DNA from: an uncultured Elusimicrobia bacterium
GTDB taxonomy: Bacteria > Elusimicrobiota > Elusimicrobia > Elusimicrobiales > UBA9959
Assembly: GCA_903879915.1 (NCBI GenBank)
Contig: CAIRNJ010000056.1
Span: 1-40,557, forward strand
Direction of reading: 5' to 3'
DNA length: 40,557 nt
Positions 1 through 40,557 of this stretch are shown piece after piece. Below the pieces are notes generated by a model. The model had not been told where the DNA came from, did not search any database, and was given only the letters and a program-made list of their open reading frames with translations. Each line of letters opens with the position of its first letter. Within the stretch, counting starts at the first letter, position 1. The position numbers and the translations under genes were made by a program.

Positions 1-37
1 CAACAAGTGGTAATTAAAATCCTTTAACGGTTTTAAA

Positions 38-70
38 CCGCCGCCCCCTCAAAAGGGCGGCGGTTTTTTT
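38..70 (+). terminator. Rho-independent terminator
   Basis: A 9-bp GC stem (CCGCCGCCC at 38-46, GGGCGGCGG at 55-63) with an 8-base loop is followed by seven T residues at 64-70. It would end a plus-strand gene lying to the left of the window. Confidence 0.85.
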
Positions 71-114
71 CGGCCGGCCGGGACAGCGTATCTTTTACTG
101 CGGCCCTCTCTGTT

Positions 115-543
115 CTAAAGCGCCACCAGCCAGACCCCGGCGGCTATCAGCCCCGTGCCGGCCAGCTTAAGCCAGCTGAACTTCTCGCCCAAGAAGATCA
201 CCGCGCACAGCACTGTGATCAGGGGATAGGTGGAGCTCAGCGGGATTATTTTGGAGGCTTCCGCCCCGCTCAGGGCCCTGATATAAAAATAGACTCCCAG
301 CGTGGTGACCACCATGCTGGCGCTCACATAAGCCAGCGCCTGGCGCGAGATATCCAGGGAAGCGGTCTTTGTGGAGTACATGTTCCAGCCCAGCAGCAGC
401 ACGTTGATAACTATGCATACCGCCAGCCTCGCCAGGAAAGCGGTATTGGGCGGGGCGTAATTCAGGGAGAATTTATCCAGCACCGCGCTTATGCCCCAGA
501 AAAGTATGGCCAGCGCCAGCGCGAACCAGGTAGTATTTGTCAT
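115..543 (-). CDS. EamA/DMT-type half transporter
   Basis: Small integral membrane protein of about 142 residues. It holds one EamA unit with about five hydrophobic segments, ending in a typical last helix pair (VIFLGEKFSWLKLAGTGLI, then GVWLVAL). Full-size drug/metabolite transporters carry two such units, so this half-size protein probably works as a dimer. The substrate cannot be told from sequence. I chose the ATG at 543 (MTNTTWF) because GGGAGG lies about 9 bases upstream; the longer reading from 573 adds a polar stretch without family similarity. It lies downstream of, and is read with, the DUF1566 gene, 41 bases away. Confidence 0.8.
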   Translation of the reverse strand: MTNTTWFALALAILFWGISAVLDKFSLNYAPPNTAFLARLAVCIVINVLLLGWNMYSTKTASLDISRQALAYVSASMVVTTLGVYFYIRALSGAEASKIIPLSSTYPLITVLCAVIFLGEKFSWLKLAGTGLIAAGVWLVAL

Positions 544-584
544 TAGGATAGCCTCCCGCCCGTATTCCGGCAATGGTGGCGCTG

Positions 585-1358
585 CTAGCGCCCGCCGTCC
601 GCCACGCAGCGTACATAGGCCGTGGCAGTTTTAGCGGCTGTAACCCCCTGGCCGTAGTAGAAGGTGACGTACCACGCGTTGGCGGGATACCGGGCGTACT
701 CCTCGGACGACCAGTACCAGTTGCGGCAGGCGTCCAGGGTCTTGCCCTCGCATTCAGCTTTATACAGGTCCTTGAGCTCGCCCACGGTAGGCAGGCGCCC
801 TCCCTGGCCGCCGCAGTAATCCGCGGCTTCGCGCCAATGGCACGGGCCTTTAGCGCAGTAGGCGGGCGTTTCCCCGGCGCGTCCGTCCGACAGTTTTTTT
901 CTGCCTTCGATCCAGAAGATCTGGTCTATCCGCGGAAGGTTCGTCCCGCTCACGAGTATTTTTTTCAGCTGCACGTTCCGCGGCGGCAGCGTTTCGAACT
1001 TCGGCAGCACGCCGTTGGCGTAGAACGCGTCTATCCTGGGGTCGGTGCTGTATCTTTTGCCGTCCGCGGCCACGAAAGTCACCGTCAGGTTGGCCGTTCC
1101 TTCCGCGAAATTTATGCCGCCGCCGCGGTAGGTATATTTAACTGCCGCGCCTGCGGTGAAAACCACCTCAAGCTCCGCCAGTTCATAATGGCGGCTTACG
1201 GGTCTTGCCAGCTTCACTTCCGTATCCGCGCCGTCGCGCACCGCGATAGGCCCGCGCAAAAGCGGTATTTTAGAATACTCCGCCGTTCGCCCGCTGCCCG
1301 GCAGCGCCAGCAGGCAGCCGCAGAAAGCCGTTAAATATACCAGGCTGATCGTTCTCAT
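585..1358 (-). CDS. Exported protein with DUF1566 (Lcl C-terminal) domain
   Basis: About 257 residues. The N-terminus is a signal peptide (MRTISLVYLTAFCGCLLALP, then GSGRTAE). The middle part is a beta-rich region of unknown function. The last ~90 residues match the DUF1566/Lcl pattern: paired cysteines (YCAKGPCHW, DYCGGQGGRLPT), a GRLPT-x-xEL motif, YWSSEEY, and a closing AYVRCV. This fold is related to C-type-lectin/formylglycine-enzyme-like domains and is common in secreted or surface proteins; ligand unknown. The ATG at 1358 is preferred because it begins the signal peptide and has GGAGGG about 12 bases upstream; the longer reading from 1430 overlaps the upstream gene. It is probably co-transcribed with the nitroreductase. 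Confidence 0.8.
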   Translation of the reverse strand: MRTISLVYLTAFCGCLLALPGSGRTAEYSKIPLLRGPIAVRDGADTEVKLARPVSRHYELAELEVVFTAGAAVKYTYRGGGINFAEGTANLTVTFVAADGKRYSTDPRIDAFYANGVLPKFETLPPRNVQLKKILVSGTNLPRIDQIFWIEGRKKLSDGRAGETPAYCAKGPCHWREAADYCGGQGGRLPTVGELKDLYKAECEGKTLDACRNWYWSSEEYARYPANAWYVTFYYGQGVTAAKTATAYVRCVADGGR

Positions 1359-1389
1359 ATAGCTTAAAAACCCTCCTGCCGGCCCTTCC

Positions 1390-2052
1390 TTACGCCTGCA
1401 CCCACTTCGTGATCCGCGCGGGGTCCGCAAGCTCCCTTCCCGCCGGTTCCTCGGCCGGGTACCCCACGGCGCAGCCGTCCACCTCGAACTCGCCGTACGG
1501 GATGCCGGCCAGCTCCATGAACTCCCTGCTTTCGCCCATCATCTGCACCGCCGAGACCAGCTGGAAACCCAGGCCCAGCGCCGCGGCCTTGAGCCACATG
1601 TTCTCCAGCGCGTAGGCCAGGGCCTGTTTCTCCACCGGCGGAAAACCTTTCCGCTCGCCCACTATTATCAGGCAGGGCGCCGTCTTAAAGACAGGCAGCC
1701 CGTTGACGGCGGCGTTCTCCAGCACCTTGACGAACGGCCCGGCGTTCCGGCGCAGGTACGGCACCAGCTTCGAAAGCAGCTTGAGCCTGCCGGCGTTCTT
1801 TTTCAGCCGCGCCGTTATCAGGGCCTCGGCCCGGGCCATGCTCCCGGCGCCTTTGGAAAGCACGGCGAAGCGGCGCATTTCGGCCAGCGGCCTGCCCGCC
1901 AGCCCTGCGTACGGCGCCAGGGTGCCGGCCTTTATTATCCGCTCTATGAATTCGCGCGGCGGCGCTTCCGCCGCAAAGCGGCGTACGGAGCGCCTGCGCT
2001 CCAGCACCGCGTCCAGAGCCAGGTTAAGTTCCCTGTCAGGCTCGGTCGTCAT
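1390..2052 (-). CDS. Nitroreductase-family FMN oxidoreductase
   Basis: 220 residues, normal length for the nitroreductase superfamily. The N-terminal RRRSVRRF arginine cluster is the usual FMN-phosphate contact, and the C-terminal CAVGYPAEEP is the conserved glycine-rich turn near the flavin. Such enzymes use NAD(P)H to reduce nitro compounds, quinones or other substrates in the cytoplasm; the substrate here is unknown. The start is supported by a TGAGGAG ribosome site about 6 bases upstream. It is divergent from the receiver gene at 2162 and shares with it an AT-rich promoter region (2090-2115). The DUF1566 gene follows 31 bases downstream. Confidence 0.85.
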   Translation of the reverse strand: MTTEPDRELNLALDAVLERRRSVRRFAAEAPPREFIERIIKAGTLAPYAGLAGRPLAEMRRFAVLSKGAGSMARAEALITARLKKNAGRLKLLSKLVPYLRRNAGPFVKVLENAAVNGLPVFKTAPCLIIVGERKGFPPVEKQALAYALENMWLKAAALGLGFQLVSAVQMMGESREFMELAGIPYGEFEVDGCAVGYPAEEPAGRELADPARITKWVQA

Positions 2053-2089
2053 CGGCTCTCCTCATAAAAATCAAAGTTATTCGAACGCT

Positions 2090-2115
2090 TTTTATTTTAT
2101 ACTATTTATACAAGC
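2090..2115. promoter_or_regulatory. Divergent promoter region
   Basis: An AT-rich island in GC-rich DNA. On the plus strand TATACT (2098-2103) faces the receiver gene. On the minus strand TG-TATAAA (2105-2112) faces the nitroreductase gene. I saw no convincing -35 box on either side. Confidence 0.5.
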
Positions 2116-2161
2116 AGCGGGCCCCTTAGCTGTCCCGGGGCGGATAATTCGAGGAGAGGCT

Positions 2162-2587
2162 ATGTCCAAGATCCTTGCAGTGGAAGATAACCCCGCCATA
2201 CTGGATTTTTACCAGGAATTTTTTTCCGACGCCGGCTTCGACGTAAAGACCGCCGACGACGCGCTCAAGGCGATAGCCGCGCAGACCGAGTTCAAGGCCG
2301 ACCTGATACTGCTCGACCTTAACATCCCGGAAGGCGGCGGCCTGCTGGTGTTCGAGACCCTGCGGGCCCGGCAGGACATGGTGCCGATAATATTTTCCAC
2401 CGGCAAGCCGGAGACCATCGTAAACCTCGCCGAGCTCCCCAACGTGAACGTCGTGAAAAAGCCCACGGCCCCCGAAGTGCTTATGGCGCTGGTCCAGAAG
2501 ACCATCGCCAACTCCAGGCCCGCCGAGCCGAAGATGAACCCGGTCCCGCCGCCCCCGCCCAGGCTGCCGCCCGGCCGGCCGCAGTAA
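2162..2587 (+). CDS. Stand-alone response-regulator receiver protein
   Basis: 141 residues. A complete CheY-like receiver domain (about 1-118) with the acidic pair near ILAVEDN, the phospho-acceptor in LILLDLNIPEGGG, a Ser/Thr in IIFSTGKPE and the conserved lysine in VVKKPT. No output domain follows. The last ~25 residues are a proline-rich tail (PPPPPPRLPPGRP), probably disordered. It would relay phosphate from an unlinked histidine kinase; the orphan kinase at 24523 is one possible partner, but that is speculation. The ATG at 2162 follows GAGGAGAGGCT, a strong ribosome site. A bidirectional terminator follows. Confidence 0.9.
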   Translation: MSKILAVEDNPAILDFYQEFFSDAGFDVKTADDALKAIAAQTEFKADLILLDLNIPEGGGLLVFETLRARQDMVPIIFSTGKPETIVNLAELPNVNVVKKPTAPEVLMALVQKTIANSRPAEPKMNPVPPPPPRLPPGRPQ

Positions 2588-2606
2588 AAATACCGCGGGA
2601 GCAGTA

Positions 2607-2646
2607 AAAAGACCGGCGGGGCCCCTAACGGCTCCGCCGGTCTTTT
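2607..2646. terminator. Bidirectional terminator
   Basis: AAAAGACCGGCGG and CCGCCGGTCTTTT form a long stem between the convergent receiver (plus) and GAF/HD-GYP (minus) genes, with A/T runs on both sides. Confidence 0.85.
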
Positions 2647-2661
2647 CAGGCGCCGCCGCCT

Positions 2662-3780
2662 TTACTGCTTGTTCCCGGCGGCCACTTTAATTATTTCGTG
2701 GTACATCCTCTCGAACCCCTTCACCACTTCGGGGTCGAAGGCCTTCCCGCTTTCGCTGACAATGAATTCCCGCGCCTTTTCCGGCGGCCAGGCCTGCTTG
2801 TACACCCGGGGCATGCACAGCGCGTCGAACACGTCGGCCACGGCCATGATGCGCGCGTACAGCGGAATCTGCTCGCCTTTCAGCCCCGCGGGATAGCCCG
2901 TGCCGTCGAACTTCTCGTGGTGGGATTCGGCTATCTCGCAGGCTATGCGCAGCAGGTCGCTTGCCGCGTCGCTGAGGATCTTGCCGCCGTAGCCGGCGTG
3001 CTTCTTCATCTCGGCGTATTCCGTCTCGCTGAGCTTGGCCGGCTTTAAAAGTATGGCGTCCGGGATGCCCACCTTGCCGATGTCGTGTAGCGGGCTGGCG
3101 CTGCGGATGTTCTCGATCTCCTGCTCGGACAGGCCCATGCCCTCGGCTATCAGGGCGGTGTACGCGCTGACGTGCTTCAAGTGCACGGCGGTATCCTCCT
3201 GGTCCCTGTATTCCGCCGTCATGGCCAGCCGGTAAATGGTCTCCAGCTGCGCCTGGTACAGGCGCTCGTAGAGCCGGGCGTTCTCTATGGCCGAGGCCGC
3301 TATGGAGCTGATCAGCTGCAGCACGCCCTCGTCGTCGGAGTCGAACGGCCCCGCGTTCTTGTTCATGGCCTCGAACACGCCCATTATATTGCCGCCCGCG
3401 TCCTTAAGGGGCACGGCAAGTATGCTGCGGGTGCGGTACCCGGTAATAAGGTCTATCTCGCGGTTGAACTGGGGGGACCCGTAAGCGTCGCCGATATTGA
3501 TGATGCGGTCTTTGGTGGCCACCTCGCCGGCTATACCCTTGCCGCTCGGCATGCGTATCTCGCTGTCCTGAATGCCCTGCGCCACTTTGGACCACAGCTC
3601 GTCGGTCTTTTTATCCAGGATAAAAACGGTGCAGCGGTCGCAGTCCAGCGCTTTTTTCAGCTGGGCCGCTATCAGCTCGAGCAGCTTGCCCAGGCGGGTT
3701 TCCTTGTACACCACTTCGCCGAACTGCAGCAGCAGGTTCAGCCGGTTCCTCAGTTTTTCCGTTTCGGTCATAGGCAGCAA
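2662..3780 (-). CDS. GAF and HD-GYP domain protein, probable cyclic-di-GMP phosphodiesterase
   Basis: 372 residues, soluble. Residues ~27-170 form a GAF sensor domain. Residues ~185-355 form an HD-GYP domain with the metal-binding HD in SPLHDIGKVGIPD (~230-241) and the signature HHEKFDGTGYP (~287-297). HD-GYP proteins hydrolyse cyclic di-GMP, so this likely lowers the messenger in response to a ligand or redox cue sensed by GAF. The usual LTSDRPYR segment is replaced by LCMPRVYK, a mild divergence. Two starts are possible, 3780 and 3771 (MTETEKL); neither has a clear Shine-Dalgarno. An extended -10 (TGGTAGAAT, 3843-3851) lies about 60 bases upstream, directly after the previous gene's terminator. 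Confidence 0.9.
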   Translation of the reverse strand: MLPMTETEKLRNRLNLLLQFGEVVYKETRLGKLLELIAAQLKKALDCDRCTVFILDKKTDELWSKVAQGIQDSEIRMPSGKGIAGEVATKDRIINIGDAYGSPQFNREIDLITGYRTRSILAVPLKDAGGNIMGVFEAMNKNAGPFDSDDEGVLQLISSIAASAIENARLYERLYQAQLETIYRLAMTAEYRDQEDTAVHLKHVSAYTALIAEGMGLSEQEIENIRSASPLHDIGKVGIPDAILLKPAKLSETEYAEMKKHAGYGGKILSDAASDLLRIACEIAESHHEKFDGTGYPAGLKGEQIPLYARIMAVADVFDALCMPRVYKQAWPPEKAREFIVSESGKAFDPEVVKGFERMYHEIIKVAAGNKQ

Positions 3781-3842
3781 AGCCGTTCAGCAGGGTCCCT
3801 GGACCATTCGCTTCCGGCCCCCGCATTATTCCTTCCCCGTCT

Positions 3843-3851
3843 ATTCTACCA
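3843..3851 (-). promoter_or_regulatory. Extended -10 promoter (TGGTAGAAT)
   Basis: On the minus strand TG-G-TAGAAT directly follows the T-rich tail of the terminator at 3851-3879. It is placed to drive the GAF/HD-GYP gene starting at 3780 or 3771. Confidence 0.6.
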
Positions 3852-3879
3852 AAACAAAACCGCCGGGCCATCCCGGCGG
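3851..3879 (-). terminator. Terminator of the phospholipase-D-type gene
   Basis: Stem CCGCCGGG (3860-3867) with CCCGGCGG (3872-3879), loop of four, then TTTTGTTTT on the minus strand. It is one of a family of near-identical hairpins in this window. Confidence 0.8.
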
Positions 3880-3904
3880 CGCGGCGGCAGCGCGGACAGG
3901 CGCT

Positions 3905-5515
3905 TTAAAGGAGCCCGCCGAACTGATCGGAGATATGGTCCATCAGGCTGGACGAGTAGCGGGTAATGCGCTCGCTCTGCGGGATGTCCGCGCCGAACAG
4001 CCGCGTCTCTATGTCCGTGGCCACCGCGGCGTCGTTGATCACCAGGTTCAGCTCGTCGTTATTATTCATGCTGCGGGTGTCCAGGTTCGACGAGCCGAAC
4101 GTGGCCCAGACGCCGTCGATGGCCGTCACTTTCAGATGCGCCATGCGGCCCCGGTATTCGTAGATCTCCACCCCGGCTTTGAGCAGTTTAGGGTAGTTGG
4201 CCCGGGCCGCGCTCTGCACTAACGGGAGATTGTTCTCCTTCGGGAAAACCAGCTGCACTTTCACCCCGCGCCGGGCGGCGGCGCGCAGGGCGTTGATAAC
4301 GTCCTTGTCGGTGAAATAGGGAGTGGCAATGCGCACGGTCTTCTGCGCTGTGCCGATAGCGCGCAGGTACACGGCCTTGATGTTCTGGTCGTTGCGGCCG
4401 ATATGCCCCACCACCTGGGTTTCGGCGCCGTCCGCGGCCTCGGCCAGCGCGGGGAAGAGGTCCTCCGCCGGAGAATAGCTGCCGCCGGCGTTCTTCCAGC
4501 GCTCCAGGAAAGCTTCCTGCAACTTGGCCACGGCCGGCCCTATAACGAGGGTCTGCTGGTCGTGCCATTTTTCCTGGTAGTCGAGGCCGATGTTCATCCC
4601 GCCGGTGAAGGCGGTCTTGCCGTCTATCACTATCACCTTGCGGTGGTCCAGGTGGCCCTCGAAATGCGCCGACGGCTCCTTTACTATCACCGTGGCGCCG
4701 CTTTCGCGCAGCGAAGCTATGAGCTTCTGCAGTTCCGGCTCATGCTCGGCCTTGGAGCCGCGCTCGTCGATAAGGAAGCGCACGGCCACGCCGGCCCTGG
4801 CCTTGGCGGAAAGCACGTTGGCCAGCCCCCAGCCTATTTTGTCGGCCTGGAGATGGAAGATCTCAATATGGATGGACCTGGCGGCGGCCTGCAGTACCGG
4901 CCCCGCGGCGGGCATCACTTCGCGCCCGTCTATAAGGAACTTAATGTAGTTGCGGCCGGCGGAAGAAGTCTCGGTAACGGCGTCCACGTACCGGCGCAGG
5001 CCCTGCCAGTCGCCGGGCACCACGGTGCCGCGGTATTTGTCCGCCAGGTTGTTTATATCCTTATACCAACCTACGGAACGGCTGAGCTGGCCGTGGTCCA
5101 GGCGGTAATACACGTAGTCGAAGGCGGCGGCGTCGGGGGCCGACCCCAGCACGCGCAGAATGGCTTTTTCGAGGTCCGGCTGGTCCCAGTTATTGCCGTC
5201 GGAATTATTCTGGTCGGGATGCGAATCGTTGATCAGCGTCTTCAGCATCTGGATCTTCCGGCCGGGAGAGGCCTCGGCCAGGGCCTCGTCCGTCAGCCTC
5301 ATTATTTTCAGGGATTCCCTGCTCGCGGAAGATTTTTCCGCGCCGCCGCCGGGAACGGCCGGCGGGGTCAGAGGTACGGCCGCGCGCGCGGTTCCGGGAC
5401 CCGAAAGCAGTTCCGCGTAGGCGGCGCTTTGGGCGTAGGCGGCGGGCGAAGAAATTAAAGGAAAGAGAAGGCTGAACAGGATAAGGACCGGGCGGTTGCT
5501 TTTTTCATTTAGCAT
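3905..5515 (-). CDS. Secreted phospholipase D / cardiolipin-synthase-like protein
   Basis: 536 residues from the ATG at 5515. A signal peptide or N-terminal anchor (RPVLILFSLLFPLISSPAAY) is followed by a ~170-residue region of unknown function and then two phospholipase D units. The HKD motifs are complete: HRKVIVIDG (about 291-299) and HLKVTAIDG (about 460-468), each followed by a GG or GSS-N turn (FTGGMN, FGSSNLDTRS). Such proteins transfer or hydrolyse phosphatidyl groups, as cardiolipin synthases do; the leader suggests action outside the cytoplasm. The reading could extend to 5557, but MLNEKSNRP at 5515 starts the leader and sits 6 bases after a TATACT box. Confidence 0.88.
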   Translation of the reverse strand: MLNEKSNRPVLILFSLLFPLISSPAAYAQSAAYAELLSGPGTARAAVPLTPPAVPGGGAEKSSASRESLKIMRLTDEALAEASPGRKIQMLKTLINDSHPDQNNSDGNNWDQPDLEKAILRVLGSAPDAAAFDYVYYRLDHGQLSRSVGWYKDINNLADKYRGTVVPGDWQGLRRYVDAVTETSSAGRNYIKFLIDGREVMPAAGPVLQAAARSIHIEIFHLQADKIGWGLANVLSAKARAGVAVRFLIDERGSKAEHEPELQKLIASLRESGATVIVKEPSAHFEGHLDHRKVIVIDGKTAFTGGMNIGLDYQEKWHDQQTLVIGPAVAKLQEAFLERWKNAGGSYSPAEDLFPALAEAADGAETQVVGHIGRNDQNIKAVYLRAIGTAQKTVRIATPYFTDKDVINALRAAARRGVKVQLVFPKENNLPLVQSAARANYPKLLKAGVEIYEYRGRMAHLKVTAIDGVWATFGSSNLDTRSMNNNDELNLVINDAAVATDIETRLFGADIPQSERITRYSSSLMDHISDQFGGLL

Positions 5516-5521
5516 ACCTAT

Positions 5522-5527
5522 AGTATA
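5522..5527 (-). promoter_or_regulatory. -10 box of a probable leaderless promoter
   Basis: TATACT on the minus strand ends six bases before the ATG at 5515, with no Shine-Dalgarno between. Transcription would begin at or next to the start codon. No good -35 at normal spacing was seen. Confidence 0.5.
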
Positions 5528-5624
5528 GCCGGCCCGGGGGCCGGGCACGAGGGTCAAAGGTTTTAATTCTTCCGGTCTTTGGCCTGCCGGGCCGTAGGCC
5601 CATGGGCCCGCCGCCGCCGGCCGC

Positions 5625-6251
5625 TCAGTGGAAGAAGGCTTTCTTCGCGCCGTCTATGATGAACTGCACGGCGGTGGCGGCCAGCATCAGGCCCATAAGG
5701 CGCGTGGTGATGTTCATGGCTATGGGGTTGATCTTGGGCGCCTTTTTTATGGCGATGCGGAAAATAAGGTAACTGGCGAACCCCACCAGCAGGAACAGCA
5801 GGAACAGCACGCCGTCGTAAACCAGGTTCTTGGCCCTGGATTCCAGCAGGATGGCGGTGGTGATGGCGCCGGGGCCGGAGAGCATGGGGATGGCCAGCGG
5901 CGTTATGGAGATGTCGGCCTTGGCTATGCCCTCTATCTTTTCTTCCTCGGTCTCCTGCACGCCCGAGCGCTTGGCGCGCAGGTTGTCCAGCGAGACCAGC
6001 AGCAGCAGCAGGCCGCCGGCCATCTGGAAAGCGGCGATGGTAATGCCGAAAACGGAGAACAGCGTGTTGCCGGTGGCCGCGAAAACGATGAGCACGCCGG
6101 TGGCGGTGAAGCAGGCCGTGCGGGCCATCCTTACGCGCTCGGCCTCGGTGTTATCCGGGGTCATGGCGAAAAAAGTAGGCACGGCGGCCAGCGGGTTGAT
6201 GATCGCGAACAGCGACCCCGCGCTCATCAGCGCGAAATTAAGTATTTCCAT
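5625..6251 (-). CDS. MarC-family integral membrane protein
   Basis: 208 residues with six hydrophobic segments. The N-terminus (LFAIINPLAAVPTFFAMT) is the MarC family signature, and the middle ITPLAIPMLSGPGAITTAI is the second conserved block with its PxxxGPG motif. MarC/YchE/YhgN proteins sit in the inner membrane; their transport role is unresolved, and an early link to multiple antibiotic resistance in E. coli was not upheld. The ATG at 6251 lies exactly six bases after TATACT (6258-6263) and has no ribosome site, so the mRNA is probably leaderless. Confidence 0.9.
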   Translation of the reverse strand: MEILNFALMSAGSLFAIINPLAAVPTFFAMTPDNTEAERVRMARTACFTATGVLIVFAATGNTLFSVFGITIAAFQMAGGLLLLLVSLDNLRAKRSGVQETEEEKIEGIAKADISITPLAIPMLSGPGAITTAILLESRAKNLVYDGVLFLLFLLVGFASYLIFRIAIKKAPKINPIAMNITTRLMGLMLAATAVQFIIDGAKKAFFH

Positions 6252-6257
6252 CCCGTA

Positions 6258-6263
6258 AGTATA
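6258..6263 (-). promoter_or_regulatory. -10 box of a probable leaderless promoter
   Basis: TATACT on the minus strand, then TACGGG, then the MarC-family ATG at 6251. Six-base spacing and no Shine-Dalgarno. Confidence 0.55.
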
Positions 6264-6276
6264 TAAATTTAGCGCA

Positions 6277-6359
6277 AGGGGACGTATTTGACTTTTTGAC
6301 TATTTACAACGGAAACGTAACCCCGCCCCAAAATAGTCAAAAAGTCAAATACGTCCCCT
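6277..6359. repeat. GGGGACG inverted repeat, perfect 29-bp arms
   Basis: The left arm (6277-6305) and right arm (6331-6359) are exact reverse complements over 29 bases, with a 25-base spacer. The outer ends read AGGGGACGTATTTGAC. It lies between the stop of the arrestin-like gene (6364) and the start of the MarC-family gene (6251). It is the best-preserved member of a dispersed family in this window. Confidence 0.95.
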
Positions 6360-6363
6360 GTCT

Positions 6364-6879
6364 TCACTGGTCCACCGCGACGCGCTGGCTGGAGGACAGG
6401 TCCACGCCTTCCGCGTCCAGCCGCACTTCGAGCCGCCAGGAAATGCTCCTCCCGGCGCCGCTCAGCATGCCCAGCGCCTGCCCCAGCATGGAGTCGGACC
6501 CAGCCTCCGCCCGCCCGCCGGGCACGAGGATCCTGAAATCGTACCGGGCGGTGGAGCCGGCGGGATAGACCTTGGCATGCTCCAGCGTCTGGCCGGTCCT
6601 GGAGAGCTCGCGGGTGTGCGTGGTGCTCCTGCCGTTATAGCCGCGTTCCCGGATAACCTCCGTGGCCACCAGGGCCGCGCTGAGGTTGTTGCCGCGCACT
6701 TCCTGGCGGGTGACCATTTCGAAAGAGCCTTCTATCGTCTCGCCCGACAAGAAGGACGTCCGCGGCAGCGAAATAGTGATGCTGCCTTTAAGATACTGCA
6801 CCAGGTAATAACCGCCCGCCACGCCGAGCCCTACTACGGCGCCAACTATCAGCAGAACGTTGATCGGATCGGACCCCAT
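6364..6879 (-). CDS. Membrane-anchored arrestin-like protein
   Basis: 171 residues. One N-terminal transmembrane helix (VLLIVGAVVGLGVAGGYYLV) is followed by a beta-sandwich-like domain resembling arrestin/Vps26/Spo0M folds: SFLSGETIEGSFEMV near its start, a central strand pair with FRILVP, and a C-terminal WRLEVRLDAEGVDLSS. In this superfamily such domains serve as protein-interaction scaffolds; no enzyme motif is visible. The ATG at 6879 has GGAGG five bases upstream; a GTG at 6885 is the alternative. TG-TATAAT lies upstream near 6912-6920. The stop is followed within about 5 bases by the 6277-6359 repeat. Confidence 0.65.
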   Translation of the reverse strand: MGSDPINVLLIVGAVVGLGVAGGYYLVQYLKGSITISLPRTSFLSGETIEGSFEMVTRQEVRGNNLSAALVATEVIRERGYNGRSTTHTRELSRTGQTLEHAKVYPAGSTARYDFRILVPGGRAEAGSDSMLGQALGMLSGAGRSISWRLEVRLDAEGVDLSSSQRVAVDQ

Positions 6880-6953
6880 ATGCACCTCCGCCGGGAAATA
6901 TACCGCTGACGATATTATACAAAGCCGCTCCGGGCCTTACACCCGGCGCCCGC

Positions 6954-7460
6954 CTATTTCGGGCCGGCCGGCGGCGTTTTGTACGGGTTCAGGACGTTCC
7001 CGGTAAAATACCGGTAGCCCAGTTTCGCGAAAGCGCCCAGCAGGGCGGCCAGCAGCGTGCCCAGCGCGCTCAGCAGGCCGAAGGCCCCGCCCCACGCGGG
7101 CCCCTTGGGATCAAGGTTGAACTGCGCGGCGAACGCGAACACCAGGTACGCGGCCGCCGCCGCCAGCGCGGAACTCAGGCCCTGCTTTGCCGCGTCGGCA
7201 AAACCCGCCGGCCTGCTGGTAAGCCAGAAGGCTGTCAGGAAGCACAGCGAAGAGCCGAACAGGAACAGCATATACAGCGCGGTGCCGAAGTAATCCGGCC
7301 AGGTGAGCGTATACGCGTCGAACCGCGGCGAAGCCGCGGCGGCGGCGCTCTCCAGGGTGGCCGCCCATATAGGTATGGTCCACAAAGCTCCGCGCAGCGC
7401 CGCGGCGCGGTGAACGCACCGGCAGCAGGCCCTTTCCGCGCTGGTTCCGTTGTTATTCAT
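6954..7460 (-). CDS. Hypothetical membrane protein
   Basis: About 168 residues, no recognised family. After a polar, cysteine-containing N-terminus (ERACCRCVHR) it has about four hydrophobic segments, including YFGTALYMLFLFGSSLCFL, an alanine-rich helix (SSALAAAAAYLVFAFAA) and FGLLSALGTLLAALLGAF. The ATG at 7460 is chosen for its AGAGGAAG ribosome site; a longer reading from 7505 overlaps the upstream protease gene. It probably forms an operon with the M50-like protease 41 bases upstream. Confidence 0.7.
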   Translation of the reverse strand: MNNNGTSAERACCRCVHRAAALRGALWTIPIWAATLESAAAAASPRFDAYTLTWPDYFGTALYMLFLFGSSLCFLTAFWLTSRPAGFADAAKQGLSSALAAAAAYLVFAFAAQFNLDPKGPAWGGAFGLLSALGTLLAALLGAFAKLGYRYFTGNVLNPYKTPPAGPK

Positions 7461-7501
7461 AGCTTCCTCTGCTCCGGCCGATGAAAAATAATAGCAAGTT
7501 A

Positions 7502-8347
7502 TCACGCCTCCGGTTTGTTTTTAATACGGCGCAGCAGGAACCAGGCATAAAATACCGCCACGAACCCCCAGGCCGCTTTCCCGAGCAGCAGATAGCGGTC
7601 CGCCGCCTGCCGCGCCGTCCAGCCCGAGCCCGCCACCAGGCGCGCGATATCCTGCCCGGCCACCTGCGGGTCGGAAATATCAATGCCGTATATGCCGTTC
7701 ACGGGATCGGCCCCGGCTTTAAGCCAGAAGTGCCAGGCGGCCGCCAGCGAGCAGGCCGCCGCCGCCATTACCGGATATCTGAACCAGTCCCAGCGCCAGC
7801 CTGCGGGGCCGGGGTAGTAGAAGGCCGCTATAAGGACGGCCGGAAAAACGAATTCCCCGGCGTGGCCCCCGAAAAGCAGATATGCATGAAATTCTTTCGG
7901 GCTGGCGATGAACTGAAGATAAAGGAACCCACTGATAAGCAGCGCGCTGCAGACGAGCAGCAGCGGGTTGCGGTTCGTGACCGCCTGCCAGGCCAGCCAG
8001 ACCAGAACGCCGGCTACCAGCGCGCTTAAAAAAAACGACGGGGCGTAATCCGTAACGGCCACGCCGGCTATTACGGGGAATGACCAGCGCCCGGCCAGCC
8101 AGGACACCAGCGAGTGCCCCAGCTCATGGCACATGACATGGAAAGGGAACCCGATGGTAGGCCAGATATCTTTAAGCAGCCAGCCGGCGGCCAGGGCCGT
8201 CGGCACCGCCCAAGGGCTTGAGCGGAAGGCAGGCGCCGCGCCGCCCTGGCCGGAACCGCCGATGGAGAACCCGCCGCCGGACTGCGCTATGATCCGGTAA
8301 AGATAGAAAGCGATAGCAAGAGCCAGCAGGCAGATGAAAGCTATCAT
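7502..8347 (-). CDS. M50-like integral membrane metalloprotease
   Basis: 281 residues with at least six hydrophobic segments. The HELGH motif in FHVMCHELGHSLVSWLAG lies at the start of a membrane segment, as in site-2-protease/M50-like families where the two histidines and glutamate bind and activate zinc. I could not find a clear NPDG-type second motif, so family membership is tentative, and HAGEFVFP might contribute a ligand. It has an N-terminal membrane helix and a glycine-rich linker. The substrate is unknown. The ATG at 8347 has GGGAG about 14 bases upstream. It is read with the membrane gene at 6954. Confidence 0.7.
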   Translation of the reverse strand: MIAFICLLALAIAFYLYRIIAQSGGGFSIGGSGQGGAAPAFRSSPWAVPTALAAGWLLKDIWPTIGFPFHVMCHELGHSLVSWLAGRWSFPVIAGVAVTDYAPSFFLSALVAGVLVWLAWQAVTNRNPLLLVCSALLISGFLYLQFIASPKEFHAYLLFGGHAGEFVFPAVLIAAFYYPGPAGWRWDWFRYPVMAAAACSLAAAWHFWLKAGADPVNGIYGIDISDPQVAGQDIARLVAGSGWTARQAADRYLLLGKAAWGFVAVFYAWFLLRRIKNKPEA

Positions 8348-8422
8348 AAGGGCCGGGGCTCCCGTTCCGGCCGGCCTGCGGGCGCGATGAATGATGCCTT
8401 GTACATTTTCCTCCGTAACCGG

Positions 8423-9175
8423 TCAGCTGCGTTCCCGCAGGTTACAGTCGATATCCTCGTCCAGCTTCATAGCCGCCAGCTGCGGCCCCACCTCGTTGTT
8501 AATGCGCAGCAGCAGAAAAGCCGTCACCCCCGGCACGTAACTTTCCGTCAGGAACCAGCCGGGCACGGCTATAAAGAAAATGAACGGCAGCACGCTCACC
8601 TGGCCGGCCACGTACCAGCAGAACGGGAAAAAAGCGGCCTGGTAGGAATACTTATGCTTCGGCCGGGTCAGGAAATAGAACGCCCCCAGACAGAACTGCA
8701 GCGCGAAAGGCACCAGGCCCAGGTTGAGCTTCCCCATCACCAGCAGCAGCTGTTCGCGGAAGCCGGCCAGGCCGTACGTGTAGGAGTTGAACAGCACCAC
8801 AGGGAAAAAAAGGCCTGCGAACACCCACTGAAAAAGTTCGTGGAAGTCCTCCTTCTTGCGGCGCCGGTCTTTTTTAGCGTCGCACAGGATATGAAAGGCT
8901 ATCCTCGGCACGTACAGCGTCATGTAAAGACCGATCTCGAAGAAATAAAATACGGCGATATCCGCCAGCGTCAGGCGGCCCGCCAGGTAGAAGGCCAGCA
9001 GGTAGGCGTTGAACAGGATGCCGCAGAGCACCTGCGGCGAGAGCAGCGCGGGCAGCAGCCGCGGCATATTGGGCGAAAGCGCTATTAGGCTGCCGCCGAA
9101 CATGGTTTTGTCGTCCTCGATATTCCTGGTGCCGAGAGAGCTCGCATCGCTTCCGAATTTCAGCATGTTCGCCAT
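8423..9175 (-). CDS. Hypothetical multi-pass membrane protein
   Basis: About 250 residues with five to six membrane segments, among them LTLADIAVFYFFEIGLYMTL and VSVLPFIFFIAVPGWFL, separated by a strongly basic loop (DAKKDRRRKKED). The glutamate inside a membrane segment (YFFEIGLY) slightly resembles DUF6498-type proteins, but I am not sure of that. The ATG at 9175 (MANMLKF) is the first ATG; an in-frame TTG lies at 9181. The start region abuts a fragment of the GGGGACG repeat (9178-9192), and no convincing ribosome site is visible. Confidence 0.65.
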   Translation of the reverse strand: MANMLKFGSDASSLGTRNIEDDKTMFGGSLIALSPNMPRLLPALLSPQVLCGILFNAYLLAFYLAGRLTLADIAVFYFFEIGLYMTLYVPRIAFHILCDAKKDRRRKKEDFHELFQWVFAGLFFPVVLFNSYTYGLAGFREQLLLVMGKLNLGLVPFALQFCLGAFYFLTRPKHKYSYQAAFFPFCWYVAGQVSVLPFIFFIAVPGWFLTESYVPGVTAFLLLRINNEVGPQLAAMKLDEDIDCNLRERS

Positions 9176-9177
9176 GA

Positions 9178-9192
9178 TCAAATACGTCCCCC
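9178..9192 (-). repeat. GGGGACG repeat fragment
   Basis: On the minus strand GGGGGACGTATTTGA, matching the outer arm of the 6277-6359 repeat. It begins seven bases past the stop of the PhzF gene and abuts the start of the next gene. Confidence 0.7.
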
Positions 9193-9198
9193 GCCCCG

Positions 9199-9978
9199 TC
9201 AGGCCAGCTCGCCCCTGAATACCGTCACGGCCGCGCCCGTTATCTTCACGCGCCCGCCGGCCAGCTTTACTCTCAGCGAGCCGCCCCGGGCCGAAGCCTG
9301 GTAAGCGTTGAATTCGGTCTTGCCAAGCTTCGCCTGCCAGTAATACGCCAGGGCGCAGTGCGCGGAGCCGGTTACCGGGTCCTCGTTCAGGCCCTCCGCC
9401 GGGGCGAAGACCCTGGAGACGAAATCATATTCCCCGTCCGCGCGCGCGGTAACAGTGATGTCGTCCATGGGCAGGGCCTTAAGTTTGGCGAAATCCGGCG
9501 CCAGGGCGCGCACCCCGGCCTCCGAAAGTTCCGCCACGTAATGCCGGCCGCTGCGGGCGAGCTCTTCGGGCTCCGCGCCCAGCGCGGCCGCCAGCCCCGC
9601 CGGCGCCTCGGCTTTTTCCAGCGTGATCAGCGGCAGGTCCAGCTCAATGCCGCCGTTCTTTTTCAGCGCGGACAGCGGGCCGCTTTTCGTATAAAAGCGG
9701 ACGGTAAAATCGTCCGGCATGCCGTTCTCGTAGATCACGTGCGCGCTGGCCAGCGTGGCGTGGCCGCACAGGTCAACTTCCACCGCCGGGGTGAACCAGC
9801 GCAGGCGCCAGCCGTCCTTTTCAGGAACAAGAAAGGCGGTCTCGGAAAGGTTCATTTCCCGGGCCACCGCCAGCAGCCACGCCTCGTCCGGCATCGTCTT
9901 AAGAAAAACCACGGCGGCGGGGTTGCCCGCGAAAGGCTTATCGGTAAAAGCGTCCACCTGGAATATCGGTATGCCCAT
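9199..9978 (-). CDS. PhzF-family isomerase/epimerase
   Basis: 259 residues, typical PhzF length. Conserved blocks are visible: FQVDAFTDKPFAGNPAAVV at the N-terminus, the catalytic-glutamate block NLSETAFLV, LCGHATLAS, and EDPVTGSAHC in the second half. The family has two diaminopimelate-epimerase-like lobes and catalyses isomerisations on small acids; outside phenazine clusters the substrate is usually unknown, and no phenazine genes are seen here. The ATG at 9978 follows TG-T-TATACT by six bases with no Shine-Dalgarno, so translation is probably leaderless. Confidence 0.92.
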   Translation of the reverse strand: MGIPIFQVDAFTDKPFAGNPAAVVFLKTMPDEAWLLAVAREMNLSETAFLVPEKDGWRLRWFTPAVEVDLCGHATLASAHVIYENGMPDDFTVRFYTKSGPLSALKKNGGIELDLPLITLEKAEAPAGLAAALGAEPEELARSGRHYVAELSEAGVRALAPDFAKLKALPMDDITVTARADGEYDFVSRVFAPAEGLNEDPVTGSAHCALAYYWQAKLGKTEFNAYQASARGGSLRVKLAGGRVKITGAAVTVFRGELA

Positions 9979-9984
9979 AAAAAA

Positions 9985-9993
9985 AGTATAACA
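9985..9993 (-). promoter_or_regulatory. Extended -10, probable leaderless promoter
   Basis: TGTTATACT on the minus strand, then six T residues, then the PhzF ATG at 9978. The GGGGACG fragment at the end of the upstream gene (9997-10003) lies immediately before it. Confidence 0.6.
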
Positions 9994-10002
9994 AAACGTC
10001 CC

Positions 10003-10590
10003 CTACTCCACTATCCAGATCTTTTTGCAGGCCGGGCAGATGATCTCGGTGGCTTTTTCTTTCTTTGCCGGAAGCACGTGCAGCCTGGCGGGACACAACC
10101 TTTCTTCGCCCGCCAGCGCTTTAAGTTCGCCGGAACAGGAAGTGCAGCTGCCGGCGCGGGAAACGGACGGGAGAAGGCAGCCGGGGCAGTACGCCAGGGC
10201 GTCCGGGAAGGCTTCCTTCGCTTCAGGCACAGTTTCGTCCTTGCCGATAAAGTTTATTTCGTACCCGCAGTCCGGGCAGCGGGTCCATTCCTCCGAAGGC
10301 AGGTTGAACTTGTGGCCGCAGTTGGGGCAGACCAAAGCGGCACCTGCATCGGGCGCGGGCAGGCCGGCAACGGCCCGGGCAAGAATGGCCCGGGCCTGTT
10401 CAGCCTGCGTATGAGGGACCACCAGCCGTATCTCCACTGCGAAATAGCCGCCGTAACCGGCGGTATTATTGCTTGCGGCGTCCAGCATCACGCACATGAG
10501 GCCGGAGGAATCCAGCAAAGACTTCATAAGCGCGGCTTGGGAATAATGCCCGGTCGTATACACCACCACGGGCTCTGTTTCATCTTTCAT
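10003..10590 (-). CDS. DUF2007 protein with C-terminal zinc ribbons
   Basis: 195 residues. Residues ~5-70 resemble DUF2007, a small alpha/beta domain (VVVYTTGHYSQAALMKSLLD). The rest holds several CxxC pairs that look like zinc ribbons: CPNCGHKF with CPDCGYE, CPGC with CTSC, and a closing CPACKK. DUF2007 proteins are described only as putative signal-transducing; zinc binding is inferred from the cysteine pattern. The start has AAAGGAA close upstream. It follows the GNAT gene by 14 bases, so the two are likely one operon. Its TAG stop overlaps the first G of a GGGGACG repeat fragment. Confidence 0.78.
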   Translation of the reverse strand: MKDETEPVVVYTTGHYSQAALMKSLLDSSGLMCVMLDAASNNTAGYGGYFAVEIRLVVPHTQAEQARAILARAVAGLPAPDAGAALVCPNCGHKFNLPSEEWTRCPDCGYEINFIGKDETVPEAKEAFPDALAYCPGCLLPSVSRAGSCTSCSGELKALAGEERLCPARLHVLPAKKEKATEIICPACKKIWIVE

Positions 10591-10604
10591 AAGTTCCTTT
10601 TCCG

Positions 10605-11141
10605 TCAGGTCACCTCGTGGAACGCCGGCGGGTAGATAATTTCTCCCTGCGCTCCGTTCAAGGCGCCCGGCGCCAGTTCCAGCGCCATGAATACCTCGGG
10701 CGGGGCTTCGAACGGCAGCTTAAGGCCTTTTTCTCCGGCTTTCACGAAGCCGAAACGCGGGTAATATTCGGGGTGGCCTACCACCACCACTATTTTATGC
10801 CCGGCTTTGCCGCACTCTTCCAGGCCGCGCTTCACGAGCGCGGTCCCTATTCCCTGGTTCTGGAATTCCGGCAGCACGGCCATCGGCGCCAGCGCCAGGG
10901 CCGGCGCCGGGCCGTTCAGGCCCTTGATGCTGACAGGACTGAAAAGGATATGCCCGACCACTTGCCCGTCTTTTTCCGCCACCAGAGAAAAAGCCGCGAT
11001 AAAACTGTCAGACTCGCGCAGGGCATCCACGAGCTTGGACTCGCTGTTCCCTTTGAACGCCCGCTTGTTCAGCTTGCGGATAGCGCGGATATCGTTCTGC
11101 GTTTCGGGGCGTATCGTAACCGGACTTTGAGTGTTTTCCAC
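10605..11141 (-). CDS. GNAT-family N-acetyltransferase (YhbS-like)
   Basis: 178 residues. A single acetyltransferase domain with strand-turn blocks VGHILFSPV and LAPMAVLPEFQNQGIG; the Q-N-Q-G-I-G-T loop binds the pyrophosphate of acetyl-CoA, followed by VVGHPEYYPRFGF, the block typical of YhbS-like members. Substrate unknown. The start is a GTG at 11141 with AAGGA about nine bases upstream; no in-frame ATG lies nearby. It is first in a likely operon with the DUF2007/zinc-ribbon gene. Confidence 0.88.
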   Translation of the reverse strand: MENTQSPVTIRPETQNDIRAIRKLNKRAFKGNSESKLVDALRESDSFIAAFSLVAEKDGQVVGHILFSPVSIKGLNGPAPALALAPMAVLPEFQNQGIGTALVKRGLEECGKAGHKIVVVVGHPEYYPRFGFVKAGEKGLKLPFEAPPEVFMALELAPGALNGAQGEIIYPPAFHEVT

Positions 11142-11219
11142 AATAACAATTCCTTATTCCTGGCGCGCAGGGCGGCTTCGCCTATATCTTACTTTATTGA
11201 CGGTCCCCTGCCCGGCGCC

Positions 11220-11990
11220 TCAGTTCCAGAGTATCACCGCGTCCATCGGCCCGTAATTCCTGCCGTCGCTCAGGCCGGTCTTGCCCTTTTTTTCCCAGGC
11301 GGCGTTCTCGGCCTTAATGAACCCATCTAAATCCCCCAGGGTCACGGCTCCATGCGCACCGCCGTATTTCAGGTTCAATAGTTTCCAAAGGTAAGGGCCG
11401 AAGCCCACCTCGCCGATAGTCTTCGTGCCGCTCTCCTCGCCGCTCGTAGCTATGGCGAACCCGGGCCGCGGCGTTTCGCTCCATTCTTCGTCCGGATCGG
11501 AGAAAAGCCCCGAATAGCAGGCGCTTACAAGCAACACCTTGAACCCGGCGCCGGAACGCCGCATATAGCCGAAAAGCTCGTCCGGGGAGATAGACTTCTC
11601 GTCGGCGGCCATTATTCCCGAATAATCCCCGTGCCCGCCGTAATAGATCACCAGTACGTCTTTAGGCCCCAGGCGCAGGCCGGTAATGGCCGCCATTATC
11701 CGCCGCTTCGTGGCCTCCGCGCCTTTCAGCGCCGCAACGCGGCCCTTCCGGAAACATTTCCATTTTTTAAGGAACCCCGCCAGTTTATCGGCGTACGGGA
11801 CATGGCAGGTGGAACCGGAACCTTTTACTACCTTACGGTCGACTCCTATGATCAGCGCATGATAGGTGAAATCGCCGTAATTCGAAGGGTTCGGATAAAA
11901 TGATCCGGCGCCGGCCGCCGGAGCCGCGCCCGCGGCCGCCGGCAGCAGCCAGCCCGCGCAGAAACAGATGGACAGCAACATCTTACGCAT
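11220..11990 (-). CDS. Secreted caspase-like (peptidase C14) protein
   Basis: 256 residues. A signal peptide (MLLSICFCAGWLLPAAAGA) precedes a caspase-fold domain. The catalytic dyad is visible: His120 in VIYYGGHGDYSG and Cys158 in VLLVSACYSGLF. The first strand reads HALIIGVD. This is the layout of bacterial metacaspase-like and orthocaspase proteins, which cleave after basic residues or act in stress responses; export is the less common arrangement. AAGGAGG lies five bases before the ATG. It follows the alpha/beta hydrolase gene by 42 bases and may share its transcript. Target unknown. Confidence 0.82.
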   Translation of the reverse strand: MRKMLLSICFCAGWLLPAAAGAAPAAGAGSFYPNPSNYGDFTYHALIIGVDRKVVKGSGSTCHVPYADKLAGFLKKWKCFRKGRVAALKGAEATKRRIMAAITGLRLGPKDVLVIYYGGHGDYSGIMAADEKSISPDELFGYMRRSGAGFKVLLVSACYSGLFSDPDEEWSETPRPGFAIATSGEESGTKTIGEVGFGPYLWKLLNLKYGGAHGAVTLGDLDGFIKAENAAWEKKGKTGLSDGRNYGPMDAVILWN

Positions 11991-12032
11991 GATCCTCCTT
12001 ATCGGTACCGCCGCCGGCGACCAGTTGATCGG

Positions 12033-12887
12033 TCAAAGCGAACGCGTCAGGAACGCCAGCACCGGGGCGGCCCGGTTCCGGATAACGTGCGGCGAATCCG
12101 GCCGGTAGTCTATCTCTACGGCCGGCAGAAGGCTTTCAAGCCGGCGCCGCGCCGTAACGGAGTCCACAAGCACGTCCTTGCCGCCGAGTATGGCGAAGAC
12201 CGGCATGGTCAGCCGTTTCAGGGCCGCGTCGGTGAACTTCGGCAGGTTTTCCATGCGCGGCCTGCAATGCCTGGCTATCAGCGCTATGAATTCGAAAAAT
12301 TCGCGCGCGGCTTCCGACCCGGCCGGCCGGGCTTTGCCGTATATCAGCTCTCCCGCCTTGCGCGCGCCCCACGGCCCGAGCAGCAGCAAAGGCATAACGG
12401 TGTACAGGAATTTCAGCTGGCTGCTCAGCCCGCCAGGAACTATCAGGGCCAGCCGTTCCACGGCCCCGGGCCGGCGCGTTGCATGAGCCAGAGCTAGCCA
12501 GCCGCCCAGCGATTCCCCCACTATGGAAACCCGCTCAAGGCCGAGCCCTTTCAGCACGTCCTCCAGCCAGTCCGCATAGACTTCGATATCGAGCGGCGGG
12601 CGCGAAGGCGCGCTGAGCCCCGGCTCGCCGATAACGTCCACTATGTACAAACGGAAATATCCGGCCCAGAGCGGCGCGTCGAACTTCCACATGACGGCGT
12701 TGCCCAGCGCCCCGTGGAGCAGCAGCAGCGGCGGCGCGGCCTCCGGCCCGCACACCAGCACGAAGGTCTCGCCCTGGCGCGTAGCCACCCGCCTGCGCTC
12801 GCTCTTTACCGGCCAGCTGTCCAGCGCTCCGAGATAGCGCGCCAGCACTTCCTTCCGGCCGGCCTCCGACTTAAAGATATCCGCCAT
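12033..12887 (-). CDS. Alpha/beta-fold hydrolase
   Basis: 284 residues. A typical single-domain alpha/beta hydrolase: oxyanion-hole block LLLLHGALGNAVMW, nucleophile elbow VGESLGGWLA (Ser), acid in ILGGKDVLV (Asp) and catalytic His in DSPHVI. The family includes esterases, lipases and C-C bond hydrolases, and the substrate cannot be predicted. The ATG at 12887 lies nine bases after TGGTAGAAT (12897-12905), so the transcript has almost no leader, although AGGA overlaps the promoter end. It is divergent from pilT and followed by the caspase-like gene. Confidence 0.88.
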   Translation of the reverse strand: MADIFKSEAGRKEVLARYLGALDSWPVKSERRRVATRQGETFVLVCGPEAAPPLLLLHGALGNAVMWKFDAPLWAGYFRLYIVDVIGEPGLSAPSRPPLDIEVYADWLEDVLKGLGLERVSIVGESLGGWLALAHATRRPGAVERLALIVPGGLSSQLKFLYTVMPLLLLGPWGARKAGELIYGKARPAGSEAAREFFEFIALIARHCRPRMENLPKFTDAALKRLTMPVFAILGGKDVLVDSVTARRRLESLLPAVEIDYRPDSPHVIRNRAAPVLAFLTRSL

Positions 12888-12896
12888 ATTATTCCT

Positions 12897-12905
12897 ATTC
12901 TACCA
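12897..12905 (-). promoter_or_regulatory. Extended -10 (TGGTAGAAT) before the hydrolase gene
   Basis: The TAGAAT box (12897-12902) ends nine bases before the ATG at 12887. It is joined to a CCGCCGGG-type hairpin (12915-12936), although no gene ends here. Confidence 0.6.
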
Positions 12906-12914
12906 AAACAGGAC

Positions 12915-12936
12915 CGCCGGGCTTCTCTGCCCGGCG
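12915..12936. repeat. CCGCCGGG-type hairpin in a divergent promoter region
   Basis: Stem CGCCGGG (12915-12921) with CCCGGCG (12930-12936). It lies between two outward-facing genes, so it cannot serve either as a terminator. It matches the hairpin family found elsewhere after genes. Confidence 0.75.
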
Positions 12937-12937
12937 T

Positions 12938-12966
12938 TTGATTTGAGCGGTGAGAAGTAGTATTCT
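12938..12966 (+). promoter_or_regulatory. Sigma70-type leaderless promoter of pilT
   Basis: TTGATT (12938-12943), a 17-base spacer, then TATTCT (12961-12966), then six bases to the ATG at 12973. There is no Shine-Dalgarno. Both boxes and the spacing are near-canonical. Confidence 0.7.
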
Positions 12967-12972
12967 TTCCGC

Positions 12973-14043
12973 ATGGCTACAATGGGATACGATCTGTCCG
13001 CTCTGCTTCTGAACGTGGCGTCGTGCGGAGGCTCGGACGTGCACCTTATGCACGGCCTGCCGCCGGTGGCGCGTATCGCGGGCGCTATCAGGGCGCTGCC
13101 TTACCCTCCGCTCCACTCCGATGTGATCATGGAGCTGCTGAACCCTTACATAACCGAGATCCAGATGGGGATCTTTAAGAAGGAAAACCGCGTCAACTGC
13201 GGCCACACCATCGGCGAAGGCCGCTACCGCTTCAACATCTACATGTCTCTGGGCACGGTCGGCGCCTCCATCCGCATCCTCCCCCAGAAAACCTACCCCC
13301 TCGCGGCCCTGGGGCTGCCGCCCATAGTCGGCACGCTGGCCTACCGGAAGTCCGGCATCGTCTTCGTTACCGGCGCCACCGGCAGCGGCAAGAGCACTAC
13401 CATGGCGGCCATGCTGGACTGCATCAACCAGGACGGTCGGCCCAGCAAGATCATTACCGTAGAAGATCCCGTGGAGACCATCTTCAGGCCCTGCCATTCC
13501 GTCTTCGTGCAGCGCGAGGTGGGCGTGGACACCCCGTCCTTCGCCATGGGCATCATGGATTCCATCCGGCAGGACCCCGACGTGCTTTGCATCGGCGAAT
13601 TGCGGGACGAAAAATCCATCTACGCGGCCATGGTAGCGGCCGAGACCGGGCACCTGGTGCTGACCACCCTGCACACCCGCGACGCCTCCACTACCGCCCA
13701 GCGCCTCGTATCGGCCGTACCCGCGGCCGACCAGGAGATCCTGCGCGACCAGCTGGCCTCCACGCTGGAAGCGGTAATCTCCCAGGAACTATTGCCGCGG
13801 GCCGACGGCAAGGGCGTGGTGGTAGCCTGCGAGATCCTGGTGAGCACGCCGGCGGTGCGCCAGATGATACGCGAGAACAAGCTGGATTCCATCAACGACG
13901 CCATCCAGGCCGGGATGAAGTACGGGATGATCACGAAAGATATGGCCATCAAAAACCTTTTCACCAAAGGGGCCATAACCAAAGAAGTGGCGCTGGAGCA
14001 CATGCGCCATCCGGAGGCCTTAGGTTCGGCGTATTCAGGCTAG
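12973..14043 (+). CDS. pilT: PilT-type twitching motility ATPase
   Basis: 356 residues, usual PilT/PilU length. An N-terminal PAS-like domain (GGSDVHLMHGLPPVARIAG) precedes a RecA-like ATPase with Walker A GATGSGKST (134-142), the Asp box around ITVEDPVE, Walker B with Glu209 in VLCIGELRD, and the His box TGHLVLTTLHT (225-235). PilT hexamers retract type IV pili at the inner membrane. The canonical GEMRD reads GELRD here. No other pilus genes are nearby, so PilT versus PilU cannot be decided. The start is supported by a promoter ending six bases upstream; a terminator follows at 14059-14090. Confidence 0.9.
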   Translation: MATMGYDLSALLLNVASCGGSDVHLMHGLPPVARIAGAIRALPYPPLHSDVIMELLNPYITEIQMGIFKKENRVNCGHTIGEGRYRFNIYMSLGTVGASIRILPQKTYPLAALGLPPIVGTLAYRKSGIVFVTGATGSGKSTTMAAMLDCINQDGRPSKIITVEDPVETIFRPCHSVFVQREVGVDTPSFAMGIMDSIRQDPDVLCIGELRDEKSIYAAMVAAETGHLVLTTLHTRDASTTAQRLVSAVPAADQEILRDQLASTLEAVISQELLPRADGKGVVVACEILVSTPAVRQMIRENKLDSINDAIQAGMKYGMITKDMAIKNLFTKGAITKEVALEHMRHPEALGSAYSG

Positions 14044-14058
14044 GCTTCTATCGCGAAT

Positions 14059-14090
14059 AAAAAACCGCCGGGCTCTCCCGGCGGTTTTTT
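14059..14090. terminator. Bidirectional terminator after pilT
   Basis: Stem CCGCCGGG (14065-14072) with CCCGGCGG (14077-14084), loop CTCT, flanked by AAAAAA and TTTTTT. It separates pilT from the convergent receiver gene. Confidence 0.92.
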
Positions 14091-14112
14091 ATTTGCTCCG
14101 GACCCTGTTCCG

Positions 14113-14499
14113 TCAAGGCCGCCCGCCGCGGCTTTCCACGGCAGCCAGTATTTTTTTGTTCAGCGCGGAGAGGGAGATGGTCTTATCCAGGAAGTCGAGG
14201 CAGTTGGGTTCCTGCTTGAACACCGCGCCCATTTCAGTATCGAAGGCGGAGCCGGTAATGATGAAGACCGGGATATGCCTGGTCTCTTCCTCCGCGCTCA
14301 GCTCTTTCAGGGCCTCAAGGCCGCCCATATCCGGCATCATCACGTCCATCAGTATCAGGTCAGGCTTCGCCGCGAGCGCCATTTCAACTCCCTCGCGGCC
14401 ATTGTCGGCGTTCACCACCTTGTGCCCCATCATCATCAAATAATCGAAAACCACGCCTTTGAACTCAGCGCTGTCGTCGATAACCAGTATTGTGGCCAT
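14113..14499 (-). CDS. Stand-alone response-regulator receiver protein
   Basis: 128 residues, one CheY-like domain only. Acidic pair in ILVIDDS, phospho-acceptor in LILMDVMMPDMGG, Thr in FIITGSA and Lys in FLDKTIS. The ATG at 14499 (MATILVIDD) has GGGAGAG about eight bases upstream; the longer reading from 14535 overlaps the zinc-ribbon gene. It lies 23 bases downstream of that gene and is probably in the same operon. With no output domain it must act through a protein partner, possibly in motility given pilT next door, which is inference from position only. Confidence 0.9.
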   Translation of the reverse strand: MATILVIDDSAEFKGVVFDYLMMMGHKVVNADNGREGVEMALAAKPDLILMDVMMPDMGGLEALKELSAEEETRHIPVFIITGSAFDTEMGAVFKQEPNCLDFLDKTISLSALNKKILAAVESRGGRP

Positions 14500-14522
14500 A
14501 GTTGTCTCTCCCGCGCCGGGCG

Positions 14523-15110
14523 CTAGTCTATCCAATTCAGACCGAAAATTCCGCCGACAAAGAGCGCGACGCTGGCAACGGACAAACCCACGGACGGCGC
14601 ATACGCCACCGACCCCGCCGGGATAAAATAAAGGTAGAGCTCGAAACTTACGCCGATAAGCCCCAGTATAGCCGCGGCCGAGGAGAAGATCTTTATCAGC
14701 GCAGCTTTAACGTCCCGGGCCGGCGGCGCCACCGGGGCCGCGGCGGGCCTGTCCACCTTCACTTCGGCGGGTCCGCCGGAAAGGCCGAGCAGTTTTTTTA
14801 CGAGCTCCAGTTCGTGCGGGTCCAGCCAGACGCCTCCGCAGGACTGGCATTTATCCACCAGCAGGAGCGGGTTCACCAGGCCGCCGCGCTGCATCTTGTC
14901 CTGGCAGCGGGGGCAGACAAGGCCGTCGGCCCTGGGGTTAATAAGAGCAAGGTCCGCCGGGCTCCCGCCCTGCGATTGTTTAAGCAGGGCTTCAAGCTCG
15001 CCCTTGTCGAACCAGATCCCGGAGCAGCCCGGGCAGACGTCCAGCGGGATATTTCCCAGAGCGGGGGTTTCAACCAGCGCCTCGGAAGAACATTTGGGAC
15101 AATTGATCAT
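14523..15110 (-). CDS. TFIIB-type zinc-ribbon membrane protein
   Basis: 195 residues. Two zinc-ribbon units of the zf-TFIIB type: CPKCSSEA with CPGCSGIWFDKGELEAL (residues ~4-44), and CPRCQDKM with CQSCGGVWLDPHELELV (~66-107). A proline/alanine-rich linker and two hydrophobic segments (FSSAAAILGLIGVSFELYLY; VGLSVASVALFVGGIFGL) follow. The cysteines probably bind one zinc per unit; the membrane part suggests an anchored role. Function unknown. AGAGGAG lies about 17 bases upstream, rather far for a ribosome site. The receiver gene at 14113 follows. Confidence 0.85.
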   Translation of the reverse strand: MINCPKCSSEALVETPALGNIPLDVCPGCSGIWFDKGELEALLKQSQGGSPADLALINPRADGLVCPRCQDKMQRGGLVNPLLLVDKCQSCGGVWLDPHELELVKKLLGLSGGPAEVKVDRPAAAPVAPPARDVKAALIKIFSSAAAILGLIGVSFELYLYFIPAGSVAYAPSVGLSVASVALFVGGIFGLNWID

Positions 15111-15235
15111 ATAGTTCGCGCCAATCTCCTCTTTGAATTTTCAGCCCGGGCCTAACGGCCCGAAAGCCCGGCTACTGTATATTTTAACTTTTAATAAGCC
15201 CGCGGCGCGCACAGGGCCAGTTTTTAATTTTCACG

Positions 15236-15619
15236 TCATTCCTTCCCGCAGAAACGGGAGACGACCGCCGTGAGCGTTTCCACGCGCGAAGGCTTGTAAA
15301 GCACGTCCACCGCCCCGATAGCCGCGGCCTTCTCTTCCATGTCGGGCAGGCCGGTAATGATGGCCACGGGGATACCGGCGAGCGCGGGGTCGTTCTGCTG
15401 GACCTTCCGGAATTCCCAGCCGGTCATTTCCGGCATCATCAGGTCGAGCAGTATCAGCCTGGGCGGCCGGGAGGTGCTTCTGAGATAGGCCAGCGCTTCC
15501 CTGCCGTTGCCGGCGCAGGCCGTCCGGTAGCCCTGCCCGGCCAGGACGGAGCTGATCACGTCGCAGGTGGTCTTGTCGTCGTCCACCACAAGAACAGGTG
15601 CCGCTCCCGCTGCGCTCAT
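15236..15619 (-). CDS. Stand-alone response-regulator receiver protein
   Basis: 127 residues, receiver domain only. Acidic pair in VLVVDDDK, phospho-acceptor in LILLDLMMPEMTGWEF, Thr in AIITGLPD and Lys in VLYKPS. GGGAGGA lies about nine bases before the ATG. It starts 24 bases after the flavoprotein gene, so the two are likely co-transcribed from the promoter at 16232. It is the third receiver-only gene in the window; no kinase is adjacent. Confidence 0.9.
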   Translation of the reverse strand: MSAAGAAPVLVVDDDKTTCDVISSVLAGQGYRTACAGNGREALAYLRSTSRPPRLILLDLMMPEMTGWEFRKVQQNDPALAGIPVAIITGLPDMEEKAAAIGAVDVLYKPSRVETLTAVVSRFCGKE

Positions 15620-15643
15620 AGAATTATCCTCCCGCGTCTCCGC

Positions 15644-16195
15644 TCAAAGAGCCTTTCCGGCCGCTCTGGCATGGGCCAGCAGATCTTTGCGCTCTTTGAC
15701 CGCCGCGGGACTGTTGCCGGCTATCATCTTGATGGAGGCCGGCCGTTCGAACCCGTATAGCCCCAGCATCTTTTCCAAACCTTTTATCACCCCGTCGAAC
15801 ATGGCCGGGTCGGGGTTCCCCTGGCTGGTCACCACCACGGCTTTCTTGCCCGGCTTGAGAGTAACGCTGAAATCGGGCTTAAGAAAAGAGTAGAAGCGGT
15901 CCTGCATCAGCCTGAACTGCCCAGAGGGCTGGACGAAATAGATAGGCGTGCCGAAGACCACCGCGTCCGCCTCCGCCACGTCTTTCAGCAGCGGGGCAAG
16001 GTCGTCCTTCAGCCTGCAGGCGCCTTCATGGCTCTTGCAGTAGTTGCAGGCCTGACAGCCTTGGTACTGCATAACGTTAAGCTCGTATTTTTTCGTCTCG
16101 TGCCCGGCCTCTCCGGCCCCGGCCAGCACCGCCTGCACGAGCGTGTCCACATTACCGTTCTTGCGCGGGCTTCCGATTATACCTATAACTTTCAT
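15644..16195 (-). CDS. Flavodoxin-fold NAD(P)H-dependent FMN reductase / iron-sulfur flavoprotein-like
   Basis: 183 residues. The phosphate-binding loop GSPRKNGN near the N-terminus and FGTPIYFVQPSGQFR are hallmarks of the NADPH-dependent FMN reductase family. The cysteine cluster CQACNYCKSHEGAC (~49-62) matches the compact cysteine motif that binds a 4Fe-4S cluster in archaeal-type iron-sulfur flavoproteins. It likely moves electrons between a reduced donor and an unknown acceptor. GGAGG lies close to the ATG, and a strong extended -10 (TGGTATAAT, 16232-16240) lies upstream. Confidence 0.88.
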   Translation of the reverse strand: MKVIGIIGSPRKNGNVDTLVQAVLAGAGEAGHETKKYELNVMQYQGCQACNYCKSHEGACRLKDDLAPLLKDVAEADAVVFGTPIYFVQPSGQFRLMQDRFYSFLKPDFSVTLKPGKKAVVVTSQGNPDPAMFDGVIKGLEKMLGLYGFERPASIKMIAGNSPAAVKERKDLLAHARAAGKAL

Positions 16196-16231
16196 GATAG
16201 CCTCCTGGAGATCTTTGTGCGGCCTGCTAAA

Positions 16232-16240
16232 ATTATACCA
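16232..16240 (-). promoter_or_regulatory. Extended -10 promoter (TGGTATAAT)
   Basis: Consensus TATAAT with an upstream TG, 36 bases before the flavoprotein ATG at 16195. This transcript has a leader with a normal ribosome site. Confidence 0.7.
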
Positions 16241-16276
16241 TCGAAACCGCCGCGAAGCGCGGGCAGGGGGCGTTCC

Positions 16277-17758
16277 CTATCTTCCCAGGGCCGCCCACCG
16301 CGCGCGGATCCGGGGGTTGGAGGGGTCCAGCCACGCGGCGTGCCGGAACTGCGCGGCCGTATGCGCTTTGCTGTAGAGCGCCATGGCGGCCACCTGCCCT
16401 GAACTGCGCAGCACCGCGGCGGCCCCTACTAACGCCACCGCTTGCACCAGCCTCCGCCGGACGAGCGGCGTAAGCGCCACGCATCGCAGCGCCGGCGCCG
16501 CCGGCGCCAGCGCGCCGAAGAGCGCCCAAGCGATGAACGCGGGCGCCGGGAGCAGCAGCACGGCGTCGAAGCACGCGACGATAACGGTCACCACCAGCGC
16601 AGCCGCCAGCGCAAGCCCTTCCATATAATCGTCCACGCCGGCAGCCTCTTCGGCCCGCCGCCAGGCGCCCCGCAGCAGGCCGAGGAACACCAGCAGGAGC
16701 GCGGCCAGCGCCGGCACCCCGCGCTCGGAAATTATGGCCATCCAGTCGCTGCTCGGCCATGGATTTATAGTCACCCCGCTATGGTAGTCGATAGAACGAT
16801 CGTAGTCCTCTACGAATTTCGGGTAAGCCACCGCCCAATTGCCCGGCCCGACGCCGAACAGCGGATGCGCGGCCGCCATGCGCAGCGTTCTCCCGTACTG
16901 GATGAGGCGCCCGTGTCCGCTCCCCTTCTGGTAGTTCACCACCCCGGTAACCGTATCGAGATACGGAGAATCGCTCTTCCACTCCAGCGTGTTCGGCAGG
17001 GTCAGGGCGGCCAGGATCCCTGCCGCCGCTGCGAGCGCGATGTATTTTACCCGCAGCGAAAGTTTAGGATCGTTCCAGCGGCCGTGCGCGCGCCGGAGCC
17101 CGAACGCCAGCAGCCCCGCGCCCGCGGCCAGGCCCAGGTAGGCGGCGCGCGACCGCGAAAGCACCAGCGCGTCGGAGATGATGGCCAGCCCGACGGCGCA
17201 GGCGGCCACGGTAAAGGAGCGGCGCGCCTTGATGGCGACAAGCACCAGCGCCGGCGCGCAGATAACGACAAGGTGCGCCATGAAGTTGCGGTTGCCGAAG
17301 GTCCCGCCGGGAACGCGGTGGAGGCTAAAAAGATCGCTTGTGAAGCCGTACGCCTGCGCAAGCGAGGCCGCGGCGCTGATCACAGCCGCCGCGGCGGCGG
17401 CGCCAACTATCGTACGGCGCGCGCCCGCCCCGGAGGCGGCGCGCGAGGCCCAGAACACTCCCGCGCCCGAGAGCGTTACCGCCAGCGCGCGCGTGGAAAG
17501 CCAGTGGTCGGCCGCGAACAGCGCGCTCATGAAGCTGAGCGCCAGGTATAGCGCGAGCTGCAGGTCGATCCGGCTGAATTCCAGCGCCTTCGCCCGGCGC
17601 AGGCCCAGGAGCGCCAGCGCGAGCGCGGCCGCGTGCAGCACCAGTTCTTTGGGGACCAGGAAACGGTCGAGATCGAACAGGCGGTAAGGCGTGGCCGCCA
17701 GCACCACCATGATGGCGCCGGCGACTAACAGAAGGCGGTCGGCAAAACGATCGTTCAT
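16277..17758 (-). CDS. O-antigen ligase / Wzy-like polytopic membrane protein
   Basis: 493 residues with around twelve hydrophobic segments. A large periplasmic loop carries the family block LFGVGPGNWAVAYPKF, followed by a histidine (YHSGV) and a membrane segment with ISERGVPALAALLLVFLG, the usual arrangement in WaaL/Wzy (Wzy_C) enzymes. These join or polymerise lipid-linked glycans at the periplasmic face of the inner membrane. No sugar-transferase genes are next to it, so its glycan (surface polysaccharide or pilin glycosylation) is unknown. The ATG at 17758 has no clear ribosome site. Confidence 0.82.
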   Translation of the reverse strand: MNDRFADRLLLVAGAIMVVLAATPYRLFDLDRFLVPKELVLHAAALALALLGLRRAKALEFSRIDLQLALYLALSFMSALFAADHWLSTRALAVTLSGAGVFWASRAASGAGARRTIVGAAAAAAVISAAASLAQAYGFTSDLFSLHRVPGGTFGNRNFMAHLVVICAPALVLVAIKARRSFTVAACAVGLAIISDALVLSRSRAAYLGLAAGAGLLAFGLRRAHGRWNDPKLSLRVKYIALAAAAGILAALTLPNTLEWKSDSPYLDTVTGVVNYQKGSGHGRLIQYGRTLRMAAAHPLFGVGPGNWAVAYPKFVEDYDRSIDYHSGVTINPWPSSDWMAIISERGVPALAALLLVFLGLLRGAWRRAEEAAGVDDYMEGLALAAALVVTVIVACFDAVLLLPAPAFIAWALFGALAPAAPALRCVALTPLVRRRLVQAVALVGAAAVLRSSGQVAAMALYSKAHTAAQFRHAAWLDPSNPRIRARWAALGR

Positions 17759-17835
17759 ACGGAATACCCGGCGGTCCAGAACGATTTTCTCGTTCGTAAT
17801 TACCTGGTTATCGTGCGGCGTCTCTGTTCCCGGGC

Positions 17836-18360
17836 TCAGGACTTGCGGGCGAAGGATGACTTTACCAGCCTGGCCAGGCGGGTGGGCAGGTCGGGGTAGC
17901 GCTTGCGCAGCTTTTCCATGTACTTTTCCCCCAGGGGGGTAAGTTCCCAGGTACGCATGTTATAGAGCTGGTCCTTCGGAACCTTCGTGCGCACGACCTC
18001 CAGAAGGGTGGTGTACACCATATGTTCTTCCAGCGCGTCCCGTTTATTGCCGCAGGTATCCGACACGGAGTAGCACTTGAGCATCAAAAAATGCCCGTCA
18101 GCGTCTATTTTGCCCACCGCGAAGGCCACGGAACCAGGAAAGAAACGGTTGGGCTCGGCAGATTCTATCTCTCTGTTGCGCTCTGTGAACATTTCGATGA
18201 ACCCCGTGGCAGCAAGGTTCCAGTTGAACGGAGGTATTTCCTCGGAACCGGAGTCGACCGCTTTAGCCGCAGCCCTGTGTTTTTTGGCGGCCTGGGCCGC
18301 GGGCGCAAGGGAAAGCAGCAGACCGGAAAGAAGCACGAGGGACAGGATATATAGGCGCAT
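17836..18360 (-). CDS. Hypothetical exported protein
   Basis: 174 residues with a clear signal peptide (MRLYILSLVLLSGLLLSLAP, cut near AAQA-AKK). The mature part is small and soluble with two cysteines (KCYSVSDTCG) that could form a disulfide, and a basic, helical C-terminus. No family recognised. The promoter is striking: TTGACA, an 18-base spacer, TAAACT, then seven bases to the ATG, with no Shine-Dalgarno. The O-antigen-ligase-like gene follows 77 bases downstream. Confidence 0.75.
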   Translation of the reverse strand: MRLYILSLVLLSGLLLSLAPAAQAAKKHRAAAKAVDSGSEEIPPFNWNLAATGFIEMFTERNREIESAEPNRFFPGSVAFAVGKIDADGHFLMLKCYSVSDTCGNKRDALEEHMVYTTLLEVVRTKVPKDQLYNMRTWELTPLGEKYMEKLRKRYPDLPTRLARLVKSSFARKS

Positions 18361-18367
18361 GATTTTT

Positions 18368-18397
18368 AGTTTAGGCTATATAAAAGCCGCTTGTCAA
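18368..18397 (-). promoter_or_regulatory. Consensus leaderless promoter
   Basis: TTGACA (18392-18397), an 18-base spacer, TAAACT (18368-18373), then seven bases to the ATG at 18360. This is the clearest of the leaderless-type promoters in the window. Confidence 0.75.
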
Positions 18398-18470
18398 CGA
18401 AAGGGGACGTTATAGGCCTTTTTTCCCGGAGCGGGTAGGTCTTTTGACACTTCAGGCCGTGGCTCGCCCG

Positions 18471-18479
18471 TGGTATACT
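18471..18479 (+). promoter_or_regulatory. Extended -10 promoter (TGGTATACT)
   Basis: TG-G-TATACT, 20 bases before the ATG at 18500. A TTGACA at 18444-18449 is too far (24 bases) for a normal -35. Confidence 0.5.
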
Positions 18480-18499
18480 ATTACAGGGGAAAAGATATC

Positions 18500-18754
18500 A
18501 TGATCAGATCCAGTATTTTTCGCCGCGTCATCACGGTTGAAAACCACGACGAAAAGCCCGTAATTCCGCGCCCCGTTGTTCCGGCCGCGCCTACCGAGCG
18601 CATACGGACTATCTGGCGTTTTTCTCCCGCTACCAATCACATTTCCGCCCATACAGTGCATCTCAAGGCCGGCACTACAGCGCCGGCGCATCAGCCGGAA
18701 TCCGGCGAGAACGAAACGTCCCCGGACGACACTTTCCGCCGTTTCAGGCACTAA
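18500..18754 (+). CDS. Small hypothetical protein
   Basis: 84 residues, no recognised family. It begins MIRSSIFRRVITVENHDEK, then a proline-rich stretch, then a threonine/histidine-rich C-terminus. It has no signal peptide or membrane segment. It is supported as a real gene by TGGTATACT (18471-18479) about 20 bases upstream, an AGGGG stretch before the ATG and a hairpin terminator just after the stop. Codon use looks like that of its neighbours. Confidence 0.55.
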   Translation: MIRSSIFRRVITVENHDEKPVIPRPVVPAAPTERIRTIWRFSPATNHISAHTVHLKAGTTAPAHQPESGENETSPDDTFRRFRH

Positions 18755-18780
18755 AACCGTCCATGGTTTCCCGATAAAAC

Positions 18781-18807
18781 AAAACCGCCGGGCTTCCCCG
18801 GCGGTTT
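18781..18807. terminator. Terminator between convergent genes
   Basis: Stem CCGCCGGG (18785-18792) with CCCGGCGG (18797-18804), loop CTTC, preceded by AAAACAAAA and followed by TTT. It serves the small plus-strand gene and the repeat-protein gene. Confidence 0.8.
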
Positions 18808-18823
18808 CGCATGACTTGTTGAT

Positions 18824-18852
18824 AAATAGTCAATTAGTCAAATACGTCCCCT
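18824..18852 (-). repeat. GGGGACG repeat, single arm
   Basis: On the minus strand AGGGGACGTATTTGACTAAT followed by TGACTATTT. It begins just past the stop of the 20-residue-repeat gene and matches the arm of the 6277-6359 element with two differences. Confidence 0.85.
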
Positions 18853-18853
18853 G

Positions 18854-19987
18854 TCATTTAAGCGGCGAAAGCTCCGTCTGCCCGCAAGCCGCGGAAGCGC
18901 GGTCAGAATAGCATACGGACGCCGAGCCGGGCGCGGTAGAGACCGCGCCGGGCACCGACAGTCCGGCCGCGGCCTGCTCCAGCCCCTTGTCGGCGCCGGC
19001 AGTCTTGGCCGTGCCCATCGTCTGCTCTATCCACTGCAGCTTGAACATGGTGCTGATGCTGTCGGGCGCGCCCCAAAGCTGCTGGTAGTAAGGGAACTGC
19101 GTATTGTAGGCCGCTCCCACCATGCGCGTAAGGGTTTCTATCCCGTCGCCCTGCTGGCCGTAGGGGTTCATGGAACCGTCCGGGTTGTACCAGGCGTTCG
19201 CGCCGCCCAGCGCGTACTTGCCGTTAGGGTATTTCCAGGAGCCCGCGTCGGAATACGCCGGGCCCACATAGGCGAAGCCGCCGCTCGGGTACCTCCAGGA
19301 TTGCTTCTCCTGGTAGTATTCACCCACGTAAGCGAATTTTCCGTTAGGCCAGCGCCACGAGCCCTTGTCGGCGTAGGCCTCGCCCACGAAAGCGAAAGAA
19401 GTGCCGGGGTAGCGCCATGACCCCTTGTCCTGGTAGTTCGGCCCCACAAAGGCGAAGTTGCCGTTCGGATACCGCCAGGACTGCCTGTCCTGGTAATATT
19501 CGCCCACGTAGGCGTATTTCCCGTTGGGATATTTCCACGACCCCTTATCCGCGAATTCCGGGCCGACGAACGCTATCTTCCCGTCGGGATATCGTACGGT
19601 CTGGACGGGCTCCGCGCGGAAGCTGCAGATGAAGCTGACGAAGTTCCCCGTCTCGTCAGAGATGTCGGCGCCGGCAAGCCGGGCGAGCAACTCCATATTG
19701 CGGGCGTCCTGGCATTTCTGGTACATGCCGGGCTGAGGCCAGGGGCCGTTGCCGGGCCCGCCGGGGCCGCCTGGATGATGGCCGGGGCCGGGAGGAGGGA
19801 ACTGATGCTGGCCCGGGCCGGGCTGCCCGTGCTCATGGGAGGGCGCCGCGGGAGCAGCCACTTTTACTCCGGCGATATTGGAAACGTTCAGGCGGGCTTC
19901 GAACGAGCCGCCCGCGGCGTCCGCCGCCAGGCAGGACCCGGCCGAAACGAACGCGATGATACCCGCTATACCGAGAATATTTTTCAT
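18854..19987 (-). CDS. Exported protein with seven 20-residue YPNGK/VG repeats
   Basis: 377 residues. A signal peptide (MKNILGIAGIIAFVSAGSCL, then AADA) is followed by a His/Pro/Gly-rich segment (~50-88), then a short helical region with two cysteines (KCQDARNMELLARLAG). Residues ~130-269 hold seven copies of a unit with exact 20-residue spacing, consensus S-W-(R/K)-Y-P-N-G-K-(F/Y)-A-(F/Y)-V-G-x-x-Y-x-D-K-G. The units resemble MORN-type aromatic/glycine hairpins but are not standard MORN. They probably stack as beta hairpins in a surface or periplasmic protein. GAGG lies about eight bases before the ATG. Function unknown. Confidence 0.8.
   Translation of the reverse strand: MKNILGIAGIIAFVSAGSCLAADAAGGSFEARLNVSNIAGVKVAAPAAPSHEHGQPGPGQHQFPPPGPGHHPGGPGGPGNGPWPQPGMYQKCQDARNMELLARLAGADISDETGNFVSFICSFRAEPVQTVRYPDGKIAFVGPEFADKGSWKYPNGKYAYVGEYYQDRQSWRYPNGNFAFVGPNYQDKGSWRYPGTSFAFVGEAYADKGSWRWPNGKFAYVGEYYQEKQSWRYPSGGFAYVGPAYSDAGSWKYPNGKYALGGANAWYNPDGSMNPYGQQGDGIETLTRMVGAAYNTQFPYYQQLWGAPDSISTMFKLQWIEQTMGTAKTAGADKGLEQAAAGLSVPGAVSTAPGSASVCYSDRASAACGQTELSPLK
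19233..19600 (-). repeat. 60-base tandem coding repeats
   Basis: About seven tandem 60-base units encode the 20-residue repeats of the exported protein. The DNA units have drifted while the protein motif is kept. Confidence 0.75.
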
Positions 19988-20132
19988 TGTTACCTCGCAC
20001 CCCGCACTTTACTATAAGAATTGTAACAAGCCGGGCGGCCCGAGCGATAAGGCCAAGGGCCCAGGCGCCAGGCTTCTTTCGCCTTGCCGCCGGGTAGGTC
20101 CTTTGTCCCCCTGCTCATTTTCACCCGCCAAT

Positions 20133-20160
20133 AAAAACCGCCGGGATGCCCCGGCGGTTT
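20133..20160 (-). terminator. Terminator of the LURP-one/M48 operon
   Basis: Stem CCGCCGGG (20138-20145) with CCCGGCGG (20150-20157). On the minus strand it is followed by TTTTTATT. Confidence 0.85.
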
Positions 20161-20209
20161 CAGGCTCACTTTAGCGTTTTCAGTTTTCGGATCGGCGTGC
20201 GGCGTCCAC

Positions 20210-20929
20210 TCAGGGTTTAACAAGGTACCGGCGGATATAAGCTTCCACGTACTGGATACGCTCCGTGGTAGGCGGGTGCGACCGGAGGTATTTCTCGATG
20301 GTGATATCGTGCTGGTCCTTTTCCAGGGGCAGGATGCTCCTCAGGAATTTCAGGGAACTGTCCGGCGGATAGCCGAGCCGGGCCAGGTACCTGACGGCGC
20401 ACACATCGGCCTCCAGCTCCATCTCCCTGCCGTAGCCCAGCCCCATGATCTGGCTGGTCATGTTGCCGGCCTGCTTGGCTGCGGAATTCCCGAAGCCGAA
20501 AATGATAGTGCTGAGCAGCCCGAACCCCAGCTCCGACTGAAGGGTTTCGGCGCCGTGCCGCCGCGCGATATGCCCCGTTTCGTGCGCCAGCACTCCGGCC
20601 AGGGCCAGCTGGTCCTGCCCGATCATCTTCAGGAGCCCCGTTGTTACGAAGATGGAGCCGTCGGGCACGGCGAACGCGTTCACGGTGGAGGACTCCACTA
20701 TGTAATACCTGTAATGGTAAGCCGGGCGCTCAGAAACGGCGGCTATCTTGCGGCCCATATCCTCGAGATACTGCTGCCAGGCCGGGTCGGCATGCGCCGG
20801 CATCTGCGCCAGCACCGACCTGGTCACCGCCTCGCCGATGCGGTTCTCTATTTTTTCCGGGACCCAGATCCGGGAGCAGCCCGAAAGCAGCAGGGCCAGC
20901 GCCGGCAACAGGAGCTTTATCCGTGCCAT
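20210..20929 (-). CDS. M48-family metalloprotease, lipoprotein
   Basis: 239 residues from the ATG at 20929. A lipoprotein signal (KLLLPALALLLSGC) predicts anchoring by Cys18. The zinc motif is HETGH (His116, Glu117, His120), with the third ligand in ELEAD (~171-175), as in M48 proteins such as BepA and LoiP that act in envelope quality control. FAVPDGSIFVTTGLL is the conserved preceding block. The reading could extend to 21130, but that part overlaps the upstream gene and has no lipobox. The start overlaps the end of the LURP-one gene by 13 bases, suggesting coupled translation. Confidence 0.9.
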   Translation of the reverse strand: MARIKLLLPALALLLSGCSRIWVPEKIENRIGEAVTRSVLAQMPAHADPAWQQYLEDMGRKIAAVSERPAYHYRYYIVESSTVNAFAVPDGSIFVTTGLLKMIGQDQLALAGVLAHETGHIARRHGAETLQSELGFGLLSTIIFGFGNSAAKQAGNMTSQIMGLGYGREMELEADVCAVRYLARLGYPPDSSLKFLRSILPLEKDQHDITIEKYLRSHPPTTERIQYVEAYIRRYLVKP

Positions 20930-22458
20930 GGATGCCACCTGTCGGGATCTATAACGTCGATAAACAGCGAGGTCGCCATGACCAGGCGCGGGTCCGGGCC
21001 GGAGCTCAGCCCCTGGACAGCCACGCTGTAGCGGTTCCAGATGGAAAAATCGCGCTTTAACTCCCCTATCTCGGTATTCCCGTCGGAGATCCGGTAGTTG
21101 GTCCTGAGCAGGCCCCACAGGTGGCCGCAAAGCTTCCTGGCTATGGCCTTGGCGGCGGAATCTTCCTGGATGTCGAGCAGCACCCTGTCCTCGGCGTCGA
21201 GCAGCTGCCAGCGCCTTCTGATGAAAACAAAGCCTACCCGCCGCATCTTTCCCAGCCCGTTGCCCGCCGCGTCGCGGATCAGGAAATACAGAGAGCCGAA
21301 ATTCAGGCGCTTCCGGCGAACGTCGAAGATAAGCCCGCCGGAAGGATCGTAGACCTTCAGCTTTTGCGGGAAGAGGACGCTCAGCACGATGCCGCCGAAT
21401 ATCAGGATGTTAGCCAGCGAAAGCAGCCCGACTATCGCCATAACCGCGCTTCCAGGGACGCTTTTAATATCCACGCCGGTGAAAACCAGGAGCTGGACCA
21501 GCGCCTTAAGCAGGAAATACAGCACAACGCCGGTTCCCAGCACCAGGGCCGGCACCCGGTAGGAGACCGCTTTATACTGCTGCCCCGCCGCGTCCTTGAC
21601 GTCGAAGATTATGGGAAAAGAGAAATACCGCCTTTCAACGCGGAAAGGGAACAGGGAACCCGGGACGGGGTTCGCCTCGGGTGCCTCCGGGGCTTTGCGG
21701 GCCAGCGCCCGGTACCCCAGGGCGGCCGCCGACAGCGCTGCCGCTATCAGAAAAAGCCAGAGCGCGCCGCCCACGTCCCGCTTCGGCAGCGGCGGCAGGT
21801 CCGGGGACTCCGGCCGGGCTCCCCCGGCGGCGAAGGCAGCGCCGGCGGGCGGCGCGCCCAGCGTATCCGTGGAAGCCGCGGGCGGCATGTTCGCCGGAGG
21901 CGCGGGCAGCGCCGAGGCCGCTGGCGCCGGCGCGGGAACAGGCGCGGCCGGCTCCTGCCGGGCCTCCGCGGAAGGTTTCTCTTTGCCCTGCAGCGGCACC
22001 AGGGAATTGTATAGCCCCTCGAATTCGGAATTGGAAAGATTGGTCAGCAAAAAGCCGTAGGACCGCCCGGCCAGATTAAAATAGCCCGAACGATAGCGCT
22101 TGCCTTTCGAAACGAACTGGAGGAAAAAAATTTTCCCGCCGTCTTCGGTAGAGGCGGTGAATATCTTATTGGGCACCGCAACCCCGCCCTTTTTAAGCTT
22201 TTTCTGGGAGGCCTGCAGCTTCGCTTTCAGGGCCTTCTCGGCGGAGAACGCGGAAAGGGCCCGGATCTTTATCTCCGCCCGCCCTTTTTTTACCTGCAGC
22301 ACGCTGCCGGGATCGGCAGCCGCCTCGGCCTGCCACTTGCCGGGAACGTTCAATAAAAAACCGTTGTCCGCGGATTTCAGCGTGGCGGCCGAAGCCGCCG
22401 CCTGGCACAGCACAAAAAGAACGATACCGGCCGGCAGTGAAGCTTTTTTAAAGGTCAT
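20917..22458 (-). CDS. Membrane protein with C-terminal LURP-one/scramblase-like domain
   Basis: 513 residues. Signal peptide (~1-24); a soluble beta-rich region (~27-155); a long Pro/Ala linker (~160-225); membrane helices at ~231-250, 303-327 and 338-363. The C-terminal ~120 residues (KLKVYDPSGGLIFDVRRK, IRDAAGNGLGKMRR, LLDAEDRVLLDIQEDS, WNRYSVAVQ) match the Tubby-C-like LURP-one/phospholipid-scramblase-related fold. That fold binds lipids in other proteins; the role here is unknown. Promoter TGCTAGAAT lies at 22504-22512. The gene end overlaps the M48 lipoprotein start, so the two probably work together at the envelope. Confidence 0.75.
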   Translation of the reverse strand: MTFKKASLPAGIVLFVLCQAAASAATLKSADNGFLLNVPGKWQAEAAADPGSVLQVKKGRAEIKIRALSAFSAEKALKAKLQASQKKLKKGGVAVPNKIFTASTEDGGKIFFLQFVSKGKRYRSGYFNLAGRSYGFLLTNLSNSEFEGLYNSLVPLQGKEKPSAEARQEPAAPVPAPAPAASALPAPPANMPPAASTDTLGAPPAGAAFAAGGARPESPDLPPLPKRDVGGALWLFLIAAALSAAALGYRALARKAPEAPEANPVPGSLFPFRVERRYFSFPIIFDVKDAAGQQYKAVSYRVPALVLGTGVVLYFLLKALVQLLVFTGVDIKSVPGSAVMAIVGLLSLANILIFGGIVLSVLFPQKLKVYDPSGGLIFDVRRKRLNFGSLYFLIRDAAGNGLGKMRRVGFVFIRRRWQLLDAEDRVLLDIQEDSAAKAIARKLCGHLWGLLRTNYRISDGNTEIGELKRDFSIWNRYSVAVQGLSSGPDPRLVMATSLFIDVIDPDRWHPWHG

Positions 22459-22503
22459 TTATCCATTACCTGGTTCAGTAACAGCGCCCCGTCCCTCACG
22501 GAT

Positions 22504-22512
22504 ATTCTAGCA
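22504..22512 (-). promoter_or_regulatory. Extended -10 promoter (TGCTAGAAT)
   Basis: TTTGCTAGAATA on the minus strand, upstream of the LURP-one gene. The same sequence recurs at 32121 and 40375, each before a minus-strand gene. Confidence 0.6.
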
Positions 22513-22541
22513 AATGGCCCCTGCAACGGGCCGGCCACTTT

Positions 22542-22550
22542 TGGTACTAT
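22542..22550 (+). promoter_or_regulatory. Extended -10 promoter of mtgA (TGGTACTAT)
   Basis: TG-G-TACTAT on the plus strand, 21 bases before the mtgA ATG, back to back with the LURP-one promoter. Confidence 0.5.
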
Positions 22551-22571
22551 AGGAAAGCGCAACGACCGCTT

Positions 22572-23345
22572 ATGCCCACTACGCTCAGGAATATTTTTAT
22601 CGCCCTCGTCAGTTCGGCCGTCCTGTGCTCGCTCGCCTACGTGCTCTGGCTGCCGGACGTGCGGCTCTACGCGCGGCAGAACCCGAAGGAGACCGCTTAT
22701 ACGCTGCTGCGGGCAAAACAGGCGCGCAAGGCAGGCAAAAAATTCACCAAGCAGATGTACTGGGTGGGCATGGACGGGATCTCGGAGCACCTTCAGCATG
22801 CCGTGGTTATCGCCGAAGACGACACGTTCTACCGCCACAACGGCATAGACTGGGCCCAGTTCCGCATAGCGGTGGGAACTAATCTCCGGGAAAAGCGCTT
22901 CGCCTACGGCGGCAGCACCATAACCCAGCAGCTCGCCCGGAACCTTTACCTTTCCCCGTCGAAGAACCCTTTGCGCAAGATAAAGGAAATGATCATCGCC
23001 CGGCTGCTGGAGAAACGCCTCGGCAAACGGCGCATCCTCGAGCTTTATCTTAACGTAGCGGAATGGGGCAAGGGGATCTTCGGCGCGGAGGCGGCCAGCC
23101 GGGCGTATTTCGGGAAACCCGCCTCCGAGATCAACCCGGAGGAGGCGGTAGCGCTGGCCTCGATAATGCCCAGCCCCGCACGGTGGAAAGTGAACAGCAC
23201 CAGCAGCGGACTGATCCGGCGGCGCGACAATATCCTGGCGCGCATGCGCGCCTCGGGCTACCTGCCCGACGAGGTGGAGATAAGGCTGGACGAAACCCCG
23301 CTCGACCTGACCATTTCCACCGCGCCCCTGATGTCGGCTCACTAG
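22572..23345 (+). CDS. mtgA: Monofunctional biosynthetic peptidoglycan transglycosylase
   Basis: 257 residues. One N-terminal membrane helix (IFIALVSSAVLCSLAYVLWL), then a GT51 domain: catalytic Glu82 in VVIAEDDTFYRHNGID, GGSTITQQLARNLYLSPSK, KRRILELYLNVAEWGKGIFG and ASIMPSPARW. There is no transpeptidase domain, so this is MtgA, which polymerises lipid II glycan strands at the outer face of the inner membrane. Length fits the family. No strong Shine-Dalgarno was found near the ATG at 22572. Confidence 0.95.
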   Translation: MPTTLRNIFIALVSSAVLCSLAYVLWLPDVRLYARQNPKETAYTLLRAKQARKAGKKFTKQMYWVGMDGISEHLQHAVVIAEDDTFYRHNGIDWAQFRIAVGTNLREKRFAYGGSTITQQLARNLYLSPSKNPLRKIKEMIIARLLEKRLGKRRILELYLNVAEWGKGIFGAEAASRAYFGKPASEINPEEAVALASIMPSPARWKVNSTSSGLIRRRDNILARMRASGYLPDEVEIRLDETPLDLTISTAPLMSAH

Positions 23346-23362
23346 CAGCGGCTCTCCCCTCT

Positions 23363-23394
23363 CAAAACAAAACCGCCGGGCTCCCCAGGCGGTT
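23363..23394. terminator. Imperfect terminator hairpin after mtgA
   Basis: CCGCCGGG (23373-23380) pairs with CCAGGCGG with one mismatch, preceded by AAAACAAAA. It lies between convergent genes. Confidence 0.65.
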
Positions 23395-23448
23395 CAGCGT
23401 GACTTGATGGTTTGCGGGGAAGCCGCCCTGTGCGGCTCCCGGACGGAA

Positions 23449-23685
23449 CTAGCCCGGGAAAGCCCGGCTTTTTTTATAAAACGTTATCCGCATGCCGTTC
23501 TCCGTGGGTGAGGCGGAGGCGATCAGCGCCGACACGCTCTTCGGAAGCTTCTGCATGTTCTCGACATAGAAAGATTTCGCGATCACCGTTATGGTGCCGC
23601 TCTCTATCAATTCCCGGAGGTTGGCGGGGACGGCCATGTTCAGGCTCATTCTGTCGACTTTATTTTTTATGTCGTCGTAATTCAT
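23449..23685 (-). CDS. Small hypothetical protein
   Basis: 78 residues starting at the ATG at 23685 (MNYDDIKNKVDRMSL). No recognised domain; it appears to be a small alpha/beta protein with basic C-terminus (ITFYKKSRAFPG). Its ATG overlaps the TGA stop of the CopZ/VF530 gene (ATGA), so translation is probably coupled and the two products may act together. The longer reading from 23715 has no support. Confidence 0.65.
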   Translation of the reverse strand: MNYDDIKNKVDRMSLNMAVPANLRELIESGTITVIAKSFYVENMQKLPKSVSALIASASPTENGMRITFYKKSRAFPG

Positions 23686-24398
23686 AAGGTCTTCTTCGGC
23701 TTCGGGACCTCGCACACATACCAGTTCTCCAGCTTCTCGCGCGCCCAGGGATTCGACCGCAGGAAGACCAGGCTGGACTTAATGCTGGGGTCGTACTGGA
23801 AACAGCGGATGGGAATGCGGTTGAACAGCCCTTCCCAGCCGTGCAGCTTGAGCATATGGTTAAGGATGGTTTCCAGCGTAAGCCCGTGCAGGGGGTCGCG
23901 TGACTTAACAGCGGGCACGGGCTTGGCGGAGGATCCGGCTATGGCCACGGCGTAAGCGTTCCCGGAGCAGCACTTGCCCAGCGGGTTGGTTTCCTCGCAG
24001 CGGCATTTCGGCACCGCGCCGGTTATCTCCCTGATCACGGTGGCCCAGCGCGTGGCTCCGGTCTTAGCGACGGCGGCCACTACCTGGGCTTTAGTAACCT
24101 GCGCGCAGTAGCAGGCGTACACGGGCTCCGCCCCGGCCTTGAAATAAACAGGCACAAGCACGTCCTCCTGTTTGAACACGCCGCCCTTCGGGTGGAAATA
24201 GACCGCGGCGCAGGCGGGCGTTCTGCATATCAAGTATCTGTCCCGCGTTACGGCAATGCCGGGCTTAAGCAGCCTCCGCACCGTAGTTCCATGCACTATC
24301 TCGCCCGGCTGCCCGCAAAGCGGACAGGCTATGCTGTCGCCGCCCTGCGCGGGCTTGCCGCAGCAGGGCTCCCCGCAGCCGCCTGAGCGTTCGTTCAT
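23682..24398 (-). CDS. CopZ-type zinc/2Fe-2S domain fused to a VF530 domain
   Basis: 238 residues. The first ~145 carry the cysteine pattern of the N-terminal domain of archaeal CopZ: CPLC (~25-28), YLICRTPACAAVYF (~55-66), YACYCAQVT (~94-102) and KCRCEETNPLGKCC (~131-144), which in CopZ binds a zinc and a 2Fe-2S cluster (the last part is BFD-like). Residues ~168-228 (PLHGLTLETIL, IRCFQYDPSIKSSLVFLR, NPWAREKLENWY) match VF530/DUF2132, a small family proposed to bind DNA. In CopZ the cysteine domain is followed by a copper-carrying HMA domain, which is absent here. Possible metal- or redox-responsive DNA-binding protein; this is inference. Confidence 0.8.
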   Translation of the reverse strand: MNERSGGCGEPCCGKPAQGGDSIACPLCGQPGEIVHGTTVRRLLKPGIAVTRDRYLICRTPACAAVYFHPKGGVFKQEDVLVPVYFKAGAEPVYACYCAQVTKAQVVAAVAKTGATRWATVIREITGAVPKCRCEETNPLGKCCSGNAYAVAIAGSSAKPVPAVKSRDPLHGLTLETILNHMLKLHGWEGLFNRIPIRCFQYDPSIKSSLVFLRSNPWAREKLENWYVCEVPKPKKTL

Positions 24399-24401
24399 AT
24401 A

Positions 24402-24419
24402 TTACATCCGGGAAAGCAT
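24402..24419 (-). other. Five-codon upstream ORF
   Basis: ATG-CTT-TCC-CGG-ATG-TAA, in frame with the main gene and ending one codon before its ATG at 24398. GGAGG lies nine bases upstream of this mini-ORF, whereas the main ATG has no ribosome site. A caveat is that TGTAGAAT at 24434-24441 would start transcripts at about the GGAGG itself. Confidence 0.3.
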
Positions 24420-24433
24420 CTTTTCACACCTCC

Positions 24434-24441
24434 ATTCTACA
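24434..24441 (-). promoter_or_regulatory. -10 promoter box (TGTAGAAT)
   Basis: TAGAAT (24434-24439) directly preceded by TG on the minus strand. It is joined to a diverged copy of the CCGCCGGG element in a divergent intergenic region. Confidence 0.5.
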
Positions 24442-24479
24442 AAACAAACCGCCGGGCTTCCGCCTACAGGCCCGCTTTT

Positions 24480-24488
24480 TGCTAAACT
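24480..24488 (+). promoter_or_regulatory. Extended -10 promoter (TGCTAAACT) of the kinase gene
   Basis: TG-C-TAAACT on the plus strand, 34 bases before the ATG at 24523. The leader holds TGAGGTG as ribosome site. Confidence 0.5.
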
Positions 24489-24522
24489 TTTGGCAAGGCG
24501 CGCGGATAGGCCTGAGGTGTTT

Positions 24523-25212
24523 ATGAATAACACGGATCAAAAAACGGAAAAACCTGACCTTCTGAAGAGGATGTGCAGCGTGGCCGGCCACGAAATACGC
24601 AATCCTCTGGCTATCATCTCCAATTCAATTTATTACATCAAAACCAAGCTGGGCGCCGGCGGGGCGGCCGTTGACCCGAAGATAGCGAAGCATATAGGGA
24701 TCATCGAGGGAGAGGTAAAGAACAGCAACAACATCATCGAGGCGATGCTCGCTTTCTCCCGCGTAAAGGAATTGAACTGCGCGCCGGCCGCCGTGAACTC
24801 CGCCATCAAGGACCTGACGGGCGCTTACCAGTTCCCGCCTTCCGTCACGGTTAAGGCCGTGCCTGATCCCGCCGACCCCTGCGTGAACGCGGACATGGAA
24901 GCTGTAGCCTACGCGCTGCGCTGCGTGCTCGACAATGCGGTGCAGGCCATGCCCGAAGGCGGCACGGTCACCATCGAGGCTTCTCACGACGCCGCGCGGG
25001 CGCTGCTGAGCATCACCGACAGCGGCCCGGGGCTGCCCGGCGGCGACGGCGAGAAAGTATTCGAACCCTTCTTCACCACCAAGCCGCGCGGCATAGGGCT
25101 GGGCCTTACCATCGCGCGCAAGTTCCTGGAACAGCAGGGCGGCACCGCCACGGCGCAGAACGCTCCCGGCGGCGGCGCCAGGGTAACCCTGGCCCTGCCG
25201 CTGAAGCCGTAG
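24523..25212 (+). CDS. Soluble sensor-less histidine kinase
   Basis: 229 residues with no membrane segment and no N-terminal sensor domain. The H-box His23 lies in VAGHEIRNPLAI. The ATP-binding domain has an N-box (LDNAVQAMPEGG), G1 (ITDSGPGLPGG), an F-box (VFEPFFTTK) and G2 (RGIGLGLTIARKF). It should autophosphorylate and pass phosphate to a receiver; the three receiver-only proteins in this window are candidates but are not adjacent. The ATG at 24523 is preferred to longer in-frame readings, which run through the promoter. It converges with the gene at 25240. Confidence 0.9.
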   Translation: MNNTDQKTEKPDLLKRMCSVAGHEIRNPLAIISNSIYYIKTKLGAGGAAVDPKIAKHIGIIEGEVKNSNNIIEAMLAFSRVKELNCAPAAVNSAIKDLTGAYQFPPSVTVKAVPDPADPCVNADMEAVAYALRCVLDNAVQAMPEGGTVTIEASHDAARALLSITDSGPGLPGGDGEKVFEPFFTTKPRGIGLGLTIARKFLEQQGGTATAQNAPGGGARVTLALPLKP

Positions 25213-25239
25213 GGCAAGAGGCGCTGCTTTTTCCTTAGA

Positions 25240-25998
25240 TCAGAACCGCCCTAGATTCAGGTAATAAAACCCGTACTCCACCAGCGTACCGCCCGCTGAG
25301 CGCCTAATCTGCCGCGTGACCAGGTTCTTGCCATACTTGCGCACCTGTATCTCGTCGGTCTCTCCATCAGGGAACCGGGGCAGCCTGCAGCTGAGCTCCT
25401 TCTTAAGGAAAACCGCGCCTCCCCAGTAGGGAGACAGCCCGTCACGGCGCGCTACCGTGTTCGTGAACCATTCCGACCCGACGCACACAAGCCCGAACAC
25501 TTCGGTGAAGAGCACTTTGCCGCCGACATCTTTAGAGGCCAGTATGCTGGATACGCCGGTAGTAGGCCCGTTGCGCTGGCTGCTGGACCGGAAACCGCCC
25601 TTGATCCCGAAGACCAGACTCATATCCGGAACCTCTCCTTTTTCGAAGAAGGGAGCCAGATATTTCTTCAAGCCTTCTCCGTCGTCACTTTTGGCGTAGC
25701 CGTAGACCCTGTTGCGGGAGAGCTCCCCCTCTTGGCCAGGTTTAGCTCCGGCAGCACCAGCCGCTGCTCCGCAGGAGCGCAGGCCGTTAGCAGCAGGACT
25801 TTTACCATTAGTTGTATAGGACCTGTTCCCGCAGCCGGAAGGCGACGGAGTGAACCTGGCGATGTAGTATGGCGGCGTTTCGCCTGGCCGGGCCTTGATA
25901 CAGAAGCACTGCCCTTGAGCCGTCTCTGCTGCAACAGAGTTTGGCAGGAACAGCAGAACATGAACGAGAAGTACCGCCGGCATCGTAAAATGATTCAT
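25240..25998 (-). CDS. Hypothetical exported protein
   Basis: 252 residues with a signal peptide (MPAVLLVHVLLFLPNSVAA). The mature protein has cysteines near its N-terminus (QCFCIKARPGETPPYY) and a beta-rich C-terminal half. No family recognised. Start at 25998, or 25983 (the second Met); AAAGG lies about 11 bases upstream of the first. No lipobox. Confidence 0.65.
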   Translation of the reverse strand: MNHFTMPAVLLVHVLLFLPNSVAAETAQGQCFCIKARPGETPPYYIARFTPSPSGCGNRSYTTNGKSPAANGLRSCGAAAGAAGAKPGQEGELSRNRVYGYAKSDDGEGLKKYLAPFFEKGEVPDMSLVFGIKGGFRSSSQRNGPTTGVSSILASKDVGGKVLFTEVFGLVCVGSEWFTNTVARRDGLSPYWGGAVFLKKELSCRLPRFPDGETDEIQVRKYGKNLVTRQIRRSAGGTLVEYGFYYLNLGRF

Positions 25999-26164
25999 AC
26001 CCCGCCTTTATTGTTCCCGATTAAACTCAAACAATGGCGCCTAGCTCCCTGAACCGTTTCAGCTAATACTGCGCTAAAGTGTCGATTCTTTTAAAGGTTT
26101 AAGCTCCAGGATGTCCCCTCATAAATGTGAGCATCCGGAATATACTAGCAATATTCCCGGAAAC

Positions 26165-26192
26165 AAAACCGCCGGGCTGCCCCGGCGGTTTC
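26165..26192 (-). terminator. Terminator of the small lipoprotein gene
   Basis: Stem CCGCCGGG (26169-26176) with CCCGGCGG (26181-26188), then TTTTGTTT on the minus strand. The rest of the 25999-26257 gap shows no gene. Confidence 0.8.
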
Positions 26193-26257
26193 AATCCAGC
26201 TCTTAATGTTCAGCTAGTGACCGGCGTCCCCTGCCCGCTGAAACCCGAGGCCGGCCC

Positions 26258-26548
26258 TTATTTGCTCTCTTCTTTTACGGTCCCGCCTATCTGCGCCCAG
26301 CCCACGCCAAAAAGCCTGTTGATGAACCCCGGGAGCGTGCGCCAGTCGTTCGGCGTGTCGCTGACGTTGGTGACATTGGCGCCGGCCGGAACTTTCGCGG
26401 ACACGGTAGCCATGGGGTCCTTCGGTATCTGGACGAAAAGGATATTAGCCGAGTAGGCCGAAGCGGTAAAACGGCCGTCCCGCCGGTGAACTTCCGCACA
26501 ACCTGCCAGCAGGGAAAGTGAAACCAGCGCCAGGAATTGTATTTTCAT
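26258..26548 (-). CDS. Small lipoprotein
   Basis: 96 residues. The lipobox SLSLLAGC predicts lipidation at Cys17. The mature part (ASYSANILFVQIPKDP-type start, then GANVTNVSDTPNDW and GWAQIGGTVK) looks like a compact envelope domain; I cannot name the family. AAGGAGCAATA before the ATG is a strong ribosome site, and TG-TAAAAT lies about 30 bases further up. It is divergent from rlmN. Confidence 0.75.
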   Translation of the reverse strand: MKIQFLALVSLSLLAGCAEVHRRDGRFTASAYSANILFVQIPKDPMATVSAKVPAGANVTNVSDTPNDWRTLPGFINRLFGVGWAQIGGTVKEESK

Positions 26549-26652
26549 TATTGCTCCTTAAGCCGAACCGGGTGCGGATATTTTACAAAAACTCCGGCGG
26601 CATAAGCGGGACATCTCAGAATACGGCCGCCACCGCGGCGTGGCCAATATAT

Positions 26653-26658
26653 TAAGAT
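26653..26658 (+). promoter_or_regulatory. Possible -10 of a leaderless rlmN promoter
   Basis: TAAGAT ends six bases before the ATG at 26665, with no Shine-Dalgarno. TATATT at 26648-26653 is an alternative -10. Confidence 0.35.
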
Positions 26659-26664
26659 ATCTTG

Positions 26665-27681
26665 ATGCAACCTGACCTGCGGGGCTTGACCCGCGCGGAT
26701 ATAGAGACGGCGCTGACGGGCCTGGGCGAGAAACCCGGCAACGCGGGCGCGGTATTTCTGGCCGTGCACCGCCGCGGCGCCGTTGACCTGGCGCAGCTGC
26801 CGGGCGTGCCGGCGCGCGTAGCCCGGGCGCTCGCCCGCGCGTTCACGCTGCAGCCCCTGCCGCTCCCGGAGCGCAAGCTTGTTGCCGCGGACGGCACCAG
26901 GAAGCTGCTCTTCAGGTTCCCGGGCAACGCCCTGGCCGAATGCGTGGTGCTGCCCGGCAAGGACCAGCAGACCGCCTGCCTGTCCTCGCAGGCCGGCTGC
27001 GCCTGCGGCTGCACCTTCTGCGCCACCGGCGCCCTGGGGCTTAAGCGCTCGCTGACGCCGGTTGAAATAGTGGCCCAGTTCGAGGCCTGCCTGCGCGAGG
27101 CCGTGGACCTGCGGAGCCTGGTCTTCATGGGCATGGGCGAGCCTTTCCTGAACTGGGAGAACGTAAAGAAGGCGATAAAAATACTTTCCGACAGCCGCGG
27201 CCGCCATTTCCAGCAGGTGAAGATGACGGTGTCCACGGTGGGCGTGATACCGGTCATAGAGGAGCTGACAACCTCGGACCTGCGGGTAAGGCTGGCAGTA
27301 TCGCTGGTGGCGGCCGACCCCGGGCTGCGCGCGCGCCTGGCGCCGATGGAGAATACTTACCCGCTCAGCCGCGTGCTGGCCGCCGTAAGGGAATACTGCC
27401 GCGCGCGGCAGGCGCACGTTATGCTGGAGTACATCCTGCTGCCCGGCGTGAACGACCGGCCGTCCGACTCCGCGCAGCTGGCGGAACTTATTGAAGGCAT
27501 CCCCTGCCGCCTCAACCTGATCCCCTTCAACCCGCCGGGCGGCCCCGGCGTTGCAGCGCCGCGCATAAAGGAGTTCCAGCAGGAACTTATAGCCGCCGGC
27601 GTGCACGCCTACTTGCGCCAGGAAAAAGGCGCGGACATTGCCGCCGCCTGCGGCCAGCTGGCCGCCGGCGGGGACAAGTAA
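26665..27681 (+). CDS. rlmN: Dual-specificity rRNA/tRNA adenine-C2 methyltransferase RlmN
   Basis: 338 residues. A radical-SAM enzyme that methylates C2 of A2503 in 23S rRNA and of A37 in some tRNAs. The cluster-binding motif is C112-x3-C116-x2-C119 in CACGCTFCATG. Other conserved blocks are VFMGMGEPFLNWENV, STVGVIPVI, LAVSLVAADPGLR, YILLPGVND and LIPFNPPGG, and the near-C-terminal Cys in AAACGQL is the expected methyl-carrying residue. An extra Cys (C114) lies inside the motif. The ATG at 26665 is taken as start (TTG at 26662 is also possible). Confidence 0.93.
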   Translation: MQPDLRGLTRADIETALTGLGEKPGNAGAVFLAVHRRGAVDLAQLPGVPARVARALARAFTLQPLPLPERKLVAADGTRKLLFRFPGNALAECVVLPGKDQQTACLSSQAGCACGCTFCATGALGLKRSLTPVEIVAQFEACLREAVDLRSLVFMGMGEPFLNWENVKKAIKILSDSRGRHFQQVKMTVSTVGVIPVIEELTTSDLRVRLAVSLVAADPGLRARLAPMENTYPLSRVLAAVREYCRARQAHVMLEYILLPGVNDRPSDSAQLAELIEGIPCRLNLIPFNPPGGPGVAAPRIKEFQQELIAAGVHAYLRQEKGADIAAACGQLAAGGDK

Positions 27682-27684
27682 ATA

Positions 27685-27707
27685 AAATCGCCGGGCTTCC
27701 CCGGCGG
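27685..27707 (-). terminator. Terminator of the DTW gene
   Basis: Stem CGCCGGG (27689-27695) with CCCGGCG (27700-27706). On the minus strand it is followed by ATTTTATT. Confidence 0.7.
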
Positions 27708-27724
27708 CGCTGCCTGACTGGCGC

Positions 27725-27752
27725 AAATAGTCATTAAGTCATCAGCGTCCCC
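27725..27752 (-). repeat. GGGGACG repeat overlapping a gene end
   Basis: On the minus strand GGGGACGCTGATGACTTAAT followed by GACTATTT. It encodes the last residues (GTLMT) and the TAA stop of the DTW gene. Confidence 0.8.
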
Positions 27753-28426
27753 TTCTTCTTATTCTCCTCCCTTCTTCTGCCTTTGCCGTTCTGGTACGGC
27801 AGGTGGGTGTCCACCAGTTTCTTAAAAACCACCATCAGGTTTTCACTTTCGCCGTTAAGGGCCTCATAGCCGGCTTCCCCGGCCTCTTTGCATAAATAAT
27901 AGATGGCCTCTATGGTGGAAACACAATGCTGCATGGGCTGTTTTTTGATCCGGAACTGGGAAATGTAATTGCCGGAAAAAGAAAGCCGGGGTACGGCATG
28001 AAGGTTCCGGCTATGGTATAAAAGCTGCCTGGCGCAGTTCCAGGTGCCGTCTATAACGAATATCAGAAGAGTTTTCCCTGCCGCGGCGGGCGCGGCGCCC
28101 ATGTTCCTGAAATTCACCGCTTTGGGCCCGGGGTACAGCACAAAAGGGCTGTAGGAGGGATTCCGGAGCAAAGTATTAACCCGCTCGTCGCGCGTAAAAT
28201 CAGTGCCGGTTAAAAGTTCCGCGTTCGTTAAACATAATTTTGCCAGCCGGGCCGTCCCCGTTCTTTGTTTTCGGTCCTCCTTGGTATGCATCAGGATCAC
28301 GAAGCGCATCCGCGTAGCGAACGGTTTTATGCTGCCGCATAAACAGGTTTTTTTCGCCCTGCGGCAGGTATAGCAGTACTCGCGGTGTTCGGCCCTGATA
28401 TCCGGAAGATCGGTTTTATTTAACAT
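27734..28426 (-). CDS. DTW-domain protein, probable tRNA-uridine aminocarboxypropyltransferase
   Basis: 230 residues. An N-terminal cysteine cluster (CYTCRRAKKTCLC) is followed by the SPOUT-like DTW domain with the signature DGTW in LLIFVIDGTWNCARQLL. Family members such as TapT (YfiP) add the acp group from SAM to a uridine in tRNA. RMRFVILMHTKEDRK and STIEAIYYLCKEAG are further conserved blocks. Promoter TGCTAAAAT lies at 28447-28455. The last five residues and the stop are encoded by a GGGGACG repeat, so the C-terminal tail is not ancestral. Confidence 0.88.
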   Translation of the reverse strand: MLNKTDLPDIRAEHREYCYTCRRAKKTCLCGSIKPFATRMRFVILMHTKEDRKQRTGTARLAKLCLTNAELLTGTDFTRDERVNTLLRNPSYSPFVLYPGPKAVNFRNMGAAPAAAGKTLLIFVIDGTWNCARQLLYHSRNLHAVPRLSFSGNYISQFRIKKQPMQHCVSTIEAIYYLCKEAGEAGYEALNGESENLMVVFKKLVDTHLPYQNGKGRRREENKKKGTLMT

Positions 28427-28446
28427 GAAAGCGCCCTGACAGAACT

Positions 28447-28455
28447 ATTTTAGCA
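28447..28455 (-). promoter_or_regulatory. Extended -10 promoter (TGCTAAAAT)
   Basis: TTTGCTAAAATA on the minus strand, 20 bases before the DTW gene ATG at 28426. Confidence 0.55.
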
Positions 28456-28560
28456 AATGGGCGTCAGCCGCGCGGCTAAGGCTGCCGGGTTGAGCCGGCG
28501 GCAGGGAAAGAAGTATGATTCTAATCGAGCTTTAATAGAATTATCAAAGGAGCACTACTA

Positions 28561-28938
28561 ATGAAAAACAGAATACTTGCCAGCTGCCTCGCCCTCGCCA
28601 TCCTGGCCGGCGCCGGGGTGATCGGCGCGCGGGCGCAGGACAAAGCGAAAGCGATGAAAGAAGTGGTGACGAAAACGGGCGTCATAGAGATAATAAAGGC
28701 CGACCCGGCGAAGAAAGAGAAATACGACACGATCCTTCTTAAGATCGACAAAGAGACAATCAAGCTCCTTCCCGGCGCCGATAAGAAAGCCTTCAAGCCC
28801 TTGGAAAAACTCAACGGCAAGACCGTAACGGTGACCGGCGAACTGCTGCCCCCCAACCCGCCCAAATACCCCTTGGCGGCCCTAAAGGTAGCCTCAGTAG
28901 CCAAAGCTGCGGCTCCCGCGGCGACCGACAAGAAATAA
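28561..28938 (+). CDS. Small exported protein, possible OB-like fold
   Basis: 125 residues with a signal peptide (ILASCLALAILAGAGVIGA, then RAQ). The mature part reads as a short beta barrel: TKTGVIEII, YDTILLKID, LNGKTVTVTGELLP, AALKVASV, a pattern like small periplasmic OB-fold proteins, though not certain. The C-terminus is Ala/Lys-rich. AAAGGAG lies about ten bases before the ATG. A strong terminator follows, so it is a single-gene unit. Confidence 0.72.
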   Translation: MKNRILASCLALAILAGAGVIGARAQDKAKAMKEVVTKTGVIEIIKADPAKKEKYDTILLKIDKETIKLLPGADKKAFKPLEKLNGKTVTVTGELLPPNPPKYPLAALKVASVAKAAAPAATDKK

Positions 28939-28956
28939 CCGCGACAGCCGTACAAT

Positions 28957-28992
28957 AAAACGCCCCGGCAAAGTAGCCGGGGCGCTTTTTTT
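28957..28992 (+). terminator. Rho-independent terminator
   Basis: Stem CGCCCCGGC (28961-28969) with GCCGGGGCG (28976-28984) followed by seven T residues. Confidence 0.92.
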
Positions 28993-28994
28993 GC

Positions 28995-29081
28995 AGGGGA
29001 CGCTTTTGTCTTTTTGACTTATTGTTAACAATTACTTAGCCCGGCGACGGATAAATAGTCAAAAAGTAAAAATCGTCCCCT
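28995..29081. repeat. GGGGACG inverted repeat
   Basis: The left arm (28995-29023, AGGGGACGCTTTTGTC...) and right arm (29053-29081) form a long imperfect inverted repeat with a spacer of about 29 bases. It lies between a plus-strand terminator and the MATE gene. Confidence 0.85.
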
Positions 29082-29094
29082 CTCCCCAAAAAGG

Positions 29095-29100
29095 TAAACT
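29095..29100 (+). promoter_or_regulatory. Possible -10 of a leaderless MATE promoter
   Basis: TAAACT ends seven bases before the ATG at 29108. AAAAAGG lies 13 bases upstream of the ATG and could be a weak ribosome site instead. Confidence 0.4.
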
Positions 29101-29107
29101 AGTAACA

Positions 29108-30481
29108 ATGAAGCGCTGGCTTAATGATCCGTTGGACCGCGAGATATACGGCATAGCCTTTCCGGCCTTCCTGGGCTTTCTGGCCTTCATCCTTTTCGAC
29201 GTCATAAATATTTTCTGGGTGGGCAAGCTGGGCACCCAGGCCATAGCCGGCGTGGCCTCGGCCGCCTTCCTTACGTGGGCGGTGTACGCGGCTATGAATG
29301 CCACCACCGTAGGCGCGAACACCCTTATAGCGCAGCTCTTCGGCGCCGGCCGCACCGCCGAGGCGCGGCGCGCGGCCGTGGAGGCCGCCTGGCTTAGCCT
29401 GGGAGCCAGCCTGCTGATAATCGCGCTGCTGCTGCCTTTTATCGGCGCCATTTTTCGTCTGATGGGGCTGCAGCCGGCAACGGCGGCGTACGCGCGGCAG
29501 TACCTCACCATCTACGTGTGCGCGCTGCCGCTTTTTTATCTCTGCAACCTGGCCGGCAATATTTTCAACGCCTACGGCGACGTCCGCACCAACGTGCTGA
29601 TAATGTCGGCGTCCGTGGCCCTCAACATGGTGCTGGACCCGGTGCTGATACTCGGCTATTTCACCGGGCGGCCTTTCGGCGTGACGGGCGCGGCCGCCGC
29701 CACCGTGATCTCCACCGCCGGCGCGCTGGCGCTGCAGGTGGTCTACCTGCGCAGGCGCGGTTTCCTGCCGCCGCTGGGCGAGGTGGCGCGGCTCCCCGCC
29801 TTCACCAACGCGCGGCGGATACTGCGCATAGGCGTGCCGTCCGCCTCGGTGAACCTGGTCTGGTCCCTTATCTATCCGGCGCTTACGGTAATAATCACGC
29901 GCTTCGGCGAGGCCCCGCTGGCGGGTCTCAGCGTCTGCTTCCGCCTGGAAGGCGTCCCCTATTACCTGGCCATGGGCTTCTCTACCGCCATGGCTACCCT
30001 GATCGGGCAGGCTTTCGGCCGGGGCGATATGCGCCGCGTGCGATCGATAGCCGGCCGCGGCTGCGTGCTCATCACCGGGCTTATGGTGCCCGTGGCCCTG
30101 GCTTTCATCTTCATCCCCGGCTGGCTGGTGCGGCCGCTCACCTCCGACCCCGAAGTGATAGCCCACGCCGTGCGCTACCTGCGCATTATAGGTTATTGCG
30201 AAATATTTTTGGGCTGGGAGCTGCTCTTCCAGGGGGCCTTCAACGGCCTGGGGCATACCCGCGATTACATGCTGATAGCCGTGCCGCTTACCGTGGCGCG
30301 CTGGCCGGCGGCCTGGCTGCTGGCCGTCACCTGCGGGCTGGGCACCGCCGGCATCTGGTGGGCCATCAGCCTTTCCACCTTCGCCAAGGGCGCCTGGCTG
30401 GGCTGGCTTTTCTATAAAGGCCGGAGCACTTCCCGCCTGCTTGAAACTCCGGCAGCCCCGGAACTTGCATTGCAGCAATAG
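29108..30481 (+). CDS. MATE-family efflux transporter
   Basis: 457 residues with about twelve membrane segments in two homologous halves, the usual MATE length. The N-terminal block IYGIAFPAFLGFLAFILFDV and the paired motif RTNVLIMSASVALNMVLDPVLI fit the family; the second half repeats it around GVPSASVNLVW and GFSTAMATLIGQAFGRGD. These are Na+- or H+-driven exporters of cationic drugs and metabolites in the inner membrane. The substrate is unknown. It converges with the gene at 30512, with no clear hairpin between. Confidence 0.93.
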   Translation: MKRWLNDPLDREIYGIAFPAFLGFLAFILFDVINIFWVGKLGTQAIAGVASAAFLTWAVYAAMNATTVGANTLIAQLFGAGRTAEARRAAVEAAWLSLGASLLIIALLLPFIGAIFRLMGLQPATAAYARQYLTIYVCALPLFYLCNLAGNIFNAYGDVRTNVLIMSASVALNMVLDPVLILGYFTGRPFGVTGAAAATVISTAGALALQVVYLRRRGFLPPLGEVARLPAFTNARRILRIGVPSASVNLVWSLIYPALTVIITRFGEAPLAGLSVCFRLEGVPYYLAMGFSTAMATLIGQAFGRGDMRRVRSIAGRGCVLITGLMVPVALAFIFIPGWLVRPLTSDPEVIAHAVRYLRIIGYCEIFLGWELLFQGAFNGLGHTRDYMLIAVPLTVARWPAAWLLAVTCGLGTAGIWWAISLSTFAKGAWLGWLFYKGRSTSRLLETPAAPELALQQ

Positions 30482-30511
30482 CCAGACACCTCACTTACTC
30501 TTTTTTCAATT

Positions 30512-31219
30512 TTAACTATCAGCAGCCTCATCCGGCTCATTCGAAGCCGTATTAGTTCCCGCTGCATCTTCCCCGCCCGGGAGCGGCGGCGGTGGAGCAT
30601 CCTCGCCGGCCTGCGCGTCCAGCTCTGTCCTGCACCGCTTGATCAATTCCGGCACCGCCGCCATTTCCTGCTCCGCCTCCGCGCCGAAGAGCACGGACTC
30701 GCTCAGGCTCACTGCGTCCGCCGTATCTTCCGGAGGCTGCACGGTATAATTCACTACCAGGTTCCCTACAACGGCTTCCTTGGTGCTGGTGAACTGTATG
30801 TAAGAGATATCTTTAATGGGGATCTCGCATGGGGCCACGTAGCCCGTCAGGCCGGACATATCGGCAATGCCTGAAGTAGCGATAAAGATCCTGTCCGGGT
30901 AGACCTCAAGCGTCTTGGCCAGGCCGCAGACCGACATGATAGGCGCGGCGGCAGCCCTTTTTACGCCCGCAGTTCGGCTTTCGGCTCCGCTCACCGCTAC
31001 TGCGCCGCATTTCCAGCAGGTATCGAAGTTCTCTTCCAGCGGTTCGCCGCAATTTTCACAACGCCTCGAAACGGGGGGCGCGGAATTGTTCTTTAGCCCG
31101 GCGCCGCCCCCGGGCGCTTCTTCTTCCTCTTCGGGGACATAGGGAAGTTTGGTATCACAATAGCCGCAGTAGGCGGAATCGTCATCCAGGCTGCGCTTGC
31201 AATTAGGACATATCTTCAT
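30512..31219 (-). CDS. Double zinc-ribbon protein
   Basis: About 235 residues. Two zinc ribbons near the N-terminus: CPNCKRSLDDDSAYCGYC (~4-21) and CENCGEPLEENFDTCWKC (~54-71). A central region (~95-165; LEVYPDRIFIATSGIADM, IPIKDISYIQFTSTK) looks like a small PH-like beta barrel, as in bacterial PH-domain proteins with zinc ribbons. The C-terminus is acidic and proline-rich. Function unknown. Start ATG 31219, or GTG 31228; no clear ribosome site. Confidence 0.72.
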   Translation of the reverse strand: MKICPNCKRSLDDDSAYCGYCDTKLPYVPEEEEEAPGGGAGLKNNSAPPVSRRCENCGEPLEENFDTCWKCGAVAVSGAESRTAGVKRAAAAPIMSVCGLAKTLEVYPDRIFIATSGIADMSGLTGYVAPCEIPIKDISYIQFTSTKEAVVGNLVVNYTVQPPEDTADAVSLSESVLFGAEAEQEMAAVPELIKRCRTELDAQAGEDAPPPPLPGGEDAAGTNTASNEPDEAADS

Positions 31220-31271
31220 ATTTATCACGCCATTGAACCGCCAGCTTCCCGGCGGTCACAAAAGTACTTGC

Positions 31272-32087
31272 TCATTTTTGAGTTATCGGGTTATCGCGCA
31301 GCGTCCCTATACCCCTGGCCTCATTGGCCAGCGTTTGAATGGAAGAAGCGGTCTCAGCGTCTATTTCCGGCGGGTAGGGCAGGCCCACCGGGGTGTCCGC
31401 AAAAACAACCGAGTAAAAAACGCAAGCGGCCAGGTACGTTCCTGTAAGGTTAGGATGCACCTCGTCCTGGTATAATTCCAGCGCGGGGCGCTGCGCGCGG
31501 AGCTTCTGCCAGGCCTCGCCGACGGGGATAAGGATGCCCTGGTTCTCCAGCGCCAGTTTAGAATAAGCTTCGTTCACTTTTTTCTGCAGCCCCTCGTAAC
31601 TATCCGCCTCGGCAGCGGCGCGCCCTTTCCGCGCGGCGCCGTTCTTCCTGGCCATAGTTTCGTAAAAAGCCACTTTAACGCCGGGATTGGCTTTCCTGGC
31701 GGCCTGGCTGAGCTTTTGCGCGTCCAGGTAGAACTGCGCCGCAGCCGGCGGCGCTTCGGGGGGCTGGCTCTGCGCCTGAAGTACTACGAGATCCCACCCC
31801 GCCTCTATTTTCCGCTGCGCCTTAAGGGAGGCGGCATGTTTGGCGAAAGAATAGCCGTTCGGGGTATAAGTAGCGTACTCCATAACGAAATTGCGTGACT
31901 TCGCCAGCCGCGCGGTAAGCCCGGGCAGGTCGTTCATATAGGTTAAGCTGTTGCCGATGAACAATACGCGCAGCGGCTTCGCCGCCGCCGGGGAGGCCGG
32001 TTTCTCTTCACAGTGAACGGAAGAAAACGGCACGAGCAGCGCCGCGAAGACCACCAAACCGAATTTTATAAAGAAGGATCGTCTCAT
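31272..32087 (-). CDS. Secreted SGNH/GDSL-type hydrolase
   Basis: 271 residues. A signal peptide (FGLVVFAALLVPFSSVHC) precedes an SGNH fold. Block I holds the nucleophile Ser47 in VLFIGNSLTYMND, and the C-terminal DEVHPNLTGTYLAA supplies the Asp/His of the triad; LVVLQAQSQ marks the central strand. These enzymes hydrolyse esters on lipids or sugars; the target is unknown. Promoter TGCTAGAAT lies at 32121-32129. The last ~11 residues (GTLRDNPITQK) are encoded by a GGGGACG-type repeat. Confidence 0.85.
   Translation of the reverse strand: MRRSFFIKFGLVVFAALLVPFSSVHCEEKPASPAAAKPLRVLFIGNSLTYMNDLPGLTARLAKSRNFVMEYATYTPNGYSFAKHAASLKAQRKIEAGWDLVVLQAQSQPPEAPPAAAQFYLDAQKLSQAARKANPGVKVAFYETMARKNGAARKGRAAAEADSYEGLQKKVNEAYSKLALENQGILIPVGEAWQKLRAQRPALELYQDEVHPNLTGTYLAACVFYSVVFADTPVGLPYPPEIDAETASSIQTLANEARGIGTLRDNPITQK
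31280..31307 (-). repeat. GGGACG type-B repeat overlapping a gene end
   Basis: On the minus strand AGGGACGCTGCGCGATAACC followed by CGATAACT. It matches the 36653-36712 and 39680-39737 elements and lies within the last codons of the SGNH hydrolase. Confidence 0.8.
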
Positions 32088-32120
32088 AACACTAACCGCG
32101 CCCCGCGGCCCATCGCAGTT

Positions 32121-32129
32121 ATTCTAGCA
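32121..32129 (-). promoter_or_regulatory. Extended -10 promoter (TGCTAGAAT)
   Basis: TTTGCTAGAATA on the minus strand, upstream of the SGNH hydrolase gene at 32087. Confidence 0.6.
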
Positions 32130-32166
32130 AATGGAACAATAACGGCCGCCGCGCGGTGTTGCGTCC

Positions 32167-32199
32167 AAAACAAAACCGCCGGGCTTCCCCGGCGGCTTT
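32167..32199 (-). terminator. Terminator of the exported-protein gene
   Basis: Stem CCGCCGGG (32176-32183) with CCCGGCGG (32188-32195), loop CTTC, then TTTTGTTTTGG on the minus strand; TTTT follows on the plus side too. Confidence 0.82.
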
Positions 32200-32218
32200 T
32201 AAACACCAGCGCGCAGAC

Positions 32219-33313
32219 TCAGCGGTGTCTTTCGAAGAAAACGTTCTTGATAGCCTCTTCCTCTTCCACGTAGGCCAGCTTAAGCGCCACGCCGCTGGGT
32301 TCGCTTTTAGTGACCCACTTCCCGTTCTCCTGGGCCACGAACCAGTGAGTGCTGGTCTTATTGGCCTGATACAGCCCGGACAGGCGCACCACGGGCTCTT
32401 CTTTTTTCTCGCGCTGCTCTTCGCCGTACTCGTAGGCGGTGGTGCCGGCGGTAGCGTACATAGCGCACTTTTTCTCCAGCATGTACCGTATCCATTCTTC
32501 TTTGATCACGTTATGGGTGGCCTTCTCCACCAATATGCCGGCCACCAGGCAGCCCGCGCCTATGCCGGCAAAAGCGTTGTTGCCCGTCCCCACGTCCAGC
32601 GCTATCTCCATGGACTCGCCGAACAGCCCTATGGGCCCGGGAACGAACTTGACCACTTTATACATGCGCTGCAGCGATTTTATATCCTTGCGCAGCAGGA
32701 ATTTGGAGATCACGGGCCGCTGGGCCTCTACCGTCTTGTAAGCTTCGGCGCACATGCCGTTGAAGTTATTGATGCTGTTGAGCACGCTCACGGGATCCTT
32801 CGAAGTTAAAGGGGCGCCGTTGCGCGCGAACAAAGCGGCGTTGCCTTCGAACCGGACAGTGATGATCCGCCCGGCCTTGGGCCCGGTAGTCCAGGTGACT
32901 ATGCCCAGGTCACCGCCCTTGTCGTTGCTGAACTGCATGTTCATGGCGAACCTGGAACCGACCTGGGCGAATTTAGAGCACCTGTAATACACCTTAAAAC
33001 CCTGCGTGCCGGTATCCACGTTCTGCGTTCCGGGAAGATAGTCGAAGTCGCTGCGCCCCTGCAGCCAGCCGGTCCAATCGCCGTTGCCGGCAACCGGCAC
33101 GGGGGTCAGGCTCCTGGCTTCGCTCGCCGACGGCACAGGAACCGGCGCGGAGCTGCCGTACTCGGAAGCCAGGGAAGAATATGCGCTTGAGTTGGGCGCG
33201 TCGCGCAGGTCAGCGGGCACGGCGGAGGGCGCCTGCACAAAACGGCCGAAGCCCGCAAAGGCCCCCGCCATAACGATCGTCAGAAAAATTACCGGAACCG
33301 CTCTCTTTATCAT
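32219..33313 (-). CDS. Hypothetical exported protein
   Basis: 364 residues with an N-terminal signal or anchor (VPVIFLTIVMAGAFAGFG), then a low-complexity Ser/Pro/Val segment (~28-75). The following ~100 residues are beta-rich with W and G (GDWTGWLQGRSDFDYLPG). Later comes a glycine-rich hydrophobic stretch (FAGIGAGCLVAGILV) that may insert in a membrane. Three to four cysteines. No family recognised. Its 5' region contains two palindromes (33324-33365). Confidence 0.65.
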   Translation of the reverse strand: MIKRAVPVIFLTIVMAGAFAGFGRFVQAPSAVPADLRDAPNSSAYSSLASEYGSSAPVPVPSASEARSLTPVPVAGNGDWTGWLQGRSDFDYLPGTQNVDTGTQGFKVYYRCSKFAQVGSRFAMNMQFSNDKGGDLGIVTWTTGPKAGRIITVRFEGNAALFARNGAPLTSKDPVSVLNSINNFNGMCAEAYKTVEAQRPVISKFLLRKDIKSLQRMYKVVKFVPGPIGLFGESMEIALDVGTGNNAFAGIGAGCLVAGILVEKATHNVIKEEWIRYMLEKKCAMYATAGTTAYEYGEEQREKKEEPVVRLSGLYQANKTSTHWFVAQENGKWVTKSEPSGVALKLAYVEEEEAIKNVFFERHR

Positions 33314-33323
33314 TTCTTTATCT

Positions 33324-33365
33324 CCGCGTATTCATATATGATACGCGGTTCCCCTTGACATGTCA
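33324..33365 (-). promoter_or_regulatory. Promoter with two palindromes
   Basis: On the minus strand ATGACA, 17 bases, TATCAT forms a likely promoter. The 10-bp palindrome TGACATGTCA (33356-33365) covers the -35, and an 8-bp hairpin (CCGCGTAT/ATACGCGG, 33324-33348) covers the -10. This layout suggests an operator. Confidence 0.5.
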
Positions 33366-33381
33366 TGGGCCTTTAGACCCC

Positions 33382-33936
33382 CTATAAAAGAAACCTGTCC
33401 AACCAGCCTCCCCGCAAACGCCGCCAGGGAAGAGCTTTCAGGTCGATAATTATCTCTGCTGAACCGGCCTGCGCGGAATTCACAAAGCCGTATTCCGTAC
33501 CGCCGGCGTGGCGGACACGGAAACATTCCGCGGGAAGACTGTCTATCGGAGCAAAGCGGCCGGCGGCCAGGTCCAGAACACAAAGCCCCGCGCTCTGCCG
33601 CTCCCCGGAGCGCCCCCTGTCGGACATAAAGCGGTGGACGAACAGGTAATCGTTTTTTCCGAACTGCACCGCCAGCTCGAGCAAATGCCAGCATTTCAGC
33701 CACGGGAGATCGAAAGCCAGCACCGGAGCTTCCTTTTTGCGGAATACGGCCAGGCAGCCGATCTCTTTTGAGATCCCCACCTCGGCAATGCCGTACAGCA
33801 GGCCGGCAACACTCCCATCCGCCGACTCCCAAAGGTCTTCGGAGGCGTGGAACTTGAGTTTGTCTCCCCAACGCCTGCCGTAAACAGCTTTGAGGTCGAT
33901 ATTCCAGCCCTTTATGTTTTCCATTCTATCCGTCAC
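33382..33936 (-). CDS. Hypothetical protein
   Basis: 184 residues, soluble, no recognised family. It is rich in aromatic residues and strands (WNIDLKAVYGRRWGDKLKF, VLAFDLPWLKCWHLLELA, YGFVNSAQAG). The start is probably the GTG at 33936, which overlaps the TGA of the upstream gene (GTGTGA), indicating coupled translation; an ATG at 33924 is the alternative. With its upstream partner it forms an isolated two-gene unit. Confidence 0.6.
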   Translation of the reverse strand: MTDRMENIKGWNIDLKAVYGRRWGDKLKFHASEDLWESADGSVAGLLYGIAEVGISKEIGCLAVFRKKEAPVLAFDLPWLKCWHLLELAVQFGKNDYLFVHRFMSDRGRSGERQSAGLCVLDLAAGRFAPIDSLPAECFRVRHAGGTEYGFVNSAQAGSAEIIIDLKALPWRRLRGGWLDRFLL

Positions 33937-34442
33937 ACCGCAGTTGAAAGAAGCAGTTCTTTGGTAGAACCCATTCCGTATTTATTTATCCCGCTCGAAA
34001 GACCGGCAGCTTCCTCAAGCAGCGGTTTTACATTTATGCCCGCGGTTCTTGCCTTTGCAACAATACCCTGCAGCCACAGGACAGCGTCCCGCGTGTCTTT
34101 TCCCTGGTCCAGCACAGAAAAAAGCAGCAGCTCCCGGCGAACGCCCTCCGCTGTGGAGGGGAAGCGGGTGAACGTTGCTGCCCAGGCGGCGGAATCATAT
34201 TTTTCGAACAAATCCCGGATGGCCGCCCTGGCCCCGGGAGCACAATTGGAGTAATGCTCTGTTATTTCCGCCACCAGCGCCTCCATTACCGGCCGCGTTC
34301 CGGTCTCATTGAGAGGGTCCCGGGTTCCCGCGAGTTTCGCCATAAGCTCAGGATCGTTGAACTCGAAAGGTTTTTTTGCGACAGGCTTGAGCTGTACATC
34401 AAGCGTCGCGAGCATCCGTTCAAAGGCCGGGAGAGATTCCAT
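33933..34442 (-). CDS. Hypothetical soluble protein, possibly immunity-like
   Basis: 169 residues, mostly helical. The C-terminal half (ELLLFSVLDQGKDTRDAVLW, then AGINVKPLLEEAAGLSS and NKYGMGSTKELL) resembles a helical module I associate with proteins found near toxins, but I cannot name a family and no toxin gene is present. It overlaps the downstream gene by four bases. No strong ribosome site was found upstream of the ATG at 34442. Confidence 0.6.
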   Translation of the reverse strand: MESLPAFERMLATLDVQLKPVAKKPFEFNDPELMAKLAGTRDPLNETGTRPVMEALVAEITEHYSNCAPGARAAIRDLFEKYDSAAWAATFTRFPSTAEGVRRELLLFSVLDQGKDTRDAVLWLQGIVAKARTAGINVKPLLEEAAGLSSGINKYGMGSTKELLLSTAV

Positions 34443-34524
34443 TTGTATTTACCTGCTCACCGAGCTGCAGAGCGATAGAGGCAGCGTTATTCAGTAATTG
34501 CCGTGAACTTCCGGCGTTCTGTTC

Positions 34525-34553
34525 AAATAGTCAATTAGTCAAATACGTCCCCC
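34525..34553 (-). repeat. GGGGACG repeat overlapping a gene end
   Basis: On the minus strand GGGGGACGTATTTGACTAAT followed by TGACTATTT. It encodes GDVFD and the TAA stop of the TIM-barrel gene, and is near-identical to the copy at 18824-18852. Confidence 0.88.
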
Positions 34554-35314
34554 AGCCGGCGGCGCATATCGCGCAGGAAGGCTTCCGGGGCCGGCCAGGG
34601 TTCGTTCCGGGGGCCGAGCACTTCCAACATCACCGCGCCCAGCCGGCGGAAAGCAGGCTCGGCCGCAAGGCCGCGCCAATCCACCACGCCTTCCCCGGGC
34701 GGCCAGTGCCGGTCGGCTTCGCCGTCGTTGTCCGACAGATGCGTAGTAAGCAGCCGGCCGCCGTGCCGTGCCAACAGGGCCAGGGGCGCCGGGCTGACTA
34801 TCCTGGCGTGAGAACTGTCGTAACATAGCCCGAGGAACGGCGAGCTGAAACGCTCCAGCAATTTATCCAGATGCAGCTCCCCGCGGGTATTTTCAACGGC
34901 CAGCCGCACGTTGCTGCGCTCCGCCGCCGCCAGCACGCGGGCGAAGGCCGCAAGCCCGTCCTCTCCGGGCGGAGGAAAATCCTTCCCGTGGGTAGGGTGC
35001 ATCACCAGAATACCAACTTTTGCCCTGGCGCAGTCCTCCACCCAGCCGAGGTTGTCGCTTACCCACGCCTCGCGCTGCGCTTTATCCGGGCTCCAGAGCC
35101 GGTTGCAGGTTTCGAACGGCACATGGATATTGTCTACAGCAAGCCCAAGGTCGCGCGCCAGCCGCGGGAGCTCGTGTTTGCGCCCCGCCCGCACATCAGG
35201 CTCTTCCTCGCCCCACCAAAGCGCGGTGAAATCGAACCCCGCGTTCCGGACCAGCCGCAGCCGCTGCGCCAGCGGCAGCTCATACCCGAAAAATGAATAC
35301 ATCCCGAACTTCAT
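34535..35314 (-). CDS. Sugar phosphate isomerase/epimerase-like TIM-barrel protein
   Basis: 259 residues of the xylose-isomerase-like TIM barrel (AP-endonuclease-2 fold). Metal-binding positions typical of the family are visible: LAVENTRGE (Glu), GLCYDSSHARI (Asp/His), TTHLSDNDGE (His/Asp) and the last strand VMLEVLG (Glu). Substrate unknown; candidates are sugar or inositol derivatives. The last five residues come from a GGGGACG repeat. No strong ribosome site is close to the ATG at 35314. Confidence 0.85.
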   Translation of the reverse strand: MKFGMYSFFGYELPLAQRLRLVRNAGFDFTALWWGEEEPDVRAGRKHELPRLARDLGLAVDNIHVPFETCNRLWSPDKAQREAWVSDNLGWVEDCARAKVGILVMHPTHGKDFPPPGEDGLAAFARVLAAAERSNVRLAVENTRGELHLDKLLERFSSPFLGLCYDSSHARIVSPAPLALLARHGGRLLTTHLSDNDGEADRHWPPGEGVVDWRGLAAEPAFRRLGAVMLEVLGPRNEPWPAPEAFLRDMRRRLGDVFD

Positions 35315-35353
35315 AGGTTATCCGTTCTTCCCTGGCTCGCGCGGCGTCCCCGC

Positions 35354-36061
35354 TCAGTCCTCGCTGCGGGACCTGAAGCCGTCCAGGTCTTCAAGACTGA
35401 CGTCCGAGTCTATCTCGTCAAGTCCCCAGCGGCCGTCTTCGCGTGTAAACTTCCACAGCTCGCCGAATTTCCCGTTTTCATCGGGATTCCCGTCTATCAC
35501 TGTTCCTTCGGGCTCCGTAACCGTGTAATCTATCATCGAGCCCCTGATATAAACCCAGAAAAGGTCTTTCGAATTATCCGTGTAATCTATAGCCTCCACT
35601 ATCTTGGCCCCGAGAAGCTCGACGTTTTTCAGGATGTTCTTTTCCCCGTCCCTTATCATCCGGTTGGTTTCCTCCCGATGCTTCTGGTACAGGCGCTGGC
35701 TCATGTAGTCCTTGGCCAGGTCCTGGTTCCTTTCCGTCCACGCTTCCTGCACCTTGAAAAAACATTCCTCTATCCTTTGTTTCAGGCTTTCCATTCTCCA
35801 GCCGCTGTCGGCGCCGGCAGCCTTTTCTATGAGAGCCGCGGCTTCCTTATTCTTCCGGTAGATCTTGAAATGCAGAATGCCGATATAGATCAATATGAAC
35901 GGGTAGAGGACAATTCCCAGGATGCCGCCCCCGCCCCCGCCGCCTCCTCCTCCGCCGCCGGCACGGGCGCAAAGGTCAGCCGGCAGCAAAGCGGACATCA
36001 GCAAAAGCAGGCAGATGAGCCCGCCGCCGTAAGCAACTGTGTTTTTTATTCTATCGTTCAT
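35354..36061 (-). CDS. Tim44-like domain membrane protein
   Basis: About 235 residues. An N-terminal hydrophobic leader (GGGLICLLLLMSALLPADLC), a run of twelve glycines, a second membrane helix (ILGIVLYPFILIYIGILHF), then a Tim44-like domain (~95-225): FKVQEAWTERN, YMSQRLYQKHREE, VELLGAKIVEAIDY, IRGSMIDYTVT, FGELWKFTREDGRWGLDEI. The domain forms a hydrophobic pocket in mitochondrial Tim44; bacterial roles are unclear. Start ATG 36061 with AAGGA six bases upstream. It lies nine bases after the ICMT-like gene, so probably one operon. Confidence 0.82.
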   Translation of the reverse strand: MNDRIKNTVAYGGGLICLLLLMSALLPADLCARAGGGGGGGGGGGGILGIVLYPFILIYIGILHFKIYRKNKEAAALIEKAAGADSGWRMESLKQRIEECFFKVQEAWTERNQDLAKDYMSQRLYQKHREETNRMIRDGEKNILKNVELLGAKIVEAIDYTDNSKDLFWVYIRGSMIDYTVTEPEGTVIDGNPDENGKFGELWKFTREDGRWGLDEIDSDVSLEDLDGFRSRSED

Positions 36062-36070
36062 GATCATTCC

Positions 36071-36631
36071 TTAAATATACCGCCTGACCCTGGCGCAATA
36101 CGCCAGGTATTCCTGCCCGAACGCTTTTTTCAGATACTCTTCCTCGGCCAGAACTATCCGGTGATGCGCGGCGGCTATGAATGTCGCGAGTAAAAGCACC
36201 AAAGGATTGAACGTGCAGAGCACCGCCGCCGCAAGAGTAGAAAATACCCCCAGGTACATGGGGTTCCTGCTGAACCTGAACAGGCCGCCCACCTTCAACC
36301 CGGTGCTCTCCCTGGGGGAGCCGATGCGGAATGAACTGCCCATGGTGAACCGCCCGGCCAACAAAAGTGAAAAGCCTGCGGCCCATAGAGCCAGCGCCGC
36401 CGGCCTGGCGAAGCCCGGAGGGGCGAAAAAGGAAAGGTTTATGTCCCAGCAATGAACGACCATCGCGGCCCAGAGAAGCACTATCAAGTATTTGCTGGCG
36501 AGAAAAACGGCGCGGTTTATAGGCGGCTCTCCGCCCATATCTATATTCCGCTTTTTAAAGGCGCCTTCGCCGCCGAACAGGACGACCAGGAACATGACCG
36601 GCAGCACGGTCACAAACCAAGCTTGAATCAT
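36071..36631 (-). CDS. Isoprenylcysteine carboxyl methyltransferase-family (ICMT/PEMT-like) membrane protein
   Basis: About 186 residues, four to five membrane segments. The C-terminal block GGLFRFSRNPMYLGVFSTL, then HHRIVLAEEEYLKKAFG and EYLAYCARVRRYI, is the SAM-binding signature of ICMT/PEMT membrane methyltransferases. Bacterial members methylate small or lipid substrates, here unknown. The ATG at 36631 (MIQAWFVT) has GGGAGGG about seven bases upstream; the longer reading from 36685 runs into a repeat. Followed by the Tim44-like gene. Confidence 0.85.
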   Translation of the reverse strand: MIQAWFVTVLPVMFLVVLFGGEGAFKKRNIDMGGEPPINRAVFLASKYLIVLLWAAMVVHCWDINLSFFAPPGFARPAALALWAAGFSLLLAGRFTMGSSFRIGSPRESTGLKVGGLFRFSRNPMYLGVFSTLAAAVLCTFNPLVLLLATFIAAAHHRIVLAEEEYLKKAFGQEYLAYCARVRRYI

Positions 36632-36652
36632 ATTTACCCTCCCTGTAAACTT

Positions 36653-36712
36653 GGGGACGCTACAAGACAACTTGATCGTTTCCAATTATCGAGTTATCGT
36701 GCAGCGTCCCCC
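36653..36712. repeat. GGGGACG type-B inverted repeat
   Basis: GGGGACGCTACAAGACAACT on the left and its partial reverse complement ending AGCGTCCCC on the right; the minus-strand right arm reads GGGGACGCTGCACGATAACT then CGATAA. It lies just beyond the stop of the DUF2157-like gene (36717). Confidence 0.85.
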
Positions 36713-36716
36713 CTTG

Positions 36717-37787
36717 TCAGTTCTCCCCGGCCCCTTCTTTATCGCCCGGCATCGCCGCGCTTTTCAGCGTTTCCAGGTGCAGCCCCAGCCAGAGCAGGCT
36801 GCCTCCGGTTACCAGCAAATGTATGAACGCCGCTTCCCCGGTATTCGCCACAATAAACTGGAAGTAAAAAGTATAAACGTTGATTATCAGGAACGTCAGC
36901 CCGTAGCCCCGCAGCAGGCGCAGCCCGGACTTAGCGCCGGCCAGCAGCGCGGCGGCGGAAACTATAGCCCACAGGATGCTGAACGCCAGCCTTTCCCCCG
37001 TGGTACCCTCCCAGCGCACCTGGGCGTTCTCAAAATAGCCGAACAGCGCCAGGAACCAGAGCGAAAGGTTCACCAGCAGCAGCCCGTAATGGGCGTAGAC
37101 CCTGCTGAAATTGGCCAGCCGCCCGCGCACCAGCATGCCGTGCGCCCAGGCCGCGCCCAGGGTAAGCAGGCCTATCCCCAGGAACCGCACGGGATAGGTC
37201 ATGCCCAGGTAATACGCGCCCCAGCCGGAAACATAGCCGGTTTCGGCGCCGAAGTAAAAGAAAAAATCCGCCAGCGCGTACCAGAGTATCAGCCGGTTGC
37301 CCAGCGCGTAGGCCAGCAGCAGCAATAACCCCGCGTCCAGCCCCAGCAGGGCCGGCCAATTCTGGCTGCCCGTTGAGTAATGCTTCGCCAAAACCACGGT
37401 CAGCCACTGCAGAGTGCCCGCGCCCGCCAGTTCGCAGATATCACCAAGCAGCGGCCGGGGCCGGCTGCTCTTCAGTTTGCGGCCTTCCAGCACGAAAGCA
37501 ACGGAGGCCAGCAGCAGCGAGAATTCCGCGGCCAGCCGCCAATCGATGAACTCCTTGAGGTAGTTCCACAGAACCAGCAACTGGTCCTGCATCCGCAGGG
37601 CGGCGCCGGCTATCACCGACACAACACCCAGCGCCACAAAAACGCGCACAAGGAACCCCGCGTCCTGCGGGGCTGCCGGGTAGCGCAGCTTCAGGGCGGC
37701 CACCTGTTCCCAGGTAAGCACCTTCATCACCCCCAGCTTGTCCAGCTCGGCGTGCAGCTTCCCGTGCATCTGCAGGCCGGCGCTCAT
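36717..37787 (-). CDS. DUF2157-like multi-pass membrane protein
   Basis: 356 residues with about nine membrane segments after a soluble N-terminal ~45 residues (LDKLGVMKVLTWEQVAALK), the arrangement of DUF2157 proteins. No catalytic motif seen. Its ATG overlaps the TGA of the upstream paralogue-like gene (ATGA), so both are probably translated together. Function unknown. Confidence 0.72.
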   Translation of the reverse strand: MSAGLQMHGKLHAELDKLGVMKVLTWEQVAALKLRYPAAPQDAGFLVRVFVALGVVSVIAGAALRMQDQLLVLWNYLKEFIDWRLAAEFSLLLASVAFVLEGRKLKSSRPRPLLGDICELAGAGTLQWLTVVLAKHYSTGSQNWPALLGLDAGLLLLLAYALGNRLILWYALADFFFYFGAETGYVSGWGAYYLGMTYPVRFLGIGLLTLGAAWAHGMLVRGRLANFSRVYAHYGLLLVNLSLWFLALFGYFENAQVRWEGTTGERLAFSILWAIVSAAALLAGAKSGLRLLRGYGLTFLIINVYTFYFQFIVANTGEAAFIHLLVTGGSLLWLGLHLETLKSAAMPGDKEGAGEN

Positions 37788-38776
37788 GACGCCCTCCCCG
37801 CGGCCACGGCGTATTTAAGGTAATAGTGCAGCGCCGCGCTGAACGCCAGCAGCCCGGCCCCGCCGGCCAGCAGGAAAGTGCCCACCTGCATGGAGTTCCA
37901 GAACAATTCGTGAAAGCGCGTAAAAATATCGATAGCGAGGAAAGTTACGCCGAAGCCGCGCAGCAGACCGTTCTGCAGGCGGTCGGCGGCCACTATCTGC
38001 GCTATGCAGCCCAGGGTGAACAGCACCACCCAGTCCAGCGCGTAGCCGCTGCTGCCCGAAAGGGAGGACAGGATAAGCAGGGACAGGTTGAAGTAGATAA
38101 GCCCGACGGTCTGCCACACCTTGTAAAAGCGGCCGGTCTGCGGGTAAAGGAACAGCTCATGGTAAACACCTATGGCCACAGCGCCCAGAGCCGCCGGCCA
38201 CATCAGGCGCGGGTCCTGAACGCTGAACGCGTAAGTGGAGCGGCCCAGCATGCCGTCCCAGGAGCCTGCCCAGTGGAAAAGCGAAAGCACGCCCAGCAGC
38301 AGCAGGTAGGTGTTGCGGCTGCTGTAAGCCAGGTAGAAGGCGACGGGCAGGCAGATCACCATGGTGGCGTGCAGCGCGGCCATATCTTTTATCCCCATGG
38401 AGGTGCAGAGCATGCCGACCGCGCTGCAGACCATGAAAATACCCAGCGTAACTATGATCTTGGAGGAGGTTGAATACTGCTCCTGCAGGTCCTCCGCCAG
38501 GCGCAGCCCGAATTTAACGGCCGCGCAGCCTATGCCCCCGCTAACCAGTGCGCTGAAGGCCAGGGAGCGCGTCATAGCCGTGATGCCCCCCACTATGCCG
38601 AAGAAGGTAAGCAGCCCGCCCATGATGCCTATGTACTTGATGACCCCGGTGAAACCGAACGAGGTGAAAGCGTACCTCTGGCGCAGCGTGTCGTGGGTGG
38701 CCTGGTCGATAACGCCGTCCGCCAGCCAGGTTGCCGCCTCGCTCTGCAGGAATTCTTTCGTCTGTCTGTCAGCCAT
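37784..38776 (-). CDS. DUF2157-like multi-pass membrane protein
   Basis: 330 residues with about ten membrane segments. The N-terminal EAATWLADGVIDQATHDTLR is the DUF2157-type helical module, followed by VIKYIGIMGGLLTFFGIVGG. It resembles its downstream neighbour in layout and C-terminus (FGVTFLAIDIFTRFHELFW versus YGLTFLIINVYTFYFQF), so the two likely arose by tandem duplication. AGAGGGGAGACGCA precedes the ATG. The promoter is probably TGTAGAAT at 38821-38828. Confidence 0.75.
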   Translation of the reverse strand: MADRQTKEFLQSEAATWLADGVIDQATHDTLRQRYAFTSFGFTGVIKYIGIMGGLLTFFGIVGGITAMTRSLAFSALVSGGIGCAAVKFGLRLAEDLQEQYSTSSKIIVTLGIFMVCSAVGMLCTSMGIKDMAALHATMVICLPVAFYLAYSSRNTYLLLLGVLSLFHWAGSWDGMLGRSTYAFSVQDPRLMWPAALGAVAIGVYHELFLYPQTGRFYKVWQTVGLIYFNLSLLILSSLSGSSGYALDWVVLFTLGCIAQIVAADRLQNGLLRGFGVTFLAIDIFTRFHELFWNSMQVGTFLLAGGAGLLAFSAALHYYLKYAVAAGRAS

Positions 38777-38818
38777 TGCGTCTCCCCTCTTCCCCTTTTT
38801 AACTTCTTTTTGTTCCCC

Positions 38819-39661
38819 TTATTCTACAAAACAAAACCGCCGGGCTTCCCCGGCGGGAAACGCCAGGCCGCGGGCGGCGCAGAAGGCGCGCAGGTCAGCG
38901 GGCAGCGGCACGGAGAACACGCGGTCCAGCCCCGCTTTACGCAAATCTATTTCGGCGCAATGCAGCGCCTGCCGCGGCAGCAGCAGTGTTTCCGCCAGCG
39001 CGGGCGTCCAGCCATCGTCGAGGAACTTCAGGTAACAGTTAGCGTCCGGCCCGTAGACCTTGTCCCCCGCCAGGCTGTGCCCCAGCCACTGCGCGTGGGC
39101 ACGGATCTGGTGCATGCGGCCGGTTTCGGTAACCACGCGCGCCAGCGTAAAACCGCCGCCGCTGGCCAGCGGGGTGAAGTGCGTAACCGCGGCCCGCCCG
39201 TCCGGCCTCACGCCAGTTTTGAAGTACACCGGGCTGCCCTCGTCGGGGCCCAAAGGCTGGTTGACCGTTACCGGGCCGGAAAATTCGCCCGTCATTATGG
39301 CCAGATAGGTTTTCCCCACCTGCCGCCGCTGCATGGCGGTCTGCAGGCGGCCCGCCACCGCGGCGGTTTTGGCGAACACCACCACGCCGCTGGTCTCGCG
39401 GTCGAGCCGGAACACCAGGTGGGCCGAGGCCAGGCCGAAATGCTCGCGCACCGCGCCGGCAAGGCTGGACCAGGGCCCATCCTTGGACGGGTGGCACAGC
39501 AGGTCCCCCGGCTTGTTTATTACGATAACCTGCTCGTCGTGGTGGATCACCCAGCTGTCGAGCTCCGCCGGAGTTATCTGCCCCACGTTCACCAGCCTGT
39601 CCCGGCGCGGCCAGGGGCAGGCCAGCCGGGGGTTAAAGGCGGGGCGGGCGTTCGTGTTCAT
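38819..39661 (-). CDS. RluA-family pseudouridine synthase
   Basis: 280 residues. The catalytic motif is RLDRETSG with Asp87; the usual preceding His (HRLD) is Phe here. Other blocks fit the family: IVINKPGDLLCHPS, QVGKTYLAIMTG and the C-terminal ETGRMHQIRAHAQWLGHSLAGDKVYG. It isomerises uridine to pseudouridine in rRNA or tRNA; the target is unknown. No S4 RNA-binding domain is present. The last ~13 residues (FPAGEARRFCFVE) and the stop are encoded by the terminator hairpin and -10 element at 38821-38856, so the original stop appears to have been lost. Confidence 0.88.
   Translation of the reverse strand: MNTNARPAFNPRLACPWPRRDRLVNVGQITPAELDSWVIHHDEQVIVINKPGDLLCHPSKDGPWSSLAGAVREHFGLASAHLVFRLDRETSGVVVFAKTAAVAGRLQTAMQRRQVGKTYLAIMTGEFSGPVTVNQPLGPDEGSPVYFKTGVRPDGRAAVTHFTPLASGGGFTLARVVTETGRMHQIRAHAQWLGHSLAGDKVYGPDANCYLKFLDDGWTPALAETLLLPRQALHCAEIDLRKAGLDRVFSVPLPADLRAFCAARGLAFPAGEARRFCFVE
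38821..38856 (-). terminator. Terminator-promoter block inside the RluA-family gene end
   Basis: Stem CCGCCGGG (38837-38844) with CCCGGCGG (38849-38856), then TTTTGTTTTG and TAGAAT (38821-38826) on the minus strand. It overlaps the last codons of the gene and probably starts the transcript of the DUF2157-like pair. Confidence 0.75.
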
Positions 39662-39679
39662 GAAATGTATAGTGTATAG

Positions 39680-39737
39680 GGGGCGTTACACGATAACTCG
39701 ATTGTTTTAAGTTATCGAGTTATCGCGCAGCGTCCCC
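39680..39737. repeat. GGGGACG type-B inverted repeat
   Basis: Left arm GGGGCGTTACACGATAACTC and, on the minus strand, right arm GGGGACGCTGCGCGATAACT then CGATAACTT, with a short central spacer. It lies between the ndk stop (39747) and the RluA-family start (39661). Confidence 0.88.
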
Positions 39738-39746
39738 AATTCCAGC

Positions 39747-40292
39747 TTATTTAGATTCCACGGGCCAGGGGCCGGTGCGGGTTTTGACACCGCCGGGTTC
39801 CACCCAGATCTTGCGGTTGCCGGACAGCTTGGTGGGGAACAGGTCTATGGTTAGTTCTTCCGGCCAGAACCAGAGCTTGATCTCGCGCTCGCCCTCTATG
39901 GGGTCAGAAGAAACGTGCACCACGTTCTCGAAGATGCCCTTGGTGGTTACGCGCCCCAGGCTGCCGCGGATAGTTCGGTAATCGGCCTCTTCGGGGTTCG
40001 TGGCGCCGGCAATGGTGCGGGCTTTCTTCACCGCGTCTTCGCCGGTAAACGCGAAGGCCAGCACGTTGTCCTGGTGGTTGTCGAACTCGCCCATGATGAA
40101 GCGGATAAGCTCCTCGTAAAAGGGCTTCTCCTTAAGATGGTGATAATGCGCCTCGGCCAGTTCCCTGGTTACCTTGGTCATGCGCGCGGCCACTATGCGC
40201 AGGCCGGTGGCCTCGAAGCGCGTCAGTACGTAGCCCGCCAGCCCCTTCACCATCCCGTCGGGCTTAACTATTACCAGTATAGATTCTTCCAT
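39747..40292 (-). CDS. ndk: Nucleoside-diphosphate kinase
   Basis: 181 residues, longer than the ~140-residue E. coli type. Lys10 lies in LVIVKPDG; the active-site His126 lies in FENVVHVSSDP, and RTIRGSLGR is the conserved phosphate-binding block. It transfers the gamma phosphate from ATP to NDPs through a phosphohistidine. The extra ~35 residues (EREIKLWFWPEELTIDLFP onward) form a C-terminal extension seen in some other bacterial and archaeal members. AAGGAG lies about eight bases before the ATG; promoter TGCTAGAAT at 40375-40383. Confidence 0.93.
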   Translation of the reverse strand: MEESILVIVKPDGMVKGLAGYVLTRFEATGLRIVAARMTKVTRELAEAHYHHLKEKPFYEELIRFIMGEFDNHQDNVLAFAFTGEDAVKKARTIAGATNPEEADYRTIRGSLGRVTTKGIFENVVHVSSDPIEGEREIKLWFWPEELTIDLFPTKLSGNRKIWVEPGGVKTRTGPWPVESK

Positions 40293-40328
40293 TTAGCCGC
40301 TCCTTGGAAAACAAATGCAGCGCGGATA

Positions 40329-40349
40329 GGGGACAAATTTGACTGTTTA
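40329..40349 (+). repeat. GGGGAC repeat fragment
   Basis: GGGGACAAATTTGACTGTTT resembles the left arm of the type-A elements. It lies in the 5' region of ndk, not at a gene end. Confidence 0.45.
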
Positions 40350-40374
40350 TTTCTCCCCGCGTTCTGACTTTCAT

Positions 40375-40383
40375 ATTCTAGCA
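40375..40383 (-). promoter_or_regulatory. Extended -10 promoter of ndk (TGCTAGAAT)
   Basis: TTTGCTAGAATA on the minus strand, 83 bases before the ndk ATG. Identical core to the promoters at 22504 and 32121. Confidence 0.6.
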
Positions 40384-40435
40384 AATGGATTCTGCGAGGC
40401 CGGCTGCTTTTTACACCCCGATAATCATATAGAGG

Positions 40436-40501
40436 GTCCCCTCCCGCAGTTTGTAACATTGCTTTGTCTAAGAAGCAGTTGCAAACAGCTAAGGAGGGGA
40501 C
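40436..40501 (+). ncRNA. Structured 5' leader hairpin of the IS110-type transposase
   Basis: Three nested stems: GTCCCCTCC (40436-40444) with GGAGGGGAC (40493-40501), perfect 9 bp; GTTTGTAAC (40449-40457) with GTTGCAAAC (40478-40486), one G-U pair; TGCTT (40460-40464) with AAGCA (40473-40477) around an 8-base loop. The 3' arm contains the transposase ribosome site. In IS110-family elements a non-coding bridge RNA can be made from the end flanking the gene, so this may be part of one; that is inference. Confidence 0.6.
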
Positions 40502-40505
40502 TTAT

Positions 40506-40557
40506 ATGAAATTATACGCGGCAATTGACCTGCATGCAAACAATAGCGTGCTGGTAG
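40506..40557 (+). CDS. IS110-family transposase, N-terminal fragment cut by the window edge
   Basis: Only 17 codons are visible: MKLYAAIDLHANNSVLV, then the window ends. This matches the N-terminus of IS110-family DEDD transposases, with the first catalytic Asp at position 8 (AAIDLH). The ribosome site AAGGAGGGG lies about seven bases before the ATG but inside a hairpin stem. The rest of the element, its end and its target-site junctions lie to the right, outside the window. Confidence 0.8.
   Translation, partial: MKLYAAIDLHANNSVLV

What the first reader, a model, noticed from the sequence alone, without database searches (positions are those of the whole stretch)
40436..40557. IS110-type element with a long leader hairpin burying its ribosome site
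The transposase start is preceded by three nested stems totalling about 23 bp. The outer perfect 9-bp stem includes GGAGGGG, so translation from read-through RNA should be blocked, as in some other insertion sequences. The region may also be part of an IS110 bridge RNA, which chooses target and donor DNA.
Basis: partly seen in the sequence, partly recalled or inferred. Interest (0 to 1): 0.55.

Follow-up and report, generated by a model that had tools for sequence, protein, structure and literature searches.

The report
Hairpin hiding a jumping gene's start
The window ends inside a common kind of RNA-guided mobile element whose left end folds, as RNA, into a hairpin that hides the ribosome-binding site of its recombinase gene; the same hairpin, with different letters that still pair, occurs in relatives from many bacterial phyla, so it is probably a built-in brake on the recombinase rather than part of the guide RNA.

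Summary
Confirmed: 40436-40501 folds into a strong hairpin (9+2+9+6 bp; z -6.85) whose outer stem holds the Shine-Dalgarno (SD) site of an ORF starting at 40506. The ORF is the start of an IS110-family, IS1111-group recombinase. The contig breaks inside this multicopy element; the closest named relatives are Elusimicrobia.

The element's left end lies about 18 bp upstream of the hairpin. In relatives the guide (bridge/seek) RNA lies downstream of the gene: there 12 of 26 elements match their own right flank over at least 7 bases, in the leader 0 of 26.

The hairpin recurs across phyla with different but complementary letters: outside GGAG, 76% of own pairs form against 40% with swapped arms. 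Joining the ends in silico gives a near-consensus promoter whose predicted start lies at the foot of the hairpin in 21 of 29 elements, so the hairpin should sit at the 5' end of circle-made mRNA as well as in read-through RNA.

Best reading: a translational brake conserved in IS1111-group elements. ISPpu9, another IS110-family element, is an experimental precedent, so this is a new variant of a known kind. Function is inferred.

The parts
40418..40557 (+). left part of an IS1111-group IS110-family element; the contig ends inside it
   Evidence: shared by 6 places in the own genome with different left flanks; complete copies in relatives
40420..40425 (+). GATAAT, predicted -10 box of the circle-junction promoter (its -35 would come from the right end, not in the window)
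   Evidence: joined ends of 29 relatives give TTGACA-like, spacing 15-18, GATAAT in 23 of 29; prediction
40429..40438 (+). left subterminal inverted repeat; the run matched by the right end is 9 bases (TAGAGGGTC) in the close relatives L069 and L070
   Evidence: right ends of five own-genome copies read GACCCTCTA
40436..40501 (+). leader hairpin of 9, 2, 9 and 6 bp
40436..40444 (+). 5' arm of the outer stem (GTCCCCTCC)
40493..40501 (+). 3' arm of the outer stem (GGAGGGGAC), contains the Shine-Dalgarno site
40506..40557 (+). start of the recombinase (transposase) ORF, first 17 codons
   Evidence: full-length relatives carry PF01548 and PF02371 and fit NF033542

Best explanation
The feature is the left end of an IS1111-group IS110-family insertion sequence. 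Its roughly 88-nt leader forms a hairpin whose outer stem pairs the recombinase gene's Shine-Dalgarno site with a stretch at and just inside the left inverted repeat, keeping recombinase synthesis low. Shown here by sequence and computation: the hairpin, its pairing conserved between clades, its place next to the junction-promoter box and the start codon, and a guide RNA at the other end. Inferred: that it lowers translation; that circle-made mRNA begins at the foot of the hairpin; that read-through RNA is blocked more tightly because the AUG is also paired. How the brake is released (rare breathing, an antisense RNA as in ISPpu9, or the recombinase) is unknown.
For: Strong fold. Across 67 non-redundant leaders the own-arm duplex averages -19.8 against -12.8 kcal/mol for swapped arms; 54 of 67 beat their swapped mean. 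Positions outside GGAG pair in 187 of 246 own cells against 3699 of 9203 swapped cells; all five pair in 16 of 53 against 16 of 2069. GGAG is below 0.2 unpaired in 17 of 20 leaders against 13% of 100 GGAG sites inside ORFs. The inner stems are structured too (43 of 53 below z -1.64). The foot of the hairpin lies within -4..+3 of the predicted junction start in 21 of 29 elements. Precedent: the ISPpu9 5'-UTR fold lowers tnp translation, and weakening it raised a reporter 26-fold (PMC8450116).
Against: No expression data of any kind. 13 of 67 leaders are no better than their swapped mean (four of these, L100, L104, L106 and L116, have a shorter hairpin that my 5' window cut off). A plain alignment of 16 close leaders shows compensatory change in only 1 of 10 predicted pairs. 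Over all leaders the antisense strand folds slightly better. Several Verrucomicrobia leaders keep a stem without a good SD, which hiding an SD alone would not explain. The loci in one clade are not independent.
Confidence: 0.72

Rival explanations
1. The hairpin is part of the element's bridge/seek RNA and helps choose target or donor DNA.
For: In the IS110 group proper the bridge RNA is in the left end (PMC11208160, passages read).
Against: The leader has no excess match to either flank (0 of 26 with at least 7 bases), while the 130 nt after the stop codon match the right flank in 12 of 26, mostly starting at the first flank base. The layout is that of the IS1111 group, whose guide RNA is usually downstream (PMC11187229).
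Confidence: 0.04
2. The 3' arm is a third copy of the inverted repeat, a DNA site for the recombinase (autoregulation or end recognition), and the RNA hairpin is a by-product.
For: The 5' arm overlaps the left inverted repeat, and in L073 and some others the right-end repeat reaches into it.
Against: Inner stems outside the repeat are structured as well. In the close relatives L069 and L070 only 3 of the 9 outer-stem bases lie in the matched repeat. A published ISEc11 mini-element moved with 50 bp of left end (passage), though I have not seen the ISEc11 leader.
Confidence: 0.12
3. The functional molecule is an antisense RNA over the leader, as Asr9 in ISPpu9, and the hairpin is selected on that strand.
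For: Slightly better antisense folding overall (mean z -4.26 against -3.68; G-U 200 and A-C 13 on antisense, 102 and 41 on sense). A TATAAT read on the minus strand at codons 2-4 in most Elusimicrobia copies, with TTA at Leu3 in 19 of 20 against 5.9% of other Leu codons.
Against: The window's own leader is more stable on the sense strand (-40.3 against -33.0). No strand bias in the inner region (p 0.47). TTA-TAC may only reflect AT-rich gene starts.
Confidence: 0.08
4. The hairpin mainly protects the 5' end of a long recombinase-plus-guide transcript from decay, and the low translation is secondary.
For: The predicted junction transcript starts at the foot of the hairpin in 21 of 29 elements. 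Stabilisation by 5'-terminal hairpins is recalled knowledge, from no call.
Against: Start sites are predicted, not mapped. A stem merely for stability need not cover the SD, yet it does in 53 of the 54 leaders with GGAG.
Confidence: 0.1

Closest known systems
ISPpu9 of Pseudomonas putida (IS110/IS492 type; PMC8450116, abstract, Introduction, two Results sections and Discussion read)
   Same: IS110-family element whose tnp leader folds over the ribosome-binding site and lowers translation; small RNA downstream of tnp
   Different: leader of 244 nt from a mapped start and an experimentally shown antisense activator; here about 88 nt of left end, the hairpin overlaps a subterminal inverted repeat and begins at the predicted junction start, antisense RNA unproven
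IS1111-group elements such as ISEc11 (PMC11187229, abstract, one section and passages read)
   Same: recombinase of about 339 aa, subterminal inverted repeats, guide RNA in the right end, circle-junction promoter
   Different: no leader hairpin is mentioned in what I read (the word 'hairpin' has 0 occurrences in that paper)
IS10, IS50 and IS200 (antisense or Hfq control named in the PMC8450116 Discussion; leader hairpins recalled)
   Same: transposase translation kept low at the RNA level
   Different: unrelated transposases; in IS10 (recalled) the native transcript escapes the hairpin, here it is predicted to carry it

Membership tests
IS110 family, IS1111 group | DEDD recombinase with PF01548 and PF02371, 330-350 aa | tested here: met
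   two full-length relatives scanned, 339 aa in the 11 aligned; the window itself holds only 17 codons
IS110 family, IS1111 group | subterminal inverted repeats | tested here: met
   matched runs of 9-13 bases in 10 of 29 and 5-8 in 14 of 29; 2-4 in 5 divergent elements
IS110 family, IS1111 group | long noncoding region downstream of the gene with a guide RNA matching the flanks | tested here: met
   right flank matched by the downstream region in 12 of 26; this copy's own right end is not assembled
IS110 family, IS1111 group | promoter formed when the ends join in a circle | tested here: inconclusive
   sequence predicts it; no circle or transcript observed
IS110-group bridge RNA in the left end | leader loops complementary to target or flank | tested here: not met
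   0 of 26
ISPpu9-type leader control | leader fold covering the ribosome-binding site | tested here: met
   (computed)
ISPpu9-type leader control | fold shown to lower translation; antisense RNA that opens it | not testable with these tools
   needs reporters and RNA mapping; only a weak antisense -10 hint

The most novel reading that the evidence does not exclude
IS1111-group RNA-guided recombinases across many phyla carry a previously undescribed 5'-terminal regulatory RNA. It begins at the circle-junction transcription start, hides the SD, and is released by a specific signal, such as an antisense RNA or the recombinase itself recognising an RNA copy of its inverted repeat, so that recombinase dose is coupled to excision.
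Probability: 0.22. Interest if true: 0.62.

Novelty: new variant of a known kind. Interest (0 to 1): 0.42.

Why it matters
IS110/IS1111 recombinases are being developed as RNA-guided DNA-insertion tools, but I found only one element in which control of the recombinase gene by its leader had been tested (ISPpu9). A leader hairpin whose pairing is conserved across phyla gives one testable hypothesis for the whole group, and separates a second structured RNA from the guide RNA at the opposite end.

Tried and rejected
Bridge-RNA reading of the leader: rejected by the flank-match test. Third-inverted-repeat reading: weakened by the structured inner stems. Strand test to separate sense RNA, antisense RNA and DNA: mixed, so no claim is built on it. 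Covariation from one MAFFT alignment: weak; the lineages differ by a one-base register shift and the clade is too similar, so I relied on own-versus-swapped arms. A first search for inverted repeats by local alignment was noisy and was replaced by a motif-anchored one. A first accessibility script used a badly placed SD window and was replaced. Rfam: no family hit in the window; the one hit is an unrelated DUF3800-V RNA in L081. No tRNA in the window.

Distant leaders, judged by eye: hairpin visible in Alteromonas, Pseudoalteromonas, Rhodococcus, Sphingobium, Pseudosulfitobacter, two Paraburkholderia and the own-genome IS110 copy L009 (8 of 16). Not seen in Haloarcula, ISGdi15, Bradyrhizobium, ISMch4 and ISEc21 (5 of 16). 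Unclear in Rhizobium, Peribacillus and Vibrio (3 of 16). L156 looked mis-started and was left out.

Rows dropped: of 80 loci plus the window, 77 leaders were usable (L085, L111, L126, L148 dropped: no start codon found or start off the locus), and 67 were kept after removing leaders at least 92% alike or under 70 nt. Of 30 elements with both ends, L075 was dropped for a coordinate error, leaving 29. In some searches three near-identical rows (L070, L089, L090) were also dropped; one search added the window. Known slip: the window's own leader was cut one base too far right; one search repeats the window's values correctly (duplex -30.8 instead of -31.6; same fold energy).

Full report
What is in the window. 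Positions 40436-40501 fold into a hairpin of 9, 2, 9 and 6 bp; the 122-nt stretch given has -51.8 kcal/mol, z -6.85, and 0 of 200 shuffles as good. GGAGG (40493-40497) lies in the 3' arm of the outer stem and the ATG is at 40506. The window is a whole contig of a draft genome (3.37 Mb, 112 contigs) and its right end is a break at a repeat: six places in this genome carry the same left end, each cut by a contig end. The six flanks differ and the shared sequence starts at about CCGATAATC, 40418.

What element it is. A search of 199 genomes (relatives, the own genome included) found the left end in 20, and complete copies were fetched. They encode a 339-aa recombinase (11 aligned) with PF01548 and PF02371, fitting the IS110 model NF033542, in the two scanned. 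A scan of genome contigs with this alignment returned 80 loci in Elusimicrobia, Gamma- and Betaproteobacteria, Nitrospira, Acidobacteria, Verrucomicrobia and others; the closest records are Elusimicrobia. The layout is that of the IS1111 group: short left end, long right noncoding end and subterminal inverted repeats, as described in PMC11187229 (abstract, section 'IS1111 and IS110 family features' and found passages read).

Where the guide RNA is. Within 130 nt after the stop codon, 12 of 26 elements contain at least 7 bases complementary to their own right flank (own mean 6.27, other elements' flanks 4.69, p 0.00027). The leader shows no excess for either flank or strand (0 of 26 with at least 7). 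The matches of 7 or more bases sit at +24..+29 after the stop and begin at the first flank base. The left flank alone gives no excess (p 0.46); with four element bases added, own 6.48 against 4.71. The bridge/seek RNA is therefore downstream, and the leader hairpin is a separate thing.

The hairpin is conserved by pairing, not by letters. Of 80 loci plus the window, 77 leaders were usable and 67 kept as non-redundant. The duplex between a leader's own 5' and 3' windows averages -19.8 kcal/mol, against -12.8 when the 5' window comes from an unlike leader; 54 of 67 beat their swapped mean and 42 of 67 are in the best 5%. 54 of 67 have GGAG at -20..-7, and in 53 of these it is paired to the 5' arm in the lowest-energy fold. 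Five positions outside GGAG, where the SD imposes nothing, pair in 187 of 246 own cells and 3699 of 9203 swapped cells; all five pair in 16 of 53 against 16 of 2069. Examples: GTCCCCTCC/GGAGGGGAC (window), GGCACCTCCT/AGGAGGTGCC (L103), TGACACCTCC/GGAGGTGTCA (L107), GGCGGCCTCC/GGAGGCCGCC (L137). The part inside the SD stem is also structured (median z -2.85; 43 of 53 below -1.64). Against this, a plain alignment of 16 Elusimicrobia-type leaders shows compensatory change in only 1 of 10 predicted pairs, and 13 of 67 leaders are no better than swapped; four of those have a shorter hairpin that my 5' window cut off.

Promoter and transcript. Every one of the 29 complete right ends carries a TTGACA-like box. 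Most elements share a pyrimidine-G pair at both ends, so I joined the ends on one copy of it (an assumption). The junction then has a -35 box matching at least 5 of 6 in 28 of 29, spacing 15-18, and GATAAT in 23 of 29; some of the 29 are near-identical copies. A junction promoter of this kind is published for ISEc11 (stated in PMC11187229; the original paper is not held). With a start 7 nt after the -10 box, the outermost pair of the hairpin lies within -4..+3 in 21 of 29. Hence native and read-through RNA should both carry it: GGAG is below 0.2 unpaired in 17 of 20 for both, against 13% of 100 internal GGAG sites. The AUG is more open in the native form in 20-21 of 27, depending on the start assumed (p 0.002-0.003). 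For the window the AUG goes from 0.003 to 0.87 unpaired, but in the lowest-energy read-through fold it pairs with flank sequence, so that value depends on the insertion site.

Function. By analogy with ISPpu9, where the 5'-UTR fold lowers tnp translation, weakening it raised a reporter 26-fold, and an antisense RNA is proposed to open it (PMC8450116: abstract, Introduction, two Results sections and Discussion read), the likely role here is a translational brake. That step is inference. An antisense promoter is only hinted at: TTA at Leu3 in 19 of 20 Elusimicrobia-type copies, against 5.9% of their other Leu codons, which AT-rich gene starts would also explain.

Strand test. Over 67 leaders the antisense strand folds slightly better (mean z -4.26 against -3.68). 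The inner region shows no bias, and the window itself favours sense. I do not build on this.

Reach. Leaders of more distant IS110-family elements were looked at one by one. The hairpin is clear in several with recombinase identity near 30%, and in the host's other IS110 copy (L009); it is absent in an archaeal copy, ISGdi15, ISMch4 and others.

Novelty. Searches for a described leader hairpin in IS1111 or IS110 elements (open-licence papers only) gave ISPpu9 as the one relevant case among the listings; other hits were seen as listings only, except passages of PMC11208160. Key older IS1111 papers (for example the ISEc11 promoter paper) are not held. So: a new variant of a known kind, with function untested.

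Noticed in passing
L157-L161, right flanks of the own-genome copies; motif places: The element sits just upstream of a repeated promoter-like motif (TTTGNCGGGTTNNNNTGCTATNCT; 24 sites in the own genome with up to 3 mismatches, 0 for the reversed pattern); five of the sites carry the element's right end.
   Followed up: partly
left flanks of the copies: window 40388-40417, L002, L003, L005, L041: Several left flanks are T-rich tails, in L041 a clear intrinsic terminator, so the element seems to land between a terminator and a promoter.
   Followed up: no
window 36695-36711 and 39721-39737: Two of seven genome places with a GGGGACGCTG..CGATA arm of a dispersed palindrome; 0 for the reversed pattern.
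   Followed up: partly
L009 (G000:C52:31500-35500): Another, intact IS110-family element (370-aa frame) in the same genome, with its own leader hairpin and end repeats.
   Followed up: partly
A1 alignment columns 257-264: Where IS1111 recombinases are said to carry SG or TG, this clade appears to read SNG (RWSNGKKKG); position judged by eye, no reference aligned.
   Followed up: no
codons 2-4 of the recombinase ORF, window 40509-40517, minus strand: Perfect TATAAT on the antisense strand; TTA at Leu3 in 19 of 20 Elusimicrobia-type copies.
   Followed up: partly
L051 (G156:C71:6800-14500): Two copies of a related element in the same direction about 3 kb apart, both with a shortened recombinase frame.
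   Followed up: no
L081:3588-3684, minus strand: DUF3800-V RNA (Rfam RF02964) downstream of a relative's right end.
   Followed up: no
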